From positions 434,001 through 498,000 of the forward strand of contig RXJR01000001.1 in NCBI GenBank assembly GCA_003963305.1: a stretch of 64,000 nt of DNA, read 5' to 3'. Shown here in pieces: positions 1-64,000 of this stretch. The first letter of the stretch is position 1, and the number at the start of each line of letters is the position of its first letter. A program made the position numbers and the translations under genes. The notes beneath the pieces were generated by a model. It saw only the letters and a list, made by a program, of their open reading frames with translations, had not been told where the DNA came from and did no database searches. This DNA is from Candidatus Melainabacteria bacterium. GTDB taxonomy: Bacteria > Cyanobacteriota > Vampirovibrionia > Obscuribacterales > Obscuribacteraceae.

Positions 1-35
1 CCACCTCGATGCGCAAAAACTTTTGGCCACTTCAT

Positions 36-566
36 TTAAATGTCGACAACTCGTTGCGGATGAAGCAATCCCATTCTGACCGTGACAATAAGCTTTGGCG
101 GTTCGACAAGAATTTTCTCGAGCGGCAGTTCGATGCCGTGCTCTACGCCGACCAATCCCTGGATATTCTTCAGCGCCATCAGCCCGCGCTCGCGACCGAT
201 TTCAAACTTGATGCGTTCCTTCTGTTTGATAACAAAAGTGCCCCATTTCTCAGCGCTCGCATGCTCGTTAATAATGTCGATAACGTTGGCGTGACGGCAA
301 ATTTCTTTGACATGACTGGATAAAATGCGAATCAAGCCCGGAATGTCTTCCTGACTGCCGAAACAATCTAACAAAATGCCGTTGATGAGGTAGCCCGGCA
401 TGGACGTGTGGTCTGGGCGCTCATGCAAGAAATTGATTACACCAGAAAAGGGATCACTTGCGGTCTTCAAAAAGCGCTTGGCGACATCCACCAATTCAGT
501 TTCGACGGTTTTTAGTTTCTGCATAAATTGCCCGTTATGGTCCTTTCCGCAACAACAACAGTTCAC
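36..566 (-). CDS. hypothetical protein with N-terminal Cys cluster
   Basis: I do not recognise the family. From the GTG at 566 the protein is about 176 aa and opens with four consecutive Cys followed by GKDHNG, which could be a metal or disulfide site. The rest is a soluble alpha/beta sequence without signal peptide or membrane segment. The GTG start is chosen because a GAGG lies 7 bases upstream. An ATG at 522-524 would give 162 aa without the Cys cluster but has a weaker ribosome site. It reads toward the left window edge and ends inside the window. Confidence 0.6.
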   Translation of the reverse strand: MNCCCCGKDHNGQFMQKLKTVETELVDVAKRFLKTASDPFSGVINFLHERPDHTSMPGYLINGILLDCFGSQEDIPGLIRILSSHVKEICRHANVIDIINEHASAEKWGTFVIKQKERIKFEIGRERGLMALKNIQGLVGVEHGIELPLEKILVEPPKLIVTVRMGLLHPQRVVDI

Positions 567-695
567 AGGAGCACCTCGTCGTTTGGTAATAGCAGGTGTC
601 CTAACATCCCCAACTGACGGAAGAGAACATTTTAGGGGTCCCACTTATAAGAATATTACCGAAAACTTAAGATCTGACAAGCATCCCTGACTGGG

Positions 696-728
696 AAGCC
701 CTTTCGGCTATTTAATTGGGGCTTTTTT
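696..728 (+). terminator. terminator-like hairpin with T run, no gene upstream on its strand
   Basis: AAGCCC (696-701) pairs with GGGCTT (719-724), followed by a T run to 728. A smaller alternative hairpin, AGCC with GGCT (697-709), uses the same left arm, so two folds exclude each other. The gene to the left reads away from it, so on the plus strand it terminates nothing annotated. Confidence 0.5.
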
Positions 729-871
729 CGGAATAACGGTCGGCTTTATGGTTTTATATTAAATCCGAATCAGCTCCCTCGAGACAGGGGCGGGCGCACT
801 CGTTGCAGACATCCAAGTCATATACGGCAACTCGAGAATGGCTTCAAAGTGAAAGTTTAGAGCAGATAGCA

Positions 872-877
872 TACAAT
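872..877 (+). promoter_or_regulatory. -10-like TACAAT box
   Basis: TACAAT lies about 100 bases before the exported protein starting at 976. The surrounding 12-mer GCATACAATCTG recurs exactly before the gene at 32886. No convincing -35 sits 17 bases upstream. Confidence 0.3.
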
Positions 878-975
878 CTGAATTGTGCGTCCAGTGGTGA
901 GATTGAGCACGGCAGCGGACCGAGCCGGCTGCCTTCAACCCGAAACCACCACCCCTCGGAAACGAATTCGAAGAG

Positions 976-1806
976 ATGAAAATGAATACAAAATTCGCGA
1001 CAACACTTACGACACTACTGGCTTTATCAGCAATATCGCCGGTGGCGCCGTCACTGGCAGGAAACAGAATCGATTCCAGATTGCCGCGTTACGCTCCGGC
1101 CTATGTTCCAGACCAAAATTCAGCTCGTTCAATCGAACCCAAAAATCTGCCCGACTTCGCCAATGGTGGCGGCAATGGTGCACAAGTAGATCTCGGATCG
1201 AGCAGTTCGAGTTCTGACGGAACAGCATTGAAGGCTGGCGCCGCATCGACTACTCTGCCGGTAACAACGAGATTGACGCTTGTCTTAGAAAGTCCTGTGG
1301 ATGCAAAAGTAAGCAGACCGGGTGACCTGTTCGAAGCGCATGTGCGCGATGATCTATTTCTTGGCAGCAGCCTGCTTTTGCCAAAAGGCAGCCTCGTTAG
1401 AGGTCGCGTCTATGAGGTAACGAAACCAAAATGGATTAGCCGCGCCGCCAAAATTGGCTTGAAGTTAGAGCAAATCGATACACCCGCTGGAGAAGTAATT
1501 CCTCTAGACGCAGCACTGGAATTCCATAAAGGTCAAACAAACGCTAAAGGACAACTCGACCCCGGCACGAACTTTGGTACGCGGGTTGGTGGTGGCGTGA
1601 AAGCAGTCACAGGCGGAACTTCGAAGGGCGCAGCTAAAGGCGCTTTGATCGCAGCCAACGTTGCCACGCTCGGTGCGCCTGCCGTTGCCACCGTAATTGG
1701 TGGCTCTGCCGTCGCTCTGTTCAAAACGGGCGACAATGTTCAATTAGCACCAGGTCAAGAACTGGAAGTGCTGCTGACAAATGATCTTGGAGTGCAGATC
1801 GATTAA
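976..1806 (+). CDS. exported protein with VirB10/TrbI-like C-terminal beta domain
   Basis: A 276-aa protein with an N-terminal signal peptide (hydrophobic TTLLALSAISPVAPSLAG). A Ser/Gly-rich linker leads to a beta-rich domain (about 95-195) with the pattern LPKGSLVRGRVYEV, then a glycine-rich amphipathic stretch (about 205-250) and a final strand LEVLLTNDL. The same order, beta domain then Gly zipper then final strand, occurs at the C-terminus of the SLH protein at 61427-63181, so the two share a domain. It resembles the VirB10/TrbI beta barrel, but no other conjugation gene is nearby, so an envelope role is more likely than DNA transfer. ATGs at 976 and 982 are both possible starts. Its TAA overlaps the stop of the convergent TPR gene. 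Confidence 0.75.
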   Translation: MKMNTKFATTLTTLLALSAISPVAPSLAGNRIDSRLPRYAPAYVPDQNSARSIEPKNLPDFANGGGNGAQVDLGSSSSSSDGTALKAGAASTTLPVTTRLTLVLESPVDAKVSRPGDLFEAHVRDDLFLGSSLLLPKGSLVRGRVYEVTKPKWISRAAKIGLKLEQIDTPAGEVIPLDAALEFHKGQTNAKGQLDPGTNFGTRVGGGVKAVTGGTSKGAAKGALIAANVATLGAPAVATVIGGSAVALFKTGDNVQLAPGQELEVLLTNDLGVQID

Positions 1807-2582
1807 GCCTTCACGGGCTTTTTCTTCAGATATTGCCGAATCGCCGAAAGGTTGTTCTCGAATGTTTTATTGGCAGGCTCGAGATTGAGTGCCTTCAAAT
1901 ATTCCTCTTCGGCTTCCTCATAATATTCGCGCTGTTGGAAAACAACGCCGAGATTATTGTGCACCCAGGCGTTGGTCGGCGCCAATTTTACGCACACACG
2001 CAGTTCCTTCAAAGCATCTTCGAATTTATGCGTTTCGATGTAGAGATTGGCGAGATTGTAGTGCGGCTGCAGCGAGTAATAATGCAATTCGATTGCTTTC
2101 TTGTACTCCTCTTCTGCGGCCGTCATTTCGCCTTCTTTGCGAAGCAGCACACCTAAATTGATGTGAGCCTGCAGATTATCCGGCTTAACGACCAGATAAC
2201 GCTTGTAACGCTGGATAGCTTCTTTTGTTCGCCCTTCCAGTTGCAAGATCAAAGCGCCCTGGAAGTGTGCATCCCAATCGTTTTTATTGCACAGCAGAGC
2301 CCGGTTCACTTCAATCAGAGCCTCGCGATATCTCTTTTCCTTTGTGTATTTCTTGGAGAGAGCAACATGCACGGCTGGATCTGCCTTATGGATATCAAGC
2401 GGGGGCTCGTCTGCAGTATTTACGGCAGTTTCCTTCCGAGGCTCCGATGTTCTCCTCATATTTTCCAGTGCCTGAGGAAAACTCTCCTCTCCCCGAGGTC
2501 GCTTCTCGTTGAACTCATCATTGGAAAAGCAGGGCTGAGTGGCTACTGCAGCCAGGGCGGTAAGAAGAAGTAAACGACGCAT
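1803..2582 (-). CDS. exported TPR protein
   Basis: A 259-aa protein with a signal peptide (MRRLLLLTALAAVATQPCFS) and a charged, Pro-rich spacer. From about residue 70 come at least four tetratricopeptide repeats (for example AHINLGVLLRKEGEMTAAEEEYKKAIEL and VHNNLGVVFQQREYYEEAEEEYLKAL patterns). TPRs form helical scaffolds for protein binding; the partner is unknown. The ATG at 2582 is preferred over the upstream TTG because AGG lies 7 bases before it. The convergent neighbour shares the TTAA at 1803-1806, so both stops overlap. Basic and lipid-free N-terminus suggests a periplasmic protein. Confidence 0.8.
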   Translation of the reverse strand: MRRLLLLTALAAVATQPCFSNDEFNEKRPRGEESFPQALENMRRTSEPRKETAVNTADEPPLDIHKADPAVHVALSKKYTKEKRYREALIEVNRALLCNKNDWDAHFQGALILQLEGRTKEAIQRYKRYLVVKPDNLQAHINLGVLLRKEGEMTAAEEEYKKAIELHYYSLQPHYNLANLYIETHKFEDALKELRVCVKLAPTNAWVHNNLGVVFQQREYYEEAEEEYLKALNLEPANKTFENNLSAIRQYLKKKPVKA

Positions 2583-2735
2583 GCTTTTACCTGACAATTT
2601 CTAGCTTTGAAACGTTAAAAAATGGATGCCGTCAGCAAACTATATAATACTTGGCATTCTCTGGCGATGGATTAAACCCTGAACAGGTGGCAAGTTTCCC
2701 CGTCCATTAACTCGCGCTCACCGCAGGCGGTGGCA

Positions 2736-3221
2736 CTAAGTAGCAGATTCTTCAACCATGCGACTCTCTAGAAGCAGTGTTACAGGTCCGTCATTAACCA
2801 GAGCTACAGCCATGTCTGCGCCAAACGACCCGGTCTCGACGTGCAAACCGGCACCTCGCAATTGTTGGACATAATGCTCATACAATCGCTCACCCTCTCT
2901 GGGCGCAGCCGCTCTTGAGAATCCTGGACGCCGCCCCTTGCGCCAGTCTGCGATCAAGGTGAACTGCGAAATCACAAGAATTGAGCCGCCCACGTCCTTG
3001 ACCGATAAATTCATCTTTCCATCATTATCTGAAAAGATGCGCAGGTCAGCGGTTTTCTGCGCGAGGAAGACGCTGTCTTTGTCCAGGTCGCCTTCTTCAA
3101 CGCCCAGGAGCACAACCAGCCCTGTGCCTTGCGGATCGCCCGGCCCACTGCCAACTTTACCTATTATTTGCCCGTCAACCGTGACGGAGGCGCCTTTCAC
3201 GCGCTGCAACACCGCTTTCAT
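2736..3221 (-). CDS. dtd: D-aminoacyl-tRNA deacylase
   Basis: A 161-aa protein, slightly longer than the usual 145-150 aa. It has both signature motifs of the DTD family: SQFTL near residue 84 and NDGPVT near residue 147, which form the chiral-proofreading site across the dimer. The enzyme hydrolyses D-Tyr and other D-aminoacyl-tRNAs, and Gly-tRNA(Ala), in the cytoplasm. The extra length is a short Gly/Pro insertion near residue 25 (VGSGPGDPQGTG), seen in some other bacteria. It stands alone: the initiator tRNA upstream reads on the opposite strand. Confidence 0.95.
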   Translation of the reverse strand: MKAVLQRVKGASVTVDGQIIGKVGSGPGDPQGTGLVVLLGVEEGDLDKDSVFLAQKTADLRIFSDNDGKMNLSVKDVGGSILVISQFTLIADWRKGRRPGFSRAAAPREGERLYEHYVQQLRGAGLHVETGSFGADMAVALVNDGPVTLLLESRMVEESAT

Positions 3222-3401
3222 TACGAGATACTAACTGCCTCTTGAGAGAAATATATCGAGCCGCCAGACCAGCCATCGATCCGCATTTTGCTGGCTGGAT
3301 TGGCGTTTTATGTTACCACCCCGGGATTTCTGCAGCGAAAAAAGGTCGCCTGCCTTAAATTTGCCTGGAGAAATATTCGCCCCGGTACGTTAGGATAGCT
3401 T

Positions 3402-3478
<77 letters not shown>

Positions 3479-3495
3479 TTTAAATGCTTAGAAGG

Positions 3496-3527
3496 ACCGG
3501 CAGTTTCGAGAGAGGTGCCGGTTTTTT
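3496..3527 (+). terminator. Rho-independent terminator of the initiator tRNA
   Basis: ACCGGCA (3496-3502) pairs with TGCCGGT (3516-3522) across a 13-base loop and is followed by six T. It lies 18 bases after the tRNA, so the tRNA is probably a single-gene transcript. Confidence 0.85.
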
Positions 3528-3696
3528 ACTGGGGTAGGCAACACGCTACGCGTTACCCATTGCCCATTGCTTACCCTAAGCTCGTTTTGCCTACCAATCA
3601 ATCGGTTGCTTCGGAATCAGCAGATTAACGGCAAGTCGAACAAAGCACCGAATCTGGTGCCTTATTCGAGCAGCTGGAGAATCATCATTTGTTGAC

Positions 3697-5244
3697 TTAC
3701 ACATCGTCAAAACCATCAAAGGCGTCTCGAACTATTTCTTCTAACTCAGCCAGCTCTTCTTCTTTTAACGCAGCGAATTCTCTTTTCCTTCTATTGTTCG
3801 GAAGCGTGCCACCATTTCTGTGCACAAACAGCACAAACTGCTCAGCCATGAGATCTGGCATCTCAACAATGTTCATTACATCCCTTACGGCTTCGTCCCT
3901 ACGCATGAGATAGTCAATTTCTCTGGGAAGGTCCACCTCTATGGTCCGCTTCACACAGCTGTAGAGAAACTCGGCAGCCTCAGTACAATCAAAGTATCTA
4001 TAGAGGTCCGCAGTATCATTTAAAACGAGAACATTTCCTTTGGCTGTTGGTTCCCATTCAATAAACTCCAGAAGTCGAGCTGAATGAGCCTGAAGCGTCT
4101 CGCGATACTTATCTATCCAGTTCAACATAACAGATGAGACAGGGAAAAGCATTCCAGGCGGCGTGAACTGTCGATCTGACAAGGTGTGATGAATTATGCA
4201 TCGGTGAAGTCTTCCGTTCCCGTCAGCAAATGGATGAACGTACACAAATCCAAAAGCTGTAGCGGCGGCTTGAAGAACCGGATCTAAATTGCCTTCCTTC
4301 ATGAGGATATTCGTTTTGATTAGTGAACTCGTCAGATCCGCAAGATCATCCGGTTTTGCGCCGATGAACTCGGGAAGCGGCTCACCATCAGGAGTGTGTT
4401 CGCCGAGGAAAACATTATTGGTACGCAACCCACCTTGAACAAAGCGGTTGTCTTCAATGAGAACTCCATGAAGACGAATTATTTCTTCAACTGACAAAGG
4501 GTTTTTACCCGCTTGCATGACAGCTCGGCCCCATCGTTCGATTCGATTCCGAGGCGGACGCTCTCCCTCTATTTGAAAACTGGCTTGACTGTCTGCCAGC
4601 AGTAAAAAACTTGCAGCGCGAGAAATAACCCCTTTGCTTACGTGACCGATGATTGTGAGAGCGGATTTTGAAAGGTCACTTTCAACATAGGTCATCAGCG
4701 TTGGCGTCTTTCTGATGATCGGACAAAAGCTGGCAGTGCCTAAGAGATTATCACGCACTTTATGCCGACGCGATAATGTGCCACTAGATTTGGTGAAATA
4801 CTTGTCGGTATCCAGCAAGTCGACTGATGTGACATTAGGTGCATCAGGGACTGCAAGCATAGTTCCAGTAAGCAATTCATAGAGGTACCAGGCGCGACGC
4901 GTCAGCGTACTATTTGGGGCTGATAGCACGTATTGCTTAATTACTTCCGCAGGAAGGGAAAGGAACACACGCTTTAGAACCAGCAGATCGATTTTTTCGT
5001 GCCGCATTGCGAAATTTAAGTGCGCCTGAACAGTGGGCTCAAGCTCGTACCGCTTGCTGTAGATTTTCCAACCGCGATCTTGTCGTATATGTCCTTTTAT
5101 ATTTTGCTCGGAAATACAACTTAGTTCTCGAACAGGAGTCCGAACATTAAAGGCATGAACGAGCGCGGATAGTCCGGCAAGGCTGGTGCCCGTTGGCAAA
5201 GACGATTCTTGAAACAGAGCCGGTTTCTGACTAGGCAAGTCCAT
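3697..5244 (-). CDS. class II Fic-domain protein (probable AMP transferase)
   Basis: A 515-aa protein with a canonical Fic motif HPFADGNGR (residues about 337-345), whose His normally carries out AMPylation of target hydroxyls. About 110 residues before it is SFQIEG, matching the [S/T]xxxE[G/N] inhibitory helix of class II Fic proteins, which block their own ATP site. The first about 200 residues match the N-terminal part common to large Fic proteins (RRAWYLYE and RRHKVRDNLLGT). The ATG at 5244 is chosen because a TTG at 5307 would place direct repeats inside the gene; from the ATG all six repeats lie upstream. No separate antitoxin gene is adjacent, as expected for a self-inhibited Fic. Target unknown. 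Confidence 0.85.
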   Translation of the reverse strand: MDLPSQKPALFQESSLPTGTSLAGLSALVHAFNVRTPVRELSCISEQNIKGHIRQDRGWKIYSKRYELEPTVQAHLNFAMRHEKIDLLVLKRVFLSLPAEVIKQYVLSAPNSTLTRRAWYLYELLTGTMLAVPDAPNVTSVDLLDTDKYFTKSSGTLSRRHKVRDNLLGTASFCPIIRKTPTLMTYVESDLSKSALTIIGHVSKGVISRAASFLLLADSQASFQIEGERPPRNRIERWGRAVMQAGKNPLSVEEIIRLHGVLIEDNRFVQGGLRTNNVFLGEHTPDGEPLPEFIGAKPDDLADLTSSLIKTNILMKEGNLDPVLQAAATAFGFVYVHPFADGNGRLHRCIIHHTLSDRQFTPPGMLFPVSSVMLNWIDKYRETLQAHSARLLEFIEWEPTAKGNVLVLNDTADLYRYFDCTEAAEFLYSCVKRTIEVDLPREIDYLMRRDEAVRDVMNIVEMPDLMAEQFVLFVHRNGGTLPNNRRKREFAALKEEELAELEEIVRDAFDGFDDV

Positions 5245-5248
5245 TTGT

Positions 5249-5388
5249 GGTTCCAAATCGTTCTTTTTAGGTTCCAAATGAGTGTATTTTACCCATAGAG
5301 GACCCAAATTACTTGAATATTATAATCATGGCTCCAAAATTTTTAGCCTCGCGACATTGGGTTCAGAATAATCAGACAGGTTCCAAAT
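5249..5388 (-). promoter_or_regulatory. six phased direct repeats upstream of the Fic gene
   Basis: On the minus strand the 10-mer ATTTGGAACC is exact at 5249-5258, 5270-5279 and 5379-5388. Copies with two mismatches lie at 5300-5309, 5330-5339 and 5360-5369. Start-to-start spacings are 21, 30, 30, 30 and 19 bp. All copies face the gene, and the nearest is 4 bases from the ATG. A TATAAT on the same strand lies inside the array near 5319-5326 without a good -35. The layout fits an operator for a cooperative regulator or autoregulation. Confidence 0.6.
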
Positions 5389-5611
5389 TCATCTTTTTTT
5401 GAATGTAGGTCTTTTGCCAAGCTTTTACACTACATTGAAAACTCGACAACAATGGAGTTGTGCCAGGGTATTCCATTTGTGGTGGAACGTTCGCGACACC
5501 CCTCTTGACATTTGGCTGGTTTGGCCGCACAATACAACGGCCCTTGCTTATTGATTACTAACGCGCCTTCACGCCGGCGTTCGAAGTCGCGCGCGGTCGG
5601 GACCTTACCAC
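5389..5611. other. intergenic region between divergent genes
   Basis: With the repeat array this makes a gap of about 370 bases between the Fic gene and the CHAP-type gene. I see no RNA gene or convincing promoter in this part. The half nearest the CHAP-type gene is noticeably richer in GC than the half near the Fic gene. Confidence 0.4.
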
Positions 5612-6739
5612 ATGGCAAATACAGCCTGGCACGCTTCGGAACAACCGTATCAACGCAGTCAAAGCGATCGCTGTCTCGTCGGAGACGGCGGCGACAATTG
5701 TCGCAACACGCTGCAGGACCACGTAACTGAGGTGCGCACCAATGACTTCAGTGGCAATTATCGCGGCAGCACTTATTATGGCGACTCTTCATACGCCTAT
5801 CTGCCCAAATTCGATGTCTTCAGCTGGAGCGGGGGCCAAGCCGAGGCGCCTGTTTTGAGAAGTCTCAATCAACCTCCCGATGCCGCCACCTTAAAGCAGC
5901 AATACGCCGGCGACCCTGTCGGATTGATCAAAGCCACTCTCGTAGCGAACATGAATCCTAATGATACGCAGCCTTACGAAACGTCTGACTATCGATATAG
6001 CGATGGACACCCCGCAGTTGGCAAATATGGCATGGGAAGCGAAAACATTCAGGCATGGATTGATGACGTTGCCGGACAACCGATCGATAACGCACGCATC
6101 GATCAAAGTGTTCAGGCTGGTCGAATTCCTGCGGACTATGCTGCACAACTGAAGAATCCGGAGTTTCAACAAGGATTGAAAAACTTCGTCACTGCAGTCG
6201 ACAACGGCAGTGATATTTATCCCGAACAAATAGATCGTTTTATGCCACCACAAGTGCAAGATCTAATGGCTGATGATCTGGCTCATAAATTCATTGTGTG
6301 GATGGATCAGCTCAAACAACAACAAGCGCAGCAAAACGATACGCCTCAATCTGGTGCGGCTGCCAGCGGACCGCTTGCCGCAACGCTTGCAAAAGACGCG
6401 ATGGATGTGGCTATGAGCATGGGCGGCACCCAGAGTCAGGGTCTGTGTTACACAGGCGTAGGCCGGGCGGCCGCGGAATGTGGAATTACATTAACCGGAG
6501 TGCCAGCCTATGTAGCAGCCGATCAACTTGCAGCCATGCCCGACAAGTTTCAGGAAATTGATTCGCACTCGCAGCTCCAGCCAGGCGACATAGTCGTTCA
6601 CAACAAAGGCAACTCAGAATATGGACACATTGCAATTGTCGAACCGAACGGACAAGAAGCCAGTGATTTTGTCACCACCTTGATTCCGGTCGATGCCGCT
6701 CCGTGGGGGGGCTCCCGGGTTTTCCGCCCAATCGCATAA
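5612..6739 (+). CDS. CHAP/NlpC-type amidase-like protein
   Basis: A 375-aa protein whose last about 100 residues look like a cysteine peptidase/amidase of the CHAP or NlpC/P60 superfamily: Cys279 in QGLCYTGVGRA, LQPGDIVVH, then His339 in YGHIAIVEPNG. Such domains cleave peptidoglycan peptides. The middle region (about 115-230) is conserved-looking but unassigned, and a Gln/Ala-rich linker joins it to the catalytic part. No signal peptide is visible, and no good ribosome site precedes the ATG, so the true start may differ. Catalytic assignment is by motif spacing only. Confidence 0.7.
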   Translation: MANTAWHASEQPYQRSQSDRCLVGDGGDNCRNTLQDHVTEVRTNDFSGNYRGSTYYGDSSYAYLPKFDVFSWSGGQAEAPVLRSLNQPPDAATLKQQYAGDPVGLIKATLVANMNPNDTQPYETSDYRYSDGHPAVGKYGMGSENIQAWIDDVAGQPIDNARIDQSVQAGRIPADYAAQLKNPEFQQGLKNFVTAVDNGSDIYPEQIDRFMPPQVQDLMADDLAHKFIVWMDQLKQQQAQQNDTPQSGAAASGPLAATLAKDAMDVAMSMGGTQSQGLCYTGVGRAAAECGITLTGVPAYVAADQLAAMPDKFQEIDSHSQLQPGDIVVHNKGNSEYGHIAIVEPNGQEASDFVTTLIPVDAAPWGGSRVFRPIA

Positions 6740-6826
6740 CCGATCGTTTGCGCCTTTTCTCCGACCAGGATTTACCCTACTTGCCGGTTCGAATAAGACT
6801 TGCCGAAATATTGCTGGTGGCAATCC

Positions 6827-7873
6827 CTAGTGAACTATATCCGTGTTCGCAACTGTGCCTGTAACAACACCCAAGGCAGCCAGCTTTCGCTTGATTTCCG
6901 GCATTGCAGCGCGAGCTGCGACAACACCAGCCTCGATACCACGCTTCCCGTCGCCCTTTTTAAAAGACACCAGATTTATTCCGGTCGTATCGGGATGTAT
7001 ATACAAATCTGCGCTTTTAGAATTCGGTTTATCAAACGTAGCCAACTGAATGCGAAGCGCCTGTCGTCCCATTGAACCAAGAGCACGGAAGTTTTTGAGA
7101 GGAACTTCTGGTAGAGGCTCATCGATGTCCACAGCGATAACAAAGTCAGCCCCCATCGCGCGCACATGATTGACAGGAACGTTGTTAATCACTCCGCCAT
7201 CGCAAAAAAGTTTGTCGCCAATCTGCACGGGCTTCTTCAGCTCTGGTACAGCGGTGCTGGCTTGCATAGCCAAACCTAGATCACCCTGGGTAAGCCGACA
7301 ACTCTCGCCCGTGACAACGTTGGTAACAACTGCAGCGTAAGGAATACTAAGTTGCTCGATTTTCTTGGAGCCGGCCACTTCATTGGCATATCTCCTGAAT
7401 TTCCATCCATAGTACAAGCCGTCATACGGACGATAACCAAACATTCTGAGAGTCAGGGCGGTTGGCTCTAAAGCAAGTCGCAAAATCGGCATCGGCACAA
7501 ATTCTTTAGTGAATGTCCCTTTTTCGAACACCTCACCTATTTGATCTAACGGCACTCCGGCAGCATAGAAACCGCCTACAACAGAACCGATGCTAGTTCC
7601 AGCAATCATATCGATCGGAATGTTCTGTTCCTTCAAAACCTTCAAAACACCTACGTGGGCAGCACCGCGCGAGCCACCGCCGCCTAGAGCCAAACCGATA
7701 CGCGGCCGACGATGAGCAGGTGATGATACCGTCGATGATGTGCTTCCCGAAGCATCTCCTGAACTTGAAACGCTTGTCTTAGCGTTATCGCCAATTTCTT
7801 GAGCGGTCACTGGTTTGGTGGCAAAACTGCTCACCGTCGCGAGTGAAATAACAAGGCCAATTAGATTTTTCAT
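6827..7873 (-). CDS. exported patatin-like phospholipase
   Basis: A 348-aa protein of the patatin/RssA family. After a signal peptide (MKNLIGLVISLATVSSFA) and a Ser/Thr-rich spacer comes RIGLALGGGGSRGAAHVG, the oxyanion loop, then the nucleophile elbow GTSIG, and later DGG in FCDGGVINNVPV, which supplies the Asp of the Ser-Asp dyad. These enzymes hydrolyse acyl chains from phospholipids. The ATG at 7873 is preferred to one at 7894 because GAGGGTGG lies upstream and it begins a clean signal peptide. The exported form suggests action on the envelope or on foreign membranes. Confidence 0.88.
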   Translation of the reverse strand: MKNLIGLVISLATVSSFATKPVTAQEIGDNAKTSVSSSGDASGSTSSTVSSPAHRRPRIGLALGGGGSRGAAHVGVLKVLKEQNIPIDMIAGTSIGSVVGGFYAAGVPLDQIGEVFEKGTFTKEFVPMPILRLALEPTALTLRMFGYRPYDGLYYGWKFRRYANEVAGSKKIEQLSIPYAAVVTNVVTGESCRLTQGDLGLAMQASTAVPELKKPVQIGDKLFCDGGVINNVPVNHVRAMGADFVIAVDIDEPLPEVPLKNFRALGSMGRQALRIQLATFDKPNSKSADLYIHPDTTGINLVSFKKGDGKRGIEAGVVAARAAMPEIKRKLAALGVVTGTVANTDIVH

Positions 7874-8047
7874 GCTGTATCCACCCTCATCCATATAAGC
7901 AAAGGTTACCCGAAAAATGCGTAAAACAAAATTGGCTTTAACTCATAAAAATTTCCCGTTTACTGATCATCGTGCTTACAGAAAGTGCGCAGGCAATGAA
8001 GTAAGCTGCTCTGAATCAAAAGCAAAAGTCCGCTTCAATTAGTCACC

Positions 8048-9193
8048 ATGTTTTTCAGAATCCATAGCCTCATCGGCACCTCTGCAGCTCTTTATATCCT
8101 GCTGGTAACCGTAAGCGGTATCATCCTGCTGTTTGACGATGAAATAGGAGAATTGACTTGTGCAACTCCAAAACTTGCACCGCAAGAACTAACGGCTTCG
8201 ATCGACGACATCGTCCATGATGTCGAACAAAACTTTCCTGGTAACAGCGTTACAGGAATATCCTTTCTCCCTGACAAGACCCAACCAATCGATGTTTTCG
8301 CAACCAAGGACGGAAACAATTGGATTCATTGCCTCGCAGATCCGTACACGGGTAAAAGCCTGGGTCTAAAAAAAGAAAACGCCTGGATAGAGATTGTGCG
8401 TGACCTTCATTTCAATTTGATGCTTGGAAGCAATGGCAGAAAAATCAACGCAGCAGGAGCTGCATGCATACTGATGCTGGTTGCGACCGGCATCGCGGTG
8501 ATACTTCCAAACTGGAACAACGTTTGGAGGCAACCAGGGAAAAAACAATCAGCAAATCCCGCGTCTCGAAAGTGGACTTCTCATAGCCTGCTTGGGACTT
8601 TTGTTTTTCCCTTTTTAATTATGCAAAGCATCAGCGGTATTTATTTTTGCTTTCCGACTTTCTTACAAAAAAGTCTAAATGCAATTGCCCCCGTTTCGAG
8701 CCAGAAGCCAACTAGCAAGACCGTCTCAATAGCGGCGAACAAGACAACTGTTAAGACCACGCCGCAAGTAGCACTGAACCAAAAATCAAACACTCGAATC
8801 GATCAATTGATAGCAAAAGCCAAATCGCATATAAAAACCGATTCGGCGATAGAGCGGATCGCGCTTCCGAACAAGTTCGACAACACCGTTCAAATCTGGC
8901 TTGTCAACGACGACTCCAAGGGCGAAGTTGTTGGCAAAACAAAGATATGTATGTCACCGACGACAGGCGAAGTGATTTCTCTTTATCCAGCCGAAAGTCC
9001 TGCACCGGGAGACAAAATCATTCAGTGGTTGATTAGTTTCCACAGCGGAACATTATTCGGCGAAACATCTAAATGGTCATGGTTGCTACTTGGAGCCACC
9101 TTGCCAATTCTTGCAATAACTGGAAATAGGATGGTAATGAATCGAAGGAAAATACAATCCCCGAAGACGGAAATCGCAGACAAGAGAATTTAG
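8048..9193 (+). CDS. PepSY-associated membrane protein
   Basis: A 381-aa protein with the layout of the PepSY_TM family: an N-terminal helix (MFFRIHSLIGTSAALYILLVTVSGIILLF pattern), a periplasmic PepSY-like region, a central pair of helices near residues 140 and 190, a second exported region (about 220-320) and a last helix near 345. Conserved His residues near the helices (RIHSLIG, DLHFNL, SHSLLG, FHSG) resemble those of family members linked to iron-siderophore reduction. No siderophore gene is adjacent, so the substrate is unknown. No clear Shine-Dalgarno is seen. Confidence 0.75.
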   Translation: MFFRIHSLIGTSAALYILLVTVSGIILLFDDEIGELTCATPKLAPQELTASIDDIVHDVEQNFPGNSVTGISFLPDKTQPIDVFATKDGNNWIHCLADPYTGKSLGLKKENAWIEIVRDLHFNLMLGSNGRKINAAGAACILMLVATGIAVILPNWNNVWRQPGKKQSANPASRKWTSHSLLGTFVFPFLIMQSISGIYFCFPTFLQKSLNAIAPVSSQKPTSKTVSIAANKTTVKTTPQVALNQKSNTRIDQLIAKAKSHIKTDSAIERIALPNKFDNTVQIWLVNDDSKGEVVGKTKICMSPTTGEVISLYPAESPAPGDKIIQWLISFHSGTLFGETSKWSWLLLGATLPILAITGNRMVMNRRKIQSPKTEIADKRI

Positions 9194-9274
9194 TGACACG
9201 AGATGATCTGCCAAAGGTGGTTGTCAGGAAGACATCCTTTAGTGCTGAGTTGTTGTTAGTTAAGGATGGGAAAT

Positions 9275-9889
9275 ATGACTAGATTTTCAAGAGCAGTTTC
9301 ACTTAGTTTGTCAGTTTTATCGGCATTCTCCATGTCACTTCCTGGTGCATTCTCGAATGCCCCTCCCCATTACTTCGTCCTGCCTGGCACTTGTGAACTC
9401 GCAGCTGGCAACAATTCCTCTGTGTCACTGGTGACCGTTAATGGAAAACCCGGTCTTAAGTGCTCAAGCAACTCTCCAGATTCTGCGTTTGCAAGCACTG
9501 CAGAATTTATTTACAGATCAACCGATCAGTTCGGTAATCCAACAGGTTTTGCCATCCCTCAAGGGGTTGCCTCATTTGATTTGATCAACAATACCCCAAA
9601 CGTCCAAGACGTAATTCAAGTCATTGGATACTATGACAATGGAGCTGTTTTTTTGCTTGATACCGGCATCGAAAGTGCGTCATCTGGTCGGTACACAGTA
9701 AACACGGTGCAAAATCTTGGCAGCCTGAGAGCGATTGGCGTGCGTTACACTGCCGAATCCAACGGAAGCGTTATTGTCAGCAACTTCCAAATTAACGGCA
9801 GACCAATAGGTATCACCGGTATCAACCATAATATTGGTTGTTTGCAATTGCCAATAACTCCTTCGCGCGCAGCTGGCTGGACCAAGTAA
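9275..9889 (+). CDS. exported hypothetical protein
   Basis: A 204-aa protein that I do not recognise. It has a signal peptide (MTRFSRAVSLSLSVLSAFSMSLPGAFS) and then a beta-rich, Asn/Ser/Thr-rich sequence with three Cys, typical of a secreted beta-sandwich. The ATG at 9275 is chosen over 9266 because AAGGA lies 8 bases upstream. Size and beta-sandwich look resemble the exported protein at 13964-14632, but clear homology is not visible. A strong hairpin follows it. Confidence 0.65.
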   Translation: MTRFSRAVSLSLSVLSAFSMSLPGAFSNAPPHYFVLPGTCELAAGNNSSVSLVTVNGKPGLKCSSNSPDSAFASTAEFIYRSTDQFGNPTGFAIPQGVASFDLINNTPNVQDVIQVIGYYDNGAVFLLDTGIESASSGRYTVNTVQNLGSLRAIGVRYTAESNGSVIVSNFQINGRPIGITGINHNIGCLQLPITPSRAAGWTK

Positions 9890-9924
9890 CTGTTCCGCCT
9901 TTCGAAACAAATAGCAAACACGAG

Positions 9925-9954
9925 TGGAAGCGCGTCCGGTTGGACGCGCTTCCA
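9925..9954. terminator. 13-bp perfect hairpin after exported protein gene
   Basis: The arm GGAAGCGCGTCC (9926-9937) pairs perfectly with GGACGCGCTTCC (9942-9953) over a GGTT loop, extended by a T-A pair. There is no T run on either side, so it could act as an mRNA-stabilising hairpin or a weak terminator. Confidence 0.55.
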
Positions 9955-10036
9955 TTCTGATTTACTAGTCAGATAAAATCGTACAGCTACTACAGTTAGC
10001 TCATCTACAGCAAGGTTTTTCAAAGGCGATCAAAAT

Positions 10037-10297
10037 ATGCTTTTCATGGTCATTGAACGTTTCAAGAATCAAGACGCGCGAGCGATTCACAAGCGCTTTG
10101 TTGAACGGGGGCGCATGATGCCGGAAGGGCTCACTTATGTCGATAGTTGGGTAGAAGCGAATTACGATCGTTGCTTTCAACTTATGAACTGCGACGATCC
10201 GAAACTTCTTCAACAATGGGTACTGCAATGGCAGGACCTTGTAGAATTCGAATTCATTCCCGTGGTGCCCTCAAAAGGAGCCTGGGAAAATTTTTAG
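10037..10297 (+). CDS. DUF3303 family protein
   Basis: An 86-aa protein matching the DUF3303 pattern: MLFMVIERFK at the start, RGRMMPEGLTYVDSWVE, then CFQLMNCDDPKLLQQWVLQW. Members are small ferredoxin-like-fold proteins of unknown function found widely in Cyanobacteria and some Proteobacteria. Length is normal. It is a stand-alone gene between a hairpin and a methyltransferase gene. AAGG lies 11 bases before the ATG. Confidence 0.8.
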   Translation: MLFMVIERFKNQDARAIHKRFVERGRMMPEGLTYVDSWVEANYDRCFQLMNCDDPKLLQQWVLQWQDLVEFEFIPVVPSKGAWENF

Positions 10298-10483
10298 CGA
10301 CATTAAGAATGGAAATTAGTGACAGCATCCATCAGGAGTTTATATAGTCAGCGAATTCCTGACTATAAGCGGTCAATGCCCGTTTCTATCAAAAAGCTAA
10401 TTCTCATCAGTCTTAGCGGTACCGTTGTGTAGTGTCATGTTATAGAAAAAAATTTGGCCTATTAGTGCATGCCCTTCTGTCTC

Positions 10484-10489
10484 TATAAT
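10484..10489 (+). promoter_or_regulatory. -10 box TATAAT before the methyltransferase gene
   Basis: A consensus TATAAT, followed by CTG, lies 31 bases before the TTG start at 10520. No good -35 is present at 16-18 bases, so the assignment rests on the -10 only. Confidence 0.4.
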
Positions 10490-10519
10490 CTGGTAAGTCG
10501 TCTCTTACCGGTTTAAACA

Positions 10520-11260
10520 TTGCATATCCATAGATTTCTCCACAAAATCACACAGACCGGTTCAACAGGTGCACTTGCATTTGTTCCATTGCTAGCATTC
10601 ACATCGGCCTTAACAATGCTGGCGGCAGTCCGAGCGCATACGCCGGCAGAACCAGCGAAATCATTGCCAACGAGCAAACAGGGCTATCATAGGCGTTTCG
10701 ACGATGCACAGAAATGGGTGAAAATATTCGACGATCCTGCTCGCGATAGATGGCAGAAGCCGGAGGCTGTGATCCCAGCCCTGAACATTCATAACAACGA
10801 CCGAGTAGCAGACATCGGTGCGGGCACCGGCTACTTCTCACTGCGCATTGCCAGGGCATTTCCGAGTGTCACAGTGTATGCAGCCGATGTCGAACCTGAC
10901 ATGATCGATTACATGAAAAAGCAGACGAAAAAGGAACTGCTGCCCAACCACAAACCGTTAAAGGTGAAACCCAATGAAATTCACTTCCCACGGAAAGTGA
11001 ACTTGATCCTTGTAGTGGACACTTATCACCATATCGACGACAGAGTCAAATACTTTAGTGCACTGAAAAAGCAACTCCGCCGTAATGGAAAAATTGCGAT
11101 CATCGACTTTACCGCGGAATCTCCGGAAGGACCTCCGCTCGAACACCGCATCTCCAAAGAGAAGCTGGTGGCTGAAATGAACACGGCCGGCTTTGCAGTT
11201 TCTGAGGATATCTCGCTACTGCCGAACCAGTATTTCCTCATCTTCCAAACAAAGCCATAA
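10520..11260 (+). CDS. exported SAM-dependent methyltransferase
   Basis: A 246-aa class I methyltransferase. Motif I is VADIGAGTGYFSLRIA (about residues 95-110), followed by an acidic residue in YAADVEPDM and a post-motif LILVVDTYHHI, typical of the Methyltransf_11/25 type. Before it lies a hydrophobic segment (about 15-42, ending near VRAHTP) like a signal peptide or membrane anchor, unusual for an enzyme needing cytoplasmic SAM. If it is an uncleaved anchor, the catalytic part may face the cytoplasm. The start is a TTG without an obvious ribosome site. It is convergent with the sulfatase gene, 7 bases apart. Confidence 0.75.
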   Translation: MHIHRFLHKITQTGSTGALAFVPLLAFTSALTMLAAVRAHTPAEPAKSLPTSKQGYHRRFDDAQKWVKIFDDPARDRWQKPEAVIPALNIHNNDRVADIGAGTGYFSLRIARAFPSVTVYAADVEPDMIDYMKKQTKKELLPNHKPLKVKPNEIHFPRKVNLILVVDTYHHIDDRVKYFSALKKQLRRNGKIAIIDFTAESPEGPPLEHRISKEKLVAEMNTAGFAVSEDISLLPNQYFLIFQTKP

Positions 11261-11267
11261 CTTGGCT

Positions 11268-13781
11268 CTATTCGCTGGCTTTGTTATCACGCTGCGATTC
11301 TTGCTGGAGCAGTTTGATATCGGCTGCTGACAGCTCTGGGCGATCGAGCTTGAGTGTCAGCTTATCGAGCTTGCCGGTGAAAGCAAACGGCACCTTGTAG
11401 TCCTCATCACACACCGGAGTGCCCGTATCGGAGCCGATATCGAAGCTTTCGTCCCACTGCAAAATCAACGGAAGAGTGCCTTCCATCTTCTGCGTGCTCA
11501 CCTCTTTGCCGTCTACCTTGAGCGTCCCAGTGCCACTGCGTCCGATACCACTCATGTTATTGAAGGCAATCGTGCCGGCACCGAGCCCATCGTACTTGAA
11601 GTCAAATTCCAACTCGTGCTTACCGGGGCTGAGCGCTGCAGGACCTTCCCAGCGAACGCGTTTCAGATCAGCCAGATTCCACAGGAACACGGGCTTGCCT
11701 TTAAGGAGATAGAATCCGTAGCCGGCAAAGCGTCCACCTGAAGTGAGCAGCATGCCCTCGGCTCCCCCTTCCGGAATGTCTACGTTCGCCTTGACCGTGT
11801 AGGATGTGTTCAGCAAGACTGGCGAATCACCCTGCGGAATGCCGGTCTGAGGCTTTGTGTAGACAAACTCGCTGCGTCCCGCAGTGATATTCGGGCGGGC
11901 GGCGACAAGACGCGTGGCGCAGGTGGCATCGAGTGGAAGCACCTGGTATTTCTTAGCCTCGCTGAGGAACAAAGCCTTCAACTCTTCCAATTTTGCCTTG
12001 TTCGTGGCGGCCAGGTCATTAGATTGAGTCCAGTCCTTTGTCAGGTCATAGAGTTCCCAGGTTACATTGTTCACTGGGTCCTGGTTGACAGGTCCCGCAG
12101 TGACCCACGGCGCACGCACCACTTTAGTACTGGCGATCCAGCCGTCGTGATAAATAGCATGATCGCCCATCATCTCAAAGTATTGAGTCTTATGTCGCGA
12201 TGACGCACCTCCATTGGCCTTATCGAATGTATAAGCGAAACTGACACCTTCAATTGGCTTTTGCTTAATGCCATCGACTGTGTCTGGTGCCTGAATACCA
12301 CAGGCTTCGAGAATCGTTGGCACCACATCGATTACATGGTGAAACTGATCGCGAATCGCACCCACATCATTGATATGTCCGGGCCAGGAGACGCACATGC
12401 CTTGAGCGGTGCCGCCGTAGTGCGAGGCGATCTGCTTGGTCCATGAATATGGAGTACTGAAAGCCCAGGTCCAGCCCACTGCCATGTGATTATAAGTGCG
12501 GTCAGTACCCCAGACATCGTAGAAATGCTTGAGTTGCTCCTCAACTGGAACCATCATTCCGTTGAACATCGCCACTTCGTTTGGCGTTCCTACAAGGCTA
12601 CCCTCGGCACTGCCACCATTGTCTCCACTGACATAGATGATGAGAGTGTTATCTAGTTTGCCCATATCTTTGACAGACTGGATGACGCGTCCAATTTCAT
12701 GATCTGTGTAAGCCAAGTAAGCCGCGTAGACGTCTGCCTGACGAATAAACATCTTCTTTTCGTCAGCAGTCAGTTCGTCCCAGTTCTTCAGAAGGTCATG
12801 CGGCCATGGCGTAAGCTTTGCGTCTTGCGGAATCACACCCAATTTTTTCTGGTTTGCGAAGATCTGCTCTCGCAGTGCATTCCATCCCTTATCAAACAGA
12901 TGCAAATCACTGATCTTGCGATCCCACTCCGGTGTGGGATGATGCGGTGCATGTGTTCCACCAGGAACGTAGTAGCAGAAGAACGGCTTGCTGGGGTCGA
13001 TCTGATTGAGCTGGTTGAGCCACTGGATCGCTTCGTCGGCTTGCGCCGTCGTAAGATTCCAGCCCTTTTGCCCCTCGTAAGGCGTTATAGCCGTAGTATT
13101 GCGAAACAGGTTTGGCTGCCATTGACTGGTATCGCCACCCAGGAACCCGTAGAAGTATTCAAACCCCATGCCAGTCGGCCACAAATCGAACGGACCAATC
13201 TGACTGGCCTGGAATGTCGGTGTGTTATGCGCCTTGCCGAACCAGGAAGTCGAGAAGCCGTTATCTCTGAGAATCCGTCCAATAGACGCCTTATCCTTTG
13301 AAATAATGCTGTTGTAACCGGGGAAACCAGTTGACTGCTCCGAAACTACGCCAAAGCCGGCAGAGTGATGATTACGACCGGTAATAAACGCAGCCCTGGT
13401 CGGAGAGCAGAGCGCCGTTGAATGAAAGTTCGTGTAACGCAGACCAGTTCTTCCGATCATGTCTAGTGTCGGGGTCGGAATTACACCACCGAAAGTACTC
13501 GGGGCGCCGAAGCCAACGTCGTCAGTGAGAATAAGCAAAACGTTCGGGGCACTTTTAGGTGGTACTATGCGCGGTGCCCACCAGGCTTTAGATTGCGCGG
13601 CAGTATCTTTGATGACGCCGCCAAAGGCAGGCTCCGGAGCCGGCAGTTGCTTGCCATCGATGGTAGTTGTTGCACTGGGCGAACCAACCACTCCCGTCGT
13701 CTGTTGAGCAGATGCGAATGGAGCGCTGAGCAGAAAGCAAACAATCAAAAAGAACAGCGCTCGAAATTGAACCTGCGACAT
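11268..13781 (-). CDS. exported arylsulfatase
   Basis: An 837-aa sulfatase of the alkaline-phosphatase superfamily. A signal peptide (QFRALFFLIVCFLLSAPFASA) is followed by NVLLILTDDVGFG with the metal-binding Asp pair (about 87-88) and CSPTRA (Cys about 125), the CxPxR site whose Cys becomes formylglycine. The length and C-terminal beta region fit the large arylsulfatases that release sulfate from aryl or alkyl sulfate esters. Maturation needs a formylglycine-generating enzyme, not seen in this window. The ATG at 13781 begins the signal peptide and has GGAG upstream; starts further upstream add an implausible basic extension. Confidence 0.92.
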   Translation of the reverse strand: MSQVQFRALFFLIVCFLLSAPFASAQQTTGVVGSPSATTTIDGKQLPAPEPAFGGVIKDTAAQSKAWWAPRIVPPKSAPNVLLILTDDVGFGAPSTFGGVIPTPTLDMIGRTGLRYTNFHSTALCSPTRAAFITGRNHHSAGFGVVSEQSTGFPGYNSIISKDKASIGRILRDNGFSTSWFGKAHNTPTFQASQIGPFDLWPTGMGFEYFYGFLGGDTSQWQPNLFRNTTAITPYEGQKGWNLTTAQADEAIQWLNQLNQIDPSKPFFCYYVPGGTHAPHHPTPEWDRKISDLHLFDKGWNALREQIFANQKKLGVIPQDAKLTPWPHDLLKNWDELTADEKKMFIRQADVYAAYLAYTDHEIGRVIQSVKDMGKLDNTLIIYVSGDNGGSAEGSLVGTPNEVAMFNGMMVPVEEQLKHFYDVWGTDRTYNHMAVGWTWAFSTPYSWTKQIASHYGGTAQGMCVSWPGHINDVGAIRDQFHHVIDVVPTILEACGIQAPDTVDGIKQKPIEGVSFAYTFDKANGGASSRHKTQYFEMMGDHAIYHDGWIASTKVVRAPWVTAGPVNQDPVNNVTWELYDLTKDWTQSNDLAATNKAKLEELKALFLSEAKKYQVLPLDATCATRLVAARPNITAGRSEFVYTKPQTGIPQGDSPVLLNTSYTVKANVDIPEGGAEGMLLTSGGRFAGYGFYLLKGKPVFLWNLADLKRVRWEGPAALSPGKHELEFDFKYDGLGAGTIAFNNMSGIGRSGTGTLKVDGKEVSTQKMEGTLPLILQWDESFDIGSDTGTPVCDEDYKVPFAFTGKLDKLTLKLDRPELSAADIKLLQQESQRDNKASE

Positions 13782-13963
13782 TGCTGTGTGGTCTCCGTTG
13801 AGTAAAGAGCGTCGATTATACTCCAACAGCCCTGCTGACAACAGGGTTCGGCTCATCATGAAGATCCAGGTTCTTATGACTGACGGAGTTCAATCCGAGG
13901 CGATTCAGTTTGCAACTTCTTGCCCTTCCTGCCCAAACTGACATTGTCGCGAAACAGGAGCCC

Positions 13964-14632
13964 TTACTTGCAATCAGTCAGAATCGAACAATTGCGGAGA
14001 TCTGTGTGCAAATTGCTGTACAAGTTCCAGCCCAAAAATAACTGTCCACCGCGGGGAGCGTTAATCTCCCAGAAGCTTTCAACATTTCCGACTGACAAAT
14101 GCCCTTCTCCCGCAAGAGTCACTGATAGACGGTCTAGTCGTCGAGCGCTTGCATCACTGATGCCGAAAGATGTTGGACCAAGCTGAACTTTCTGCCAGCC
14201 CAGTATCTCGTTGAATCGCTTAAGGCTGTTGAGAGGAATCGATTTTGAGTTGCCGTCGCTAAAACATACGTTGATATTGGAATTCTTGAGCGCATTTGCA
14301 TCGCTCTTGAAATAAATGGAAGCGACACTGAACTGTACTTGAGCTTTTTGATCGGCAGTCAAACTATCGTACTGCGGAAAAAACGACACACCAGACTGCC
14401 CTGTTCCCAAGTTAGTCAATGAAGCGGCTCTATCATTCCCGCCCAGACCTAGCGAATCGGCATCTTCAAGCGGAGTTATCTGAACATAGGCTGCAGTTGC
14501 TCCATCACAAGCTCCGAGGTGAACATCGCCTTCACCAAAGACTTCGCGGCGAGCAGTAGAAGGCGCAGCAAACATCAAAAGTAAAAATAGCGACGCAGCA
14601 GTCGAAGCAAGAATTTTAACTTGTTTATCCAT
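13964..14632 (-). CDS. exported hypothetical protein
   Basis: A 222-aa protein not recognised. It has a signal peptide (VKILASTAASLFLLLMFAAPSTA), then a Ser/Gly/Asp-rich beta-type sequence. Near the end, RLDRLSVTLAGEGHLSVGNV looks like a beta-sandwich edge, as in carbohydrate-binding modules, but no known module can be named. Three Cys lie near the C-terminus or middle. GAGG lies 8 bases before the ATG. It reads in the same direction as the sulfatase downstream, with a gap of 180 bases. Confidence 0.65.
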   Translation of the reverse strand: MDKQVKILASTAASLFLLLMFAAPSTARREVFGEGDVHLGACDGATAAYVQITPLEDADSLGLGGNDRAASLTNLGTGQSGVSFFPQYDSLTADQKAQVQFSVASIYFKSDANALKNSNINVCFSDGNSKSIPLNSLKRFNEILGWQKVQLGPTSFGISDASARRLDRLSVTLAGEGHLSVGNVESFWEINAPRGGQLFLGWNLYSNLHTDLRNCSILTDCK

Positions 14633-14873
14633 CCAGAACCTCGTTGCTTCTTCGCCAGTTGAAAACTCGATGTGACTAAGTTTACACGATGAATTGACTG
14701 TGGCCGATCACCCACTGAATTATGCTCCGCTGGTTAACACCTCACACGACAGGTGGTAAATCAGTGGCACCAGATCCAGAAATATTCACTTTCACAATAG
14801 CGAAACAACTTTGACGAAAACGGAAAAGCAGCGTTAAATAGAGCCTTATCGCATACAGACAAGGACATCTAAA

Positions 14874-15941
14874 TTGAGCCAGCACACTGCAACATCCGAC
14901 TTCGATCCAAATGCCATGGCGACACTAGACGGCATTTTTGGTCTTCCCTTCAGCACGATAACAGCGGCTCAGGTAATTCTGCCGGTCGCCTGGGAAGCGA
15001 CAGTATCATATCGCACCGGCACCGCATCAGCTCCGGAAGCAGTTCTACAAGCATCGAAGCAGGTGGACTTATACGATCCGTTTGTTGAGGATGCCTGGAA
15101 AGTCGGGATTGCAATGCATGAAGACATGGAAACACTGAGCAAACTCAATGCCGAGACTCGCTCGAAAGCAGAGCGATATCTTCAAGCACTTGCGGAGAAT
15201 GGCACTGAAGACGATGTCCTTCTCAAAGAAATAAATTCAGACTGCGAAAAGATGAACGACTGGGTACGAAAAAATGCACGTCAATATCTCGATAGTGGAA
15301 AACTCGTCTGCGTTCTGGGAGGCGACCACAGCGCACCACTCGGACTGATTGAGGAACTGGGGAGGAATCAAACTTTCGGCATACTACATATTGATGCACA
15401 TGCCGATTTGCGAGATGCCTATGAGGGCTTCCGTTATTCGCACGCATCGATTATGTTCAATGTGATGCAAATCAAAAATGTAAGCAAGCTGGTGCAAGTT
15501 GGCATTCGAGACTACTGTGACGATGAGGTTTCTCTGGTAAAAAATTCAGCTGGACGCATCGTTATGCACACTGATCGAGCACTGAAAAGCCGAGCCTTTC
15601 GCGGCGAATCCTGGCACGCAATTTGTCAATCAATAATCAATGACTTACCGCAAAACGTCTATCTCAGTTTCGACATCGATGGACTCGACCCGAAACTTTG
15701 TCCAAATACAGGTACACCAGTACCTGGAGGGCTGGAGTTCGAACAGAGTCTTTTCCTTGTTCACGAAGTGCTTCGCTCAGGAAGAAAACTGATCGGATTC
15801 GACATTTGTGAAGTCGCACCGGGCAACGATGAATGGGACGCCAGTGTTGGAGCGCGTCTGCTGTACAACTTCGCCAATCTGGTCGCTGCCTCGAACGGGC
15901 TCGCAAAATTTAGCGAAGCTTTTCAAACAGACATAAACTAG
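14874..15941 (+). CDS. ureohydrolase (agmatinase/arginase family)
   Basis: A 355-aa arginase-superfamily enzyme. The manganese ligands are present in order: GGDHSAPLG (His), HIDAHADLRD (Asp-His-Asp) and SFDIDGLDP (two Asp). The family hydrolyses guanidino compounds, agmatine to putrescine and urea, or arginine to ornithine. At 355 aa it is longer than typical agmatinases (about 300) because of an extra helical segment at about 75-125, so the exact substrate is open. The start is TTG, 9 bases after AAGGA. No polyamine gene is adjacent. Confidence 0.85.
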   Translation: MSQHTATSDFDPNAMATLDGIFGLPFSTITAAQVILPVAWEATVSYRTGTASAPEAVLQASKQVDLYDPFVEDAWKVGIAMHEDMETLSKLNAETRSKAERYLQALAENGTEDDVLLKEINSDCEKMNDWVRKNARQYLDSGKLVCVLGGDHSAPLGLIEELGRNQTFGILHIDAHADLRDAYEGFRYSHASIMFNVMQIKNVSKLVQVGIRDYCDDEVSLVKNSAGRIVMHTDRALKSRAFRGESWHAICQSIINDLPQNVYLSFDIDGLDPKLCPNTGTPVPGGLEFEQSLFLVHEVLRSGRKLIGFDICEVAPGNDEWDASVGARLLYNFANLVAASNGLAKFSEAFQTDIN

Positions 15942-16134
15942 CAATTGTTGAGCCAATCCTGGCAAACAGAACTAAGGCTCAACTCGTGAGCTGTCAATTC
16001 CCAACTCTTAATCGGATAAGTCAAAAATTTGTGAATGAGTCCGTCAATCATTCCGAAGGATGAACCGCAAACCATTCACTGTCGCTATTATAGATTTAAG
16101 GACATTTATATCCACAATTAGCGAGGTGACAGTC

Positions 16135-17082
16135 ATGGCTGATGGAAAAACAATTTGCACAGTATGCAACTACATATTTGACGAAAAGATCGGTGCACCA
16201 GGCACTCGAGCGGGACAAAAGTTTGAAGAACTGCCAGAACAATGGCGCTGCCCCGACTGCGGAGCCGATCAGGCAATGTTTCAACCCTGCTCTTGCGTAA
16301 GCGTCTCGGACAATGAGCACTCAGACTCAGTCTATTCCGATCGGACGAACAGGGCATTCCTTATCAACCAGACACTCGGTTCGATCGTAACCGAACTCCC
16401 AGAATTCGCCTGCATCTTCGAGCAATATGGTCTCGACTATTGCTGCGGCGGAAAAAAATTGCTTGAGCAAGCGTGCAATGAGAAGGGCATAAGCGTGAAT
16501 CAGTTGCTTGCTAAATTGAATGAGTATCAAATAGAAGCAGAGCAAAGCAAACAATTAGAACTAGAGCCAGATTGGACCAAAACCACTCTGCGTGCATTAA
16601 TCGAGCACCTCATCACTCGCTACCATGAACGCTTGCGCATCGAACTGCCTCGCCTCTCGGAACTAACAAAAAAAGTTGCCCGAGTCCACGGCGTGAATCA
16701 TCCGGAAATGGTTGAGGTCTCAAGGATCTTTCACTTATTCAGAGAACAGCTTGAACAGCACATGCAAAAGGAAGAATTGATATTGTTTCCTGCAATCACA
16801 AGCATTGAATCTGGCAGAACTACTTACTTCGGATGTGGTGGCTCTGTTGACCATCCGATAGAGATGATGACAAAGGAGCACGACGATGCAGGAGAAGCGC
16901 TGTCAATGATGAGCAAACTGACGAACGATTACACTCCACCAGAAGACGCATGCAACACGTTCAAAATCCTACTGCATTCACTTGCCGCACTCGAATTGGA
17001 AATGCACCAACACGTGCACAAAGAAAACAATATTCTGTTTCCACGTGCACTGAAATTAGCTGGAGCAGCTGTCTGCAGATAG
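16135..17082 (+). CDS. rubredoxin-RIC (ScdA/YtfE-type) di-iron fusion protein
   Basis: A 315-aa protein with three parts. Residues 1-45 look like a rubredoxin-type iron site: CTVC (Cys8, Cys11) and CPDCG (Cys39, Cys42). Residues about 70-125 match the ScdA N-terminal domain (GSIVTELPEFACIFEQYGLDYCCGG), with the conserved CC pair. Residues about 140-312 form a hemerythrin-like four-helix bundle with His/Glu ligands (HLITRYHERL, HMQKEELILFP, KEHDDAG, HVHKENNILFP). RIC proteins repair iron-sulfur clusters after oxidative or nitrosative damage; a fused rubredoxin could deliver electrons directly. The ATG at 16135 follows GAGGTGA; an upstream ATG at 16060 has no support. Confidence 0.85.
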   Translation: MADGKTICTVCNYIFDEKIGAPGTRAGQKFEELPEQWRCPDCGADQAMFQPCSCVSVSDNEHSDSVYSDRTNRAFLINQTLGSIVTELPEFACIFEQYGLDYCCGGKKLLEQACNEKGISVNQLLAKLNEYQIEAEQSKQLELEPDWTKTTLRALIEHLITRYHERLRIELPRLSELTKKVARVHGVNHPEMVEVSRIFHLFREQLEQHMQKEELILFPAITSIESGRTTYFGCGGSVDHPIEMMTKEHDDAGEALSMMSKLTNDYTPPEDACNTFKILLHSLAALELEMHQHVHKENNILFPRALKLAGAAVCR

Positions 17083-17201
17083 CGCTGTAGCGGTCCGAGA
17101 TCTATGGTGACCTCCTGGATCGTACGGGTAAAGGCAAAAGGTACTTTTCCTCCGGCAGACGAGATAAACTTAAATGGATCTCTCTAAGGAATGACTACCT
17201 C

Positions 17202-18248
17202 TTGGATGCAAGCAATCAAACTGAAAGTCTGCCGGGCAAGCGAATCGATAGCAAAATAATGCAACAGCACGACGAGCTGACGAACGCGTCCGTGCGACCG
17301 GCAATGCAAGTGCCAATGCGAGTGCCCAGCGCCTGGTATTCGGTCGCTGCAAGCACAGAAGTTCGAGCAGCGCCTTTTCCCGTACAATTATTCGGCACAG
17401 ATTTCGTTTTATGGCGAAATTCATCCGGACAGGTTGTAATGCAGACAGACACTTGCCCGCATCGCTCTGCAAAACTGAGCTTAGGCGAAGTGCGCGAAAA
17501 CTGCATAAGCTGTCCGTTTCACGGATTCAGATTTGATACTACCGGAAGTTGCACATTTGTTCCAGAAACGGCCAAAGCGTCCCCGAATCTATGCGTAGAC
17601 ACCTGGCAAGTACTCGAACAAAACGGCTTCATTTGGATTAAGCATGGAAACTCTCAGTCGCAATCACCACCATGGTTTGCAGAACTCGACTCTGGTCTCG
17701 CCATGCACGAGTCAGTGCATGAATGGCCGACACATATAACAAGATGCGTGGAAAATCAACTCGACTATGCACACTTGCCTTTTGTTCACAGAACGACAAT
17801 TGGAAAAAACGTCGATGTAAAAGGCACCAGGAGAATCGATTGCGTAGACGATCGAATATCGATGTATGTGAGCGATGCAAATGCACCCACCGCAGCAATT
17901 CAATTCATTTTTCCGAACTTATGGCTGCTTACTATCGCACCTGGCAAATTCTATCAATTCATAAGCTTTGTGCCTGTTTCAAATACGAAAACGCGTCTGT
18001 ACCTGCGCGCTTACCAGCGGTTTATGACAGCACCATTTATAGTGCCACTGCTAACACCGCTTTTCAACAAATCGAACAGCGTAATACTCGATCAAGATCG
18101 TCGCGTTGTTCTTTCGCAAAGACCAACAGTATCTACAGAAGCAACCAACGAGAAACTGTTTCCCAGCGATCGAGCAATTGATTACTTCCGCAAACTCTGG
18201 CGAGCTAGCGCGCACCCATCGTCGCAAGAAATTGATCAGGAAACCTAA
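17202..18248 (+). CDS. Rieske non-heme iron oxygenase
   Basis: A 348-aa ring-hydroxylating-type oxygenase. The Rieske [2Fe-2S] ligands are CPH (Cys85, His87) and CPFH (Cys104, His107). The catalytic iron motif is ENQLDYAHLPFVH, with the bridging Asp and two His. The architecture resembles the VanA and pheophorbide-oxygenase groups; the substrate cannot be read from sequence. No reductase partner gene is adjacent. A TTG start is used (AAGGA 12 bases upstream); the first in-frame ATG, at residue 20, would also leave both iron sites intact. Its TAA overlaps the stop of the convergent arsR-type gene. Confidence 0.88.
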   Translation: MDASNQTESLPGKRIDSKIMQQHDELTNASVRPAMQVPMRVPSAWYSVAASTEVRAAPFPVQLFGTDFVLWRNSSGQVVMQTDTCPHRSAKLSLGEVRENCISCPFHGFRFDTTGSCTFVPETAKASPNLCVDTWQVLEQNGFIWIKHGNSQSQSPPWFAELDSGLAMHESVHEWPTHITRCVENQLDYAHLPFVHRTTIGKNVDVKGTRRIDCVDDRISMYVSDANAPTAAIQFIFPNLWLLTIAPGKFYQFISFVPVSNTKTRLYLRAYQRFMTAPFIVPLLTPLFNKSNSVILDQDRRVVLSQRPTVSTEATNEKLFPSDRAIDYFRKLWRASAHPSSQEIDQET

Positions 18249-18613
18249 CTGCCCTGTGCGAAGTGTTGTTGCACCTTAGCGAAACGCTCAGAAAGTGACC
18301 CACAAACAAGATCGCACAGTTGAAAAATCGTCATATCGGCGACTGAGTAGTAGACAAACAAACCCTGCTTGCGCCTATTAAGAATGCCCTGATCCGCGAG
18401 CAATGAAAGATGTTTGCTGATATTCGCTTGACTCATCCCGGTAAGATCGCAGAGTTCTTGCACCGAGTGTTCTTTATCCATTAAGTATTGAAGCAACTCA
18501 AGCCGAGTAGCGTCTCCCATCGCCCGAAAGCGTGCAGCGACGATCTCGAGCGCATCTTTGGAAAGCGGCTGTTTTTTTCCGGCAGACGACTTAGCAACTT
18601 TCTTCGAAACCAT
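18245..18613 (-). CDS. ArsR-family repressor, probable persulfide sensor
   Basis: A 122-aa winged-helix protein: DATRLELLQYL (helix 2), a recognition helix in TGMSQANISKHLSLL, and a wing RRKQGLFVYYSV. The ELCVC metal site of ArsR is absent. A single Cys55 (VQELCDLTGMSQ) aligns with the first sensor Cys of BigR/SqrR, and Cys100 or Cys104 near the C-terminus (FQLCDLVCG) can serve as the second. In those proteins a Cys-Cys tetrasulfide or disulfide releases DNA. The divergent operon encodes sulfur-handling enzymes, consistent with this. The ATG at 18613 has GGAGG 5 bases upstream and is preferred to the one at 18625. Confidence 0.88.
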   Translation of the reverse strand: MVSKKVAKSSAGKKQPLSKDALEIVAARFRAMGDATRLELLQYLMDKEHSVQELCDLTGMSQANISKHLSLLADQGILNRRKQGLFVYYSVADMTIFQLCDLVCGSLSERFAKVQQHFAQGS

Positions 18614-18637
18614 TGCATCCTCCATTTCTTACCATTC

Positions 18638-18666
18638 ACTGTAGCAATACAACGTTAATTCGTCAA
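18638..18666 (-). promoter_or_regulatory. promoter of the ArsR-type gene
   Basis: On the minus strand, -35 TTGACG (18661-18666), a 17-bp spacer, and -10 TACAGT (18638-18643). The -35 directly abuts the -35 of the divergent rhodanese promoter (18667-18672), so both promoters share one control region. Confidence 0.7.
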
Positions 18667-18695
18667 TTGACTATTCAACCAATTAACGATATATT
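18667..18695 (+). promoter_or_regulatory. promoter of the rhodanese operon with embedded operator
   Basis: The -35 TTGACT (18667-18672) and -10 TATATT (18690-18695) are separated by exactly 17 bp. A 24-bp element, 18671-18694, fills the spacer: left arm CTATTC, core AACCAATTAACG, right arm ATATAT. The same element with close core sequences occurs in the promoters at 23861-23889 and 25151-25179. It is the probable binding site of the adjacent ArsR-type repressor. Confidence 0.75.
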
Positions 18696-18729
18696 GAAAT
18701 TGGGAAAGTTGAATAAGGAGAATCTTCAA

Positions 18730-19317
18730 ATGCCTAGCATCGGCACGATCAGTCGGCTCAACCCGAACGAAGTACAAACATTGTTAGCTAGCGGCGGCGG
18801 CATTCAATTGATAGACGTGCGCACACCGATGGAATTCGACAGCGAGCACATTCAAGAGTCCAAGAACATTCCACTTGACGACCTCGCCAATCGCGGCGGC
18901 GAACTGAAAAAAGAGTGTCAAAAAATTCTGATTTGTCGCACAGGCAATCGCGCTGGTCGCGCCGCCGACTTGCTTGCCACATACGGAATGGACGTCGGCG
19001 TTCTGACCGGCGGCATTAACGACTGGAAAAAAGCAGGACTCAGCCTTAAGCAAGGGAAAAAGCGATTGCCGCTGGAAAGACAGGTACAACTGACAATAGG
19101 TGCCATCTTGTTGTCTAGCGTCGCAGCAGGCTGGACTATCAACAAAAACTGGTTCATCGTGCCAGGGTTCATTGGAGCTGGTCTGACATTCGCCGGACTG
19201 ACAGGCAACTGCGGTCTCGCTATTCTTCTTGCAAAAGCTCCATGGAACAAGCTGACCCCCTCGCCCACATCCGCGTCCCCAGCGGCGTCCAAACCTAATT
19301 GTTGCTCAGGCGGCTAG
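18730..19317 (+). CDS. rhodanese with C-terminal membrane anchor (DUF2892)
   Basis: A 195-aa protein: a rhodanese domain (about 1-105) with LIDVRTPMEFDSEHI and the active-site loop CRTGNRAGR, followed by a DUF2892-type membrane hairpin (about 115-170), as in E. coli YgaP. Rhodaneses move sulfane sulfur through a Cys persulfide; the membrane anchor suggests handling sulfur at the inner membrane. It ends in PNCCSGG, a Cys pair near the tail. AAGGAG lies 9 bases before the ATG. First gene of an operon with the TauE-type exporter (13-base gap) and the dioxygenase. Confidence 0.9.
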   Translation: MPSIGTISRLNPNEVQTLLASGGGIQLIDVRTPMEFDSEHIQESKNIPLDDLANRGGELKKECQKILICRTGNRAGRAADLLATYGMDVGVLTGGINDWKKAGLSLKQGKKRLPLERQVQLTIGAILLSSVAAGWTINKNWFIVPGFIGAGLTFAGLTGNCGLAILLAKAPWNKLTPSPTSASPAASKPNCCSGG

Positions 19318-19330
19318 AGGTTGATCAATC

Positions 19331-20083
19331 ATGCTGTTTTTGAGCATAGCACTGGGTCTTCTTACAGGTGGGCTGCTCGGTCTTCTTGGCGGAGGAGGGA
19401 GCATAATCGCAGTACCGATCATGGTCTACATTCTGGGACTCGAGGCAAAAGCCGCTATCGGCACCAGCCTTGTGATTGTGGGAGTGGCCAGCTTCCTAGC
19501 TGCAATCAGCCACTATCGCAGAGATTCAGTGCTGATTCGAACCGCGCTTCTGTTCGGAGGCGCCGGAGCCATTGGCAGCTACCTGGGGGCGATTGCTGGA
19601 AAGAATCTGTCGGACAGCACTCAACTGATTTTGTTCGCTTTAGCCATGGCTCTGATTGGTGCGCTAATGCTCATGCAACGGCAAAAACTGCCTGCAGAAA
19701 GTGCTTCTATTGAAGGAAACAAGATCGCCAAAATATTGCTCGCAGGTTGTGGCGCCGGCGCCCTGACCGGACTGCTAGGCGTCGGTGGCGGATTCATCAT
19801 CGTGCCGGCGCTGACGTTCGTGGTCGGTCTCAGCATCAGAGAAGCAGTCGGCACCTCGTTGCTCGTTATTAGCATGAACAGCCTCGTTGGCGCTGCAACA
19901 TATGCCAGTTTCGTGCGCTGCGGAAATACAGTTCTTCCATTTGTAGCGGGAACTATAGCCGCCGCTCCCATAGCCGGGCACTTCGCGCATCACGTGCGGC
20001 AAAATCAGCTAAAAACGGGCTTTGCCATCACTTTACTGGCTCTATCTGGCTTCATGCTGGCCAAACAATTTCTAGGATTTTGA
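19331..20083 (+). CDS. TauE/SafE-family sulfite or organosulfur exporter
   Basis: A 250-aa membrane protein of the TSUP (TauE/SafE) family, with about eight hydrophobic segments and two inverted halves each beginning with the glycine-rich motif (GGLLGLLGGGGSI and GALTGLLGVGGGF). Family members move sulfite, sulfoacetate or thiosulfate-like anions. Between a rhodanese and a persulfide dioxygenase, which yields sulfite, export of sulfite is the natural inference. Spacing is 13 bases to both neighbours. GAGG lies just upstream of the ATG. Confidence 0.9.
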   Translation: MLFLSIALGLLTGGLLGLLGGGGSIIAVPIMVYILGLEAKAAIGTSLVIVGVASFLAAISHYRRDSVLIRTALLFGGAGAIGSYLGAIAGKNLSDSTQLILFALAMALIGALMLMQRQKLPAESASIEGNKIAKILLAGCGAGALTGLLGVGGGFIIVPALTFVVGLSIREAVGTSLLVISMNSLVGAATYASFVRCGNTVLPFVAGTIAAAPIAGHFAHHVRQNQLKTGFAITLLALSGFMLAKQFLGF

Positions 20084-20096
20084 CGAGGGAAAAGAC

Positions 20097-21518
20097 ATGT
20101 ATTTCAAACAATTTTATCTAGGCTGCCTGGCTCATGGATCGTATCTATTAGGGTCAAACGGAGAAGCGGCGGTTATCGATCCACAAAGAGACGTCGATCA
20201 GTACATTGAAGAAGCGGAGAAAAACAATCTCAAGATCAAGTACATCATTGAGACACATCTGCATGCCGACTTTGTCAGTGGACACTTTGAGCTTGCCAAA
20301 AGAACGGGAGCAGAAATTGTTTTCGGCTCTCGAGCAGGAGCCTCCTTCAAACATATAGCCGCCAAAGACGCAGACGTGCTCAAAATTGGCAACGTAGAAC
20401 TTGAGATACTAGAAACTCCCGGGCACACCCCTGAAAGCATCTGTATTCTGGCAAAAGAAAGTACGGGTACGGGTGCGGCGGCAAAATTATTCACCGGTGA
20501 CACCTTGTTTATCGGCGACGTGGGACGACCAGATCTGGTGGCAGTCAAAGGTTACTCAGAAAATGAAATGGCTTCTCTACTGTACGACAGCCTCTACAAC
20601 AAACTGGCAAAACTCGACGATGCAACAGAAATCTATCCCGCCCATGGCGCCGGTTCTCTGTGCGGTAAACAACTTTCTGATGAACGAACATCAACAATAG
20701 GCAAACAAAAGCAGTTTAACTATGCCTTCAAGCCCGGCATTAAAAAGGAACAATTCATAGAGTTGGTGACTACCGACCTTCCAGAGGTTCCGGCATATTT
20801 CCCGAAAGACGCCGAACTGAATAAGCGCGGAGCGAATGCGCTCAATGAGCTGGTCAAACCCAAAGCGATGCAAGCCACTGAGGTCAACAAGGAGATGCAG
20901 CGCGGTGCAATTTTGCTTGACGTCAGAAGCGGACAAGAATTTGCCAGCGGTCACGTCAAAGGCTCGCTTAACATTGCACTGAGTGGTCAGTTCGCCTCAT
21001 GGGCCGGAACTATGATCGACATCAATGCGCCAATTGTTCTTTTAGCGAACGACATAATTTCCGTCCAAGAAGCAATCCTCAGGTTGGCTCGCATAGGCAT
21101 CGAACACGTAATTGGTTATCTGGAGAAAGGAATGATCAGTTGGAGTGATGGGGGCTTCGAAATCACACAAACACCGGTAATTACGGTCGAGGAACTGCAC
21201 GAGGAGCTGAAGGAAAACCAGGATATCTACATACTCGACGTACGGCGCAAAGGAGAGTTCGAAGAAGGACACATACCGGGTGCCAGAAATATACCGCTAG
21301 CTGAATTGCCCAGACACAGTGAGGAAATTCCCGAGAACAAACAGTTTGCAATTGTTTGCGCCAGCGGATATCGCTCATCAATTGCCAAAAGTATTCTTGA
21401 AAGAGCCGGCGTTACAAATTTGATGAATGTGCTGGGAGGAATGAAAGCGTGGAATAATAGTGGTTTCGATATATCTCGAGGCGAACCGAGCATAAAAGAG
21501 CCCAGCCACTCAATCTAA
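20097..21518 (+). CDS. persulfide dioxygenase-rhodanese fusion
   Basis: A 473-aa protein. Residues about 1-240 are an ETHE1/CstB-type metallo-beta-lactamase fold with ETHLHADFVSGH (His54, His56, Asp58), TPGHTPESI and TGDTLFIGDVGRPDL. Two rhodanese-like domains follow: the first (about 265-355) lacks a catalytic Cys (IVLLANDIIS at the loop), the second (about 365-460) has CASGYRS. The dioxygenase part oxidises glutathione or other low-molecular-weight persulfide to sulfite, and the active rhodanese passes sulfur. Family architecture matches MBL-double rhodanese proteins of sulfide detoxification. GAGGG lies upstream of the ATG. Third gene of the operon. Confidence 0.92.
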   Translation: MYFKQFYLGCLAHGSYLLGSNGEAAVIDPQRDVDQYIEEAEKNNLKIKYIIETHLHADFVSGHFELAKRTGAEIVFGSRAGASFKHIAAKDADVLKIGNVELEILETPGHTPESICILAKESTGTGAAAKLFTGDTLFIGDVGRPDLVAVKGYSENEMASLLYDSLYNKLAKLDDATEIYPAHGAGSLCGKQLSDERTSTIGKQKQFNYAFKPGIKKEQFIELVTTDLPEVPAYFPKDAELNKRGANALNELVKPKAMQATEVNKEMQRGAILLDVRSGQEFASGHVKGSLNIALSGQFASWAGTMIDINAPIVLLANDIISVQEAILRLARIGIEHVIGYLEKGMISWSDGGFEITQTPVITVEELHEELKENQDIYILDVRRKGEFEEGHIPGARNIPLAELPRHSEEIPENKQFAIVCASGYRSSIAKSILERAGVTNLMNVLGGMKAWNNSGFDISRGEPSIKEPSHSI

Positions 21519-21532
21519 ACCGGGTGACTAGA

Positions 21533-21649
21533 ATGAGAAAAGCAGAACGACTTGTCATCGTTGGCGGTGGCACCGTCGGCATTTCGGTCGCAGCCAGACT
21601 GCGAAAATCGCTTTTCGGTGCCGAAACGGCTACACATCATGCCCTCTAG
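21533..21649 (+). pseudogene. truncated sulfide:quinone oxidoreductase start
   Basis: A 38-codon remnant starting 14 bases after the dioxygenase stop, the same spacing as the other operon genes. It encodes RLVIVGGGTVGISVAARLRK, the FAD-binding N-terminus typical of sulfide:quinone oxidoreductase, then a short unrelated tail and TAG. No continuation of the enzyme is found after it. This looks like a 3' deletion of a fourth operon gene. A general FAD-enzyme N-terminus cannot be fully excluded. Confidence 0.65.
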
Positions 21650-21681
21650 TCACAGGCTATAAAAGTATAATCCTGGCCTAA

Positions 21682-21990
<309 letters not shown>

Positions 21991-22083
21991 AACACCTGTA
22001 TCTCGACTGGTATTGCATATTCAATGAGACAACATTTCACAGCAAGAAGGTGTCAAGTCGGCAGCACAGTTGTTAAGAATCAA

Positions 22084-23823
22084 TCAAATCGCAACGCAGC
22101 GCTGAGAATCAACCAATTTGCTTTTAGGGTTTGCGGACATCCAGGTAAAATAGCCACCCGCCAGATTCTTCACATCAAAGCCCATTTGCTTGAGTGTTCT
22201 ATAGGCCATGTATGAGCGTTGCCCACTCTGACAATACGTAATTATTTGCTTGTCTTTCGGGATCTCTGAAACTCTGTTCCGCAATTCAGGAAGAGGGATA
22301 TGAATACTGTTTTGTATGAATCCCCTCTTTCTTTCGGCGTCGGTTCTGACGTCGACGAGCACGAAGTTGCTGTCGTTCAAAGCTTTAGCAGCCTGGCGCC
22401 AATCAACTTGAACAACCAAACCATCGAGAATATTTGTCCCCACCATACCGGCGAGATTGATCGGGTCCTTAGCAGATCCAAACGGCGGAGCATAAGCCAG
22501 TTCCAACTCAGCCAGATCTCGGATTGTCATTTTCGCTTTTATAGCAGTCGCTATAACATCGATGCGCTTATCAGCACCGTGCTTGCCGATTATCTGCGCG
22601 CCCAGCAACTTTCCGGATTCGGCATGGAAAATCACTTTCATATCTAGTCTTTCCGCGCCGGGGTAATAACCGGCATGATGACTGGGGTGTACGTAGACAA
22701 CCTCGTACGGAATCCGCAATTCGTTCAGAGTCTGCTCGTTCTGCCCGACTGAGGCAACAGTAAGGTCGAAGACTCTGAGAATTGCCGTGCCGATGGTGCC
22801 ATCGTAACTTTCATTTCTGCCGAATATATTATCTGCGGCTATTCGTCCTTGTCGATTTGCAGGTCCTCCAAGAGCAATGAGAGTCTGTGTATCAGTGATC
22901 GGTTGGCGCACCTCAATGACATCGCCAACAGCCCAGACATGAGGAGAACTTGTTTGCAAGTGCGCATCGACTTTAATTCCGCCTCGCTCGCCAATCTCCA
23001 GACCGGCGCTACGTGCCAGCGTTGTCTCAGGACGCACACCAAGCCCCAGAATAACCATATCCGCAGGAATAGGGGCATGACTTCCCGCCTCTACCCAGCA
23101 GGATTTAGGACTGACGCCTTTGCTTACGATTTGATCTGCAGCATGAAATTTTGAGATCGGAGAGCCCAAAACGAGACTGACTTTATTTTTCTCCAGTTCG
23201 TCTTGAACAAGCGCCGCCATTTCTGGATCTAGTGGCGCCAAAACGTGATCTCGCCCATCGAGCAAAGTTACATCCATTCCCTTATTCGCATATTGCTCAG
23301 CGATTTCAAGCCCTATAAAACCACCACCGGCAACTACCACACTTTGAGGGTTTTGGCGGCGCACCCAATCTTCAATCACTTCTACATCTTCAAGACTACG
23401 AATCGTGAAAAGTCCGGGTAGATCAATTCCTGGTATTCGAGGCTTGAGCGGCGCGGCACCAACCGCCAGAATCAACTCATCATAGGTCTCTTGATAAACT
23501 CGGGAATTTTTCGTTTCGCGAATTTCTACTGATTTTTCTTGCGCATTGATAGACACAACTTCACTATTGACACGAATATCAAGTCGCAACTTACTCCTGA
23601 GGTCAGGTTCCTTAACTACCAACAGCCGATCTTGAGACTCAATCTCACCGCCCAGGAAATAGGGCAATCCACAATTCGCGAAGGAAACATGCGCGCCTCT
23701 TTCTATGACTATGATTTCCGACTGCTCAGAAAGACGACGCGCCCTCGCCGCCGCGCTCATGCCGCCAGCCACACCTCCAACAATGACAATTTTTTTCTTC
23801 GTTGCGGCTTCTTTCGCTGACAT
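22084..23823 (-). CDS. CoA-disulfide/polysulfide reductase-rhodanese fusion
   Basis: A 579-aa FAD- and NAD(P)H-dependent enzyme. Residues about 10-455 are a single-Cys pyridine-nucleotide oxidoreductase: IVIVGGVAGGMSAAARARR (FAD), the redox Cys51 in SFANCGLPYFLGG, VVVAGGGFIGLEIAE (NAD) and VWAVGDV. Residues about 475-565 form a rhodanese domain with YCQSGQRS. This is the CoADR-RHD / Npsr architecture, which reduces CoA persulfides or polysulfides. AAGGAG precedes the ATG by 8 bases. Its promoter carries the shared sulfur-regulon element 39 bases upstream. Confidence 0.92.
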   Translation of the reverse strand: MSAKEAATKKKIVIVGGVAGGMSAAARARRLSEQSEIIVIERGAHVSFANCGLPYFLGGEIESQDRLLVVKEPDLRSKLRLDIRVNSEVVSINAQEKSVEIRETKNSRVYQETYDELILAVGAAPLKPRIPGIDLPGLFTIRSLEDVEVIEDWVRRQNPQSVVVAGGGFIGLEIAEQYANKGMDVTLLDGRDHVLAPLDPEMAALVQDELEKNKVSLVLGSPISKFHAADQIVSKGVSPKSCWVEAGSHAPIPADMVILGLGVRPETTLARSAGLEIGERGGIKVDAHLQTSSPHVWAVGDVIEVRQPITDTQTLIALGGPANRQGRIAADNIFGRNESYDGTIGTAILRVFDLTVASVGQNEQTLNELRIPYEVVYVHPSHHAGYYPGAERLDMKVIFHAESGKLLGAQIIGKHGADKRIDVIATAIKAKMTIRDLAELELAYAPPFGSAKDPINLAGMVGTNILDGLVVQVDWRQAAKALNDSNFVLVDVRTDAERKRGFIQNSIHIPLPELRNRVSEIPKDKQIITYCQSGQRSYMAYRTLKQMGFDVKNLAGGYFTWMSANPKSKLVDSQRCVAI

Positions 23824-23860
23824 TTTTCAAGCTCCTTATATTTCCGGCCCGGACTGAATT

Positions 23861-23889
23861 ACTATATCGCTAATTGGTTATATAGCAAA
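23861..23889 (-). promoter_or_regulatory. promoter of the CoA-disulfide reductase gene with embedded operator
   Basis: On the minus strand, -35 TTTGCT (23884-23889), 17-bp spacer, -10 TATAGT (23861-23866). The 24-bp element at 23862-23885 has perfect 6-bp arms (CTATAT and ATATAG) around the core CGCTAATTGGTT (plus-strand reading). The core differs by one base from that of the rhodanese promoter. Confidence 0.75.
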
Positions 23890-23973
23890 TCATCCTAAAG
23901 TAGTATTGGCTGCGAAATTCACAAACGTTTGGATCTCACAAGAAATCGACAAGCATTGATCTGGCTCCGAGAT

Positions 23974-25107
23974 TCACAAGCGCTTCGAATTACCAGCAAT
24001 GCGCATCAATGTAGAGAGCCTTTTCTTCTCTTTTGCGGATAAATCGAGACTATCTACAGATTCGATTTGCAGCGTCGACGCTTCTTTCACTGCGCCGGTT
24101 TTCATCCAGGTGACAAGTTTTTCTATAACGGCAGGAGTGTAGCCACCTTCTTCAAGAACCAGATGCTCACCGGTTCCATCAATAAGAAAAGTTTTGTTCC
24201 CAACCGGTATGTCGGCGAAAAGCCGAGCAACCGATTTTGGAGAGACCAGGTGATCGTTAAGCCCCTGTACGACCAGAACCGGCGTTTGCAACTGCTTCGC
24301 GTAACCATCCGTTTTCGAAATGAAGTTGAGAAATGCCGTCGCTTCCCCCAATGTAAGCTTCAACTTATGAGAGTGATCGTTGAGCCAGTGCCGGGTCAGC
24401 TCAGGATTGCTTGTCGCCTGATGGATTATTGCTTTGCCGGCAGGACCAGGCGCACTATGCGGAAAGAAAACCAGCTCAACAATTCCCTTAGCGGCAGTAC
24501 GATGAGTCTTGAGCAACTTCCAGGCTGGCGCTGAACACACGACGCCATCAACAAGATTTGGGTTCTCAGCCGCTATTCGAATGGAAAGAGCACCGCCCAT
24601 AGACTCACCAACCAGGAATACTTTGTAATCTGGATGCGCTTTATGAATCGATTCCAACAACTGCCGTACATCGCCGACTGTATCGACGCAATCAAGCTTG
24701 ACCCTATCGGGCTGGTCGCGATCGGGCCCGAACCCACGGACATTTACACCAAAACCGTCGATACCAGCTTCAGAAAGTTCCTTTGCTAACGGCTTGTAAG
24801 CCCTTGCACAGAGACCCAAGCCGTGGATGCAAACAACGATCATTTTTGCGGGGGTCGGACTTTTCCACTCCAGGAAATGCGTTCCACCAACTACGACACA
24901 CGAGGGATCTTCCTTACAGAGAGCACCAACACTGTCTGACGAGGCGCTTGAAGTTTTGCTGTTCGAAGCGCTTGAGTTTACGCCTGAAACTTTCGACGGA
25001 ACCACCTGCGACGAACAGTTCTCGGCGTTTGCAACTCCGAACGATAGACCCAGCAGGGTTGCCGCTGAAAGAAAGCACAATTGCTTTTTGAGCGAGTGAA
25101 CATTCAT
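23974..25107 (-). CDS. exported alpha/beta hydrolase (lysophospholipase-like)
   Basis: A 377-aa protein with a signal peptide (FLSAATLLGLSFGVANA) and a serine hydrolase fold: oxyanion loop CIHGLGLCARAY, nucleophile elbow GESMGG, an Asp in VVQGLNDHLVSP and His in GTGEHLVLEEG. The closest look is monoacylglycerol lipase/lysophospholipase. Its promoter carries the same element as the sulfur operons, so it probably belongs to that regulon, which is unexpected for a lipase. The upstream DUF389 gene reads in the same direction but is separated by 136 bases including this promoter. Confidence 0.85.
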   Translation of the reverse strand: MNVHSLKKQLCFLSAATLLGLSFGVANAENCSSQVVPSKVSGVNSSASNSKTSSASSDSVGALCKEDPSCVVVGGTHFLEWKSPTPAKMIVVCIHGLGLCARAYKPLAKELSEAGIDGFGVNVRGFGPDRDQPDRVKLDCVDTVGDVRQLLESIHKAHPDYKVFLVGESMGGALSIRIAAENPNLVDGVVCSAPAWKLLKTHRTAAKGIVELVFFPHSAPGPAGKAIIHQATSNPELTRHWLNDHSHKLKLTLGEATAFLNFISKTDGYAKQLQTPVLVVQGLNDHLVSPKSVARLFADIPVGNKTFLIDGTGEHLVLEEGGYTPAVIEKLVTWMKTGAVKEASTLQIESVDSLDLSAKEKKRLSTLMRIAGNSKRL

Positions 25108-25150
25108 TTTAGCCGGGACCTTTTACAACTCTTCCTAAATCAAATATATC

Positions 25151-25179
25151 ACTATATCGTTGACTGGTTATATATCAAA
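25151..25179 (-). promoter_or_regulatory. promoter of the exported hydrolase gene with embedded operator
   Basis: On the minus strand, -35 TTTGAT (25174-25179), 17-bp spacer, -10 TATAGT (25151-25156). The element at 25152-25175 reads, on the plus strand, CTATAT, core CGTTGACTGGTT, ATATAT. It lies 45 bases from the ATG, in the same orientation to the gene as the other two sites. Confidence 0.7.
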
Positions 25180-25243
25180 CATATTAAATATTCCGGCACA
25201 TTGGCATTCCAGGGTGTTCCTAATAAAGAGCTAGCCTGGTCAG

Positions 25244-26299
25244 TTATCGACTTTCTAAACTTTTAGATTGACTATCTGGAGACTCTTCTCCAGAGGACTT
25301 ATCTCTGACAGCACCAGTGTCAGCGCTGGAAACTCCATCAGCGGTGATCTGCATAGAGGGGATAACCTGCAGCCGGAATTTAAGTGGCATATCCGTTTCG
25401 CGGATCAGAAAATCCTGTACTAACGCCACTTGCTTCACTGTAATCGGCTGCCCCGGCGACAACACCGTAGCGCTGACCGTCATAGGACGCTTATATCGCT
25501 CCACCCTAACATCATGAAGCTCAACATCCTGGAACGTATGCGTCCTTTCTTGAAGAATTCGCTTGATGTTGGCATTGATTTGATTCTCCAGGACGAGTTC
25601 TCTCATACTCAGTGCTAGAGGCACTACGAGCAAAAGGCTCAATACAGCGGATATGACAAGCCCCTTCTTCGCCCGGTGCAAAGGCGTAAACCCCATCAAC
25701 AAAAAAACAATCGCACCAGATACAGTGATTCCAATCAAGTTAGTTACATAAAGAAGAGCTGCGCCAGAGAACACGGCAGCGTTAGCAAAAGCCAGACCAA
25801 TACCGACAACACTCAGGGGCGGTACCAGGGCAACAGCTATCGCTACCCCCGCCAGAGTATCAGCAAGCTTTTCATTTGCCTGACAATAAGCACCGATAGC
25901 ACCGGCAAACATTGCCACACCCAGATCCAACAGCGTCGGCTGCGTGCGACCGAGGATCTCCGGAGTCAGCTCTAGAGATCGAAAGACCATGCCCAGTGTG
26001 CCGGAGATGAGAATCGTAGTGAGCGTTCCCACCACCAGCGTGAGAAAAGCCCGCCCGAGCAGCTTGGTATCCGCCGTCAATGTAGCGAGCGAAAGACCAA
26101 CCAGCGGCCGCATTAGAGGCGCAATAATCATGGCGCCAATGATCACACCTGGACTGTTCTGAAAAAGCCCAAAGGTGGCGATGAAAGTTGCTCCAGCGAG
26201 CAGCACGAGGAAGTCAACAGACAACCTGCTGATTGATTCGAGTCGCTCCTGCAGAGCGTTCAATCGGGATTCTTCAACTGGATGCAATAACGGTGGCAT
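25244..26299 (-). CDS. DUF389 membrane protein
   Basis: A 351-aa protein of the DUF389/TIGR00341 family: about six hydrophobic segments in residues 25-230 with the conserved GVIIGAMIIAPLMRPLVGLSLA, then a cytoplasmic or extracytoplasmic alpha/beta tail (about 235-325) and a charged Ser-rich end. Function of the family is unknown; it is common in Cyanobacteria, Actinobacteria and Archaea. The length is typical. No good ribosome site is seen before the ATG. Confidence 0.85.
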   Translation of the reverse strand: MPPLLHPVEESRLNALQERLESISRLSVDFLVLLAGATFIATFGLFQNSPGVIIGAMIIAPLMRPLVGLSLATLTADTKLLGRAFLTLVVGTLTTILISGTLGMVFRSLELTPEILGRTQPTLLDLGVAMFAGAIGAYCQANEKLADTLAGVAIAVALVPPLSVVGIGLAFANAAVFSGAALLYVTNLIGITVSGAIVFLLMGFTPLHRAKKGLVISAVLSLLLVVPLALSMRELVLENQINANIKRILQERTHTFQDVELHDVRVERYKRPMTVSATVLSPGQPITVKQVALVQDFLIRETDMPLKFRLQVIPSMQITADGVSSADTGAVRDKSSGEESPDSQSKSLESR

Positions 26300-26418
26300 G
26301 ATACGAGTAAAATGACAGCCAAATCACTGTTCATTATGTCATTATTTGAAATCACAGGTCGGTACAAGCAAATGAGATGTTTCTACCAAACGCATCTGGA
26401 CAATGGACGCCACCATAT

Positions 26419-27411
26419 ATGAAGACAGCAATCCTGAGTAAAGCGCACCAACAGCCACAGTTAACAGACGCAGAACGGCCAAAGGTAAAAGAACACGACG
26501 TATTGGTCAGAGTGGACGCATGCGCTGTATGCAGAACAGATCTGCATGTAATAGATGGAGACCTGCCGTCACCCAAATATCCACTCGTACTGGGTCACGA
26601 AATCGTAGGCACTATTGAAGAGGCTGGTAAGAACGTCGATCAATTACATGTTGGAGACCGAGTCGGCATTCCCTGGCTTGCCTCTGCCTGCCTGCAATGT
26701 GACTACTGTAAAAACGGCAAAGAGAATCTGTGCGATGAAGCGAAATTTACAGGCTACACCGTAGACGGTGGCTTCACAGAATACACAATAGCCGACTCGA
26801 GATTTTGCTTTCGGATCCCCGATAACTATGATTCCGTACACGCCGCGCCTCTACTGTGCGCCGGACTGATCGGCTGGCGTTCGTTGAGGTTCACAGGCGA
26901 TGCTTATAAACTGGGCATCTACGGTTTCGGCGCTGCGGCGCACGTGATTACTCCTGTCGCCTTGAGCGAAGGGAAAAAAGTCTTTGCCTTCACTTCTCCA
27001 GGCGACACAGAGCGACAGGAATTCGCAAGAGAACTCGGATGTACCTGGGCAGGCGGCTCAGATCAAAACGCCCCAGAAGAGCTGGACGGAGCAATCATTT
27101 TTGCTACAGTGGGCGCTCTTGTTCCGACGGCGCTGAAAGCCATTCGCAAAGGTGGAACTGTCGTCTGTGGCGGCATTCACATGAGCGATATTCCATCTTT
27201 CAGCTATGACTTGCTGTGGGGCGAACGAACTGTCAGGTCTGTTGCAAACTTGACGCGAGCGGATGGTCACGACTTTTTCAAACGAATTAGTGATGTACAA
27301 ATCCAAACACACGTGCGAAGGTTTCCCTTGTCTGCATTGAACGACGCAATCGACCAATTCAGGCACGGCAAAATCAAGGGCGCAGCCGTCATCGTGCCCA
27401 GCCAGTCTTAA
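26419..27411 (+). CDS. zinc-dependent alcohol dehydrogenase
   Basis: A 330-aa medium-chain dehydrogenase. Catalytic zinc ligands lie in CAVCRTDLH, GHE and the later Cys (LLCAGLIGW); the structural zinc site is CLQCDYCKNGKENLC. The NAD-binding GFGAAAH replaces the usual GxGxxG with GFGAAA, a conservative change. It matches the bacterial AdhA-like group oxidising or reducing short alcohols and aldehydes. The ATG at 26419 fits family N-termini (MKTAILSK); an upstream ATG at 26377 adds a foreign 14-residue extension. Confidence 0.88.
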   Translation: MKTAILSKAHQQPQLTDAERPKVKEHDVLVRVDACAVCRTDLHVIDGDLPSPKYPLVLGHEIVGTIEEAGKNVDQLHVGDRVGIPWLASACLQCDYCKNGKENLCDEAKFTGYTVDGGFTEYTIADSRFCFRIPDNYDSVHAAPLLCAGLIGWRSLRFTGDAYKLGIYGFGAAAHVITPVALSEGKKVFAFTSPGDTERQEFARELGCTWAGGSDQNAPEELDGAIIFATVGALVPTALKAIRKGGTVVCGGIHMSDIPSFSYDLLWGERTVRSVANLTRADGHDFFKRISDVQIQTHVRRFPLSALNDAIDQFRHGKIKGAAVIVPSQS

Positions 27412-27412
27412 T

Positions 27413-27508
27413 ATGTTTAGCTTTGACGACAAAAATCTGCTAGCAGAGGGCAAGAACGAAATGTCCACGTTAGTGCGAAGATATGGGAATCTGGAGCAGA
27501 CGGATTAG
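27413..27508 (+). CDS. possible 31-aa small protein
   Basis: An ATG one base after the alcohol dehydrogenase stop opens a 31-codon frame, MFSFDDKNLLAEGKNEMSTL onward, ending just before the next gene. The product would be a short charged helix. No ribosome site of its own is visible, so it would depend on translational coupling. Weakly supported. Confidence 0.25.
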   Translation: MFSFDDKNLLAEGKNEMSTLVRRYGNLEQTD

Positions 27509-27517
27509 AGACCTGAT

Positions 27518-28576
27518 ATGCATGAACGACATCGCCACTTAGATAGGTCAAGGTTGACTACTATTGTGCTCGCCACTCTTCTCGGTCAAATTTCAAACTG
27601 GGCACCACCGGCAATGGCACAACCAAATTTAGCAAAAAAGAATTTCACGCCACTGCTAGATTCATTGCGGAACGGCATTTCAGATCCCAAAACAAGCAAC
27701 AAAGAGCTGATGCTTCAAGAGTTCGCCGTCAATTCTCATGGCGTGCAGCGCAAGTACTTTTTGCACATGCCGGCAAAATATAATTCAACAAAACCAGCGC
27801 CGCTCGTACTGGCTTTTCACGGGGCAGGAGGTCATGCGCGCGCTATGCCGCAACTGACCAATCTCAATGATTGTGCCGACAAACATGGATTCATAGTCGC
27901 CTATCTGGAAGGTCAAAATACGCGCTGGAACGAAGGACAAGGCGGTACAACCGAGGCGGAACTGACGGATGTCAACTACACAAAGGCAGTGGTCGCCCAG
28001 ATCCAATCGAAGTACAAAATTGACAAGAACAGAATCTATGCTGTCGGCATCTCCAATGGTGGTTTCTTCAGCCAATTTCTGGCCATTACCATGCCTGGAA
28101 CACTAGCTGCAATAGCGTCGGTCGCAGCCAGTATCGAGGAATCGACATACAAGAATTTCAAACCGCCAGGTCCAATCTCTGTGCTGTTTATTCATGGCGA
28201 TGATGATGACGTCGTGCCTTACGCCGGGGGCTCAATCGGAGTCGAACGCACGTTGGAGGAAAAAAACTCACGTCGAGCCATGTCTGCCGAGCAAGCTGTC
28301 GGCTACTGGGCCAAAGCCGATTCGATAAGCAGCAAACCTGCTACTACGAAACTGCCTGATTGCAAGCCGCCCGACGGAACGCATATCGTCAAGACGGCGT
28401 ATGCAGGCGGAAAGAATGGTACAGAAGTTGTCCTCTTGACGGTACAGAATGGCGGGCACACCTGGCCATCAGGTTTGCAATATTTGCCTGAGGAACTGGT
28501 AGGCAAGACGACCCATGCGATAGATGCCAGCGAAGAAATTTGGAAATTCTTTGAACGGCACCAGCTGACACATTAG
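27518..28576 (+). CDS. exported PHB depolymerase-like esterase
   Basis: A 352-aa protein of the LpqC/PHB-depolymerase esterase group. A hydrophobic leader (TTIVLATLLGQISNWAPPAMA) is followed by LVLAFHGAGGHARAM (oxyanion), the nucleophile elbow GISNGG, an Asp-containing FIHGDDDDVVPYAGG, and the His in NGGHTWPSG. Related enzymes cleave polyhydroxyalkanoates, feruloyl esters or acetylated polymers; the target here is unknown. The conserved NGGHxWPG block near the end supports the family strongly. Confidence 0.85.
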   Translation: MHERHRHLDRSRLTTIVLATLLGQISNWAPPAMAQPNLAKKNFTPLLDSLRNGISDPKTSNKELMLQEFAVNSHGVQRKYFLHMPAKYNSTKPAPLVLAFHGAGGHARAMPQLTNLNDCADKHGFIVAYLEGQNTRWNEGQGGTTEAELTDVNYTKAVVAQIQSKYKIDKNRIYAVGISNGGFFSQFLAITMPGTLAAIASVAASIEESTYKNFKPPGPISVLFIHGDDDDVVPYAGGSIGVERTLEEKNSRRAMSAEQAVGYWAKADSISSKPATTKLPDCKPPDGTHIVKTAYAGGKNGTEVVLLTVQNGGHTWPSGLQYLPEELVGKTTHAIDASEEIWKFFERHQLTH

Positions 28577-28587
28577 CCCGAATCCGT

Positions 28588-29190
28588 CTATTCCAAATTC
28601 ACTACCTTCAATTCCGAATTCCCTATCTTCGATTCCGAATTCGCCGACTGAATAGCCCACAATCCAGGCACGTTTTCGCGCGATTCCTGTAGCCTTTGCG
28701 TTATCAACACCCCCTCAACGGAGCACAACACCCAAAGTGCCAGCGAAACTGTGATGAACAAAGTATTTCCAAAGCACCAGAAAAATACGACAAGAAAGAA
28801 AATACCGTACGCACTCAATCTAGCCAAATCAGAATGATAGGCGGGGAATGTCCGAAACTTGGACCAGCAGTACCATATATGGTGAATCTGAAGAGCAAAC
28901 CCGACAAGAACGAGCAAGCAGTTCTCACTGATTGCATAGCCTCTACTGACACAAATAGCGAGCGTTACCGCCATATAAAGCGCCAGATCGGAGATACTAT
29001 CCAACCGCGCACCGAACTGAGAACACCAGTTAAACCGTCGCGCTATAGCGCCGTCAAGCATGTCCGAAATTCCTGCAGCAACGAACCAATAAATAAACGA
29101 CTTCCAGCACGATGGATTCGTACAATCAAGAGCTATGGCTGTTGCCGCAAACAAACGAACGAAAGTGATGATGTTGGGGATTTGGTTCAT
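28588..29190 (-). CDS. CDP-alcohol phosphatidyltransferase
   Basis: A 200-aa membrane enzyme with a complete CDP-alcohol phosphotransferase motif: D-x2-D-G-x2-A-R-x8-G-x3-D-x3-D, seen as SDMLDGAIARRF then GARLDSISD. It transfers a phosphatidyl group from CDP-diacylglycerol to an alcohol (glycerol phosphate, serine or inositol type unclear). The ATG at 29190 (NQIPNIITFVRL) matches family starts; further upstream the frame is basic and unlike the family. The C-terminus runs into 21-bp repeats, giving tail repeats NSESKIG NSELKVV. Confidence 0.85.
   Translation of the reverse strand: MNQIPNIITFVRLFAATAIALDCTNPSCWKSFIYWFVAAGISDMLDGAIARRFNWCSQFGARLDSISDLALYMAVTLAICVSRGYAISENCLLVLVGFALQIHHIWYCWSKFRTFPAYHSDLARLSAYGIFFLVVFFWCFGNTLFITVSLALWVLCSVEGVLITQRLQESRENVPGLWAIQSANSESKIGNSELKVVNLE
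28590..28652. repeat. 21-bp tandem repeat, three units
   Basis: Units at 28590-28610, 28611-28631 and 28632-28652, each beginning ATTCC(A/G)AATTC. The third is the most diverged. They encode the 7-residue tail repeats of the CDP-alcohol transferase on the minus strand and include its stop codon at one end. Confidence 0.75.
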
Positions 29191-29427
29191 TTCTGCAGCG
29201 TAACCGCAAACGAACCTCAGTGCTCTCCTGATCAACACTTTTCGAATTGTTGGACGGCGGGCCCTCGCCCAGCGCTTCGTCTTACACGAGACAAATCGCC
29301 AAACATCAAAACGAGCAAACCAGAAATGACAGGACTTTTGAAGAAAGAGTTCAGAGCAGTATGTTAATATCGAAAAACGCTTCTGTTTAGCAGTGACGCT
29401 CAAAACCAGGTGGCAGAGCAGAATTTA

Positions 29428-29859
29428 ATGACAATTAGTCAATTACTGCTTCGAGCAACAGCAGGAAAGGGGGAGAAAACCAAATTCCCAGCAAAGCTCG
29501 CCGTTCTCATCCTGCTAAGCCCTTTCATTTGCCTTCACATGCTACGCTGCAGGGCAGTCATTTTGCCCATAGACTTTCAGGCAGATTTATGGAAATCGAA
29601 CGTATCTCTGCGACTAAATATGGAACATGATTTGCTGACGAAGAATAGAGTCATCGGACTCACGCAGGCAGAACTTGAACGATTGCTTGGCTCGCCTGAT
29701 GGTGACCCGTGGAAAGAAGAGTTCGATTCAAATACTCTGTTCTATCGGCTCCAGCAGGGAGACTTAGTGAAAACCGGCAAGTACATTGAGCTCATCGGGT
29801 TCCAAATCAAGAATAACAAAGTGGACGGAGTTGTTTACGGGCTTGAGAAATATTGGTAA
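29428..29859 (+). CDS. hypothetical membrane-anchored protein, BamE-like tail
   Basis: A 143-aa protein with a membrane segment at about 25-45 (LAVLILLSPFICLHMLRC). The rest contains RVIGLTQAELERLLGSPDG and ends LIGFQIKNNKVDGVVYGLEKYW, a pattern seen in small BamE/SmpA-like folds that support envelope assemblies. Family assignment is tentative. A GTG at 29410 is an alternative start. It is divergent from the CDP-alcohol transferase gene. Confidence 0.6.
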   Translation: MTISQLLLRATAGKGEKTKFPAKLAVLILLSPFICLHMLRCRAVILPIDFQADLWKSNVSLRLNMEHDLLTKNRVIGLTQAELERLLGSPDGDPWKEEFDSNTLFYRLQQGDLVKTGKYIELIGFQIKNNKVDGVVYGLEKYW

Positions 29860-29889
29860 GACGCTACAGCAAAGCCGCCATCGCAAATT

Positions 29890-30882
29890 CTAGGCTTTCG
29901 TCACACCGACTAAATGCTGAACTAAGATCTCACGCCAATCATTACGCGCGATATTGCCGCCGCAAATAACAATTCCAACTTTCTCTTTGGCGCCGAATTT
30001 CAAAAGCTTACGACTGATAGCGGCAACGGTTGCAGAAGCCGCACCTTCGATCAACATGCCTTCATTATCCAGGAATTCAAAAACGGTCGAGACGATATCT
30101 TCTTCGTCGACAGTAATCCAATCATCGACCAATTCTCGAACAAAGTCGAAAGTTATTGATTCAGGCTCGATATTTCCGGCAATGCCGTCTGCAATCGTTT
30201 TGTCCTGGAAAGCGCGCACAACGCGACCAGCTACAACTGATGTGCTCATCACTGGAGAGTTAGCTGCAACCACACCGATAACTTTGATGTCAGGATTGAT
30301 GGACTTTGCAGCAATTGCAATACCACTGGCCAATCCGCCTCCGCCCACCGAAACCACGAGAGTCGACAGCGTCGGAATCTCCTCCAGCATCTCTAAAGCA
30401 ATTGTGCCGGCACCGGCGATTACTTCTTTATTGTTGTATGGGGAAAGGTAGAATCCTTTCTTTTCGTTAGCCAGACGACGGGCGTATGCTTCAGTCACAT
30501 CGCACTCATCGCCATGCTGAATCAGGGAAATGCTGTAACTCTGCAGCTTCTGCTTTTTCAACGGCGAAGCAGTTTGAGGCACACAGACGGTCGCTTGAAC
30601 TTCGGTGTGAACAGAAGCCTCCGCAACGCCCAGTCCATGATTACCGGCTGAGGCAGTGAATACCTTATTGATGTGATTTTCTTTCGCCCAGAAGAGAGCA
30701 TTCAGAGCGCCTCTGTATTTGAACGAGCCAGTCACCTGAACGTTTTCCAACTTCATATAGACGTCGGCGCCAGTGAGGTTACTCAGCCAGCTGCTTTTGA
30801 CGAGCGGCGTGTTGGCAATGTACTTTCCGATGCGCTTCTTAGCTACCAGCACATCGCCCAGGCAAATTTTCTCTTCTGACAT
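29890..30882 (-). CDS. threonine/serine dehydratase
   Basis: A 330-aa PLP enzyme of fold type II. The Schiff-base Lys55 is in GSFKYRGALNAL, the phosphate-binding glycine loop is SVGGGGLASGIAIA and the substrate loop is SAGNHGLGVA. It lacks the C-terminal ACT-like regulatory domain of biosynthetic IlvA, so it resembles the catabolic (TdcB-type) or serine-racemase-like group. It converts threonine to 2-oxobutyrate or serine to pyruvate, or racemises serine; these cannot be separated here. Confidence 0.88.
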   Translation of the reverse strand: MSEEKICLGDVLVAKKRIGKYIANTPLVKSSWLSNLTGADVYMKLENVQVTGSFKYRGALNALFWAKENHINKVFTASAGNHGLGVAEASVHTEVQATVCVPQTASPLKKQKLQSYSISLIQHGDECDVTEAYARRLANEKKGFYLSPYNNKEVIAGAGTIALEMLEEIPTLSTLVVSVGGGGLASGIAIAAKSINPDIKVIGVVAANSPVMSTSVVAGRVVRAFQDKTIADGIAGNIEPESITFDFVRELVDDWITVDEEDIVSTVFEFLDNEGMLIEGAASATVAAISRKLLKFGAKEKVGIVICGGNIARNDWREILVQHLVGVTKA

Positions 30883-30950
30883 GTTTCAGCTCACAAAAAA
30901 TTCGAGAAGGTGGAACACCAACTCTTCGAGTAACACATCAACAATAATAC

Positions 30951-31024
30951 TGGAGCGGGTAGCGGGAATCGAACCCGCGTGTGCAGCTTGGAAGGCTGCC
31001 GTTCTACCATTGAACTACACCCGC
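30951..31024 (-). tRNA. tRNA-Gly (TCC)
   Basis: A 74-nt cloverleaf on the minus strand with encoded CCA. Acceptor GCGGGTG pairs with TACCCGC, the anticodon loop is CTTCCAA with stem GCAGC/GCTGC, and the T loop is TTCGATT. It closely resembles the E. coli tRNA-Gly(UCC). Confidence 0.95.
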
Positions 31025-31343
31025 ATAGGTGCCAATCGTATCATATAGATAGCGAGTAGTGGTTGTAAAGCCACACAGAAAGTTGCAAAACTCGCACCAG
31101 TTTTTACTTTACACAAATTGGCTTGACATCAAGGCTTCGATCGCCGCTTGTGGAGAGAATCTCTAGCTTTACAAACAAGTTTAAGAATTTATGAGAAAGC
31201 CCGAAAACGCAGGTTATTAATTTGTCTGCGGCTCTCTAGGATGATAGCCTTCGTATATCAATTGAATGAACGTCGCTCGGGAAGATAGTCTTCCAGGCGG
31301 CTGGTTTTTGCTGTCTCAGAACCTTCAACTTGCTAGGGTATCC
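31025..31343. other. intergenic region upstream of the aminotransferase gene
   Basis: About 320 bases. A TTGACA at 31123-31128 has no matching -10 at 17 bases. No RNA structure or open frame is recognised. Confidence 0.4.
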
Positions 31344-32522
31344 ATGGTCACGTTAATCCAACGCCTCGCGGCAATGTCAGATCCAAGCCAAATATCAGCT
31401 TCTAACGCAGGTCAGCCAATACCTAAACGGCTCGTGCCTCCGCACATCGAAGCCCTGAAACCCTATCAACCAGGACGCCCTCCTGAGCAGCTCAAGAAAG
31501 AACTCGGCATTGACCGATTTATCAACTTAGCCTCGAACGAAAATCCTCTTGGACCACCCGAGAGCGCGCTCAAAATCATTCAAGAATCGCTGCAAGACAT
31601 GAACCGCTATCCCGAGATGGGAGGCATGCGTTTACGCTCAGCCCTGGCTGAACGCTACAACGTGAAAGTAGAAAACGTCGCGCTAGGCAGTGGCTCGGAA
31701 AGTACCATGGCCAACATCGTGCGCGCATTCCTTCATGGCGACGATGAAGTACTTACGTCTCAAGGCACTTTCATTGGTCTTTACGTTTTGGTTCGCGCTC
31801 AGGGCGTGAAGCTCAACATGGTGCCGCTGAAGAATTATGCATTCGACCTGGACGCGATTGCTGGAGCAATCAACGACCGCACCAAGATTATCTATCTGTG
31901 CAATCCGAACAATCCAACCGGAACAATCATTACTCGCAACCAATTTGATGACTTCATCAAGAAGGTGCCAGAACACGTTCTCGTCATCCTGGACGAAGCT
32001 TATTACGAATTTAGCGGAGATAACCCTGCCTTCCCAGATTCAATGAGCTACAGACTCGACAACGTCCTTACGCTGAGAACATTCTCAAAGGCGTATGCAA
32101 TGGCCGGAATTCGACTCGGATACGGACTCGGTCACGAATACTTGATCGATTTCGTCAACCGCATCAAATTGCCGTTTGAGCCAAACTGCCTGGCACAAGC
32201 TGCCGGATTAGCAGCACTTGCTGACGACGCGTTTTTAGAACGAACACTCTCAAACAATAAAGCCGGAATGAAATTGATCGAACAAGAACTCGATCAGTTG
32301 GGATTAATGCGCGTACCTTCACATGGCAATTTCATCCTTGTCGAAATGGATACAGCAGAGCGCGTCGCACAGATCCACGAGGGACTGTTGCGTCACGGCA
32401 TCGCGATTCGCCCATTGACTGCATTCGGACTCCCAACATGCGTCCGCATAACAATAGGTAAACCGGAAGAGAACGAATTGCTTGTAAAAGCTTTGCGCAA
32501 CGTCGTTCCAACATTGTCGTAA
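31344..32522 (+). CDS. HisC-like PLP aminotransferase
   Basis: A 392-aa fold-type-I aminotransferase matching histidinol-phosphate aminotransferase: NLASNENPLGPP near the start, NPNNPTGT, VILDEAYYEF, and the PLP Lys in LRTFSKAYAMAGIRLGYG. It catalyses exchange between L-histidinol phosphate and imidazole-acetol phosphate, though homologues also use aromatic amino acids. No other his gene is near, so an aromatic role is possible. The ATG at 31344 has AGGG 5 bases upstream; ATGs at 31266 and 31374 are alternatives. Confidence 0.85.
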   Translation: MVTLIQRLAAMSDPSQISASNAGQPIPKRLVPPHIEALKPYQPGRPPEQLKKELGIDRFINLASNENPLGPPESALKIIQESLQDMNRYPEMGGMRLRSALAERYNVKVENVALGSGSESTMANIVRAFLHGDDEVLTSQGTFIGLYVLVRAQGVKLNMVPLKNYAFDLDAIAGAINDRTKIIYLCNPNNPTGTIITRNQFDDFIKKVPEHVLVILDEAYYEFSGDNPAFPDSMSYRLDNVLTLRTFSKAYAMAGIRLGYGLGHEYLIDFVNRIKLPFEPNCLAQAAGLAALADDAFLERTLSNNKAGMKLIEQELDQLGLMRVPSHGNFILVEMDTAERVAQIHEGLLRHGIAIRPLTAFGLPTCVRITIGKPEENELLVKALRNVVPTLS

Positions 32523-32885
32523 AGAGTTCGTCAACCAATTTCCCAGGCGATCGGAGTATCCAACTCAAACAGCTCGCATATACAAGGCATATAAAACGGC
32601 AAAAAACCAATACCTTTAGAAATCTGATGTTGCCGACGTTTCAGTGATTTTGGCAATTTGAACTGAGCAAGAACCAGGTACTTTTATGTCTTCAATAATC
32701 GACATTCATAAATTGCTGAGCGAAGAGTAAACCCAGTTCTCATCAAAACTTCAAGCGAATGGAGCTTGCAGTAAATAAGTGACAAGGCTTGCCAAGAAGA
32801 ATACAGAATGATCTCTTAAAGCGGGCTCATTAAACATGAAAGCGGCATACAATCTGCACATACCCCAGATTGGAGCGTAAACGAA
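32523..32885. other. intergenic region before the 161-aa protein gene
   Basis: About 360 bases, AT-rich. It has a 14-codon open frame at 32686-32730 with AGG 7 bases before its ATG, which could be a leader peptide or chance. The 12-mer GCATACAATCTG at about 32845-32856 contains a TACAAT -10-like box and recurs before the gene at 976. Confidence 0.4.
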
Positions 32886-33371
32886 ATGACAACAACAACA
32901 CCAACAAAGAAAATTGTAGAGCAGACTTGGACAACCAAACAGATCCAAGAAGCAGCTGCTGCAATGGCTGCAAACATGTGTTTCTCAGCTAAGTCAGTTC
33001 TCCAGGAGCATGGCGACATGGCTTTGCTGAACAAGTATGAAAACACAGTTCGCCAGGGCAAGATCGAGCACTACAAAGCTCTCGGTGTTAAGACCCCGAT
33101 CGAATTGGTAACAGCCATGGCGGAAACCGAAACCAACGTTTTCGGCAGCAAGATCGAAATCTTCGGCGACGACAAGCAAGCTGAACTCCACTACCTCTCA
33201 TGCGCAATGTGGAACCAGATGGAAAAGAAAATGGGCTGCATGACACCAGAACAACAAGAAAAAGCTGGTGCTTCATTCCAGAACTGCGTAATGGAAACCG
33301 CTAAAGCTTTCGGCTTCAAAGGCGAAGTCAAATTCGGCGAAAAAGAAGCAACAATCACTTTCATCAAGTAA
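32886..33371 (+). CDS. small cytosolic protein, ATC-hydrolase-like pattern
   Basis: A 161-aa protein with no signal peptide. The C-terminal half (GDDKQAELHYLSCAMWNQ then FQNCVMETAKAFGF and a final beta strand) resembles the Cys/Trp pattern of the L-2-amino-thiazoline-4-carboxylic acid hydrolase-like family, but this is a weak visual match. Codon use strongly favours AAC, ATC, TTC, AAG and GCT, unlike its neighbours, suggesting high expression. GGAG lies 10 bases upstream, and a good terminator follows. Function unknown. Confidence 0.7.
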   Translation: MTTTTPTKKIVEQTWTTKQIQEAAAAMAANMCFSAKSVLQEHGDMALLNKYENTVRQGKIEHYKALGVKTPIELVTAMAETETNVFGSKIEIFGDDKQAELHYLSCAMWNQMEKKMGCMTPEQQEKAGASFQNCVMETAKAFGFKGEVKFGEKEATITFIK

Positions 33372-33395
33372 TTGTAAGCAAGCGAAATTAATGGG

Positions 33396-33420
33396 AAGGC
33401 AGCTTTCGGGCTGCCTTTTT
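33396..33420 (+). terminator. Rho-independent terminator
   Basis: AAGGCAGC (33396-33403) pairs with GCTGCCTT (33410-33417) over a six-base loop, followed by a T run. It lies 25 bases after the 161-aa protein gene. Confidence 0.85.
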
Positions 33421-33520
33421 CATTGGGCAAACTCAAGCTATCTGGATTCGCGCGCCACGCCTAATTAATCATGCAGAGCCGTTATACCCTGTGTAAAGGC
33501 CAGAAGTGGCGGAGGTCCTG

Positions 33521-34255
33521 ATGATTTACGACAAAAGCCTGAGCCGTACCGCAATGTGGATAAGCCTGACAGCCGCAGCTTGCACGCAGTTGCAGTTAGC
33601 TGCTTGCGCTCATAACAGCGAGCAACGGGTTGACCGGACCACGCCTTTAGTACCTCAAACTGCGAAGCTGGACACAGCCAGAACTGTCGAAAATCGGTTG
33701 TTCGGCTCTGCCCAGAAAATCGATGCCGAAACCGAAATCAGTGGATCGGCCCAGACAACCACCGATCAGCATCACACTCAGATGTTTCAGCTTGCCGCGG
33801 AAAAACTGACGGCTGGTGAAGAACTAAATGCCGAAGAATACCGAGCATTGGGCGTAGGCATCACGGGATATGAGGTCTACAGTAAGTTTTTCAAGAATCA
33901 AGGCGTAGTAGAAGCCGTCTATGAAGATTCGCCTGCTGACCGCGCCGGAATCAAAGTCGGCGACAAGGTGACGAATCTACACATCTCACAAACAGTTGAA
34001 GATAAAGCACGCGCAAATCCTGCCCAACCACTGTGGTCGGTGGCTTTCAAAAGGGTGGGTACTCCAGTCGAATTGACAGTAGTGCGCCATGGGAAGGAGA
34101 TCCCGATGACTTTGATTACGTATAACATCGAAGACATCAAGGATCCAGAAATCCGGCACATGTTCGAGCAGATGATTAGCAACCTGGGATTTCCAAAAGA
34201 AGGCGAGTTCAGCGCTACCAGCATGAAAGAACTAACTGGTGCACCTGATCCTTAG
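33521..34255 (+). CDS. PDZ-domain lipoprotein
   Basis: A 244-aa protein with a lipobox LAAC at about residue 25-28, so a lipidated envelope protein. After a variable region comes a PDZ domain (about 115-210) with GVVEAVYEDSPADRAGIKVGDKV and LTVVRHGKEIPMTL. PDZ domains in bacteria bind exposed C-termini of envelope proteins, often in proteolysis; no protease domain is fused here. GGAGG lies 5 bases before the ATG. Its stop codon lies in the first unit of a 44-bp tandem duplication. Confidence 0.8.
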   Translation: MIYDKSLSRTAMWISLTAAACTQLQLAACAHNSEQRVDRTTPLVPQTAKLDTARTVENRLFGSAQKIDAETEISGSAQTTTDQHHTQMFQLAAEKLTAGEELNAEEYRALGVGITGYEVYSKFFKNQGVVEAVYEDSPADRAGIKVGDKVTNLHISQTVEDKARANPAQPLWSVAFKRVGTPVELTVVRHGKEIPMTLITYNIEDIKDPEIRHMFEQMISNLGFPKEGEFSATSMKELTGAPDP

Positions 34256-34312
34256 TGGTTCTTCTTCTAAAAGAACTATCTGGTGCATCTGCTCCTTAGT
34301 AGCTCTTCTTCT
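34225..34312. repeat. 44-bp tandem duplication across stop codons
   Basis: Units at 34225-34268 and 34269-34312, identical at about 38 of 44 positions. Unit 1 contains the TAG of the PDZ lipoprotein; unit 2 contains the stop of the convergent acetylesterase. A single ancestral unit would place the two stops nearly together. Confidence 0.85.
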
Positions 34313-35873
34313 GAGTCAGACGCGGCCAATCATCAGTCCGAAAAGGAGTAACCGGCAACTTGTCGGCGCTGTACAGATTCACCGTTGGGTTATCAGCCCA
34401 TCCATAGCGCACAGCTGTCGGAGAAGGAACACGTGGACTCGAGACGATCACACAATCTCCATCGACCTGCGCATCAGCATTTGTCCAGCGCTTATTCTCG
34501 CCGGCGATTTCAAAACCTGTGATTGGCAACGAATTTGAAATCAAACCCTTATCTGCATATCTGAATTTGATTCGTACCTTATTGCCGTCGATTTGCATGG
34601 AATCGTAGATTGGACTGGCATAGGGTCTCGAAATATGATACTGAGTCGCCAGTGCTACGGAAGCCAGACGTCGCGCAATTTCCTTTTTCTGTGTGGCGTG
34701 CATACCGGCATCAGCACCAGGAATGGTGTCAAGAGTGACCACCATATAAGTGTATGGAATTCGGCGGCAAATCGCTTGCGTCTCACGCATAATCGCCCAA
34801 TCACTGTCCTCAGGCGCCTTTTGTTTGGCACCATAATTAGGGAGCTGCACAAAAATAATAGGCAACGTCGGATCTTTGAATTGATTACGCCAATCTGACA
34901 CCATCAGCGCAAACAATCTTCTGTAACGCAACGCAGATAGATAAACGTCTGCTTCCCCTTGATAGAAAATCGCTCCGCGCATGGCAAACGGTGCTACGGG
35001 AGCCAACAGTGTATCAAAAGCCACCGATGCCTTCTTCATTCTTGGCGGAGAAGGTTCTTCGGGTTGCTTTCCTGTCTTGCCGTTTGCAAACCAGGTTTGC
35101 AAATCTTTCTTGTACTGATCCATCGAATCTTGATAGAGCGCGAAACTCTTATCGGAATTGGTACCAATCGATTTGAATTCGTTGGAAGTATCGATTGACT
35201 TGCGGCTTACGAAAGTCTCCAACGACGCACCACCGTGAGCCGATTGTATTAATCCGATCGGCACATTCAGGTTCTTATACAAATCCATTCCAAAGAACAA
35301 CCCAACACCCGAGAATTTTTCCACCTCTTCTTTGGTTGGAGCAGTCCAGTGAACATGAGGATCAGTTTGGGGAACGAAGGCGCTTTCATCGTTGTTGAGT
35401 TTGAAAAGTCTGAGCGTCGAATTCATGGCCAAATTAGTATCGCTTTCACTATGATCGATTTTGCGATACGGCAAGCCCATGTTCGACTGTCCGGCACAAA
35501 GCCATACTTCGCCCATCAGAACATCATGAATGACGATCTCTGACTTCCCATGGATGACCAGTTCAAGCGGCGTGCCGGTAGCGGCAATGGGCTTCAATGT
35601 TACGCCCCACCGTCCTTTGTCATCAGCAGTGACGACAGAGGCCTGGTCAGCAATCTTTACACCAATCAGCTCACCCGGCTCCGCAGCACCCCAGATACGG
35701 ATCGGTTTATCACGCTGCAGCACCATGCCATCAGAAAAAATCCGCGGCACTTTTGGATTTGCCAGCGCGGGCGAAGCAAATCCAACAATGGCGCTAAATA
35801 CGCTGAAGGCGTACAGAACCGAAAACAACCAGCGTATCTGGTGCTTGATACCAAACATGCGAACTATGACCAT
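34296..35873 (-). CDS. exported sialate O-acetylesterase-like protein
   Basis: A 525-aa protein with a signal peptide (WLFSVLYAFSVFSAIVGFASPALA) and the SGNH-type sialate O-acetylesterase layout: an N-terminal jelly-roll (SDGMVLQRDKPIRIWG), the catalytic Ser in WLCAGQSNMGLPY and a later FVQLPNYG. A late His (DAGMHATQK) can complete the site. It removes O-acetyl groups from sialic acids or other sugars. ATGs at 35873 and 35858 are both possible; the latter has GGGGATGG about 10 bases upstream. Further upstream the frame runs into 15-bp repeats. Confidence 0.85.
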   Translation of the reverse strand: MVIVRMFGIKHQIRWLFSVLYAFSVFSAIVGFASPALANPKVPRIFSDGMVLQRDKPIRIWGAAEPGELIGVKIADQASVVTADDKGRWGVTLKPIAATGTPLELVIHGKSEIVIHDVLMGEVWLCAGQSNMGLPYRKIDHSESDTNLAMNSTLRLFKLNNDESAFVPQTDPHVHWTAPTKEEVEKFSGVGLFFGMDLYKNLNVPIGLIQSAHGGASLETFVSRKSIDTSNEFKSIGTNSDKSFALYQDSMDQYKKDLQTWFANGKTGKQPEEPSPPRMKKASVAFDTLLAPVAPFAMRGAIFYQGEADVYLSALRYRRLFALMVSDWRNQFKDPTLPIIFVQLPNYGAKQKAPEDSDWAIMRETQAICRRIPYTYMVVTLDTIPGADAGMHATQKKEIARRLASVALATQYHISRPYASPIYDSMQIDGNKVRIKFRYADKGLISNSLPITGFEIAGENKRWTNADAQVDGDCVIVSSPRVPSPTAVRYGWADNPTVNLYSADKLPVTPFRTDDWPRLTQKKSY

Positions 35874-35885
35874 CCCCAATATGCC

Positions 35886-35960
35886 ATCCGAACAACAACC
35901 ATCCGAACTACAATCATCTGAGTAACAAGTTTCCGAGTTGCAAGTCTCTGAATTACAAGT
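35886..35960. repeat. 15-bp tandem repeat, five units
   Basis: Five diverged 15-bp units with the plus-strand pattern (A/T/C)TC(C/T)GA(A/G)(C/T)(A/T)(A/G)CAA(C/G)T or similar. The unit at 35946-35960 includes the stop codon of the HPPD gene; the others fill the gap to the acetylesterase start. Confidence 0.8.
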
Positions 35961-37077
35961 TTCCTCGTTTTTCTTGTTCAAGTTCGATTGATTCGAACAA
36001 AGCCTGGAAGTTACCCTTTCCAAAACCTTTAGCGCCTTTTCGTTGAATTACTTCAAAGAATAGAGTCGGACGATCTTGAACGGGCTTTGTGAAAATCTGC
36101 AGCAAGTATCCATCAGATTCTCTATCTACAAGAATTCCCAGTGGTGCCAACTGCGCAATATCCTCATCGATTTTTCCGACGCGTTCAGGCAACGCATCAT
36201 AATACGATTGTGGCACAGTTAAGAATTCGATGCCTCGATTGCGCAATTCGCTAACGGTCGCAATGATGTCTCTCGTTGAAATGGCAATGTGCTGCACACC
36301 AGGGGCGGTGTAATAGTCGAGATATTCCTGGATCTGTGATTTGCGCTTGCCTGCCGCAGGTTCATTGATAGGCATTTTGATTGAGCCGCTCTTGTTTGCC
36401 ATAACTTTGGAAACAAGCGCTGAATACTGCGTGCTGATGTCGCTGGCGTCGAAATATTGATAGACGTAGAATCCAAAAACGTCCTGATAGTACTTGACCC
36501 ACTTCTCCATGTGATCGACTTCGACGTTACCAACTATGTGATCGATTGCAGCCAGACCGACTGACTTGCCCTTCTTGTTAGTGACGGGTTTGAAACCTGG
36601 CATGAATGGTCCATTCCACTCATTTCGTTGCACGAACGTGTGGATTGTATCGCCATAGGTTCTGACTGATGCCGACATGAATTTACCGTTCTCATCCTCG
36701 AATTGAACGGGCTTGCCGGCACAGGTTGCGCCGCGAGCTATGGCCGCCTCGTACGCCGCTTTGACGTCGCGAGTTCTAAACCCGACAGATTTGACTCCAT
36801 CACCATGCTGATGAACATGCTCAGCGACGTCGCTGGTAGCATTCAGAGATCCAGTCAGAATCAAAAACACATGATCTTGCTTGAGAATGTACGAAACCTT
36901 GGTTCTTTCCCCAGTCTCGAGCCCACGGTAACCAATCAGGTCGAACCCGAAACCCTGGTAGTAGTAGTAACAAGCCTGTAGCGCATTGCCGACATAGAAT
37001 TCGACATGGTCGAATCCATCAACCGAGATTTCATTTACTGCTTGAGCTCTCTCAAGTTCCGCCGAATTTTTGGCCAT
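35953..37077 (-). CDS. hpd: 4-hydroxyphenylpyruvate dioxygenase
   Basis: A 374-aa HPPD with two VOC domains. The iron ligands are His180 (AIDHIVGNV), His263 (GVQHIAIST) and Glu342 (LFFEVIQRKG), and the C-terminal gating helix with GAKGFGKGNFQALFESIE is intact. It converts 4-hydroxyphenylpyruvate to homogentisate, used for tyrosine breakdown or quinone/tocopherol synthesis. No homogentisate gene lies nearby. AGAGGA is 8 bases before the ATG. A TPR lipoprotein gene lies 12 bases upstream in the same direction, so they may be cotranscribed. Confidence 0.95.
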   Translation of the reverse strand: MAKNSAELERAQAVNEISVDGFDHVEFYVGNALQACYYYYQGFGFDLIGYRGLETGERTKVSYILKQDHVFLILTGSLNATSDVAEHVHQHGDGVKSVGFRTRDVKAAYEAAIARGATCAGKPVQFEDENGKFMSASVRTYGDTIHTFVQRNEWNGPFMPGFKPVTNKKGKSVGLAAIDHIVGNVEVDHMEKWVKYYQDVFGFYVYQYFDASDISTQYSALVSKVMANKSGSIKMPINEPAAGKRKSQIQEYLDYYTAPGVQHIAISTRDIIATVSELRNRGIEFLTVPQSYYDALPERVGKIDEDIAQLAPLGILVDRESDGYLLQIFTKPVQDRPTLFFEVIQRKGAKGFGKGNFQALFESIELEQEKRGNL

Positions 37078-37089
37078 TAACCAATCCTC

Positions 37090-37779
37090 TTACTTGCTTT
37101 TGAACGTCAACTGTATGGCTTTCGCCTCTTTGTTTGCAGGCTCGGCTGCAAGCACTTCTTCTACCAACTTTTTTCCTTCTTCAGAATTTTTATCAAGAGC
37201 CAAAAGTGACTGAGCCAATCCCAATTTGGCAGGGGCAAAGTCTGGTGCTCGCTGAACGAGCAATCGATAGTCTTCAACGGCGCCTTTGGCATCACCAGTG
37301 GTGCGCTTAATCTCAGCCAACTTGAACAACTTAATGGAACTGAATTCGTTGCCTGTTACAGCCATTTGATAGTACTTCAGCGCTTCTTTTTTCTTGCCGA
37401 AGTGCTCGAGAATCTGCCCACGCATAAACTTCAACGTCAAGACATCCGGATATTTTTCATCAAGCTTGTCGAGCATCGCAAGCGAGCCCTTCTCATCACC
37501 GGCTAAAGCCTTTCGCCAGGCAATCAAGCTTTGCTCAGCAACTGCAGTTTCAACCTCAGCGTTAAAACCACTCAATTGTTGATTCTGGGCAGCGACCAAT
37601 GCTGATGCTTCTCTCGAACTGGACGAACTGGACGGATTTGCAGCGTCGTCGGATCGGTAGTAAAGATTTTGTCCCTTTTCTACCTTTCTCGTAGCTTCTG
37701 ATGTAGTGAGGGTTTTAGAGCAACCGCCGGCTAGCAGCACAGTTGCAACCGAAAAGCACCACAGGCTTGTTCGTTTCAT
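37090..37779 (-). CDS. TPR lipoprotein
   Basis: A 229-aa protein with lipobox LAGGC at about residues 17-21, so a lipidated envelope protein. After a Ser-rich spacer come about four TPRs (for example LTLKFMRGQILEHFGKKKEALKYYQMA and APAKLGLAQSLLAL). It reads into the HPPD gene. The ATG at 37779 (KRTSLWCFSVATVLLAGG) begins the lipoprotein leader; an ATG at 37791 is possible. Partner proteins unknown. Confidence 0.8.
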   Translation of the reverse strand: MKRTSLWCFSVATVLLAGGCSKTLTTSEATRKVEKGQNLYYRSDDAANPSSSSSSREASALVAAQNQQLSGFNAEVETAVAEQSLIAWRKALAGDEKGSLAMLDKLDEKYPDVLTLKFMRGQILEHFGKKKEALKYYQMAVTGNEFSSIKLFKLAEIKRTTGDAKGAVEDYRLLVQRAPDFAPAKLGLAQSLLALDKNSEEGKKLVEEVLAAEPANKEAKAIQLTFKSK

Positions 37780-37879
37780 GTGACCGTCCAATAACAGGCA
37801 AAACGCATTGCCCTACGGTTTAAAGCATACCTTGAAGCGGCGCTCCAAGCTTGATTTTACAGATTAACGCTAACTAGCT

Positions 37880-38674
37880 TTACGGCAGAAGTGGAGCGTG
37901 TCCAAATCCTTGCACTGACTTTGAATCTTTGATTTTTGAAGCTGAAAGATTGCGACGCAGGCTAGACTCCGGCAACGGTGGAGGCAGCGAATCTTCTTCG
38001 GTGGGATCTTCGGCAGCAACTTTCTCTGCAGCGTGCGCATCCTTCGCCTTGGACAAAAGATAGTGAATACGCGCATTTACACGAGCAACATACTTTTCGG
38101 GAACAGCGTTTTGGTAGACCAGATCCACGAGAATGCGCGATGCCTGGTAAACCTTGCCGTTCGCTTCCAGTAACTCTGAGAGCGCCACTCGCAAAAGCAG
38201 GTCCTTCGGTTTTTGGTCTTTGAGAATCGTCAATCGGTCGATTGCTTCATCCAGTTGCTGAGGACGGGCTTTGGTCAAAGACAACTCGTGATAGGCAACG
38301 TACAAAGATGGATCCATCGATGTCGCCTCGAGCAATTCGGAGGCGGCTTCTTGATTCTTACCGGCAATTCTCAGGGCTCGACCCAGCTCATACCGAGCTT
38401 TGGCGTTTTCGGGCGATTGCTGCACAACCTGGCGAGCAGCTTCAACGGCGGCTTCGGGGTCAACCGACTGCGGGTGTTGCGAATATTGCGAGTGTTGCTG
38501 CTGAGCTGAGGCAACGGTCGATGTGGCCAACACAAAACCTGCGACTGTGCCTGCGAACGTCCCGGCGGTCGTGCCGACGACGATCAGTCCAGAGGCAAAC
38601 GACAACAAGGAGCCCCGCAAAGCGGACCCCCACAAATTGCTCTTACTATCGTTTGCCTTACGTAAACAGGGCAA
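37880..38674 (-). CDS. exported TPR protein
   Basis: A 264-aa protein. A long hydrophobic Gly/Ala/Thr stretch (about 20-57) is a signal peptide or anchor, followed by a Gln/His/Ser spacer and three to four TPRs (ARYELGRALRIAGKNQEAASELLEA; AYHELSLTKARPQQLDEAIDRL). The tail is charged and Pro-rich. The start is TTG with GGAG 10 bases upstream; no ATG lies before the hydrophobic segment. It lies in the same direction as the next TPR lipoprotein gene, about 100 bases away. Confidence 0.75.
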   Translation of the reverse strand: MPCLRKANDSKSNLWGSALRGSLLSFASGLIVVGTTAGTFAGTVAGFVLATSTVASAQQQHSQYSQHPQSVDPEAAVEAARQVVQQSPENAKARYELGRALRIAGKNQEAASELLEATSMDPSLYVAYHELSLTKARPQQLDEAIDRLTILKDQKPKDLLLRVALSELLEANGKVYQASRILVDLVYQNAVPEKYVARVNARIHYLLSKAKDAHAAEKVAAEDPTEEDSLPPPLPESSLRRNLSASKIKDSKSVQGFGHAPLLP

Positions 38675-38761
38675 GGCTTTCGCACTCCTGAACCGGTGAA
38701 AAATAATCGCGAACGCGGCTTATCCTCTTAGCTTTTTGGTCTTTTGTCAACAGGAAACCAC

Positions 38762-38989
38762 TCATACTTTGCGAATACTCAAGAGATAGTGACCTTCCGG
38801 GCACTTAATCTGCGCCTCGATCGTGTGCCCTTCCGCACCCACACTGGATGTTACGCTCTCAACGGGCTCACCTGCGTCCAGTAAAACGTCCAAAACGTCG
38901 CCTGACGGCACCTTATCGAGAAAGAGCCGGGTCTTAACAAAGTTCATTGGGCAGGCGACGCCGCGCAAATCGAGATCGTGCTTAGTCAT
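38762..38989 (-). CDS. TusA-like sulfur carrier
   Basis: A 75-aa protein with the TusA fold pattern: HDLDLRGVACPMNFVKTRLFL then LDVLLDAGEPVESV. The canonical sulfur-carrying Cys motif is CPxP; here it is CPMN, so the Cys is kept and the second Pro is lost. TusA-family proteins pass sulfane sulfur to tRNA thiolation or cofactor synthesis. The ATG overlaps the end of the upstream zinc-ribbon gene by 8 bases, suggesting translational coupling. Confidence 0.85.
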   Translation of the reverse strand: MTKHDLDLRGVACPMNFVKTRLFLDKVPSGDVLDVLLDAGEPVESVTSSVGAEGHTIEAQIKCPEGHYLLSIRKV

Positions 38990-39275
38990 TACTCTTATTG
39001 AAGCAGGTCTCAGGGATACATGTCGAAGGAGACGGGCAATCCTCAACGCCCTTGTAGCGCACCCATTCCTTACGAAAGCAGTCCCGGCCCATTATATAGC
39101 CGGCCAGTCCAGAAACAAGCTTCTGCGGCGTTTCCTGCTCTATTGCAGCCAGGCAATCAAGACAGTAGACCACCTCGACATTACCCAGAGCCAAATTAAT
39201 TACCTGTTTGCGAAGACAGAGAGCAGCGCCGCACTTGCTGCACTGAACCGGAACCCCTTCTACTTGATCAGCCAT
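38982..39275 (-). CDS. small Cys-rich zinc-ribbon-like protein
   Basis: A 97-aa protein with paired Cys motifs CSKCG and YCLDC, which together look like a zinc ribbon, plus four more Cys near the end (RDCFRKEW, EDCPSPSTCIPETCF). Not recognised as a named family. Its stop overlaps the start of the TusA-like gene, so the two are probably made together; a role in binding or receiving sulfur or metal is only an inference. Confidence 0.65.
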   Translation of the reverse strand: MADQVEGVPVQCSKCGAALCLRKQVINLALGNVEVVYCLDCLAAIEQETPQKLVSGLAGYIMGRDCFRKEWVRYKGVEDCPSPSTCIPETCFNKSND

Positions 39276-39386
39276 TTTTCAAACCTGGACGGCAGATCGG
39301 CATTTTACGCCTTCCTGTTCGTACTTTCCCGATATACGCTCACCAATAATTCACATACGCTACATTCAACCTCTGGAGTCCTAAAG

Positions 39387-41900
39387 ATGGCAGCCGAAAA
39401 GCTGACTGTTCAAGAACACCAATTGCCTCAGCTAGACACCAAAGACTCGAGCCAGAAATGGCGCGACGAACTGGGCAGCGTTCACTTCAGACAAGCCGCG
39501 TCGGAAGTGGTGAGCAGCATCGCCGCCGGCACCAGCGGCGCAGTCGCCTATGGATTGCTGTCAGCGTCAGGACCATACGGTAAGGCACTGAGCATTCCGG
39601 TCGCCATGCTGGCCGGCAGCGTCACCAAATATGGTGCCAAAGGCGGACTGCAAGAAGCATTTCTAGACGACAAAGATCACACGCTCTCCAGTGCCGATCT
39701 AGCCTGGGGCGCAGTAGACGGCTCATCCGGAATAAGCGCCAGCCTGGCAGATCAGGGAGCTTCGCGAGCATTTCTGCGAAACATGGGGCGCAAAGAATTA
39801 GGTGCACAAACATCGCTCGAAACAGCCGAGCTGGCCGGCAAACAACTAGTGGAAGGGCACGCCTGGAAAGGAATTCAATACAACGTGTTCCGGGGACTGG
39901 CAGGTGGTGCAGCCGGTAGTGCAACATGGAGCACATTCCACGAAACACACGACAACTGGAATCAAATCAAAAGCAACCCGGTTGATGGCATTGCATCCAC
40001 TCTAACGGGAGTCGGCATAGATACGGCTATCGGCGCCGCGACAGGTGGAGTCTTCGGCGGTGGATTGACAGCACTGCGCCGGTCACCAGAAATTGTCGGC
40101 AGAACCATGGCCGGTATCAAAGGCGACCAGAGCTACCTGAAGATGAATGAGTTCGTCATCAACGACTTCCACAGCAACCTCGACCGCCTTCCCCAATTAA
40201 AAACAAAACTCGATGAACGCACAGCAGTGTCTGCAGCCCGCGGCGTATCTTCTGAGTTCAACGTGGCTGGCGACGCGCTCTCTGGACACGTCAATTTCGC
40301 TTACACAAGAGGTGGCGAAGTCGAGAATCAAGCACTGGCCAGAATGGGCTTGAAAAACATAATTCCAGGCAATCATGAATACGATGCTGCAGGCGGTAAA
40401 TTCATACCGGAGCGATATCCGACTGTGATGGAGCCAATCCTCAAGGAAAACCCACAGATTTCCTTGCTCAATGCCAATCTCGACCTTTCTGCTTATCCTG
40501 ACTATGCCAAACTAACCAAACCATATGTGGTGCACGAGATACCGGGACCGAACGGACCTGAAAAGGTTGCCACAGTCGGATTGATCACTGAAGAGGGCGC
40601 AGTCGGAAAAATTCGCTATGAAGATGCGGCGCAGACGGCAATCAAAACAGTGCGTGAGTTAAACGATCAAGGCATCAAAAACATCAAACTGCTCACGCAC
40701 TTAGGTTTAGATGAAGACAAGAAACTAGCCCAAGCTTTGCTCGACAACAACCTCGTTGTGGCAAAGATTTCAGGCGGACACACACATGATGTGATCGCAA
40801 GCCCGCTCTGGGTGCGAGAACAACAAACGCTTGCAGACAAACTGCAATTCTGGAAAGCGCCTCGAGAAATTCCAATTACACAAGCAGGATCGAGCGGCAA
40901 CTATCTGGCTGAGAATCACATCGTCTTCAATGCGGACGGCTCAGCCAATCGCTGGCTCACTACCGGGCGCCTGCATAGCGTAAGAGATGTTGCACCAGAT
41001 CCCGGTCTGAAATCTTTCATTGAATCCCAAACGGCCGAAATCAATCAACTCAAAGCAACAAGGTACGACGCCACTGCCAGTCAATCATACTCTCTGGCGA
41101 ATGCCAGAAATCGTGAAACAGCTCTGGGTAACTTGATAGCAGACGCAACACTAACGGGATTGCAAAAACGCATGGGTGATGAGGCACCACAAATTGCCAT
41201 GGTGCATTCCGGTGGCATCCGTTCATCCATTCCAGGTGGACAGCCGCTCACCAGGCAGGAAATCGCCAACGTCTTCATGAACGCAGGAAATGTGGAAGGC
41301 GAGCAGAAAGAGCTGGTCATGCTCACATTGAGCGGGAAGAACATCAAAGACGCGCTCGAATACGGTATCCGAGAATATCCACTGGCAGAAAACCCATCGC
41401 TCGGACAGCGCCTCTCGCAAGTCTTTGGAAATACATCCAACTCGCGCTTCGACGAGCCTGGAAATTTTGTTCAAGTCAGCGGCATGAAATATTCCTTCGA
41501 TCTCACGAAACAACCGTGGAACCGCGTTACAGACGTGAGCGTAAGAATGCCCGATGGTTCTTATCAAGCCATTCAAGATGGCGGCGCTTACAAAGTGGTG
41601 ACACGCTTCCATCCCGTAGACAAATGGAACAAGGCGGGTCTGTTCGGCGATACTCTGCCTGAAGACGAAATCTATGCTAAGTTGAATGCCAAGCCGATCA
41701 AGGTTTCTCAAGTCGATTTGCTCGGCGAACACATCCAGGGGCGCTCACTCAATCCTCTGGTCGATTCGAAAGTCGAAGGACGCGTAAACAACGTCACACC
41801 AGTGTACAAAGACATTTCAGTTCGTCCCCAGCCTTCGATTGTTGGATATTCAACTCTGGCAGCGCAAGATGCAAAACCCGACAATACGGAACGTCGCTAA
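39387..41900 (+). CDS. large 5'-nucleotidase fusion with Gly-rich N-terminal region
   Basis: An 837-aa protein. The first about 240 residues have no signal peptide and are rich in Gly/Ala/Ser with several amphipathic stretches (for example GTSGAVAYGLLSASGPYGKAL, GIDTAIGAATGGVFGGGLTAL patterns). Then comes a UshA-like metallophosphatase with NDFHSNLDRL, GDALSG, IPGNHEYDAAGG, THLGLDED and SGGHTHDV, and a C-terminal 5'-nucleotidase domain with LGNLIADA and VHSGGIRSSI. It should hydrolyse nucleotides or sugar nucleotides. The ATG follows GGAG. The gene overlaps the next one by 32 bases. Confidence 0.85.
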   Translation: MAAEKLTVQEHQLPQLDTKDSSQKWRDELGSVHFRQAASEVVSSIAAGTSGAVAYGLLSASGPYGKALSIPVAMLAGSVTKYGAKGGLQEAFLDDKDHTLSSADLAWGAVDGSSGISASLADQGASRAFLRNMGRKELGAQTSLETAELAGKQLVEGHAWKGIQYNVFRGLAGGAAGSATWSTFHETHDNWNQIKSNPVDGIASTLTGVGIDTAIGAATGGVFGGGLTALRRSPEIVGRTMAGIKGDQSYLKMNEFVINDFHSNLDRLPQLKTKLDERTAVSAARGVSSEFNVAGDALSGHVNFAYTRGGEVENQALARMGLKNIIPGNHEYDAAGGKFIPERYPTVMEPILKENPQISLLNANLDLSAYPDYAKLTKPYVVHEIPGPNGPEKVATVGLITEEGAVGKIRYEDAAQTAIKTVRELNDQGIKNIKLLTHLGLDEDKKLAQALLDNNLVVAKISGGHTHDVIASPLWVREQQTLADKLQFWKAPREIPITQAGSSGNYLAENHIVFNADGSANRWLTTGRLHSVRDVAPDPGLKSFIESQTAEINQLKATRYDATASQSYSLANARNRETALGNLIADATLTGLQKRMGDEAPQIAMVHSGGIRSSIPGGQPLTRQEIANVFMNAGNVEGEQKELVMLTLSGKNIKDALEYGIREYPLAENPSLGQRLSQVFGNTSNSRFDEPGNFVQVSGMKYSFDLTKQPWNRVTDVSVRMPDGSYQAIQDGGAYKVVTRFHPVDKWNKAGLFGDTLPEDEIYAKLNAKPIKVSQVDLLGEHIQGRSLNPLVDSKVEGRVNNVTPVYKDISVRPQPSIVGYSTLAAQDAKPDNTERR

Positions 41901-42555
41901 GATATCGATTGCAGTCCTCACCGTCAGCTTGATCGCAACAACAGAAGCTTTCGCCACCGCAGACGAAGATTGTTACGAGGCAGTCATTCGCGGACGGCAA
42001 CTAGTCGCAAAAAACGACCTGGTCGGCGCCCTGCAAACATTTCGCACCGCCCAGCGCATACAACCAGTCGACAGTAGACCTTATTTCTGGATTGGCTATT
42101 GCCTGGAGCGCAGCGGCGATTTAAACGGTGCAGTCAAGGCCTACGCCGACTGCCTCAACTCAGCAAAAATGCACGGCATGGACTCAGCCGAACTGCGCGT
42201 TGATCTTGGCAATACGCTCTGCCGTTTGAATTACTATAAAGAAGCGATTTTCGACTACAAAAGAGCACTGGTCATCGATCCGAGTTTGACTGTTGCTCAC
42301 ATCGGCCTGCTTAGAACTTATATTGAAACGAAAGACTGGCCCGCTGCCAATCGCGAATTCGACTATTGCACAACCCACTCGATTACAAGTCCTGAAATCG
42401 ACTATTTGCGCGCTCTTGCACTGACGGCGCAAGGAGCAAAAGCAGAGGCGCTGGCGCAGATCCAAACTTTCATAAGCTCTAATCAAAGAACATTACAAAA
42501 TACGGCGGTCATGGAAAAAGCTCGAGCCCTTGAAGCAGAGCTGAAACGACCGTAG
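41869..42555 (+). CDS. exported TPR protein
   Basis: A 228-aa protein with a signal peptide (ISIAVLTVSLIATTEAFA) and about four TPRs from residue 40 (SRPYFWIGYCLERSGDLNGAVKAYADCL; LRVDLGNTLCRLNYYKEAIFDYKRAL). The ATG at 41869 lies inside the end of the nucleotidase gene, giving a 32-base overlap and probable translational coupling. An ATG at 41839 would add a short N-terminal extension before the leader. Role unknown. Confidence 0.75.
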   Translation: MQNPTIRNVAKISIAVLTVSLIATTEAFATADEDCYEAVIRGRQLVAKNDLVGALQTFRTAQRIQPVDSRPYFWIGYCLERSGDLNGAVKAYADCLNSAKMHGMDSAELRVDLGNTLCRLNYYKEAIFDYKRALVIDPSLTVAHIGLLRTYIETKDWPAANREFDYCTTHSITSPEIDYLRALALTAQGAKAEALAQIQTFISSNQRTLQNTAVMEKARALEAELKRP

Positions 42556-42670
42556 CTTCGCCCAACCTTGAGTGCTTTTAACCACCCGCCGGACAATCTG
42601 TATGTATGCTGGATTCAAGTTGTCGTACATCGCCGCCTGGTATCGCACTTAAGCCGGTGCCTGCGCAATC

Positions 42671-42747
42671 ACCGGCGAGACTCCATCACCGGCAATTCCA
42701 ATCCAGGTAACTTCAATCCAGGCAACTTCAATTACCGGCAAGACTCC
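42671..42747. repeat. 15-bp tandem repeat flanked by a 14-bp direct repeat
   Basis: Three 15-bp units, 42694-42708, 42709-42723 and 42724-42738, of the form AA(T/C)TTC... or AATTCCAATCCAGGT. They are flanked by ACCGGCGAGACTCC (42671-42684) and ACCGGCAAGACTCC (42734-42747). They lie in the leader of the aspartase-like gene. Confidence 0.7.
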
Positions 42748-42777
42748 GCAATCCCAGCAGAGAACACAGAGAACATA

Positions 42778-44040
42778 ATGGTCAACAAGAAACTGGACCT
42801 GAGAGTTGAACGTGACAGCCTTGGCGACGTACAAATTCCAGTTGGAGCCTACTGGGGTGCTCAAACGGCACGAACGAAAGAACATTGTGCTGTCAGCGGT
42901 CTGTCTACACATCGAAAGTTAATTGAAGCCCTTGTGCTCGTAAAAAAAGCGGCTGCCATCACCAATGGTGAACTGAATGCAATAGAGACAGCAGCCAGCA
43001 GAGCGATTACCCAAACTTGCGATGAAATTGCCAGCGGGCAGTGGAAAGAACAATTCGTCGCAGATGCCTTTCACTGGGGCGCCGGTGAAGGACTGAACGC
43101 AAACGTGAATGAGGTTTTGGCCAACCGCGGAGCTGAAATCGTGGGTGGCAGCGTCGGCACTTATGATTTCCTCGATCCAAACACGCACGTAAATTTTGGG
43201 CATTGCAACAACGATGTCTACCCGACAGCTATGCGCATTGCTCTTCTGCTAAGCTTGAAACAGTTGGAGCCGACACTGGTCGACCTGGAAAGATTGCTGC
43301 GGAGAAAGTCGCTGGAGTTCGACCGTGTCGTGAAAGTCGGCCGAACACATCTGCAAGATTGCTCGCCGGTAACACTCGGACAGGAGTTCAATGCTTACGG
43401 CTCCTCGGTAGAGCGCTCCGTAAGGCGCATTAAGGAATCGAGCCAGAACTTGCTCGAGCTTAATTTAGGAAGCGCCGAGACCGGCACCGGATATGGTGCA
43501 GATCCAAATTTAAGCAAAAAAATGATCGAGCGTCTTTCGCAAATGACAAATCTGCGTTTGCGGCAGGCGGAAGATCTTTTCCGCGTCAGCCAGAGCATGT
43601 CTGACTTTCTCGACTTCTCGTCATCCCTGCGCGGACTGGCAGTTGACCTGATCAAGATATGCAACGACTTAAAATTGCTTTCCTCGGGTCCTGGTGGCGG
43701 ATTTGGTGAAATTTCTCTGCCGCCGATTCAACCGCAACCAACAGCGCTGCGTCCCGGACACTGGCCCGAGAAGACACTGCCGCACTTGCCGGAATGCCTG
43801 ATAATGGCTTGCTATCAAGTTCTCGGCAACGACTACACAATTGCGCTGGCAGCACAATCAGGGCAGTTAGAATCAAATTCAATGACGCCTTTGATAATCC
43901 ATAATCTGCTGCAGTCAGTCGATCTTTTAAGAAACGCCATACATCCCTTCAATCAAAAATGCCTGGCCGGAGTCTCAGCCAATACGGGCAGGTGCAACGA
44001 ACTGCTAGATAAGAGCGGAATCAGACATAAAGAAATGTGA
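42778..44040 (+). CDS. aspartase/fumarase superfamily protein with degenerate active site
   Basis: A 420-aa protein clearly homologous to AspA/FumC over its length: RDSLGDVQIPVGAYWGAQT, NVNEVLANRGAE, VGRTHLQDCSPVTLGQEF, ICNDLKLLSSGP. Yet the motifs that bind substrate and hold the catalytic Ser are changed: GTSxNMN reads GEGLNAN, QS[ST]ND reads HCNND, and the GSSxMPxKxNP loop is replaced by PTALRPGHWPEK with no Ser. The C-terminal domain of about 60 aa is missing. It is either catalytically dead or has a new activity. The ATG at 42778 (MVNKKLDLRVERD) is chosen; upstream the frame runs through tandem repeats. Confidence 0.8.
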   Translation: MVNKKLDLRVERDSLGDVQIPVGAYWGAQTARTKEHCAVSGLSTHRKLIEALVLVKKAAAITNGELNAIETAASRAITQTCDEIASGQWKEQFVADAFHWGAGEGLNANVNEVLANRGAEIVGGSVGTYDFLDPNTHVNFGHCNNDVYPTAMRIALLLSLKQLEPTLVDLERLLRRKSLEFDRVVKVGRTHLQDCSPVTLGQEFNAYGSSVERSVRRIKESSQNLLELNLGSAETGTGYGADPNLSKKMIERLSQMTNLRLRQAEDLFRVSQSMSDFLDFSSSLRGLAVDLIKICNDLKLLSSGPGGGFGEISLPPIQPQPTALRPGHWPEKTLPHLPECLIMACYQVLGNDYTIALAAQSGQLESNSMTPLIIHNLLQSVDLLRNAIHPFNQKCLAGVSANTGRCNELLDKSGIRHKEM

Positions 44041-44202
44041 AACTCAGGCATCAGCTGATCACGATTCTTTTTGGTTACGATATGAGGCACGTTCTTCACT
44101 GAATCTCTTCGAGATGAGGATATTTAGACTATATTTGCAAGATAAAACGCAAGATATAGAGAACGCAAGAATCACATTTTTCGATTGCGGGGAAACGTTT
44201 TT

Positions 44203-44904
44203 ATGCTAACTGGATATCGATTCGAAATGATTGTCGGCTGTATGAGGTCCGGCAAATCCAGCGAATTGATTCGTCGCATCGAACGCGCCAGACTGGCCTA
44301 CTTACCGACCATCATCGTACGTCCGACGATGGATACCAGATCTAAACCAAATTTCGTGGAATCCAGAAATGGGTTAGCCTCTCAGGCAATCTCAGTCGAT
44401 ACGCCACGCGACATCCTCAAGTATTCATCTCAAGCCGTCGTTATAGGTATAGATGAATGCCAATTTTTCTCCGATGACATTATTGATGTAGTGCAAATTC
44501 TGCTCAGCCAGAAAAAGAAACTGATTGCCTCTGGTCTCGACCTCGACTACAAAGGCAAACCATTCGGACCAGTTCCCAATTTATTGGCAATAGCAGACCG
44601 GGTCGACAAGCTTCTGGCAGTCTGCAGGAAGTGCGGGTCTGATTTCGCCTGCCGCACCCAGCGCCTGGTCCATTCCAGCGAACAAATATTAGTAGGCGAC
44701 GCTCAGTATGAAGCACGCTGCTTGCACTGCTTTGAAGCTCCTTACGAATTCCAACTAAAGCTCAGCCTGCCAGAGGAAGCTCTGCAACCAGAAATTAGAA
44801 ACGAGCGCACGAACTCTCCACAACTGTCGCTCGTCGAGGATTTTGGACCAACAGATGATCTCAGGTCCGATATTATCCCCATGGTTAATATAAATCAGCG
44901 CTAA
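44203..44904 (+). CDS. tdk: type II thymidine kinase
   Basis: A 233-aa protein of the tetrameric type II thymidine kinase family, phosphorylating thymidine to dTMP. It has the P-loop GCMRSGKSSELIRR (an Arg replaces the usual Phe), the Walker B-like IGIDECQFF, the glycine-rich SGLDLDYKGKPFG lasso, and zinc ligands CRKCG and CLHC. About 40 extra residues at the C-terminus are unassigned. GGGGA lies about 12 bases before the ATG; an in-frame TTG at 44185 is possible. An AT-rich leader precedes it. Confidence 0.92.
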   Translation: MLTGYRFEMIVGCMRSGKSSELIRRIERARLAYLPTIIVRPTMDTRSKPNFVESRNGLASQAISVDTPRDILKYSSQAVVIGIDECQFFSDDIIDVVQILLSQKKKLIASGLDLDYKGKPFGPVPNLLAIADRVDKLLAVCRKCGSDFACRTQRLVHSSEQILVGDAQYEARCLHCFEAPYEFQLKLSLPEEALQPEIRNERTNSPQLSLVEDFGPTDDLRSDIIPMVNINQR

Positions 44905-44993
44905 TCTTAGTCTCCTGCGTTACCGCCTATATGACATGGGCATATCTCTGGATGATGGGTCGTGGAAGGCTCATGTTTCTGGAGAAACATCCC

Positions 44994-45422
44994 ATGATTA
45001 GATTTGTTCGCGTGAAATTAATCCGCTCCGTTGCTGTTATCAAAGGCGCGCTGACGGCCCGAAAGAAACAAGAGGCGCATACGCCTGCTGTCAATCCCTG
45101 GGAAGCCGACCTGATGAGGCTTGCCAACGAACGAAAAAATGAAGTCATCTCCGTGACAACTCCAAAAGAACATGATGAGATAACACAGCTGGTTAATGAT
45201 CTTGCCAAAGCTGTAAAGAAGGAAGAAACGGCTTTACAACAGCCAGCCGACCAGAAGCCAAAACGCGCCGGAGACGGCACAGTGCACGATCTTAAATCCT
45301 GGTGGGGCGATTCCCTGGCCACTTGGGATCCCGATGTAAATGGCAAAAATGTGCATAACGACCAGCGCAATAAAGCTCGCCAAGTAAAGTGGTTCGATAA
45401 AAACCCCGGGTTTGACAAATGA
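44994..45422 (+). CDS. hypothetical protein
   Basis: A 142-aa, highly charged protein, not recognised. It starts with a basic segment (MIRFVRVKLIRSVAVIKGAL), then a predicted helix rich in Glu/Lys (NERKNEVISVTTPKEHDEITQL), and ends with a Trp-containing tail (WWGDSLATWDPDVNGKNVHN). No signal peptide. The ATG at 44994 has GGAG 9 bases upstream; an ATG at 44973 is close to AAGG and also possible. Confidence 0.6.
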   Translation: MIRFVRVKLIRSVAVIKGALTARKKQEAHTPAVNPWEADLMRLANERKNEVISVTTPKEHDEITQLVNDLAKAVKKEETALQQPADQKPKRAGDGTVHDLKSWWGDSLATWDPDVNGKNVHNDQRNKARQVKWFDKNPGFDK

Positions 45423-45494
45423 TTGTCAGTGGTAAGATCTCCTAGGTCTGGTTTATGACCGCTTGCCTCGAATCCGAAATACGGGGGTCTTTTA

Positions 45495-45851
45495 ATGGCA
45501 CGGAATCTTTTCACCATGCTTCTCTCCGCAACGCTTGTCGCTTCGGCGCTTGTCTCGGTCGGAACTAATCAACCGGCACTAGCAAAAACGAAAAAACATG
45601 TTGCCACCGGACGCGGAGCCTACTTCGTGCCGCCACCGCCACCATATGCGCCATCAATACTGCCCGAGAATCTTTCTCGTGTACGCACCACTGACAGTGT
45701 TGAACAGAACGCAGAGGTAGCAGAAAAACCACCTGAGAATCCTTACCGGAAGTACATTTTCACCCGTGACGCCAGCGATATGCCGCGAGTGATCAAATAT
45801 GGCAAAACCCAAAACCGCAACGTGATCACTTACCTGCATACCAAAACATAA
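45495..45851 (+). CDS. small exported hypothetical protein
   Basis: A 118-aa protein with a signal peptide (LFTMLLSATLVASALVSVGTNQPALA) followed by a short poly-Pro stretch (VPPPPPYAPS) and a basic, Tyr-rich tail. Not recognised. Mature length is about 90 residues. GGGGGTC lies about 8 bases before the ATG. A strong terminator follows directly. Confidence 0.65.
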   Translation: MARNLFTMLLSATLVASALVSVGTNQPALAKTKKHVATGRGAYFVPPPPPYAPSILPENLSRVRTTDSVEQNAEVAEKPPENPYRKYIFTRDASDMPRVIKYGKTQNRNVITYLHTKT

Positions 45852-45887
45852 GGTACGCATCGTAAACCGGCAAATAGATTTAATAGA

Positions 45888-45909
45888 AAGCCGCGTCAGC
45901 GGCTTTTTT
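45888..45909. terminator. bidirectional terminator between convergent genes
   Basis: AAGCCGC (45888-45894) pairs with GCGGCTT (45899-45905) over GTCA, followed by six T on the plus strand and preceded by A on that strand. It ends the small exported gene and, on the other strand, follows the thiolase stop at once. Confidence 0.85.
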
Positions 45910-45910
45910 G

Positions 45911-47086
45911 CTAAACGCGCTCCAGAATCATGGCGATGCCCATGCCACCGCCTACGCACGCACTGACAATACTATAGCGAGCCTTCCGGCGATGCAGTTC
46001 AAGCGATGTGCTGAGCAGCAAGCGTGCACCGGTGGCACCAAAAGGATGTCCGATGGCAATGGCACCACCATTCACATTCACCTTGCTGCGATCCAATTTC
46101 AATTCTTTCTCGCAGGCCAGATACTGAGCAGCAAAGGCTTCGTTAATCTCAATCAAATCCATCTGATCGAGCGTCAGCTTAGCCCGCTCAAGAGCAAGTG
46201 GAATGGCTGGTACAGGACCAATTCCCATGATCTCAGGCGGCACACCCGTCACCGCCCATGACACCACTCTGGTCAAAGGTTTCAGATTCAATTTTTCAGC
46301 GGTTTTAGCCTTTGTCACCACTAACGCTGCTGCACCGTCCACAATACCGCAGGCATTACCGGCGGTTACAGTTCCGTCTTTTCGGAAAGCCGGTTTCAGT
46401 TTGGCTAAGCCCTCCAGAGTGGTATCGGGCCGGGCATGCTCATCTTGCAAAACGGTCTTGACGCCTTTCTTTTCCTTGATCTCGATTGGCACAATCTCTT
46501 CACGCAAGTGACCTTTGTCCATCGCTACTTTTGCTTTCTGCTGGCTTTCCAGAGCGAATTTATCCTGTTCCTCGCGACTGATATTGAATTTTTCCCGCAG
46601 ATTTTCAGCCGTCTCGCCCATCGAGCAACCGGCGTAGGTGTCGCGAATATCAAGCCCATCCCACAATTCCATCTTGCCCATGCGACCGCCCCAGCGAGTG
46701 CCCCACGATATATATGGTGTCTGCGACAGGCTATCTGTGCCTCCGGCCAGGACCACTTCCGCGTGACCGGCATCGATGAGCATCTCAGCATTAGCCACAG
46801 CTTGCATGCCCGAACCACATAGCAAGTTGATAATAAGCCCCGGAGTCTCGGTCTTCAGACCGGACCGCAAGGCAACATGCCGCGCTAAATAGATGGCATC
46901 TTTGCTCGTCTGCAGAACATTTCCCATGATCACCTGATCGACCGCCTCTGGGTCGACACCCGATCTGCTTATGGCTTCCTTTGAAGCGGCGACAGCCAGG
47001 TCGGTGGCGCTCAAACCTGCCAGACCACCACCAAATGCGCCAAACGCCGTACGGGCGCCATTTACGATAACCAGATCGCCGCTCAT
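45911..47086 (-). CDS. acetyl-CoA acetyltransferase (thiolase)
   Basis: A 391-aa thiolase with all catalytic groups: Cys90 in LCGSGMQ, His in AIGHPFG and Cys in CVGGGMG near the end. It condenses two acetyl-CoA to acetoacetyl-CoA, or degrades acetoacetyl-CoA. No PHB synthase or hydroxybutyryl dehydrogenase gene is nearby, so the direction is unclear. GAGG lies 6 bases before the ATG. Divergent from the alanine dehydrogenase gene. Confidence 0.93.
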   Translation of the reverse strand: MSGDLVIVNGARTAFGAFGGGLAGLSATDLAVAASKEAISRSGVDPEAVDQVIMGNVLQTSKDAIYLARHVALRSGLKTETPGLIINLLCGSGMQAVANAEMLIDAGHAEVVLAGGTDSLSQTPYISWGTRWGGRMGKMELWDGLDIRDTYAGCSMGETAENLREKFNISREEQDKFALESQQKAKVAMDKGHLREEIVPIEIKEKKGVKTVLQDEHARPDTTLEGLAKLKPAFRKDGTVTAGNACGIVDGAAALVVTKAKTAEKLNLKPLTRVVSWAVTGVPPEIMGIGPVPAIPLALERAKLTLDQMDLIEINEAFAAQYLACEKELKLDRSKVNVNGGAIAIGHPFGATGARLLLSTSLELHRRKARYSIVSACVGGGMGIAMILERV

Positions 47087-47223
47087 AATGCCTCACTTTT
47101 ACCAAAGGGTTGCCAACAGCCAGAACTGAAAGCTAAAACAAGTATCAAGAGCATATTAAAACGTCATACTATGGAGCTAGAATTAACTTTCTTTACAAGC
47201 TTTGATAAATGGAGGGCTGAACC

Positions 47224-48324
47224 TTGGCTAAGGTTGGAGTGCCAAAAGAAATTTTGGATAACGAGTACCGGGTCGCATTGACACTGGCTGGGACAAGCGC
47301 TCTCGTGGCAGACGGCAACACCGTCTACATTGAGAAAAATGCTGGTGTTGGCAGTGGTATCACCGATGAAGAATACAAAGCAGCCGGCGCAAAAATTTTG
47401 CCAGACGCTGCAGCTGTATTTGCTGAAGCAGACCTCATCCTGAAAGTTAAGGAGCCACAAGCAAAAGAAGTGTCGCTCCTTAAAAAGGGTCAATTGCTGT
47501 TCACATATTTGCACCTCGCCGCTCACCCGAAGTTGGCAGAGGACCTGGCAAAAACAGGCGCCACCTGTATCGCCTATGAAACTGTACAAAACGACAATGG
47601 CTATCTGCCTTTGCTCACCCCGATGAGTGAAATCGCCGGACGTCTGGCTACTCAAATTGGTGCGAACTACCTGGAGCGCCCAATGGGTGGTCGAGGAGTC
47701 TTGCTCGGTGGCGTTCCTGGTGTTGAACCTGGCGAAGTCGTCATCATCGGCGGCGGCATCGTTGGTACCAACGCTGCCAAAATCGCTCTGGGACTGGGCG
47801 CACGCGTGACAATCTTCGATCGTTCACTGGAAAGATTGCGCTATCTCGACGACATCTTCAACGGTCAACTGCGCACAGTATTCTCAGTCGGCCACTATCT
47901 GGAACAAGTACTGCCAACAGCAGACCTGGTCATCGGTGCCGTTTTGATTCCTGGTAAGACAGCTCCGAGAATCATCACGAGAAACATGGTCAAGAAGATG
48001 AAACAGGGCTCGGTCATCGTTGACGTCAGCGTTGACCAGGGCGGTTGCATCGAAACAATCCATTCCACAACACACTCAGCTCCAACCTATGTTGAAGAAG
48101 GTGTTCTCCACTATGCAGTAGCGAACATCCCGGGTGCTGTGCCATGGACATCGACCCGCGCCCTGACCAATGCCACCATGCCTTATGCTTTGAAGCTCGC
48201 CAAATTCGGCTACCAGGCTGTTTTGGATGATCCTTCACTGCATCGCGGTGTCAACATCCACCAGGGTGAAATCGTTCACGCCGGTGTTGCAGAAGCCTGC
48301 GGCAAAGTGCCAGTCACAGCCTGA
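47224..48324 (+). CDS. ald: alanine dehydrogenase
   Basis: A 366-aa NAD-dependent alanine dehydrogenase: KEILDNEYRVALT at the start, KVKEPQ (Lys) and YLHLAAHP (His) of the active site, VVIIGGGIVGTNAA for NAD, and VDQGGCIET. It interconverts L-alanine with pyruvate, ammonia and NADH. Start is TTG, preceded by GGAGGG 8 bases upstream. A terminator lies about 84 bases after its stop. Confidence 0.95.
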   Translation: MAKVGVPKEILDNEYRVALTLAGTSALVADGNTVYIEKNAGVGSGITDEEYKAAGAKILPDAAAVFAEADLILKVKEPQAKEVSLLKKGQLLFTYLHLAAHPKLAEDLAKTGATCIAYETVQNDNGYLPLLTPMSEIAGRLATQIGANYLERPMGGRGVLLGGVPGVEPGEVVIIGGGIVGTNAAKIALGLGARVTIFDRSLERLRYLDDIFNGQLRTVFSVGHYLEQVLPTADLVIGAVLIPGKTAPRIITRNMVKKMKQGSVIVDVSVDQGGCIETIHSTTHSAPTYVEEGVLHYAVANIPGAVPWTSTRALTNATMPYALKLAKFGYQAVLDDPSLHRGVNIHQGEIVHAGVAEACGKVPVTA

Positions 48325-48407
48325 GGTTCTATCTCGCCACGCGCAGTCTGGTCGCAAGGCTAACTGCTTGTTGCAGACGTGCAATTCGATAAGAAACGCA
48401 AACTAAA

Positions 48408-48447
48408 AGAAAGAGCGGAGAGTAAGCACTCACCGCTCTTTCTCATT
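48408..48447 (+). terminator. terminator-like hairpin after the alanine dehydrogenase gene
   Basis: AGAAAGAGCGG (48408-48418) pairs with CCGCTCTTTCT (48433-48443) across a 14-base loop. The T tract is partial and lies in the right arm. It sits well before the next gene. Confidence 0.7.
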
Positions 48448-48601
48448 GTGCAGGTAAGAATTAAACGTTGCCCCCTATGCCCTGACCATTCAATCGGTTT
48501 AAATAACCTAACAGCGCTAAAACCGCCTGCCCGTTAAGCGCGACATACAGCGACGCAAGTTGTGGGCATATACTGACTAAGCGACCAGGGTAACCAACAA
48601 A

Positions 48602-49165
48602 ATGCCGAAAGTTCGACTGCTAACTCAGGGAAAAATCTGGGCTAATCGCACGACGCGAGAGATTCTCTGGAGTGTGATGAAGTACAAGAAAGTCGCAGTC
48701 GGCGTTCTGCACGTGTTAGGACCGCACGACACGATAGAAGGCGAAATTTGCATTCTCAACGGAATTTTTGTAGTCGGCGGCAAACTGAAAAACGGCAAAG
48801 CTGATGGATACGCCGCCATCCGCACACTCCTTATGCTCAAAGACGGAAAGTTCGAATATCTCGACTACAGCGAAGTTGATGTGCCGGATCTTAACCAGGG
48901 CTTGAAGATTCGTTTAACTCAATTAATCAACAAGCTTCCAGATTTGCCAGTCAGCCTGGAAGAACTGATGGGAGCTAACACTCTCAATCGTATGCGCAGC
49001 TTCGAAGCAGGTCAGCCACCCAGTGAAGAAGCGCTCATCGACAAGGATACATTCGCTCAACTGCAAAACTGGGAAGCGAGAACCATGCGCTTGCGAGCAG
49101 CTGCATTCTGGGCATTGTTCGTAGTCATTTCCGGCATTGCCGGTCTGCTGTACTACTTTCACTGA
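48602..49165 (+). CDS. DUF4388-like protein with C-terminal membrane anchor
   Basis: A 187-aa protein. Residues about 35-85 match the DUF4388 pattern (IEGEICILNGIFVVGGKLKNGKADGYAAIRTLLMLKDGKFEYLDYSE style), and a single membrane helix lies at about 163-183. DUF4388 domains often accompany roadblock-type or gliding-motility regulators. A roadblock-type gene lies 12 kb downstream, at 60928. Tail-anchored topology suggests a cytoplasmic-facing domain. Confidence 0.75.
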   Translation: MPKVRLLTQGKIWANRTTREILWSVMKYKKVAVGVLHVLGPHDTIEGEICILNGIFVVGGKLKNGKADGYAAIRTLLMLKDGKFEYLDYSEVDVPDLNQGLKIRLTQLINKLPDLPVSLEELMGANTLNRMRSFEAGQPPSEEALIDKDTFAQLQNWEARTMRLRAAAFWALFVVISGIAGLLYYFH

Positions 49166-49281
49166 TAAGTAATTTATTTACCATAGCCGTCTCCTGGCTT
49201 TTTCACACCTTCTGACACACCTTGTCGATATACAATGTGTGGGTAATTCTTGTCTTCCAGTTTCTAGAAGGTAAAACATCG

Positions 49282-50247
49282 ATGAAACCACTACGCTCAG
49301 TCTTTATGGGCTTAACGCGAATCCCTCCCGCTGTCATGATTGCAGGTATCGTCCTGCTCGCCTTCGTGGTGGCATGGATGGTGACGACCAAGATCAATTC
49401 AGGCGAACAGATGTATGCCGAAAAGCAAAAGGAACTGGATGCCAAGTATTCAGCAAAGGTAACCGTCGTCTACGCAATCAAAGATATTCCTGAAGGCCAG
49501 ACGATTCCTTCTGAAGCTCTGGAAGAGCGCCAAATCGAGCAGTCTAAAATGCCCGAGGATGCGATTACATCAGCGACACTGGCGAGCGGACGAGTCACCA
49601 AATATGGTGTCGCTGCCGGTCAGATCGTTTCGCAACATGACCTGCAAGCGCAAGGTCAAAGCCTTTCCTTCGATGCACGCTTGAAGACCGGTTTTCGCGC
49701 TGTTACTTTCGCCGTCGATAACAACAGTGGCGTTGCCGGTTTCATCAGTCCCGAAAGTCATATCGACATCATCGGTATGGTCGGCTCAGGGTCAGACACT
49801 CGTGCCAAACCAATTCTCTCCGACGTTGAAGTGATAGCAGTAGGGCAAACATACCAGCGCACTACGACTAACGGCACCACCACCGCCACCCCGGCCAGTT
49901 CAGTGACCGTTGCAGTGACTCCGGAAGACACAACCAAACTAATCAAAGCAGTTCTGGCAAGCAAGCTCTACCTGTCGCTTCGCAACAGCAACGACCACAC
50001 ACCAGTAGCCACTGTCGACGTGACCCAGCTGTACAACAGCAAGAACACGGCTGCTGTAGCTAACATGAACTTCGGCGTGCCGGCACCGCCGCCTGCAATG
50101 CCGATGGAACACCACTATGAGCCGGGCGACGAACCAGACGGTCCTGGTCCCCAACTGGCTTCAGCACCTGCACCGGAAAGACAAAATCACCAGATCGAAG
50201 CCTGGTCCGGTGGAAAGAAAGACCTGATCACCGTTCCAGAACGGTAA
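49282..50247 (+). CDS. CpaB-like Flp pilus assembly protein, copy 1
   Basis: A 321-aa protein with an N-terminal membrane segment (PPAVMIAGIVLLAFVVAWMV) and an SAF domain at about 48-110 (VVYAIKDIPEGQTIPSEALEERQ), then an RcpC-like region (FRAVTFAVDNNSGVAGFISPESHIDII). It matches Flp pilus proteins CpaB/RcpC, which act in the periplasm on pilus secretin gating. AGAAGG lies before the ATG. A terminator separates it from the second copy, and no tadA, secretin or pilin gene is nearby. Confidence 0.85.
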   Translation: MKPLRSVFMGLTRIPPAVMIAGIVLLAFVVAWMVTTKINSGEQMYAEKQKELDAKYSAKVTVVYAIKDIPEGQTIPSEALEERQIEQSKMPEDAITSATLASGRVTKYGVAAGQIVSQHDLQAQGQSLSFDARLKTGFRAVTFAVDNNSGVAGFISPESHIDIIGMVGSGSDTRAKPILSDVEVIAVGQTYQRTTTNGTTTATPASSVTVAVTPEDTTKLIKAVLASKLYLSLRNSNDHTPVATVDVTQLYNSKNTAAVANMNFGVPAPPPAMPMEHHYEPGDEPDGPGPQLASAPAPERQNHQIEAWSGGKKDLITVPER

Positions 50248-50270
50248 TCACTGCTAACTAGAAATTCAAA

Positions 50271-50297
50271 AGCACGCTCGCAAGGCGTGCTTTTTTT
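50271..50297 (+). terminator. terminator after CpaB copy 1
   Basis: AGCACGC (50271-50277) pairs with GCGTGCT (50285-50291), extended by A/T pairs, then a T run to 50297. It separates the two CpaB paralogues into different transcripts or reduces readthrough. Confidence 0.85.
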
Positions 50298-50517
50298 CTG
50301 ACTTTATGCCTGGGCACAAAAGCCGTATCCGAAGCCCGCTTCAGACGAGCAGGTGTGCAGTCACGAAAGCATGCACCGACATAACATGCACAGACAAGTA
50401 TGAATTTTGATTTATCAAACACGAGACAGTTCCCAGGGTTTACCCTGTTATCGCTTGAGAACCGGAGAAGAAAAATGGAATTGGTTAGTCTTTCTCCTAA
50501 CCCAAGGGGGAATCGTA

Positions 50518-51465
50518 ATGAATCCATTACGCGCACTGTTCGTTGGCATCTCGCGCATGCCACCAGCCGTTATGCTCGCCACAATCATCGGGCTTGCAGT
50601 TGGTGTCACCTTTCTCGTTACAGACAGATTGAAGCAACAAGAGGATGCCTACAAACAAAAAACGGACGCTATGACCGCAGAGCTGTCGAAAAAATCTACA
50701 GTAGTCTATGCAGTCAGAGATATTCCGGAAGGACAGACAATTCCATCAGAAGCGCTTGAGGAGCGCCAGATCGATGCAGCAAAGCAACCGGCAGACGCGA
50801 TAGCTTCTTCGGCAATGGCAGCCGGACGTGTCTGCAAATATGGGATCTCGGCTGGAACGATTGTGTCACAGCACGATCTGCTGGCAGTAGGCATCTCGAT
50901 GGGTTTTGAAGCCCGCTTGAAAGCTGGTATGAGAGCGGTCACGTTCGCCGTGGATAACAACAGCGGTGTCGCCGGATTTGTAGCACCTGAAAGTCACGTC
51001 GACATCATCAGCATGGTGGGCTCAGGTCCGGATACCAAAGCGAAACCTATACTTTCAGACGTGGAAGTAATTGCTGTTGGACAGACATTCCAGAAATCAC
51101 CTGGTGCTTCCCAGGCGGCGCCGGCCAGCTCCGTCACTGTCGCCATCGCACCAGACGATGCACAGAAATTGATCAAAGCTGTCCTCGCAAGCAAGATCTA
51201 CCTCTCCTTGCGAAACAACTCGGATCACACACCAGTAGCCACAGTTGACGTGACATCGCTGTTCGCAAAACCAGTTGCTCAACAGAGCGAATTGTCGATG
51301 CTGACTACGCAGCCACCGTTGCCTCGCCCGATAATCGGTGAAACCCCGGAGCCAAACTTGCTGCTCACACCCGGCCAGAGTGCCGGTGCACCCGTGCCAC
51401 CACCCTATGAAGTAGAGGCCTGGTCCGGTTCAAAGAAAGACGTGATCGCTGTGCCGACGAAGTAA
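50518..51465 (+). CDS. CpaB-like Flp pilus assembly protein, copy 2
   Basis: A 315-aa paralogue of the preceding gene, collinear throughout: MNPLRALFVGISRMPPAVM versus MKPLRSVFMGLTRIPPAVM, and the same SAF core (VVYAVRDIPEGQTIPSEALEERQ). The C-termini share EAWSGxKKD. GGGG lies 9 bases before the ATG. It has its own transcriptional terminator. The two copies look like a tandem duplication followed by divergence, perhaps forming a hetero-oligomer. Confidence 0.85.
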   Translation: MNPLRALFVGISRMPPAVMLATIIGLAVGVTFLVTDRLKQQEDAYKQKTDAMTAELSKKSTVVYAVRDIPEGQTIPSEALEERQIDAAKQPADAIASSAMAAGRVCKYGISAGTIVSQHDLLAVGISMGFEARLKAGMRAVTFAVDNNSGVAGFVAPESHVDIISMVGSGPDTKAKPILSDVEVIAVGQTFQKSPGASQAAPASSVTVAIAPDDAQKLIKAVLASKIYLSLRNNSDHTPVATVDVTSLFAKPVAQQSELSMLTTQPPLPRPIIGETPEPNLLLTPGQSAGAPVPPPYEVEAWSGSKKDVIAVPTK

Positions 51466-51497
51466 GACTCAATTGAGCGCGTCTCGACGAGACATGA

Positions 51498-51526
51498 GGG
51501 AGCCACAGTAATTGTGGCTCCCTTTT
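51498..51526 (+). terminator. terminator after CpaB copy 2
   Basis: GGGAGCCACA (51498-51507) pairs with TGTGGCTCCC (51513-51522) over a five-base loop, followed by TTTT. It lies 32 bases after the stop. Confidence 0.85.
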
Positions 51527-51550
51527 GACACGAGTTTCAATCACCAGAAA

Positions 51551-52945
51551 CTAGTCGGCGAATTTGCCCAGCACGTGACGGAGAGACTTTTCCAGGTATG
51601 GATAACGAAACTCATATCCCGTTTCTGTAAGCTTCACAGGCAACACTCTCTGACTGGCAAGTAGACATTCATCGGCCATCTGACCAAACATTGTACGAGC
51701 AGCAAAAGCAGGCATTGGAACGATTGCAGGACGCCCAATGATTTTGCCGAGCACTTTTGCATAATCTGCATTCTGCACCGGATACGGTGCAACTGCGTTT
51801 ACAGGACCAGATACGGTGCCGGTGACAATCGAGTGAAAGATAGAACCGAGAACATCGTCAATATCAATCCAGCTGAAGAACTGTTGCCCCGTGCCGATCG
51901 GACCGCCGCCACCCATCTGGAAAGGTAAGAGCATTTTCTGCAACGCCCCACCTCTGGGTGTGAGCACAACCCCGAGCCGCAGGTTGACCAGACGCACGTC
52001 AGTATCCACGCCCCTCGCGGCCGCCTCCCACTGAACACAGGTATCAGCCAGGAAGCCCTCACCGTGCGGACTCTCCTCTGTAAGGTCCTCAAGCCCTCGA
52101 TCGCCGTAAATGCCGATCGCCGATGCAGCCACGAGCACCGCCGGTGGTTTATTGAGAGAGTTCAGAGCTTGACAGAGAAACTGAGTCGGCTTCAGCCGGC
52201 TGTAAATCATTTTCTTTTTCTTCGCATCAGTCCAGCGCTCTGAAGCGATATTGTCTCCGGCAAGATGCACAACGGCATCAAAACCTTCCAACAATCTGGT
52301 GTCGACTTTGGGTTCATAGGGGTCCCAGCGAATCCGCTCGTTGTGGTCAGTGTCGGGCACGACCGTTCCCGGTCGAAGCAGTCGTGCCACCTCATGCCCC
52401 TGAGACGTCAGATAAGGCACGAGCGCAGAGCCAATCAGACCTGTGGAGCCCGAGACAAGCACTCGAATCGGTCTGATGTTCGCCTCTCGGGCATAGACAA
52501 GATCTTGAATGAGCGTGCGATGGCGGTAATTGAACAGACTCTCCAGTTCATGATGAATGATACGCCCACCAGCAAGATCACCCAGTCCACCGGCAGGCAG
52601 CTCGTATTCAACGATGTCTTCCAGATAGCACGAGGTGTCGGTCTCAGGCACAACACGGTGAATTTGTTGCCAGAACGCGAATGGACCTTCCCTTTGGAAG
52701 TCGCAAAACTGACGCCCTTCCACGTAATCTTTATGCTCGAGCGACCACTTGACAGTTATCGGTCCATTGGAGATTAAAAGGGTGACCTGCGCACCGTTTT
52801 CAATGCCGCCACTGCGGCTGAGAATTTTGCAGTCGACCCATGGCGGTGACAGCCGTTCAAAAGCGCCCTGCCGCTTGTGCCAATTGAAAACTTCCCGGGC
52901 GGGCGCCGGTATCAACGATTTAAAGACAAATGTTTCTCGACTCAC
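51551..52945 (-). CDS. TIGR01777 epimerase with N-terminal SRPBCC domain
   Basis: A 464-aa fusion. Residues about 1-150 form a START/SRPBCC-type domain (FVFKSLIPAPAREVFNWHKR and similar), which binds hydrophobic ligands. Residues about 160-464 match TIGR01777 (YfcH/SulA-like): RVLVSGSTGLIGSALVP, VHLAGDNIASERW, ASAIGIYGDRG, then SWIDIDDV. It is an NAD(P)-dependent SDR of unknown substrate. The start is GTG. Family fusions of this kind occur in Cyanobacteria and other phyla. Confidence 0.85.
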   Translation of the reverse strand: MSRETFVFKSLIPAPAREVFNWHKRQGAFERLSPPWVDCKILSRSGGIENGAQVTLLISNGPITVKWSLEHKDYVEGRQFCDFQREGPFAFWQQIHRVVPETDTSCYLEDIVEYELPAGGLGDLAGGRIIHHELESLFNYRHRTLIQDLVYAREANIRPIRVLVSGSTGLIGSALVPYLTSQGHEVARLLRPGTVVPDTDHNERIRWDPYEPKVDTRLLEGFDAVVHLAGDNIASERWTDAKKKKMIYSRLKPTQFLCQALNSLNKPPAVLVAASAIGIYGDRGLEDLTEESPHGEGFLADTCVQWEAAARGVDTDVRLVNLRLGVVLTPRGGALQKMLLPFQMGGGGPIGTGQQFFSWIDIDDVLGSIFHSIVTGTVSGPVNAVAPYPVQNADYAKVLGKIIGRPAIVPMPAFAARTMFGQMADECLLASQRVLPVKLTETGYEFRYPYLEKSLRHVLGKFAD

Positions 52946-53202
52946 AATGCAAGTGTAGCAACAACTAAAAATGGTGCCATTTTCGTCGAAAGGCGAATCA
53001 GTTCTGCAAAAACAGATGGCAAGCGCTGCGAAATATGCCAGAATCTATCCTGATGGCGCACGCACTGCGTGTGAGCACCTCCAGGTCCACATCAGGCTGG
53101 TATGGGGCGCGACTGCCGCCCGGCTGAGTGCCCAAGGCTCTGGGAATAATTTCGTCGAGAACCGGGCATTTAGGTTATTAGGTCTTTGTTTCTACGGTGA
53201 CT

Positions 53203-54705
53203 ATGAGCAAAAATTGGGAAGAGTACGTCGAACTCGGCGCCACCGCGTTCCAGGAGGGGCGGTTCAGCGACGCTGAAAACTTCATGCACGCCGCCGTCAT
53301 GGAAGCCGAGACCCTGGGCGATGACATGAAATTGGCGCTCAGCCTGGACAATCTCGCTGAAGTATTTTTTGAGCAGGGCAAATATGACAAAGCGGAGCCG
53401 CTCTATCAGCGCTCACTGACTATCCGCGAACGCACGCTGGAGCCTGAACATGAAGAGATTGTGGCAAGCCTGAACAACCTCTCCGCTCTTTACTTCTTCC
53501 AGGAAAAGCACGCTGAAGCCGAACCACTTTGCCGTCAACTGACCGCCATTTATGAAAACGTATTGGGCGAAGACCACCCGGAAGTGGCAACCAGCTTAAA
53601 CAACCTCGCCCTTCTGCTGAAAGCACAGCGCAAATATCAGGAATCTGAACAGGTATTCAAACGTGCCCTTTTAATCATGGAAAAAGCTCTCGGCTCGGAC
53701 CATCAAGACGTCGGCGTGAGCCTGAATCATCTGGCTGGTCTCTATCACGAGCAGAATAAATTTAGCGAGGCGGAACTCTTATACGAGCGCGCCCTGACCA
53801 CTCTTGAAGCGGCACTGGGAGCGGAAAGCTCCGATCTCTCCGACACGCTCAACAATCTGGTTGCAGTGCTCAAAGCTCAAGGAAAAGAAGGACAGGCAGC
53901 TCCTTATTATCAGCAGCTTGTTGCCATCAAAGAAATCAATCTGGGCCCGACTCATCCGGATGTGGTCAACTCACTGGAACAGTTGGCGATATTTCACTTC
54001 CATCAAGGCAGGCTTGATGAGGCAGAGCGACTGTACAAGCGCATCTTGACGATGAAGGAACGCTCTCTGGGGCGGCAAAATCCACAAATTGCCGGATACA
54101 TTTCCAATCTCGCCATGGTCTATCAGGCGCAGCAAAAATTTGCCCAGGCGGAATCGCTGTATAAAGAAGCCCTGACCATTTGTGAAAAGACACTCTCGCC
54201 CGAACATCCTGATGTGCAAACTGCGGTTTTGAATCTGGCCATGCTTTATCAACGCAGCGGCAGATATGCCAAAGCAGAACCATTCTGGCGCAGACTGAAG
54301 ACGCTCAAAGAGAAGACGCTGGCCAGTCCCAACGACATCAACGATTGCCTGTACAACCTGGCTATCGCAACATTCCAACAAGGTAAATACAAAGAATCAG
54401 AAGCGATGTGGCGCACATTGCTCGATGTGCGGGAGCAAGAATACGGACCAGATCATCCCGAAGTGGCAACTTGTTTGCACTATATCGCTGAAACACTGCG
54501 ATTCGATGCCCGCTACGACCTGGCGGAACCACTCTACCAGCGAGCTTTGGCAATCAGACAGAAAGTGCTCGGGCCGAACCATCCAGACGTAGCACAATCA
54601 CTTGAGGGCTACGGCACTCTGCTCTCGCTTACCTACCGCGAAGCGGAAGCGGAACATATGAAGTCCAGCGCTCGTTGGATCAAAGAGAAAGTCAGCCGCC
54701 CTTAA
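53203..54705 (+). CDS. kinesin light chain-type TPR protein
   Basis: A 500-aa protein of about eleven tandem 42-residue TPRs of the kinesin light chain type (LNNLAxLY..Q.KY.EAE.LY.RAL.I.EK.LG.xHPDV). No signal peptide, so likely a cytoplasmic scaffold. The reading is ATG at 53203 (a GTG at 53197 is possible). Its end lies close to 17-bp tandem repeats and the convergent large TPR gene. Confidence 0.85.
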   Translation: MSKNWEEYVELGATAFQEGRFSDAENFMHAAVMEAETLGDDMKLALSLDNLAEVFFEQGKYDKAEPLYQRSLTIRERTLEPEHEEIVASLNNLSALYFFQEKHAEAEPLCRQLTAIYENVLGEDHPEVATSLNNLALLLKAQRKYQESEQVFKRALLIMEKALGSDHQDVGVSLNHLAGLYHEQNKFSEAELLYERALTTLEAALGAESSDLSDTLNNLVAVLKAQGKEGQAAPYYQQLVAIKEINLGPTHPDVVNSLEQLAIFHFHQGRLDEAERLYKRILTMKERSLGRQNPQIAGYISNLAMVYQAQQKFAQAESLYKEALTICEKTLSPEHPDVQTAVLNLAMLYQRSGRYAKAEPFWRRLKTLKEKTLASPNDINDCLYNLAIATFQQGKYKESEAMWRTLLDVREQEYGPDHPEVATCLHYIAETLRFDARYDLAEPLYQRALAIRQKVLGPNHPDVAQSLEGYGTLLSLTYREAEAEHMKSSARWIKEKVSRP

Positions 54706-54728
54706 AGCTCGGTCAATACTGCTTCCGA

Positions 54729-54813
54729 TTCAACGCTGCTGTTTGTTCAGTGCTGCTACCTGTTCAGTGCTGCTGTTTGTTCAGTGCTGCTGCCTTTTCA
54801 GTGCTGCTTTTCC
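54729..54813. repeat. 17-bp tandem repeat, five units, between convergent genes
   Basis: Five units of 17 bp (54729, 54746, 54763, 54780, 54797) with core TTCAGTGCTGCT; unit 1 reads TTCAACGCTGCT. The last unit contains the stop of the minus-strand TPR gene. Because 17 is not a multiple of 3, minus-strand TGA in each unit falls in a different frame. Confidence 0.85.
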
Positions 54814-57368
54814 ATCTGAGCAATCTGTTCTTCTTCCTTACGAGCTTCCTCTTTCATCGAAAGCTTGACCAGAGTCTGCAACAATGATTTATGCGCTTCG
54901 AGCAAACCCGGGTACAGCTCAGAAGCCTTGCGATACGTCGCAGATGCTTCCTTCGTATTGCCTGACGCCAATTGAGCATCGCCCAGCAAAATCAGCGCGT
55001 TAGCGTAGTACGGGTTACGCTTGGAGGCTGTTAGAGCGGAATCGATAGCGCCCTTATAGTCGTTCTTCTTCATAAAAACGCGACCGATAGTTTCGTATGC
55101 TTCGTAATTCTTCGAAAAACTTTCCACCGCTTTGCGAGCCAGTTCATCAGCCTTGTCGATGTTTCCCTGCGCCAGCGCTATCTGGGCCAGTTCTTCCTGT
55201 GCGGCTGATTTTTGCTCAGCCGTGACTTTACTCGATGCCACCACACGCGATGCAATCGCTTCCGCCTTGCTGTAATCTTTGGACAACCGAGCCGCTTTGG
55301 CCAGACTCAAATTAAGATTCGGGTCGTCGGTTTCGGAATCACCGGCAATGGCAAGAGCGTTTTGAACTTTTTCCAGCTTGAGCAGAGTTGCCACTACAGC
55401 GTTCTTGTTGTCTGCCTTTTGCTTATCATTCAATGCACCATACGCGGATATAAGGGCGTCTGCTGCGCTGGCGGTGCGGTCACGCAATGCCTTGGCCTCA
55501 GACAAGGCGAAATTGTCCATTGGTCCGTCAGAAGTATTCTTCGTCGTCGCATAAATCGCTTCAAAACTTACCACTGAGTCACTGTAGCGTCCTTCTGTCA
55601 ACCACAGATCGGCAAGGGAGCGATTGATTTGAATACGAGTCGGCACCGCGTTTGGTGTATTCGCCTGCGTCAATTGCTGCAACGCCAGCGATGTGACAAG
55701 TGCCGTTTCCGCTTCGACATAATCATGGTTCAAGGCATAGCAGTAACCGAGCGCAACCAGGTCGGAGACAGAAGGATTGATGCTGAGCGCCTTCTTGAAC
55801 TCCTCAGCCGCAGCAGAATAATCTCGCTGTTTAATACGCAGCGAGCCCACGGAGCGATGCGGTTCAGGATCGAGAGGATCGAGGTTGGAAGCAGCGACGA
55901 ACTCCTTCACGGCTTCATCAAGGCGATCCATCAAAGCAAGAGTGTTCGCATAGCCAAGATGCAATTTTGCGTCCTTAGGATTTTGGGCAATTTCCTGCTT
56001 ATACAAAGCTGCCAGATCTTCATAGCGTTTCTCGCTCATGAGCAGCGTGGCAAGCTTATCTCGAGTGTTCAAATTCTTGGGATCGATTTTGAACGCCTCT
56101 TGCAAATTTGCAATGGCAGGCGTCTTATTTCCAGCAAGCAAGTTCATGTTTGCCAGCTCAACTAACTCGAAAGCCTTATCTTTACCGAATTCAACAGCCT
56201 TAGTCTGATCGGCGATGGCACCGCTCAGATCACCCTGAAAACGTTTTATCGAAGCACGACTGCGATAAAAGCGCGGGTCGTTGGGGTCAATTGAAATGGC
56301 GCTCTGCAACTCGTCCAGAGCTTCCCGCAAACGCCACTGCTGAATAAAGATCTGAGCGATACGATAATAATTTGATGCTTCATTTGGATTAGCTTGAAGA
56401 GCCTTCTCGGCAACATCAAGCGCACCATCAAAGTTGTTATTGGAAAGGCGCAAATCAATGAGCGTTTCAGCCGCCTCTTTCAAATTAGGTTCGATTTCAA
56501 AAGCCCTGGCGAAAGCTTCATCAGCCTTTTTGTTGTCTTTGATAAAGCGCTGTTCCAAAAAGCCTATGGTGCGATAGCCCCAGGCAAAGTCAGGTGCCAG
56601 ATCGACGCATTGCCTGGTGTAATCAATGGCATTCGATGCTTTACCCTGCTTACCGGAAACGGCTGCCAGAGCGAAAAACACAGTCGGATCGTTGGCATAA
56701 GTGTCAGGTATGTTCTGCAAAGTTTTGTCGGCCAGATCAAGCTTCTGCTGACACATTTCATTGTAGGCTTTGATCTCGACGGCGTGAATATTATCCGGTC
56801 TGGGGGCATCCGGATTGTCTGATATACCAGCCTTCTTGGCCAGTTCTTTGAGCGGATCGCATTTGCCTAAGAACATGTAAGCGAAAGCAAGCCACGATTC
56901 GGGCTTGCCAATCTCGGTACGTGCGGCAGCAATTGTCTCGAGTCGCTCGGCTGCCGCTTTCCATTCTCCACGGTTGATCAGACTCAACGTTTGCTGGTCA
57001 AGTCCGGTGCTGGATGGTGCAGACTTGGAGTGTTTTGCAGTCTTCTTTTTGTTGGACTTTTCTTTCTTTGCAGACTTTTCTTTCTTGTCTTTCTTCTCGG
57101 ACTTGCCTGTCGTCTCGGGCTTGTCTTTCGTCTCGGAGCTGTCATTCTTATCAGACTTCTGAGCAGAATCCGACTTATGCTTCTTCTTAGACTTCTTATC
57201 GGAACTATCGCCGGACTGACTTGCACTTGTCTGTGCAGTCGGCGCAGCAGGCTCATCTTTAGCATAAACAGCGAGCGGTTGCAGACAACTGCCCAGCGTC
57301 GCAACCGTCAAGACATAACTTAAAGCCCTCGCGATCAAACGATTGCTGCTTAGTTCATTTGAAGTCAT
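54798..57368 (-). CDS. large exported TPR protein with Lys-rich linker
   Basis: An 856-aa protein: hydrophobic leader (ALSYVLTVATLGSCLQPLAVYA), a long Lys/Ser/Glu-rich linker (about 40-120), then many TPRs over about 130-850 (for example LFWGYRTIGFLEQ style helices; AKLHLGYANTLALMDRLDEAVKEFV). It lies 13 bases downstream of mutS, with its GAGG site in the gap, so it is probably cotranscribed with mutS. Its stop lies in the 17-bp repeats. Likely an envelope scaffold; partner unknown. Confidence 0.8.
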   Translation of the reverse strand: MTSNELSSNRLIARALSYVLTVATLGSCLQPLAVYAKDEPAAPTAQTSASQSGDSSDKKSKKKHKSDSAQKSDKNDSSETKDKPETTGKSEKKDKKEKSAKKEKSNKKKTAKHSKSAPSSTGLDQQTLSLINRGEWKAAAERLETIAAARTEIGKPESWLAFAYMFLGKCDPLKELAKKAGISDNPDAPRPDNIHAVEIKAYNEMCQQKLDLADKTLQNIPDTYANDPTVFFALAAVSGKQGKASNAIDYTRQCVDLAPDFAWGYRTIGFLEQRFIKDNKKADEAFARAFEIEPNLKEAAETLIDLRLSNNNFDGALDVAEKALQANPNEASNYYRIAQIFIQQWRLREALDELQSAISIDPNDPRFYRSRASIKRFQGDLSGAIADQTKAVEFGKDKAFELVELANMNLLAGNKTPAIANLQEAFKIDPKNLNTRDKLATLLMSEKRYEDLAALYKQEIAQNPKDAKLHLGYANTLALMDRLDEAVKEFVAASNLDPLDPEPHRSVGSLRIKQRDYSAAAEEFKKALSINPSVSDLVALGYCYALNHDYVEAETALVTSLALQQLTQANTPNAVPTRIQINRSLADLWLTEGRYSDSVVSFEAIYATTKNTSDGPMDNFALSEAKALRDRTASAADALISAYGALNDKQKADNKNAVVATLLKLEKVQNALAIAGDSETDDPNLNLSLAKAARLSKDYSKAEAIASRVVASSKVTAEQKSAAQEELAQIALAQGNIDKADELARKAVESFSKNYEAYETIGRVFMKKNDYKGAIDSALTASKRNPYYANALILLGDAQLASGNTKEASATYRKASELYPGLLEAHKSLLQTLVKLSMKEEARKEEEQIAQMEKQH

Positions 57369-57381
57369 CTAGCCCTCAGCA

Positions 57382-59994
57382 CTATTTTTCTTCCACACCA
57401 CTCATTAATGCCACATTATCCACCCTATCGCTTGCTTTTGGCTCGAAAAGCGATAGTTGCATCACTTCATCCATGGGAATATTGCGGAATTTCGGTCCAT
57501 CGAGAATTTTTGCAGCGGCGCCCTTCTTCTCCATCTGACCCATCAGATATTGAGCACGATCGATGACACTGGCAGGCAAACCAGCCATGCGAGCAACCTG
57601 CACTCCGTAGCTGCGGCTTGCCCCACCCGGTACGACCGATCGAATGAATTCAACGTGTCCATCCAGCTCACGCACAAGTACCTGATAGTTCTCAATCTGC
57701 GGAAAGAAACTCGCCAACCCGTTTAGCTCATGATAATGCGTGGCGAAAATAGTGCGTGCCCGCACGTCGCGAGCAAGATATTCAGCCACTGACCAGGCGA
57801 TCGCGACACCATCATATGTGCTCGTACCACGCCCGACTTCGTCCAACAAGATGAGCGAACGCGGCGTTGCAGAGAGGCAGCACTGCGTCGTCTCAGCCAT
57901 TTCTACAAGGAATGTCGACTGGCCCTGAGTCAAATCATCCACCGCACCGATGCGAGTGAAGATACGATCGACGACTCCCACGTGCGCTGATTCAGCAGGC
58001 ACAAATGAGCCCATCTGCGAAAGAATGACAATGTGCGCAACCTGGCGCAGCAAGCTCGATTTACCGGACATATTAGGCCCGGTGAGAATGATCAATTGAT
58101 GATCTTCGCTGTCGCCCTCGAGACGCGTGTCGTTAGCGACATACTTACCCATCGGCAGAATCTTTTCGAGCACAGGGTGACGCCCTTGCTTGATATCGAG
58201 CGTAAGCGAATCGTCCACGGTAGGTCGCACGTACTTGCGCTCAACGGCCACTTGCGCCAGTGAAAGAAGCGCATCAAGACTGGCCAGGCGAGTTGCGTAG
58301 TGCAGCAATTCCTGCCCGTATTGCACGAGACTTTGCCTGAATTCCAAGAACAGCTTGTATTCAACATCATTCTGATTTTTCTCGGCATTGAGAATCTTCG
58401 CTTCATACTCTTTCAGCTCGGGCGTTATGAAACGCTCGGCATTAGTCAGAGTCTGCTTGCGAATGTAATCAGCAGGAGCGTTCTGTTTGTTGGAATTGGT
58501 GATTTCAATGAAATAGCCGAAGTTGCGGTTGAAGTTCACCTTCAAACTCTTGATGCCGGTGCGTTCCTGCTCCTGGCGCTGGAAGTCTTCAATCCACTGT
58601 TTGCCACCACCCAGCAAGGCGCGAATTTCATCGATTTCCGCATTGTAACCATCAGCAAATATACCGCCTTCAGTCAGTTCGCGCGGAGGTTCAGGCGCAA
58701 TGGCACGTGAAATGAGACCAGCCAGCTCAGTCAGTTTGGCCGGCACCGCCTGCAGTGAGCTCAAATATGGATTGGATGAATCTTTGACAGCCTTGCTGAT
58801 TGGCTCGAGCGCGTCGATTGAACACTGAATTGCCATCAAATCGCGCGGGCAGACCGTAGCGGATGTGAGCTTGACCGAAAGACGCTCCACATCAGACAAC
58901 CTGGCGAGAGCATTACCTATTTCGTCACGTTGCTGGGCATTGCGCGAAAGTTCGGCAACGGCATCTTGACGTTCCCAGATGGCGGGCACCGAGTAAAGCG
59001 GTTTAAGCAGCCATTTGCGCAACATACGACTGCCCATGCCGGATCGGGTCTGGTCGAGAGTCCACAGCAAACTGCCGTCAAATCCACGATCTCGCGAAGT
59101 CTCAGTCAATTCCAAATTTCGCCTGGTATTGCTGTCGAGAGTCAGATGTCCATCTGTCGTATAGGCAGAAATACCGGCGAATTTAGGCATCTCGGCCGCT
59201 TGTGTCTTTTCGAGATACTCAAGCGCGGCACCGGCGGCACTGACAGCAAGAGGCAGAGATTGACAGCCAAAGCCCTCCAGCGTGGCAACTCCGAATGTCT
59301 GCAAAATACGTCTTTGCGCAGGCTCGAACTGAAAGAACATGCCTGGACGCCCGGTGAATCGATACGAAGAAGCAAGCAGAGACTGAGGAACTTCCAGCAC
59401 TTCACGCGGCATCACTTCATTTGGACCAGGCTTGACCATTTTCTTGGCCACCAAAATTTCCTTTGGTTCCAGGCGTCCAACTTCTAAAATCAATTGCTCT
59501 TCGCTCAGCTGTGTGACGAAGAACTCACCGCAGGAAGCGTCAACACAAGCCAATCCCCACAAATCGCCGCCCTTGACGAGGGAGAGCAAATAGTTGTTCT
59601 CGCGCTGCGGCAGCAAATGCGACTCCAGCACCGTCCCTGGTGTCAATATTCGAGTCACCTGGCGCTCGACAGGACCTTTCTCCGCCCCGACAATTCCTAC
59701 CTGCTCACAGATAGCTACCGAATAACCCTTTGCAACCAGGCGCCCCAGGTACAGATCGGCAGCTCTGGCAGGAACACCCGCCATTGGCATTCGGCCATTG
59801 GGATAGCTCGGTTCAGGACGACTGGTCAGAGTAATGTCGAGTTCGCGAGAGGCGACGTGCGCATCGGCATCGAACATCTCATAGAAATCGCCTACTCTGA
59901 AAAATAAAAGCGCATCGGTATTCTGCGACTTAATATCCCAATACTGACGCATTAATGGCGAAAGCTGCGCGCTGGCTGCAGGCTCGTCTGGCAC
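57382..59994 (-). CDS. mutS: DNA mismatch repair protein MutS
   Basis: An 870-aa MutS with the mismatch-reading motif FFRVGDFYEMF near the start (the Phe-x-Glu is FYE), the Walker A GPNMSGKSSLLRQ, Walker B LILLDEVGRGTS and the signature STFLVEM. It recognises mismatches and recruits MutL. A GTG at 59994, preceded by AGAGGA 8 bases upstream, is the probable start; a TTG at 60060 would add about 22 residues. The C-terminus lacks a clear tetramerisation extension. No mutL in the window. Confidence 0.95.
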   Translation of the reverse strand: MPDEPAASAQLSPLMRQYWDIKSQNTDALLFFRVGDFYEMFDADAHVASRELDITLTSRPEPSYPNGRMPMAGVPARAADLYLGRLVAKGYSVAICEQVGIVGAEKGPVERQVTRILTPGTVLESHLLPQRENNYLLSLVKGGDLWGLACVDASCGEFFVTQLSEEQLILEVGRLEPKEILVAKKMVKPGPNEVMPREVLEVPQSLLASSYRFTGRPGMFFQFEPAQRRILQTFGVATLEGFGCQSLPLAVSAAGAALEYLEKTQAAEMPKFAGISAYTTDGHLTLDSNTRRNLELTETSRDRGFDGSLLWTLDQTRSGMGSRMLRKWLLKPLYSVPAIWERQDAVAELSRNAQQRDEIGNALARLSDVERLSVKLTSATVCPRDLMAIQCSIDALEPISKAVKDSSNPYLSSLQAVPAKLTELAGLISRAIAPEPPRELTEGGIFADGYNAEIDEIRALLGGGKQWIEDFQRQEQERTGIKSLKVNFNRNFGYFIEITNSNKQNAPADYIRKQTLTNAERFITPELKEYEAKILNAEKNQNDVEYKLFLEFRQSLVQYGQELLHYATRLASLDALLSLAQVAVERKYVRPTVDDSLTLDIKQGRHPVLEKILPMGKYVANDTRLEGDSEDHQLIILTGPNMSGKSSLLRQVAHIVILSQMGSFVPAESAHVGVVDRIFTRIGAVDDLTQGQSTFLVEMAETTQCCLSATPRSLILLDEVGRGTSTYDGVAIAWSVAEYLARDVRARTIFATHYHELNGLASFFPQIENYQVLVRELDGHVEFIRSVVPGGASRSYGVQVARMAGLPASVIDRAQYLMGQMEKKGAAAKILDGPKFRNIPMDEVMQLSLFEPKASDRVDNVALMSGVEEK

Positions 59995-60196
59995 GTTGCT
60001 ATCCTCTACTTGAAACTTCTTAGCGCCCCGCTGCTTCAGGCAAGACAGACTCGGACACAAGGCTCAATATTACAGTCTGAAACGCGGCTTCGATAATAAG
60101 CTTCTGGTAATATGAAAGGTTCAGGCATATCGATGAGGCATATCAAAAACATTGATGATTAAAGATGGCTCAGGCATTTATTTACGGCGACAAATG

Positions 60197-60841
60197 ATGA
60201 ATAAACAAACTTTCCGTGCGGCCACATTGACGGTGGCGATGATTGCAGCAGCGACAGGTGTAGCTCCACTCTATGCCGCACCCGCACCAGCAGCGAAACC
60301 AGCTCCGGCGAAACCCGCAGAAAAGACTCCCGAGAAAGCCGCCGACAAAACCACGAAACCGGCTCCGGAGCCAGTCATTGAAAATGTCGTGACCGTGACT
60401 GCCGAGCAACTCGTTGACAAGCCTCACGATTATCTGAACAAGAACGTCAAATTCGTCGCCAACTTTTTTGCCTTCAGCAGTCTGGCACTTGATTACAAGC
60501 CTGCGTTGAGACCGGCAAAAACACACTTGTCATTCCTGATTTTGAAAGACGGTTCACACATTCCGCTATCAGAATTGAAATTGGCGATGCCTATTCCGAA
60601 AGAAAAAGACGCCGAAAACACCCTTCTCGCCAAACTGAAAGATGGCGACCAGCTTGAGATCACAGGCAAAGAGTTCAGCACTGCGCTCGACGAACCCTGG
60701 GTCGACGTGCTTCGCCTGAAACTGCTGAAAGCAGCGCCAGACGACAAGAAGATCGCGGAAGAAAAAGAGAAAGATAAGGACAAAGACAAGAAAGCGGGCG
60801 ATACCGAAGTCGAAATCAAAGGCAAAGACGTTAAGCCCTAG
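60197..60841 (+). CDS. exported hypothetical protein, OB-fold-like
   Basis: A 214-aa protein with a signal peptide (FRAATLTVAMIAAATGVAPLYA), a Pro/Ala/Lys-rich spacer and a domain (about 70-175) with VTVTAEQLVDKPHDYLNKNVKFVANF and LKDGDQLEITGKEF. These read like a small beta-barrel (OB/BOF-like). A Lys/Asp/Glu-rich tail (KEKDKDKDKKAGD) ends it. Not assigned to a known family; likely envelope located. Confidence 0.65.
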   Translation: MNKQTFRAATLTVAMIAAATGVAPLYAAPAPAAKPAPAKPAEKTPEKAADKTTKPAPEPVIENVVTVTAEQLVDKPHDYLNKNVKFVANFFAFSSLALDYKPALRPAKTHLSFLILKDGSHIPLSELKLAMPIPKEKDAENTLLAKLKDGDQLEITGKEFSTALDEPWVDVLRLKLLKAAPDDKKIAEEKEKDKDKDKKAGDTEVEIKGKDVKP

Positions 60842-60927
60842 TTCGAAACCGACGCCTACGAATAGCAGAGCAAGGCCTTACAATATGTGAGGACACGCAG
60901 CGAACAAGTTGTTTCAGGAGAATGTAC

Positions 60928-61293
60928 ATGTCAGATATCCAGCAAATCCAGCAGCTTCTAACTTCGCTGAATGGCAAACACGGCATTCTAGGTTGCCTGC
61001 TGGTTGCCAAAGACGGCACGGTCGTCTCATCGTCGCTGCCTGCAGAAGTCGACGTGCATATGATTGGTGCTCTCAGTGCCACTCTGTTCTCCAACAATGA
61101 CGTCTCGATCCAGCGTATGAATCGCGGCAATCTCGTCCAGATGACATTGCTCACCGATCAGGGAATCTTGCACTTCTACGAAGCAAACGGACATTTCCTC
61201 GTTGTCCTGACGGCCAAGGGTCAGCGTATCAATCTGGAAGGCTTGATTCGTTCAGTGGAAGAGCAGGGCAAGTCTCTTTCACGCATGGTCTAG
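60928..61293 (+). CDS. roadblock/LC7-domain protein
   Basis: A 121-aa protein of the roadblock/LC7 (MglB-like) fold: IQQLLTSLNGKHGILGCLLVAKDGTVVSSSLP, a helix with MIGALSATLFSNNDVSI, and TDQGILHFYEANGHFLVVLT. These proteins form dimers that regulate small GTPases such as MglA. No MglA-type GTPase is adjacent. AGGAG lies 7 bases before the ATG at 60928, which is preferred to the ATG at 60922. Confidence 0.85.
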   Translation: MSDIQQIQQLLTSLNGKHGILGCLLVAKDGTVVSSSLPAEVDVHMIGALSATLFSNNDVSIQRMNRGNLVQMTLLTDQGILHFYEANGHFLVVLTAKGQRINLEGLIRSVEEQGKSLSRMV

Positions 61294-61426
61294 AGCAGAG
61301 ATCTAATTCCGCATCGATGCCGCACTGTCGCAGCTTGATCATCACTCATCAAGCATGAACCCGCACCTGCTGGGTATATTGTAAGTATGCACAGTGTCGA
61401 AGCATGTCACGCCGCGAGAACTGCAA

Positions 61427-63181
61427 ATGCGTTCAGCCCTTCTGTTCAGGTCGATAACCACAGCAATTTGCATCTCTTTGATAGCGCAGTCGGCTCAAGC
61501 TGCCCGTTTCACAGACCTGAGCGGAATCTGGTCCGAAAAATACATCAACATGTTGTCGGATCAAGGTGTGATCGGCGCCGAGCCAGACGGCAAATTTTTG
61601 CCCAATCAGCCCGTTACGCGAGCTGTTTTTGCTTACTGGCTGGTCAAAGTCCTGGGTCTGGATACTCAACCGGTGTCAGGAAAGCCAAGCTTCGCTGATG
61701 TGAAAGTGACTGATTGGTGTTACAAGCCGATCGAAATCATTCGTCAGAACAACTACATATCAGGCTATGCAGATGGATTTCGGCCCAACCAGCTAATTCA
61801 AAGGGCAGATCTGATTTCGATCATCGCCCGCACCTTGAATGCACCGACACCAGATAAAGCGGCGATAGATAAAACTCTTTCGACGTATACAGACAAGAAC
61901 AAAATTCCAGAATGGGCTAAGGTTGGTATCGCCCAGGCAACCATAGCGAAAATCATCGTTGGTCCCAATCCGAAAGTGATTGAAGCGACAAAGATTTGTA
62001 CGCGAGGCGAAGCTGCCGGTCTTCTCTACCGCCTCAATCAATATGTAACACATCAGACTATTCAAGACACGACTGAGCAGGCACTGGCAGCGGCAGAAAC
62101 GCCACAGCCAGCAGCTGGAGCGCCGCCGTCAAATGGAGTGCCGCCGACACAGACAGCAGCCGGCATGCCACCCCAGGTAGGCTACAGCGGCACTCCTCCT
62201 TATGGTGCTAATGGTTACGGCTATCCGCCCCAGCAGTTCCAGGCGAGAGTCAGTCAACAGGTAGCTGCCAGTCCACCACCCATCTATCCACCCCAGGCTC
62301 AACCACAGTATCTGCCACCGCCTCAATACCAGCCGCAATACCCACCTGCTGCGCCATACCAGACCGGCGCTTATGCACAGCCTGTGCCCGGGTATCCACC
62401 GCTGCAAGGTGGCTATGCCCAGCCAGCACCATATCCGCCACCAGGCGCACCGCTGCAAGGACGCGTCACAACGGTCGCTTCCGGCACACAGTTTCAGGCA
62501 ACACTAAAAAATGGTCTCGACTCCGAAACAACTGTAGTTGGTGAACCGGTAGAGGCGACGCTCGCAGCGCCTATTCTGCAGGGCGGAGTGGAAGTAGTTC
62601 CGGCAGGCAGCAAAGTGCTTGGCAGCGTCACAAATGTGGTGTCGGCAAAGCGTTTCAAATTTGGAGCCAACGGAAAAATCGACATCAAATTCACTAGCGT
62701 CGAAACGCCCGACGGTCGCAAAATTCCTCTCAGTGCTTCTATCGACGAAAACTCTCTCAGCTTGAGCGGAGGCACTACCGGCGGACGCGTAGGCAAAAGC
62801 CTGCTCACAACAGGAGTTGGTGCCGGTGGCGGCGCCGCTCTGGGCACCGCTCTTGGTGCTATCGTCGGAGCTACCGGTGGCGGGCAAGTAGGTCGCTCAA
62901 CCGGTATGGGAGCCGCCTTTGGCACCGCCCTTGGTGGCGGAGTAGGGCTGGTGGGAGCCGGCGTACGCAAGGGCTCCGAAATCAAAATCAAAGCGGGCTC
63001 TTCCTTACCGGTCAAACTTACCGACAACATGCAAGTGACTGCTGCGATGCCGGTTTATGCACCTCCACCGCAGTATGGTGGCTACCCTCAAGGATACGCA
63101 CCGCCGCAACAAGCCTACCCCGGTCCGCAGTATCCGCTGCAGCAACCACCGGCTGGCTACTATCCTCCACCTCAGCAGTAA
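61427..63181 (+). CDS. SLH-domain envelope protein with VirB10/TrbI-like C-terminus
   Basis: A 584-aa protein. After a signal peptide (LLFRSITTAICISLIAQSAQA) come two to three SLH repeats (about 28-80, 88-140, 155-210), which bind cell-wall polymers. A long Pro/Gln/Tyr-rich linker (about 225-345) follows, then a beta domain (about 355-440), a Gly zipper (about 445-510), a final strand (LPVKLTDN) and a Pro/Tyr-rich tail. The last part has the same layout as the exported protein at 976. A GTG at 61394 is a possible alternative start. Confidence 0.85.
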   Translation: MRSALLFRSITTAICISLIAQSAQAARFTDLSGIWSEKYINMLSDQGVIGAEPDGKFLPNQPVTRAVFAYWLVKVLGLDTQPVSGKPSFADVKVTDWCYKPIEIIRQNNYISGYADGFRPNQLIQRADLISIIARTLNAPTPDKAAIDKTLSTYTDKNKIPEWAKVGIAQATIAKIIVGPNPKVIEATKICTRGEAAGLLYRLNQYVTHQTIQDTTEQALAAAETPQPAAGAPPSNGVPPTQTAAGMPPQVGYSGTPPYGANGYGYPPQQFQARVSQQVAASPPPIYPPQAQPQYLPPPQYQPQYPPAAPYQTGAYAQPVPGYPPLQGGYAQPAPYPPPGAPLQGRVTTVASGTQFQATLKNGLDSETTVVGEPVEATLAAPILQGGVEVVPAGSKVLGSVTNVVSAKRFKFGANGKIDIKFTSVETPDGRKIPLSASIDENSLSLSGGTTGGRVGKSLLTTGVGAGGGAALGTALGAIVGATGGGQVGRSTGMGAAFGTALGGGVGLVGAGVRKGSEIKIKAGSSLPVKLTDNMQVTAAMPVYAPPPQYGGYPQGYAPPQQAYPGPQYPLQQPPAGYYPPPQQ

Positions 63182-63293
63182 CGAGGGCTCAAGACTTTCT
63201 GCGCGCTCGAGAGTCTCGCCACCGGCCCGGCGCCTTTGCTACTGGTCCCGCGTATTGCTCCGGCCCAGCCCCTTGCTGCTGTCTCCAGCGTGT

Positions 63294-64000
63294 TTACGTG
63301 CCCCAGCGTCTCTGGCGCGAGCAAAATTCAACAATAGCCTTATCGAAAGCCTCAGGCGTAAAATCCGGCCAGAGAATAGGCGTCACATACAGCTCAGTGT
63401 AAGCCGCCTGCCACAACAAATAATTGGACAGGCGCATCTCGCCACCCGTCCGAATTAGCAAAGCCGGGTCAGGCATTCCGCTCGTATATAAGTGAGCGCT
63501 GATCAACTCATCTGTAATTTCTTCCACCTGCAGCCGCCCAGCAGCAATCTCGCGACCAATTTTCTTGACCGCTTCGGTGATTTCCAGACGAGAGCCATAA
63601 TTGATCGCTACTTGCAAGCACAGACCTGTGTTGTTGCTGGTCTTCTCCATGGCTCGGCGCATCGATGCCTGCAGATTTTCAGGCAATTGCATGAGATCGC
63701 CGAGAAAAGTCAGCCGCACATTGTTCTCCGACAATTCCTCGAGTTCGGTAACCAGGACGTTTTGAAAGAGGTCGAGCAAAAATCCGACTTCTTCTTTACT
63801 ACGCTGCCAGTTTTCACTCGAGAATGCATAAACAGTCAAAAACTTGAGACGCAGCCGTCCAACATGACGCACGAGCTCTTTCAAAGTCTTTACGCCCGCT
63901 TTGTGACCCATCATGCGAGGCTGATGGCGATCTGCGGCCCAACGTCGGTTGCCGTCCATAATAATGGCGACGTGGTCAAGCGGCAAAGCGCCGCCGTCTT
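63294..64000 (-). CDS. uppS: isoprenyl (undecaprenyl) diphosphate synthase, partial
   Basis: A cis-prenyltransferase whose last about 230 residues are in the window. The catalytic Asp is in HVAIIMDGNRRWA; further motifs are FLTVYAFSSENW and the late RTGGEMRLSNYLLWQAAYTELY. It builds the C55 lipid carrier for cell-wall synthesis. The frame is open to the right edge with no certain start, so the first residues may lie outside; a TTG at 63986 is only one option. Confidence 0.92.
   Translation of the reverse strand, partial: DGGALPLDHVAIIMDGNRRWAADRHQPRMMGHKAGVKTLKELVRHVGRLRLKFLTVYAFSSENWQRSKEEVGFLLDLFQNVLVTELEELSENNVRLTFLGDLMQLPENLQASMRRAMEKTSNNTGLCLQVAINYGSRLEITEAVKKIGREIAAGRLQVEEITDELISAHLYTSGMPDPALLIRTGGEMRLSNYLLWQAAYTELYVTPILWPDFTPEAFDKAIVEFCSRQRRWGT

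What the first reader, a model, noticed from the sequence alone, without database searches (positions are those of the whole stretch)
5249..5388. Six phased 10-bp repeats upstream of a self-inhibited Fic gene
ATTTGGAACC-type repeats at spacings 21, 30, 30, 30, 19 bp, all toward the gene, the last 4 bases before the ATG. Spacings near two or three helical turns suggest several protein subunits on one face of the DNA. The Fic protein could repress its own gene or an unknown regulator could bind; the last copy would also cover the ribosome site.
Basis: partly seen in the sequence, partly recalled or inferred. Interest (0 to 1): 0.65.

Follow-up and report, generated by a model that had tools for sequence, protein, structure and literature searches.

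The report
Repeat operator of a Fic gene
A row of short, evenly spaced DNA repeats sits on the promoter of a candidate phage-defence enzyme gene, and it recurs before this gene family in distant bacteria with a wording that changes together with the protein, which suggests that the enzyme reads and silences its own gene.

Summary
In detail: six head-to-tail 10-bp copies (three exact, three with two mismatches) lie at 5249-5388, spaced 21, 30, 30, 30 and 19 bp, the last 4 bases before the ATG of a 515-aa class II Fic gene (PADLOC family PDC-S24, an untested single-gene defence candidate). It is not local. Of 57 relatives from several phyla, 41 have a same-strand repeat array at z>=2 and 30 at z>=3; 0 of 134 control promoters reach z>=3. 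Spacings are mostly 20 or 30 bp. In all 18 loci of the window's own taxonomic family a -10-like hexamer sits inside the array, and nearly all lack a Shine-Dalgarno site. The repeat's wording follows the Fic protein tree (9 changes against 34 by chance), not the host: one genome carries two members with two wordings. Orphan arrays of the window's type are relics beside decayed fic starts. Best reading: the Fic protein itself binds the array, probably through its uncharacterised N-terminal domain, and represses its own promoter. Residues 63-64 co-vary with the central bases. DNA binding, repression and defence are all inferred. A BstA/aba-like DNA element that restrains the enzyme is not excluded.

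The parts
5249..5258 (-). repeat copy 1 (ATTTGGAACC), at -14 to -5, where a Shine-Dalgarno site would be
5270..5279 (-). repeat copy 2 (ATTTGGAACC), at -35, over the predicted transcription start
5286..5291 (-). conserved -10-like hexamer TAAAAT between copies 2 and 3; such a hexamer is at -37 to -49 in all 18 loci of the window's family
5300..5309 (-). repeat copy 3 (ATTTGGGTCC, 2 mismatches), at -65, in the spacer between the expected -35 and -10
5330..5339 (-). repeat copy 4 (TTTTGGAGCC, 2 mismatches), at -95
5360..5369 (-). repeat copy 5 (ATTCTGAACC, 2 mismatches), at -125
5379..5388 (-). repeat copy 6 (ATTTGGAACC), at -144
3697..5244 (-). class II Fic gene, 515 aa, PADLOC PDC-S24 family
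4621..5244 (-). N-terminal domain (residues 1-208), confidently modelled (pLDDT 92), no Pfam family, no significant structural match; candidate DNA-binding part
5050..5058 (-). codons of residues 63-65 (S-K-R), which co-vary with the repeat wording
4564..4581 (-). inhibitory motif S222-x-x-x-E226-G227
4201..4236 (-). Fic catalytic motif HPFADGNGRLHR (residues 337-348)
3402..3478 (+). tRNA-Met (CAT) next to the Fic gene; this site carries variable islands in relatives

Best explanation
The repeats are an operator array for the Fic protein itself. Shown: a conserved array of ~18-20-bp head-to-tail sites at 20- and 30-bp steps covers the likely promoter and start region of PDC-S24 Fic genes, and its wording co-diversifies with the Fic protein. 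Inferred: several Fic protomers dock side by side on one face of the DNA, through the N-terminal domain (residues 63-64 near the base-reading surface), block RNA polymerase and the translation start, and keep a potentially toxic AMP-transferase scarce. Inferred with less certainty: an infection signal or the presence of invading DNA lifts the repression and the enzyme arrests the cell.
For: 41 of 57 family loci have arrays at z>=2 and 30 at z>=3, against 0 of 134 control promoters at z>=3 (Mann-Whitney p 1.8e-18); spacings of 19-21 and 29-31 dominate. Some loci fetched later, and not used to set up the test, again show 30/20 arrays. Motif classes need 9 changes on the Fic tree against 34.4 when shuffled, and classes are shared across host phyla. 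Genome G043 carries two orthologues with different motifs, TGGAACC (L035) and TTCCG (L049), so a single host regulator does not fit. Fic is the only gene shared by the loci. A -10-like hexamer lies inside the array in all 18 family loci, with almost no Shine-Dalgarno. Repeat cores are more conserved than spacers: 0.83 against 0.53 in the two upstream copies. Residue 63 is D with TC(G/C) motifs, S/G with GGA, mostly T with TTC; residue 64 is K (one M) with TCG and S/N/A with TCC, including a second, separate TCC origin, L224. Orphan arrays are fic relics. Precedent: CccR, a class II Fic protein that represses its own promoter (PMC9755527).
Against: No binding or expression data. No recognisable helix-turn-helix was found; the N-domain matches nothing in Pfam or PDB significantly. 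Covariation is confounded by phylogeny; only one separate origin of a motif class (L224) is a clean contrast, and residues outside the N-domain (for example 390, 474) also separate classes. About 16 of 57 loci, mostly deep branches, show no clear array, perhaps through wrong starts, decay or other operators. A -35 hexamer is not well conserved, and generic promoter scans did not stand out.
Confidence: 0.66

Rival explanations
1. DNA element that restrains or senses, like BstA/aba: array DNA binds the Fic protein and holds the enzyme inactive (or marks the gene's own DNA as self), so that loss or titration of the array during invasion frees it; transcription control is secondary.
For: The array is cognate to each protein clade, as aba is to each BstA, and in one clade it runs on into the coding start, as aba does (PMC8585504). 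The number of copies (5-8) is large for a simple operator.
Against: The conserved -10-like hexamer inside the array and its fixed place over the promoter are explained by repression alone.
Confidence: 0.17
2. An independent regulator (host protein or another mobile-element protein) binds the array.
For: The Fic protein has no recognised DNA-binding domain.
Against: The motif follows the Fic tree and not the host; two wordings occur in one genome; no other gene is shared by the loci; no other array site in the genome.
Confidence: 0.1
3. RNA element: transcribed repeats act as an antitoxin RNA (type III toxin-antitoxin style) or as a translational operator.
For: The last copy occupies the ribosome site and repeats can continue into the coding sequence.
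Against: The conserved -10-like hexamer lies downstream of four of the six copies, which would then not be transcribed; spacing follows the 10-bp DNA helix; Rfam finds only the tRNA here.
Confidence: 0.05
4. Chance, low complexity or coding repetition.
For: The first spacings are multiples of three and a frame is open to 5307.
Against: Statistics, conservation and motif change.
Confidence: 0.01

Closest known systems
CccR (YPK_0951), class II Fic effector of Yersinia pseudotuberculosis (PMC9755527)
   Different: C-terminal helix-turn-helix and palindromic operator; here the operator is a pure direct-repeat array, no HTH is recognisable and the extra conserved domain is N-terminal
RptR defence-island repressor (PMC12255303)
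   Same: Direct repeats over the -10 box of a phage-defence gene set, bound by a protein coded with it
   Different: Three 9-bp repeats with palindromic cores bound by a small separate 9-kDa repressor; here 5-8 non-palindromic sites at 20/30 bp and no separate repressor gene
BstA and its aba element (PMC8585504)
   Same: Short cognate DNA element at the start of a defence gene whose wording differs between protein variants
   Different: aba gives self-immunity and has two terminal CCCGCC repeats; no phased array was described
SoFic-type Fic defence proteins
   Same: Single-gene Fic protein; SoFic is linked to abortive infection (PMC12249575 abstract)
   Different: Shorter; matches only the catalytic core of the window protein
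AbiEi / type IV toxin-antitoxin autoregulation
   Same: Negative autoregulation of a defence locus with several protein copies on DNA (from general knowledge and a reference title)
   Different: AbiEi is a separate antitoxin; here no antitoxin gene is seen

Membership tests
PADLOC PDC-S24 (phage-defence candidate) | full-length match to the family profile | tested here: met
   PDLC04966, 579.8 bits, residues 21-510 of 515
PADLOC PDC-S24 (phage-defence candidate) | protects against phage | not testable with these tools
   needs experiment; a text search for PDC-S24 found no paper
Class II Fic AMP-transferase | HxFx(D/E)GNGRxxR catalytic motif | tested here: met
   HPFADGNGRLHR, residues 337-348, core invariant in 15 relatives
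Class II Fic AMP-transferase | (S/T)xxxE(G/N) inhibitory motif ahead of the Fic core | tested here: met
   S222-E226-G227; S222 and E226 invariant
CccR-like self-repressing Fic protein | C-terminal helix-turn-helix domain | tested here: not met
   Pfam finds only the Fic domain; fold search shows only weak whole-protein matches to Fic structures
CccR-like self-repressing Fic protein | palindromic operator in its own promoter | tested here: not met
   copies are same-strand direct repeats
RptR-type operator | direct repeats over the -10 region of a defence locus | tested here: met
   copies on both sides of the -10-like hexamer
RptR-type operator | small separate repressor gene first in the operon | tested here: not met
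   Fic is the only shared gene
BstA/aba | cognate DNA element at the gene start | tested here: inconclusive
   location and cognate wording fit; a self-immunity role is untested
Type III toxin-antitoxin (RNA repeats) | repeats transcribed as antitoxin RNA | tested here: inconclusive
   predicted start lies downstream of most copies; transcripts not measured

The most novel reading that the evidence does not exclude
The array is a DNA-based brake on the enzyme, not only on its gene: Fic protomers assemble on the phased repeats in an inhibited form, so one gene plus its own promoter DNA works as a complete toxin-antitoxin and invader-sensing unit, with a new DNA-reading domain whose specificity switches by a two-residue code.
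Probability: 0.15. Interest if true: 0.88.

Novelty: new variant of a known kind. Interest (0 to 1): 0.68.

Why it matters
How the common class II Fic proteins are held in check and switched on is largely unknown (stated in PMC9755527). A conserved, cognate operator array in a candidate defence family gives a direct handle: it predicts the ligand (the array), the likely binding domain (an unnamed N-terminal fold) and the specificity residues (63-64). Natural pairs with different wording, even in one genome, form a ready-made specificity-swap experiment. The array is also a DNA tag for finding and sorting members of this family.

Tried and rejected
Coding-repeat reading (multiples of three, LEP repeats): rejected by stops, 1-2-bp shifts and motif change. 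Host-regulator or wider-regulon reading: only one array in the genome; a pattern search of 50 family genomes gave hits in 29, many of them chance or low-complexity; of eight such sites without a neighbouring long Fic match that I read, four look like fic relics (L243, L245, less certainly L244 and L246) and four are unrelated (L247-L250). Array as attachment site of a mobile element: a 45-bp tRNA duplication flanks Fic in L036, but the array is inside the unit and is also present at loci without a tRNA. Sigma-70 scan with both boxes over all relatives: not above shuffles. Whole-protein fold search: only weak matches to Fic structures. N-domain fold search: best E 0.22, not significant. N-domain in other architectures: none among 11,814 ORFs of the fetched loci. 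Phage records: no match.

Full report
Observation. On the minus strand the six copies begin at -14, -35, -65, -95, -125 and -144 from the ATG at 5244. Three are exact and three have two mismatches. The array score is 5.8 standard deviations above dinucleotide shuffles. The pattern TGGAACC-N12-24-TGGAACC occurs once in the whole genome. The gene is a 515-aa Fic protein: Pfam Fic at 249-354, catalytic motif HPFADGNGRLHR, inhibitory motif S222-x-x-x-E226-G227, and a full-length match to PADLOC PDC-S24 at 580 bits.

Close relatives. Orthologues at 72-88% identity in other genera of the same family have TGGAACC-type copies at nearly the same places: about -14, -35, -65, -95, -145, -165; the upstream ones vary and L039 is degenerate. 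A second clade at 52-59% identity keeps the spacing but reads TTTTCCACC, TTTTCGACC, TTTTCCGCC and the like. Repeat cores are more conserved than the sequence between them (0.83 against 0.53 in the two upstream copies), which argues for selection and not mere recency.

Distant relatives. Named loci, plasmid loci and viral-collection contigs extend the family to Alpha- and Gammaproteobacteria, Bacteroidota, Balneolota, Nitrospirota, Thermodesulfobacteriota, Actinomycetota, Acidobacteriota and Campylobacterota (MAG bins may misname some). Of 57 loci, 41 have z>=2, 30 have z>=3 and 19 have z>=4; among 134 promoters of neighbouring genes 8 have z>=2 and none has z>=3 (p 1.8e-18). Adjacent spacings concentrate on 20 (43 cases) and 30 (47), with 50, 21 and 29 next. 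The common layout is a triplet of 30 then 20 bp, used twice with about 26 bp between (for example L050 and L132). The full site is bipartite, roughly TGAA or TAA, then 4-5 bases, then TTTT and a variable end. Later loci that were not used to set up the method include L254 (z 5.5), L257 (z 4.1) and L256 (z 2.0) with the same steps; L251 and L253 gave no significant array. Other Fic families give 8 of 79 at z>=3, and three of those read (L166, L149, L078) have palindromic, differently spaced operators.

Promoter. In all 18 loci of the window's taxonomic family the best TATAAT-like hexamer in the stretch before the penultimate copy lies at -37 to -49 and matches at least 4 of 6 bases (mean 5.2 of 6 in that stretch against 3.6-4.1 in stretches away from it); 16 of the 18 have no Shine-Dalgarno-like word, the place being taken by the last copy. 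A generic -35/-10 scan did not stand out from shuffles, so the promoter is inferred from conservation of the -10.

Who reads the repeats. Fic is the only gene shared by the loci; neighbours include HipA, AbiEi-like, conjugation and metabolic genes. On a well-supported tree the motif class needs 9 changes against 34.4 for shuffled labels, and members from different host phyla share a class when their Fic proteins are related. Labels were assigned by eye from the aligned copies, a few of them (for example L051, L052, L229) from weak arrays. Genome G043 holds two orthologues with different wordings. In genomes of the family without a long Fic match, arrays of the same type lie before decayed fic starts (L243, L245, probably L244 and L246). 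A regulator coded apart from fic would have to change its specificity in step with fic; the simplest reader is Fic.

Which part. The N-terminal 208 residues are conserved, modelled with high confidence (pLDDT 92), and match nothing in Pfam or PDB significantly. Residue 63 is D in all 18 proteins with TC(G/C) motifs, S or G in the nine GGA proteins and mostly T in TTC proteins. Residue 64 is K (one M) with TCG, and S, N or A with TCC, including L224, whose TCC motif arose separately next to K64/TCG sisters.

Mechanism. Shown by sequence: array, phasing, promoter overlap, co-diversification. Inferred: Fic protomers on one face of the helix repress the gene. Further inferred: defence, release by infection, AMP transfer to a target. 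The neighbourhood (defence-type genes, tRNA hotspot, plasmids) and the PADLOC label fit a defence role but do not show it.

Known systems. CccR shows that a class II Fic protein can repress itself, by a C-terminal HTH and a palindrome. RptR shows direct repeats over a defence promoter, read by a separate small protein. BstA/aba shows cognate DNA elements at the start of defence genes. The present system combines features of these but meets the defining set of none. Text searches found no description of repeats before this family; the library is incomplete, so prior description cannot be excluded.

Noticed in passing
L036 8137-8181 and 11260-11304; window 3402-3478: In L036 the last 45 bp of tRNA-Met are duplicated on both sides of the Fic unit, like attachment sites; L033, L034 and L038 have variable islands or tRNA fragments at the same gene, and the window's Fic gene lies about 220 bp from the intact tRNA with no second copy in the window.
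   Followed up: partly
L166, L149, L078 upstream of shorter Fic genes: Another Fic family (about 370 aa) has mixed inverted and direct repeats of TGCGGTGATT before the start codon: a second, differently built Fic operator.
   Followed up: partly
L243 (G003:C15), L245 (G031:C34), L244 (G033:C27), L246 (G039:C164): Relic arrays next to decayed or missing fic genes; they mark past gene loss.
   Followed up: partly
L037 11342-12961, L038 8393-9679, L035 13671-14387, L033 8718-9806: HipA-family genes or an AbiEi-like gene lie directly beside several Fic orthologues, suggesting defence or toxin islands.
   Followed up: no
L053-L056, L136: In one clade the repeats continue 20-35 bp into the coding sequence, so that conserved N-terminal residues (FS...V.FH) are spelled by repeat DNA.
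   Followed up: partly
L056: A record titled Bifidobacterium breve MAG carries a member close to the Nitrospirota one; probably a misbinned contig.
   Followed up: no
L257 upstream of the Fic start: Eight copies at strictly alternating 30/20-bp steps in a viral-collection contig, the most regular array seen.
   Followed up: no
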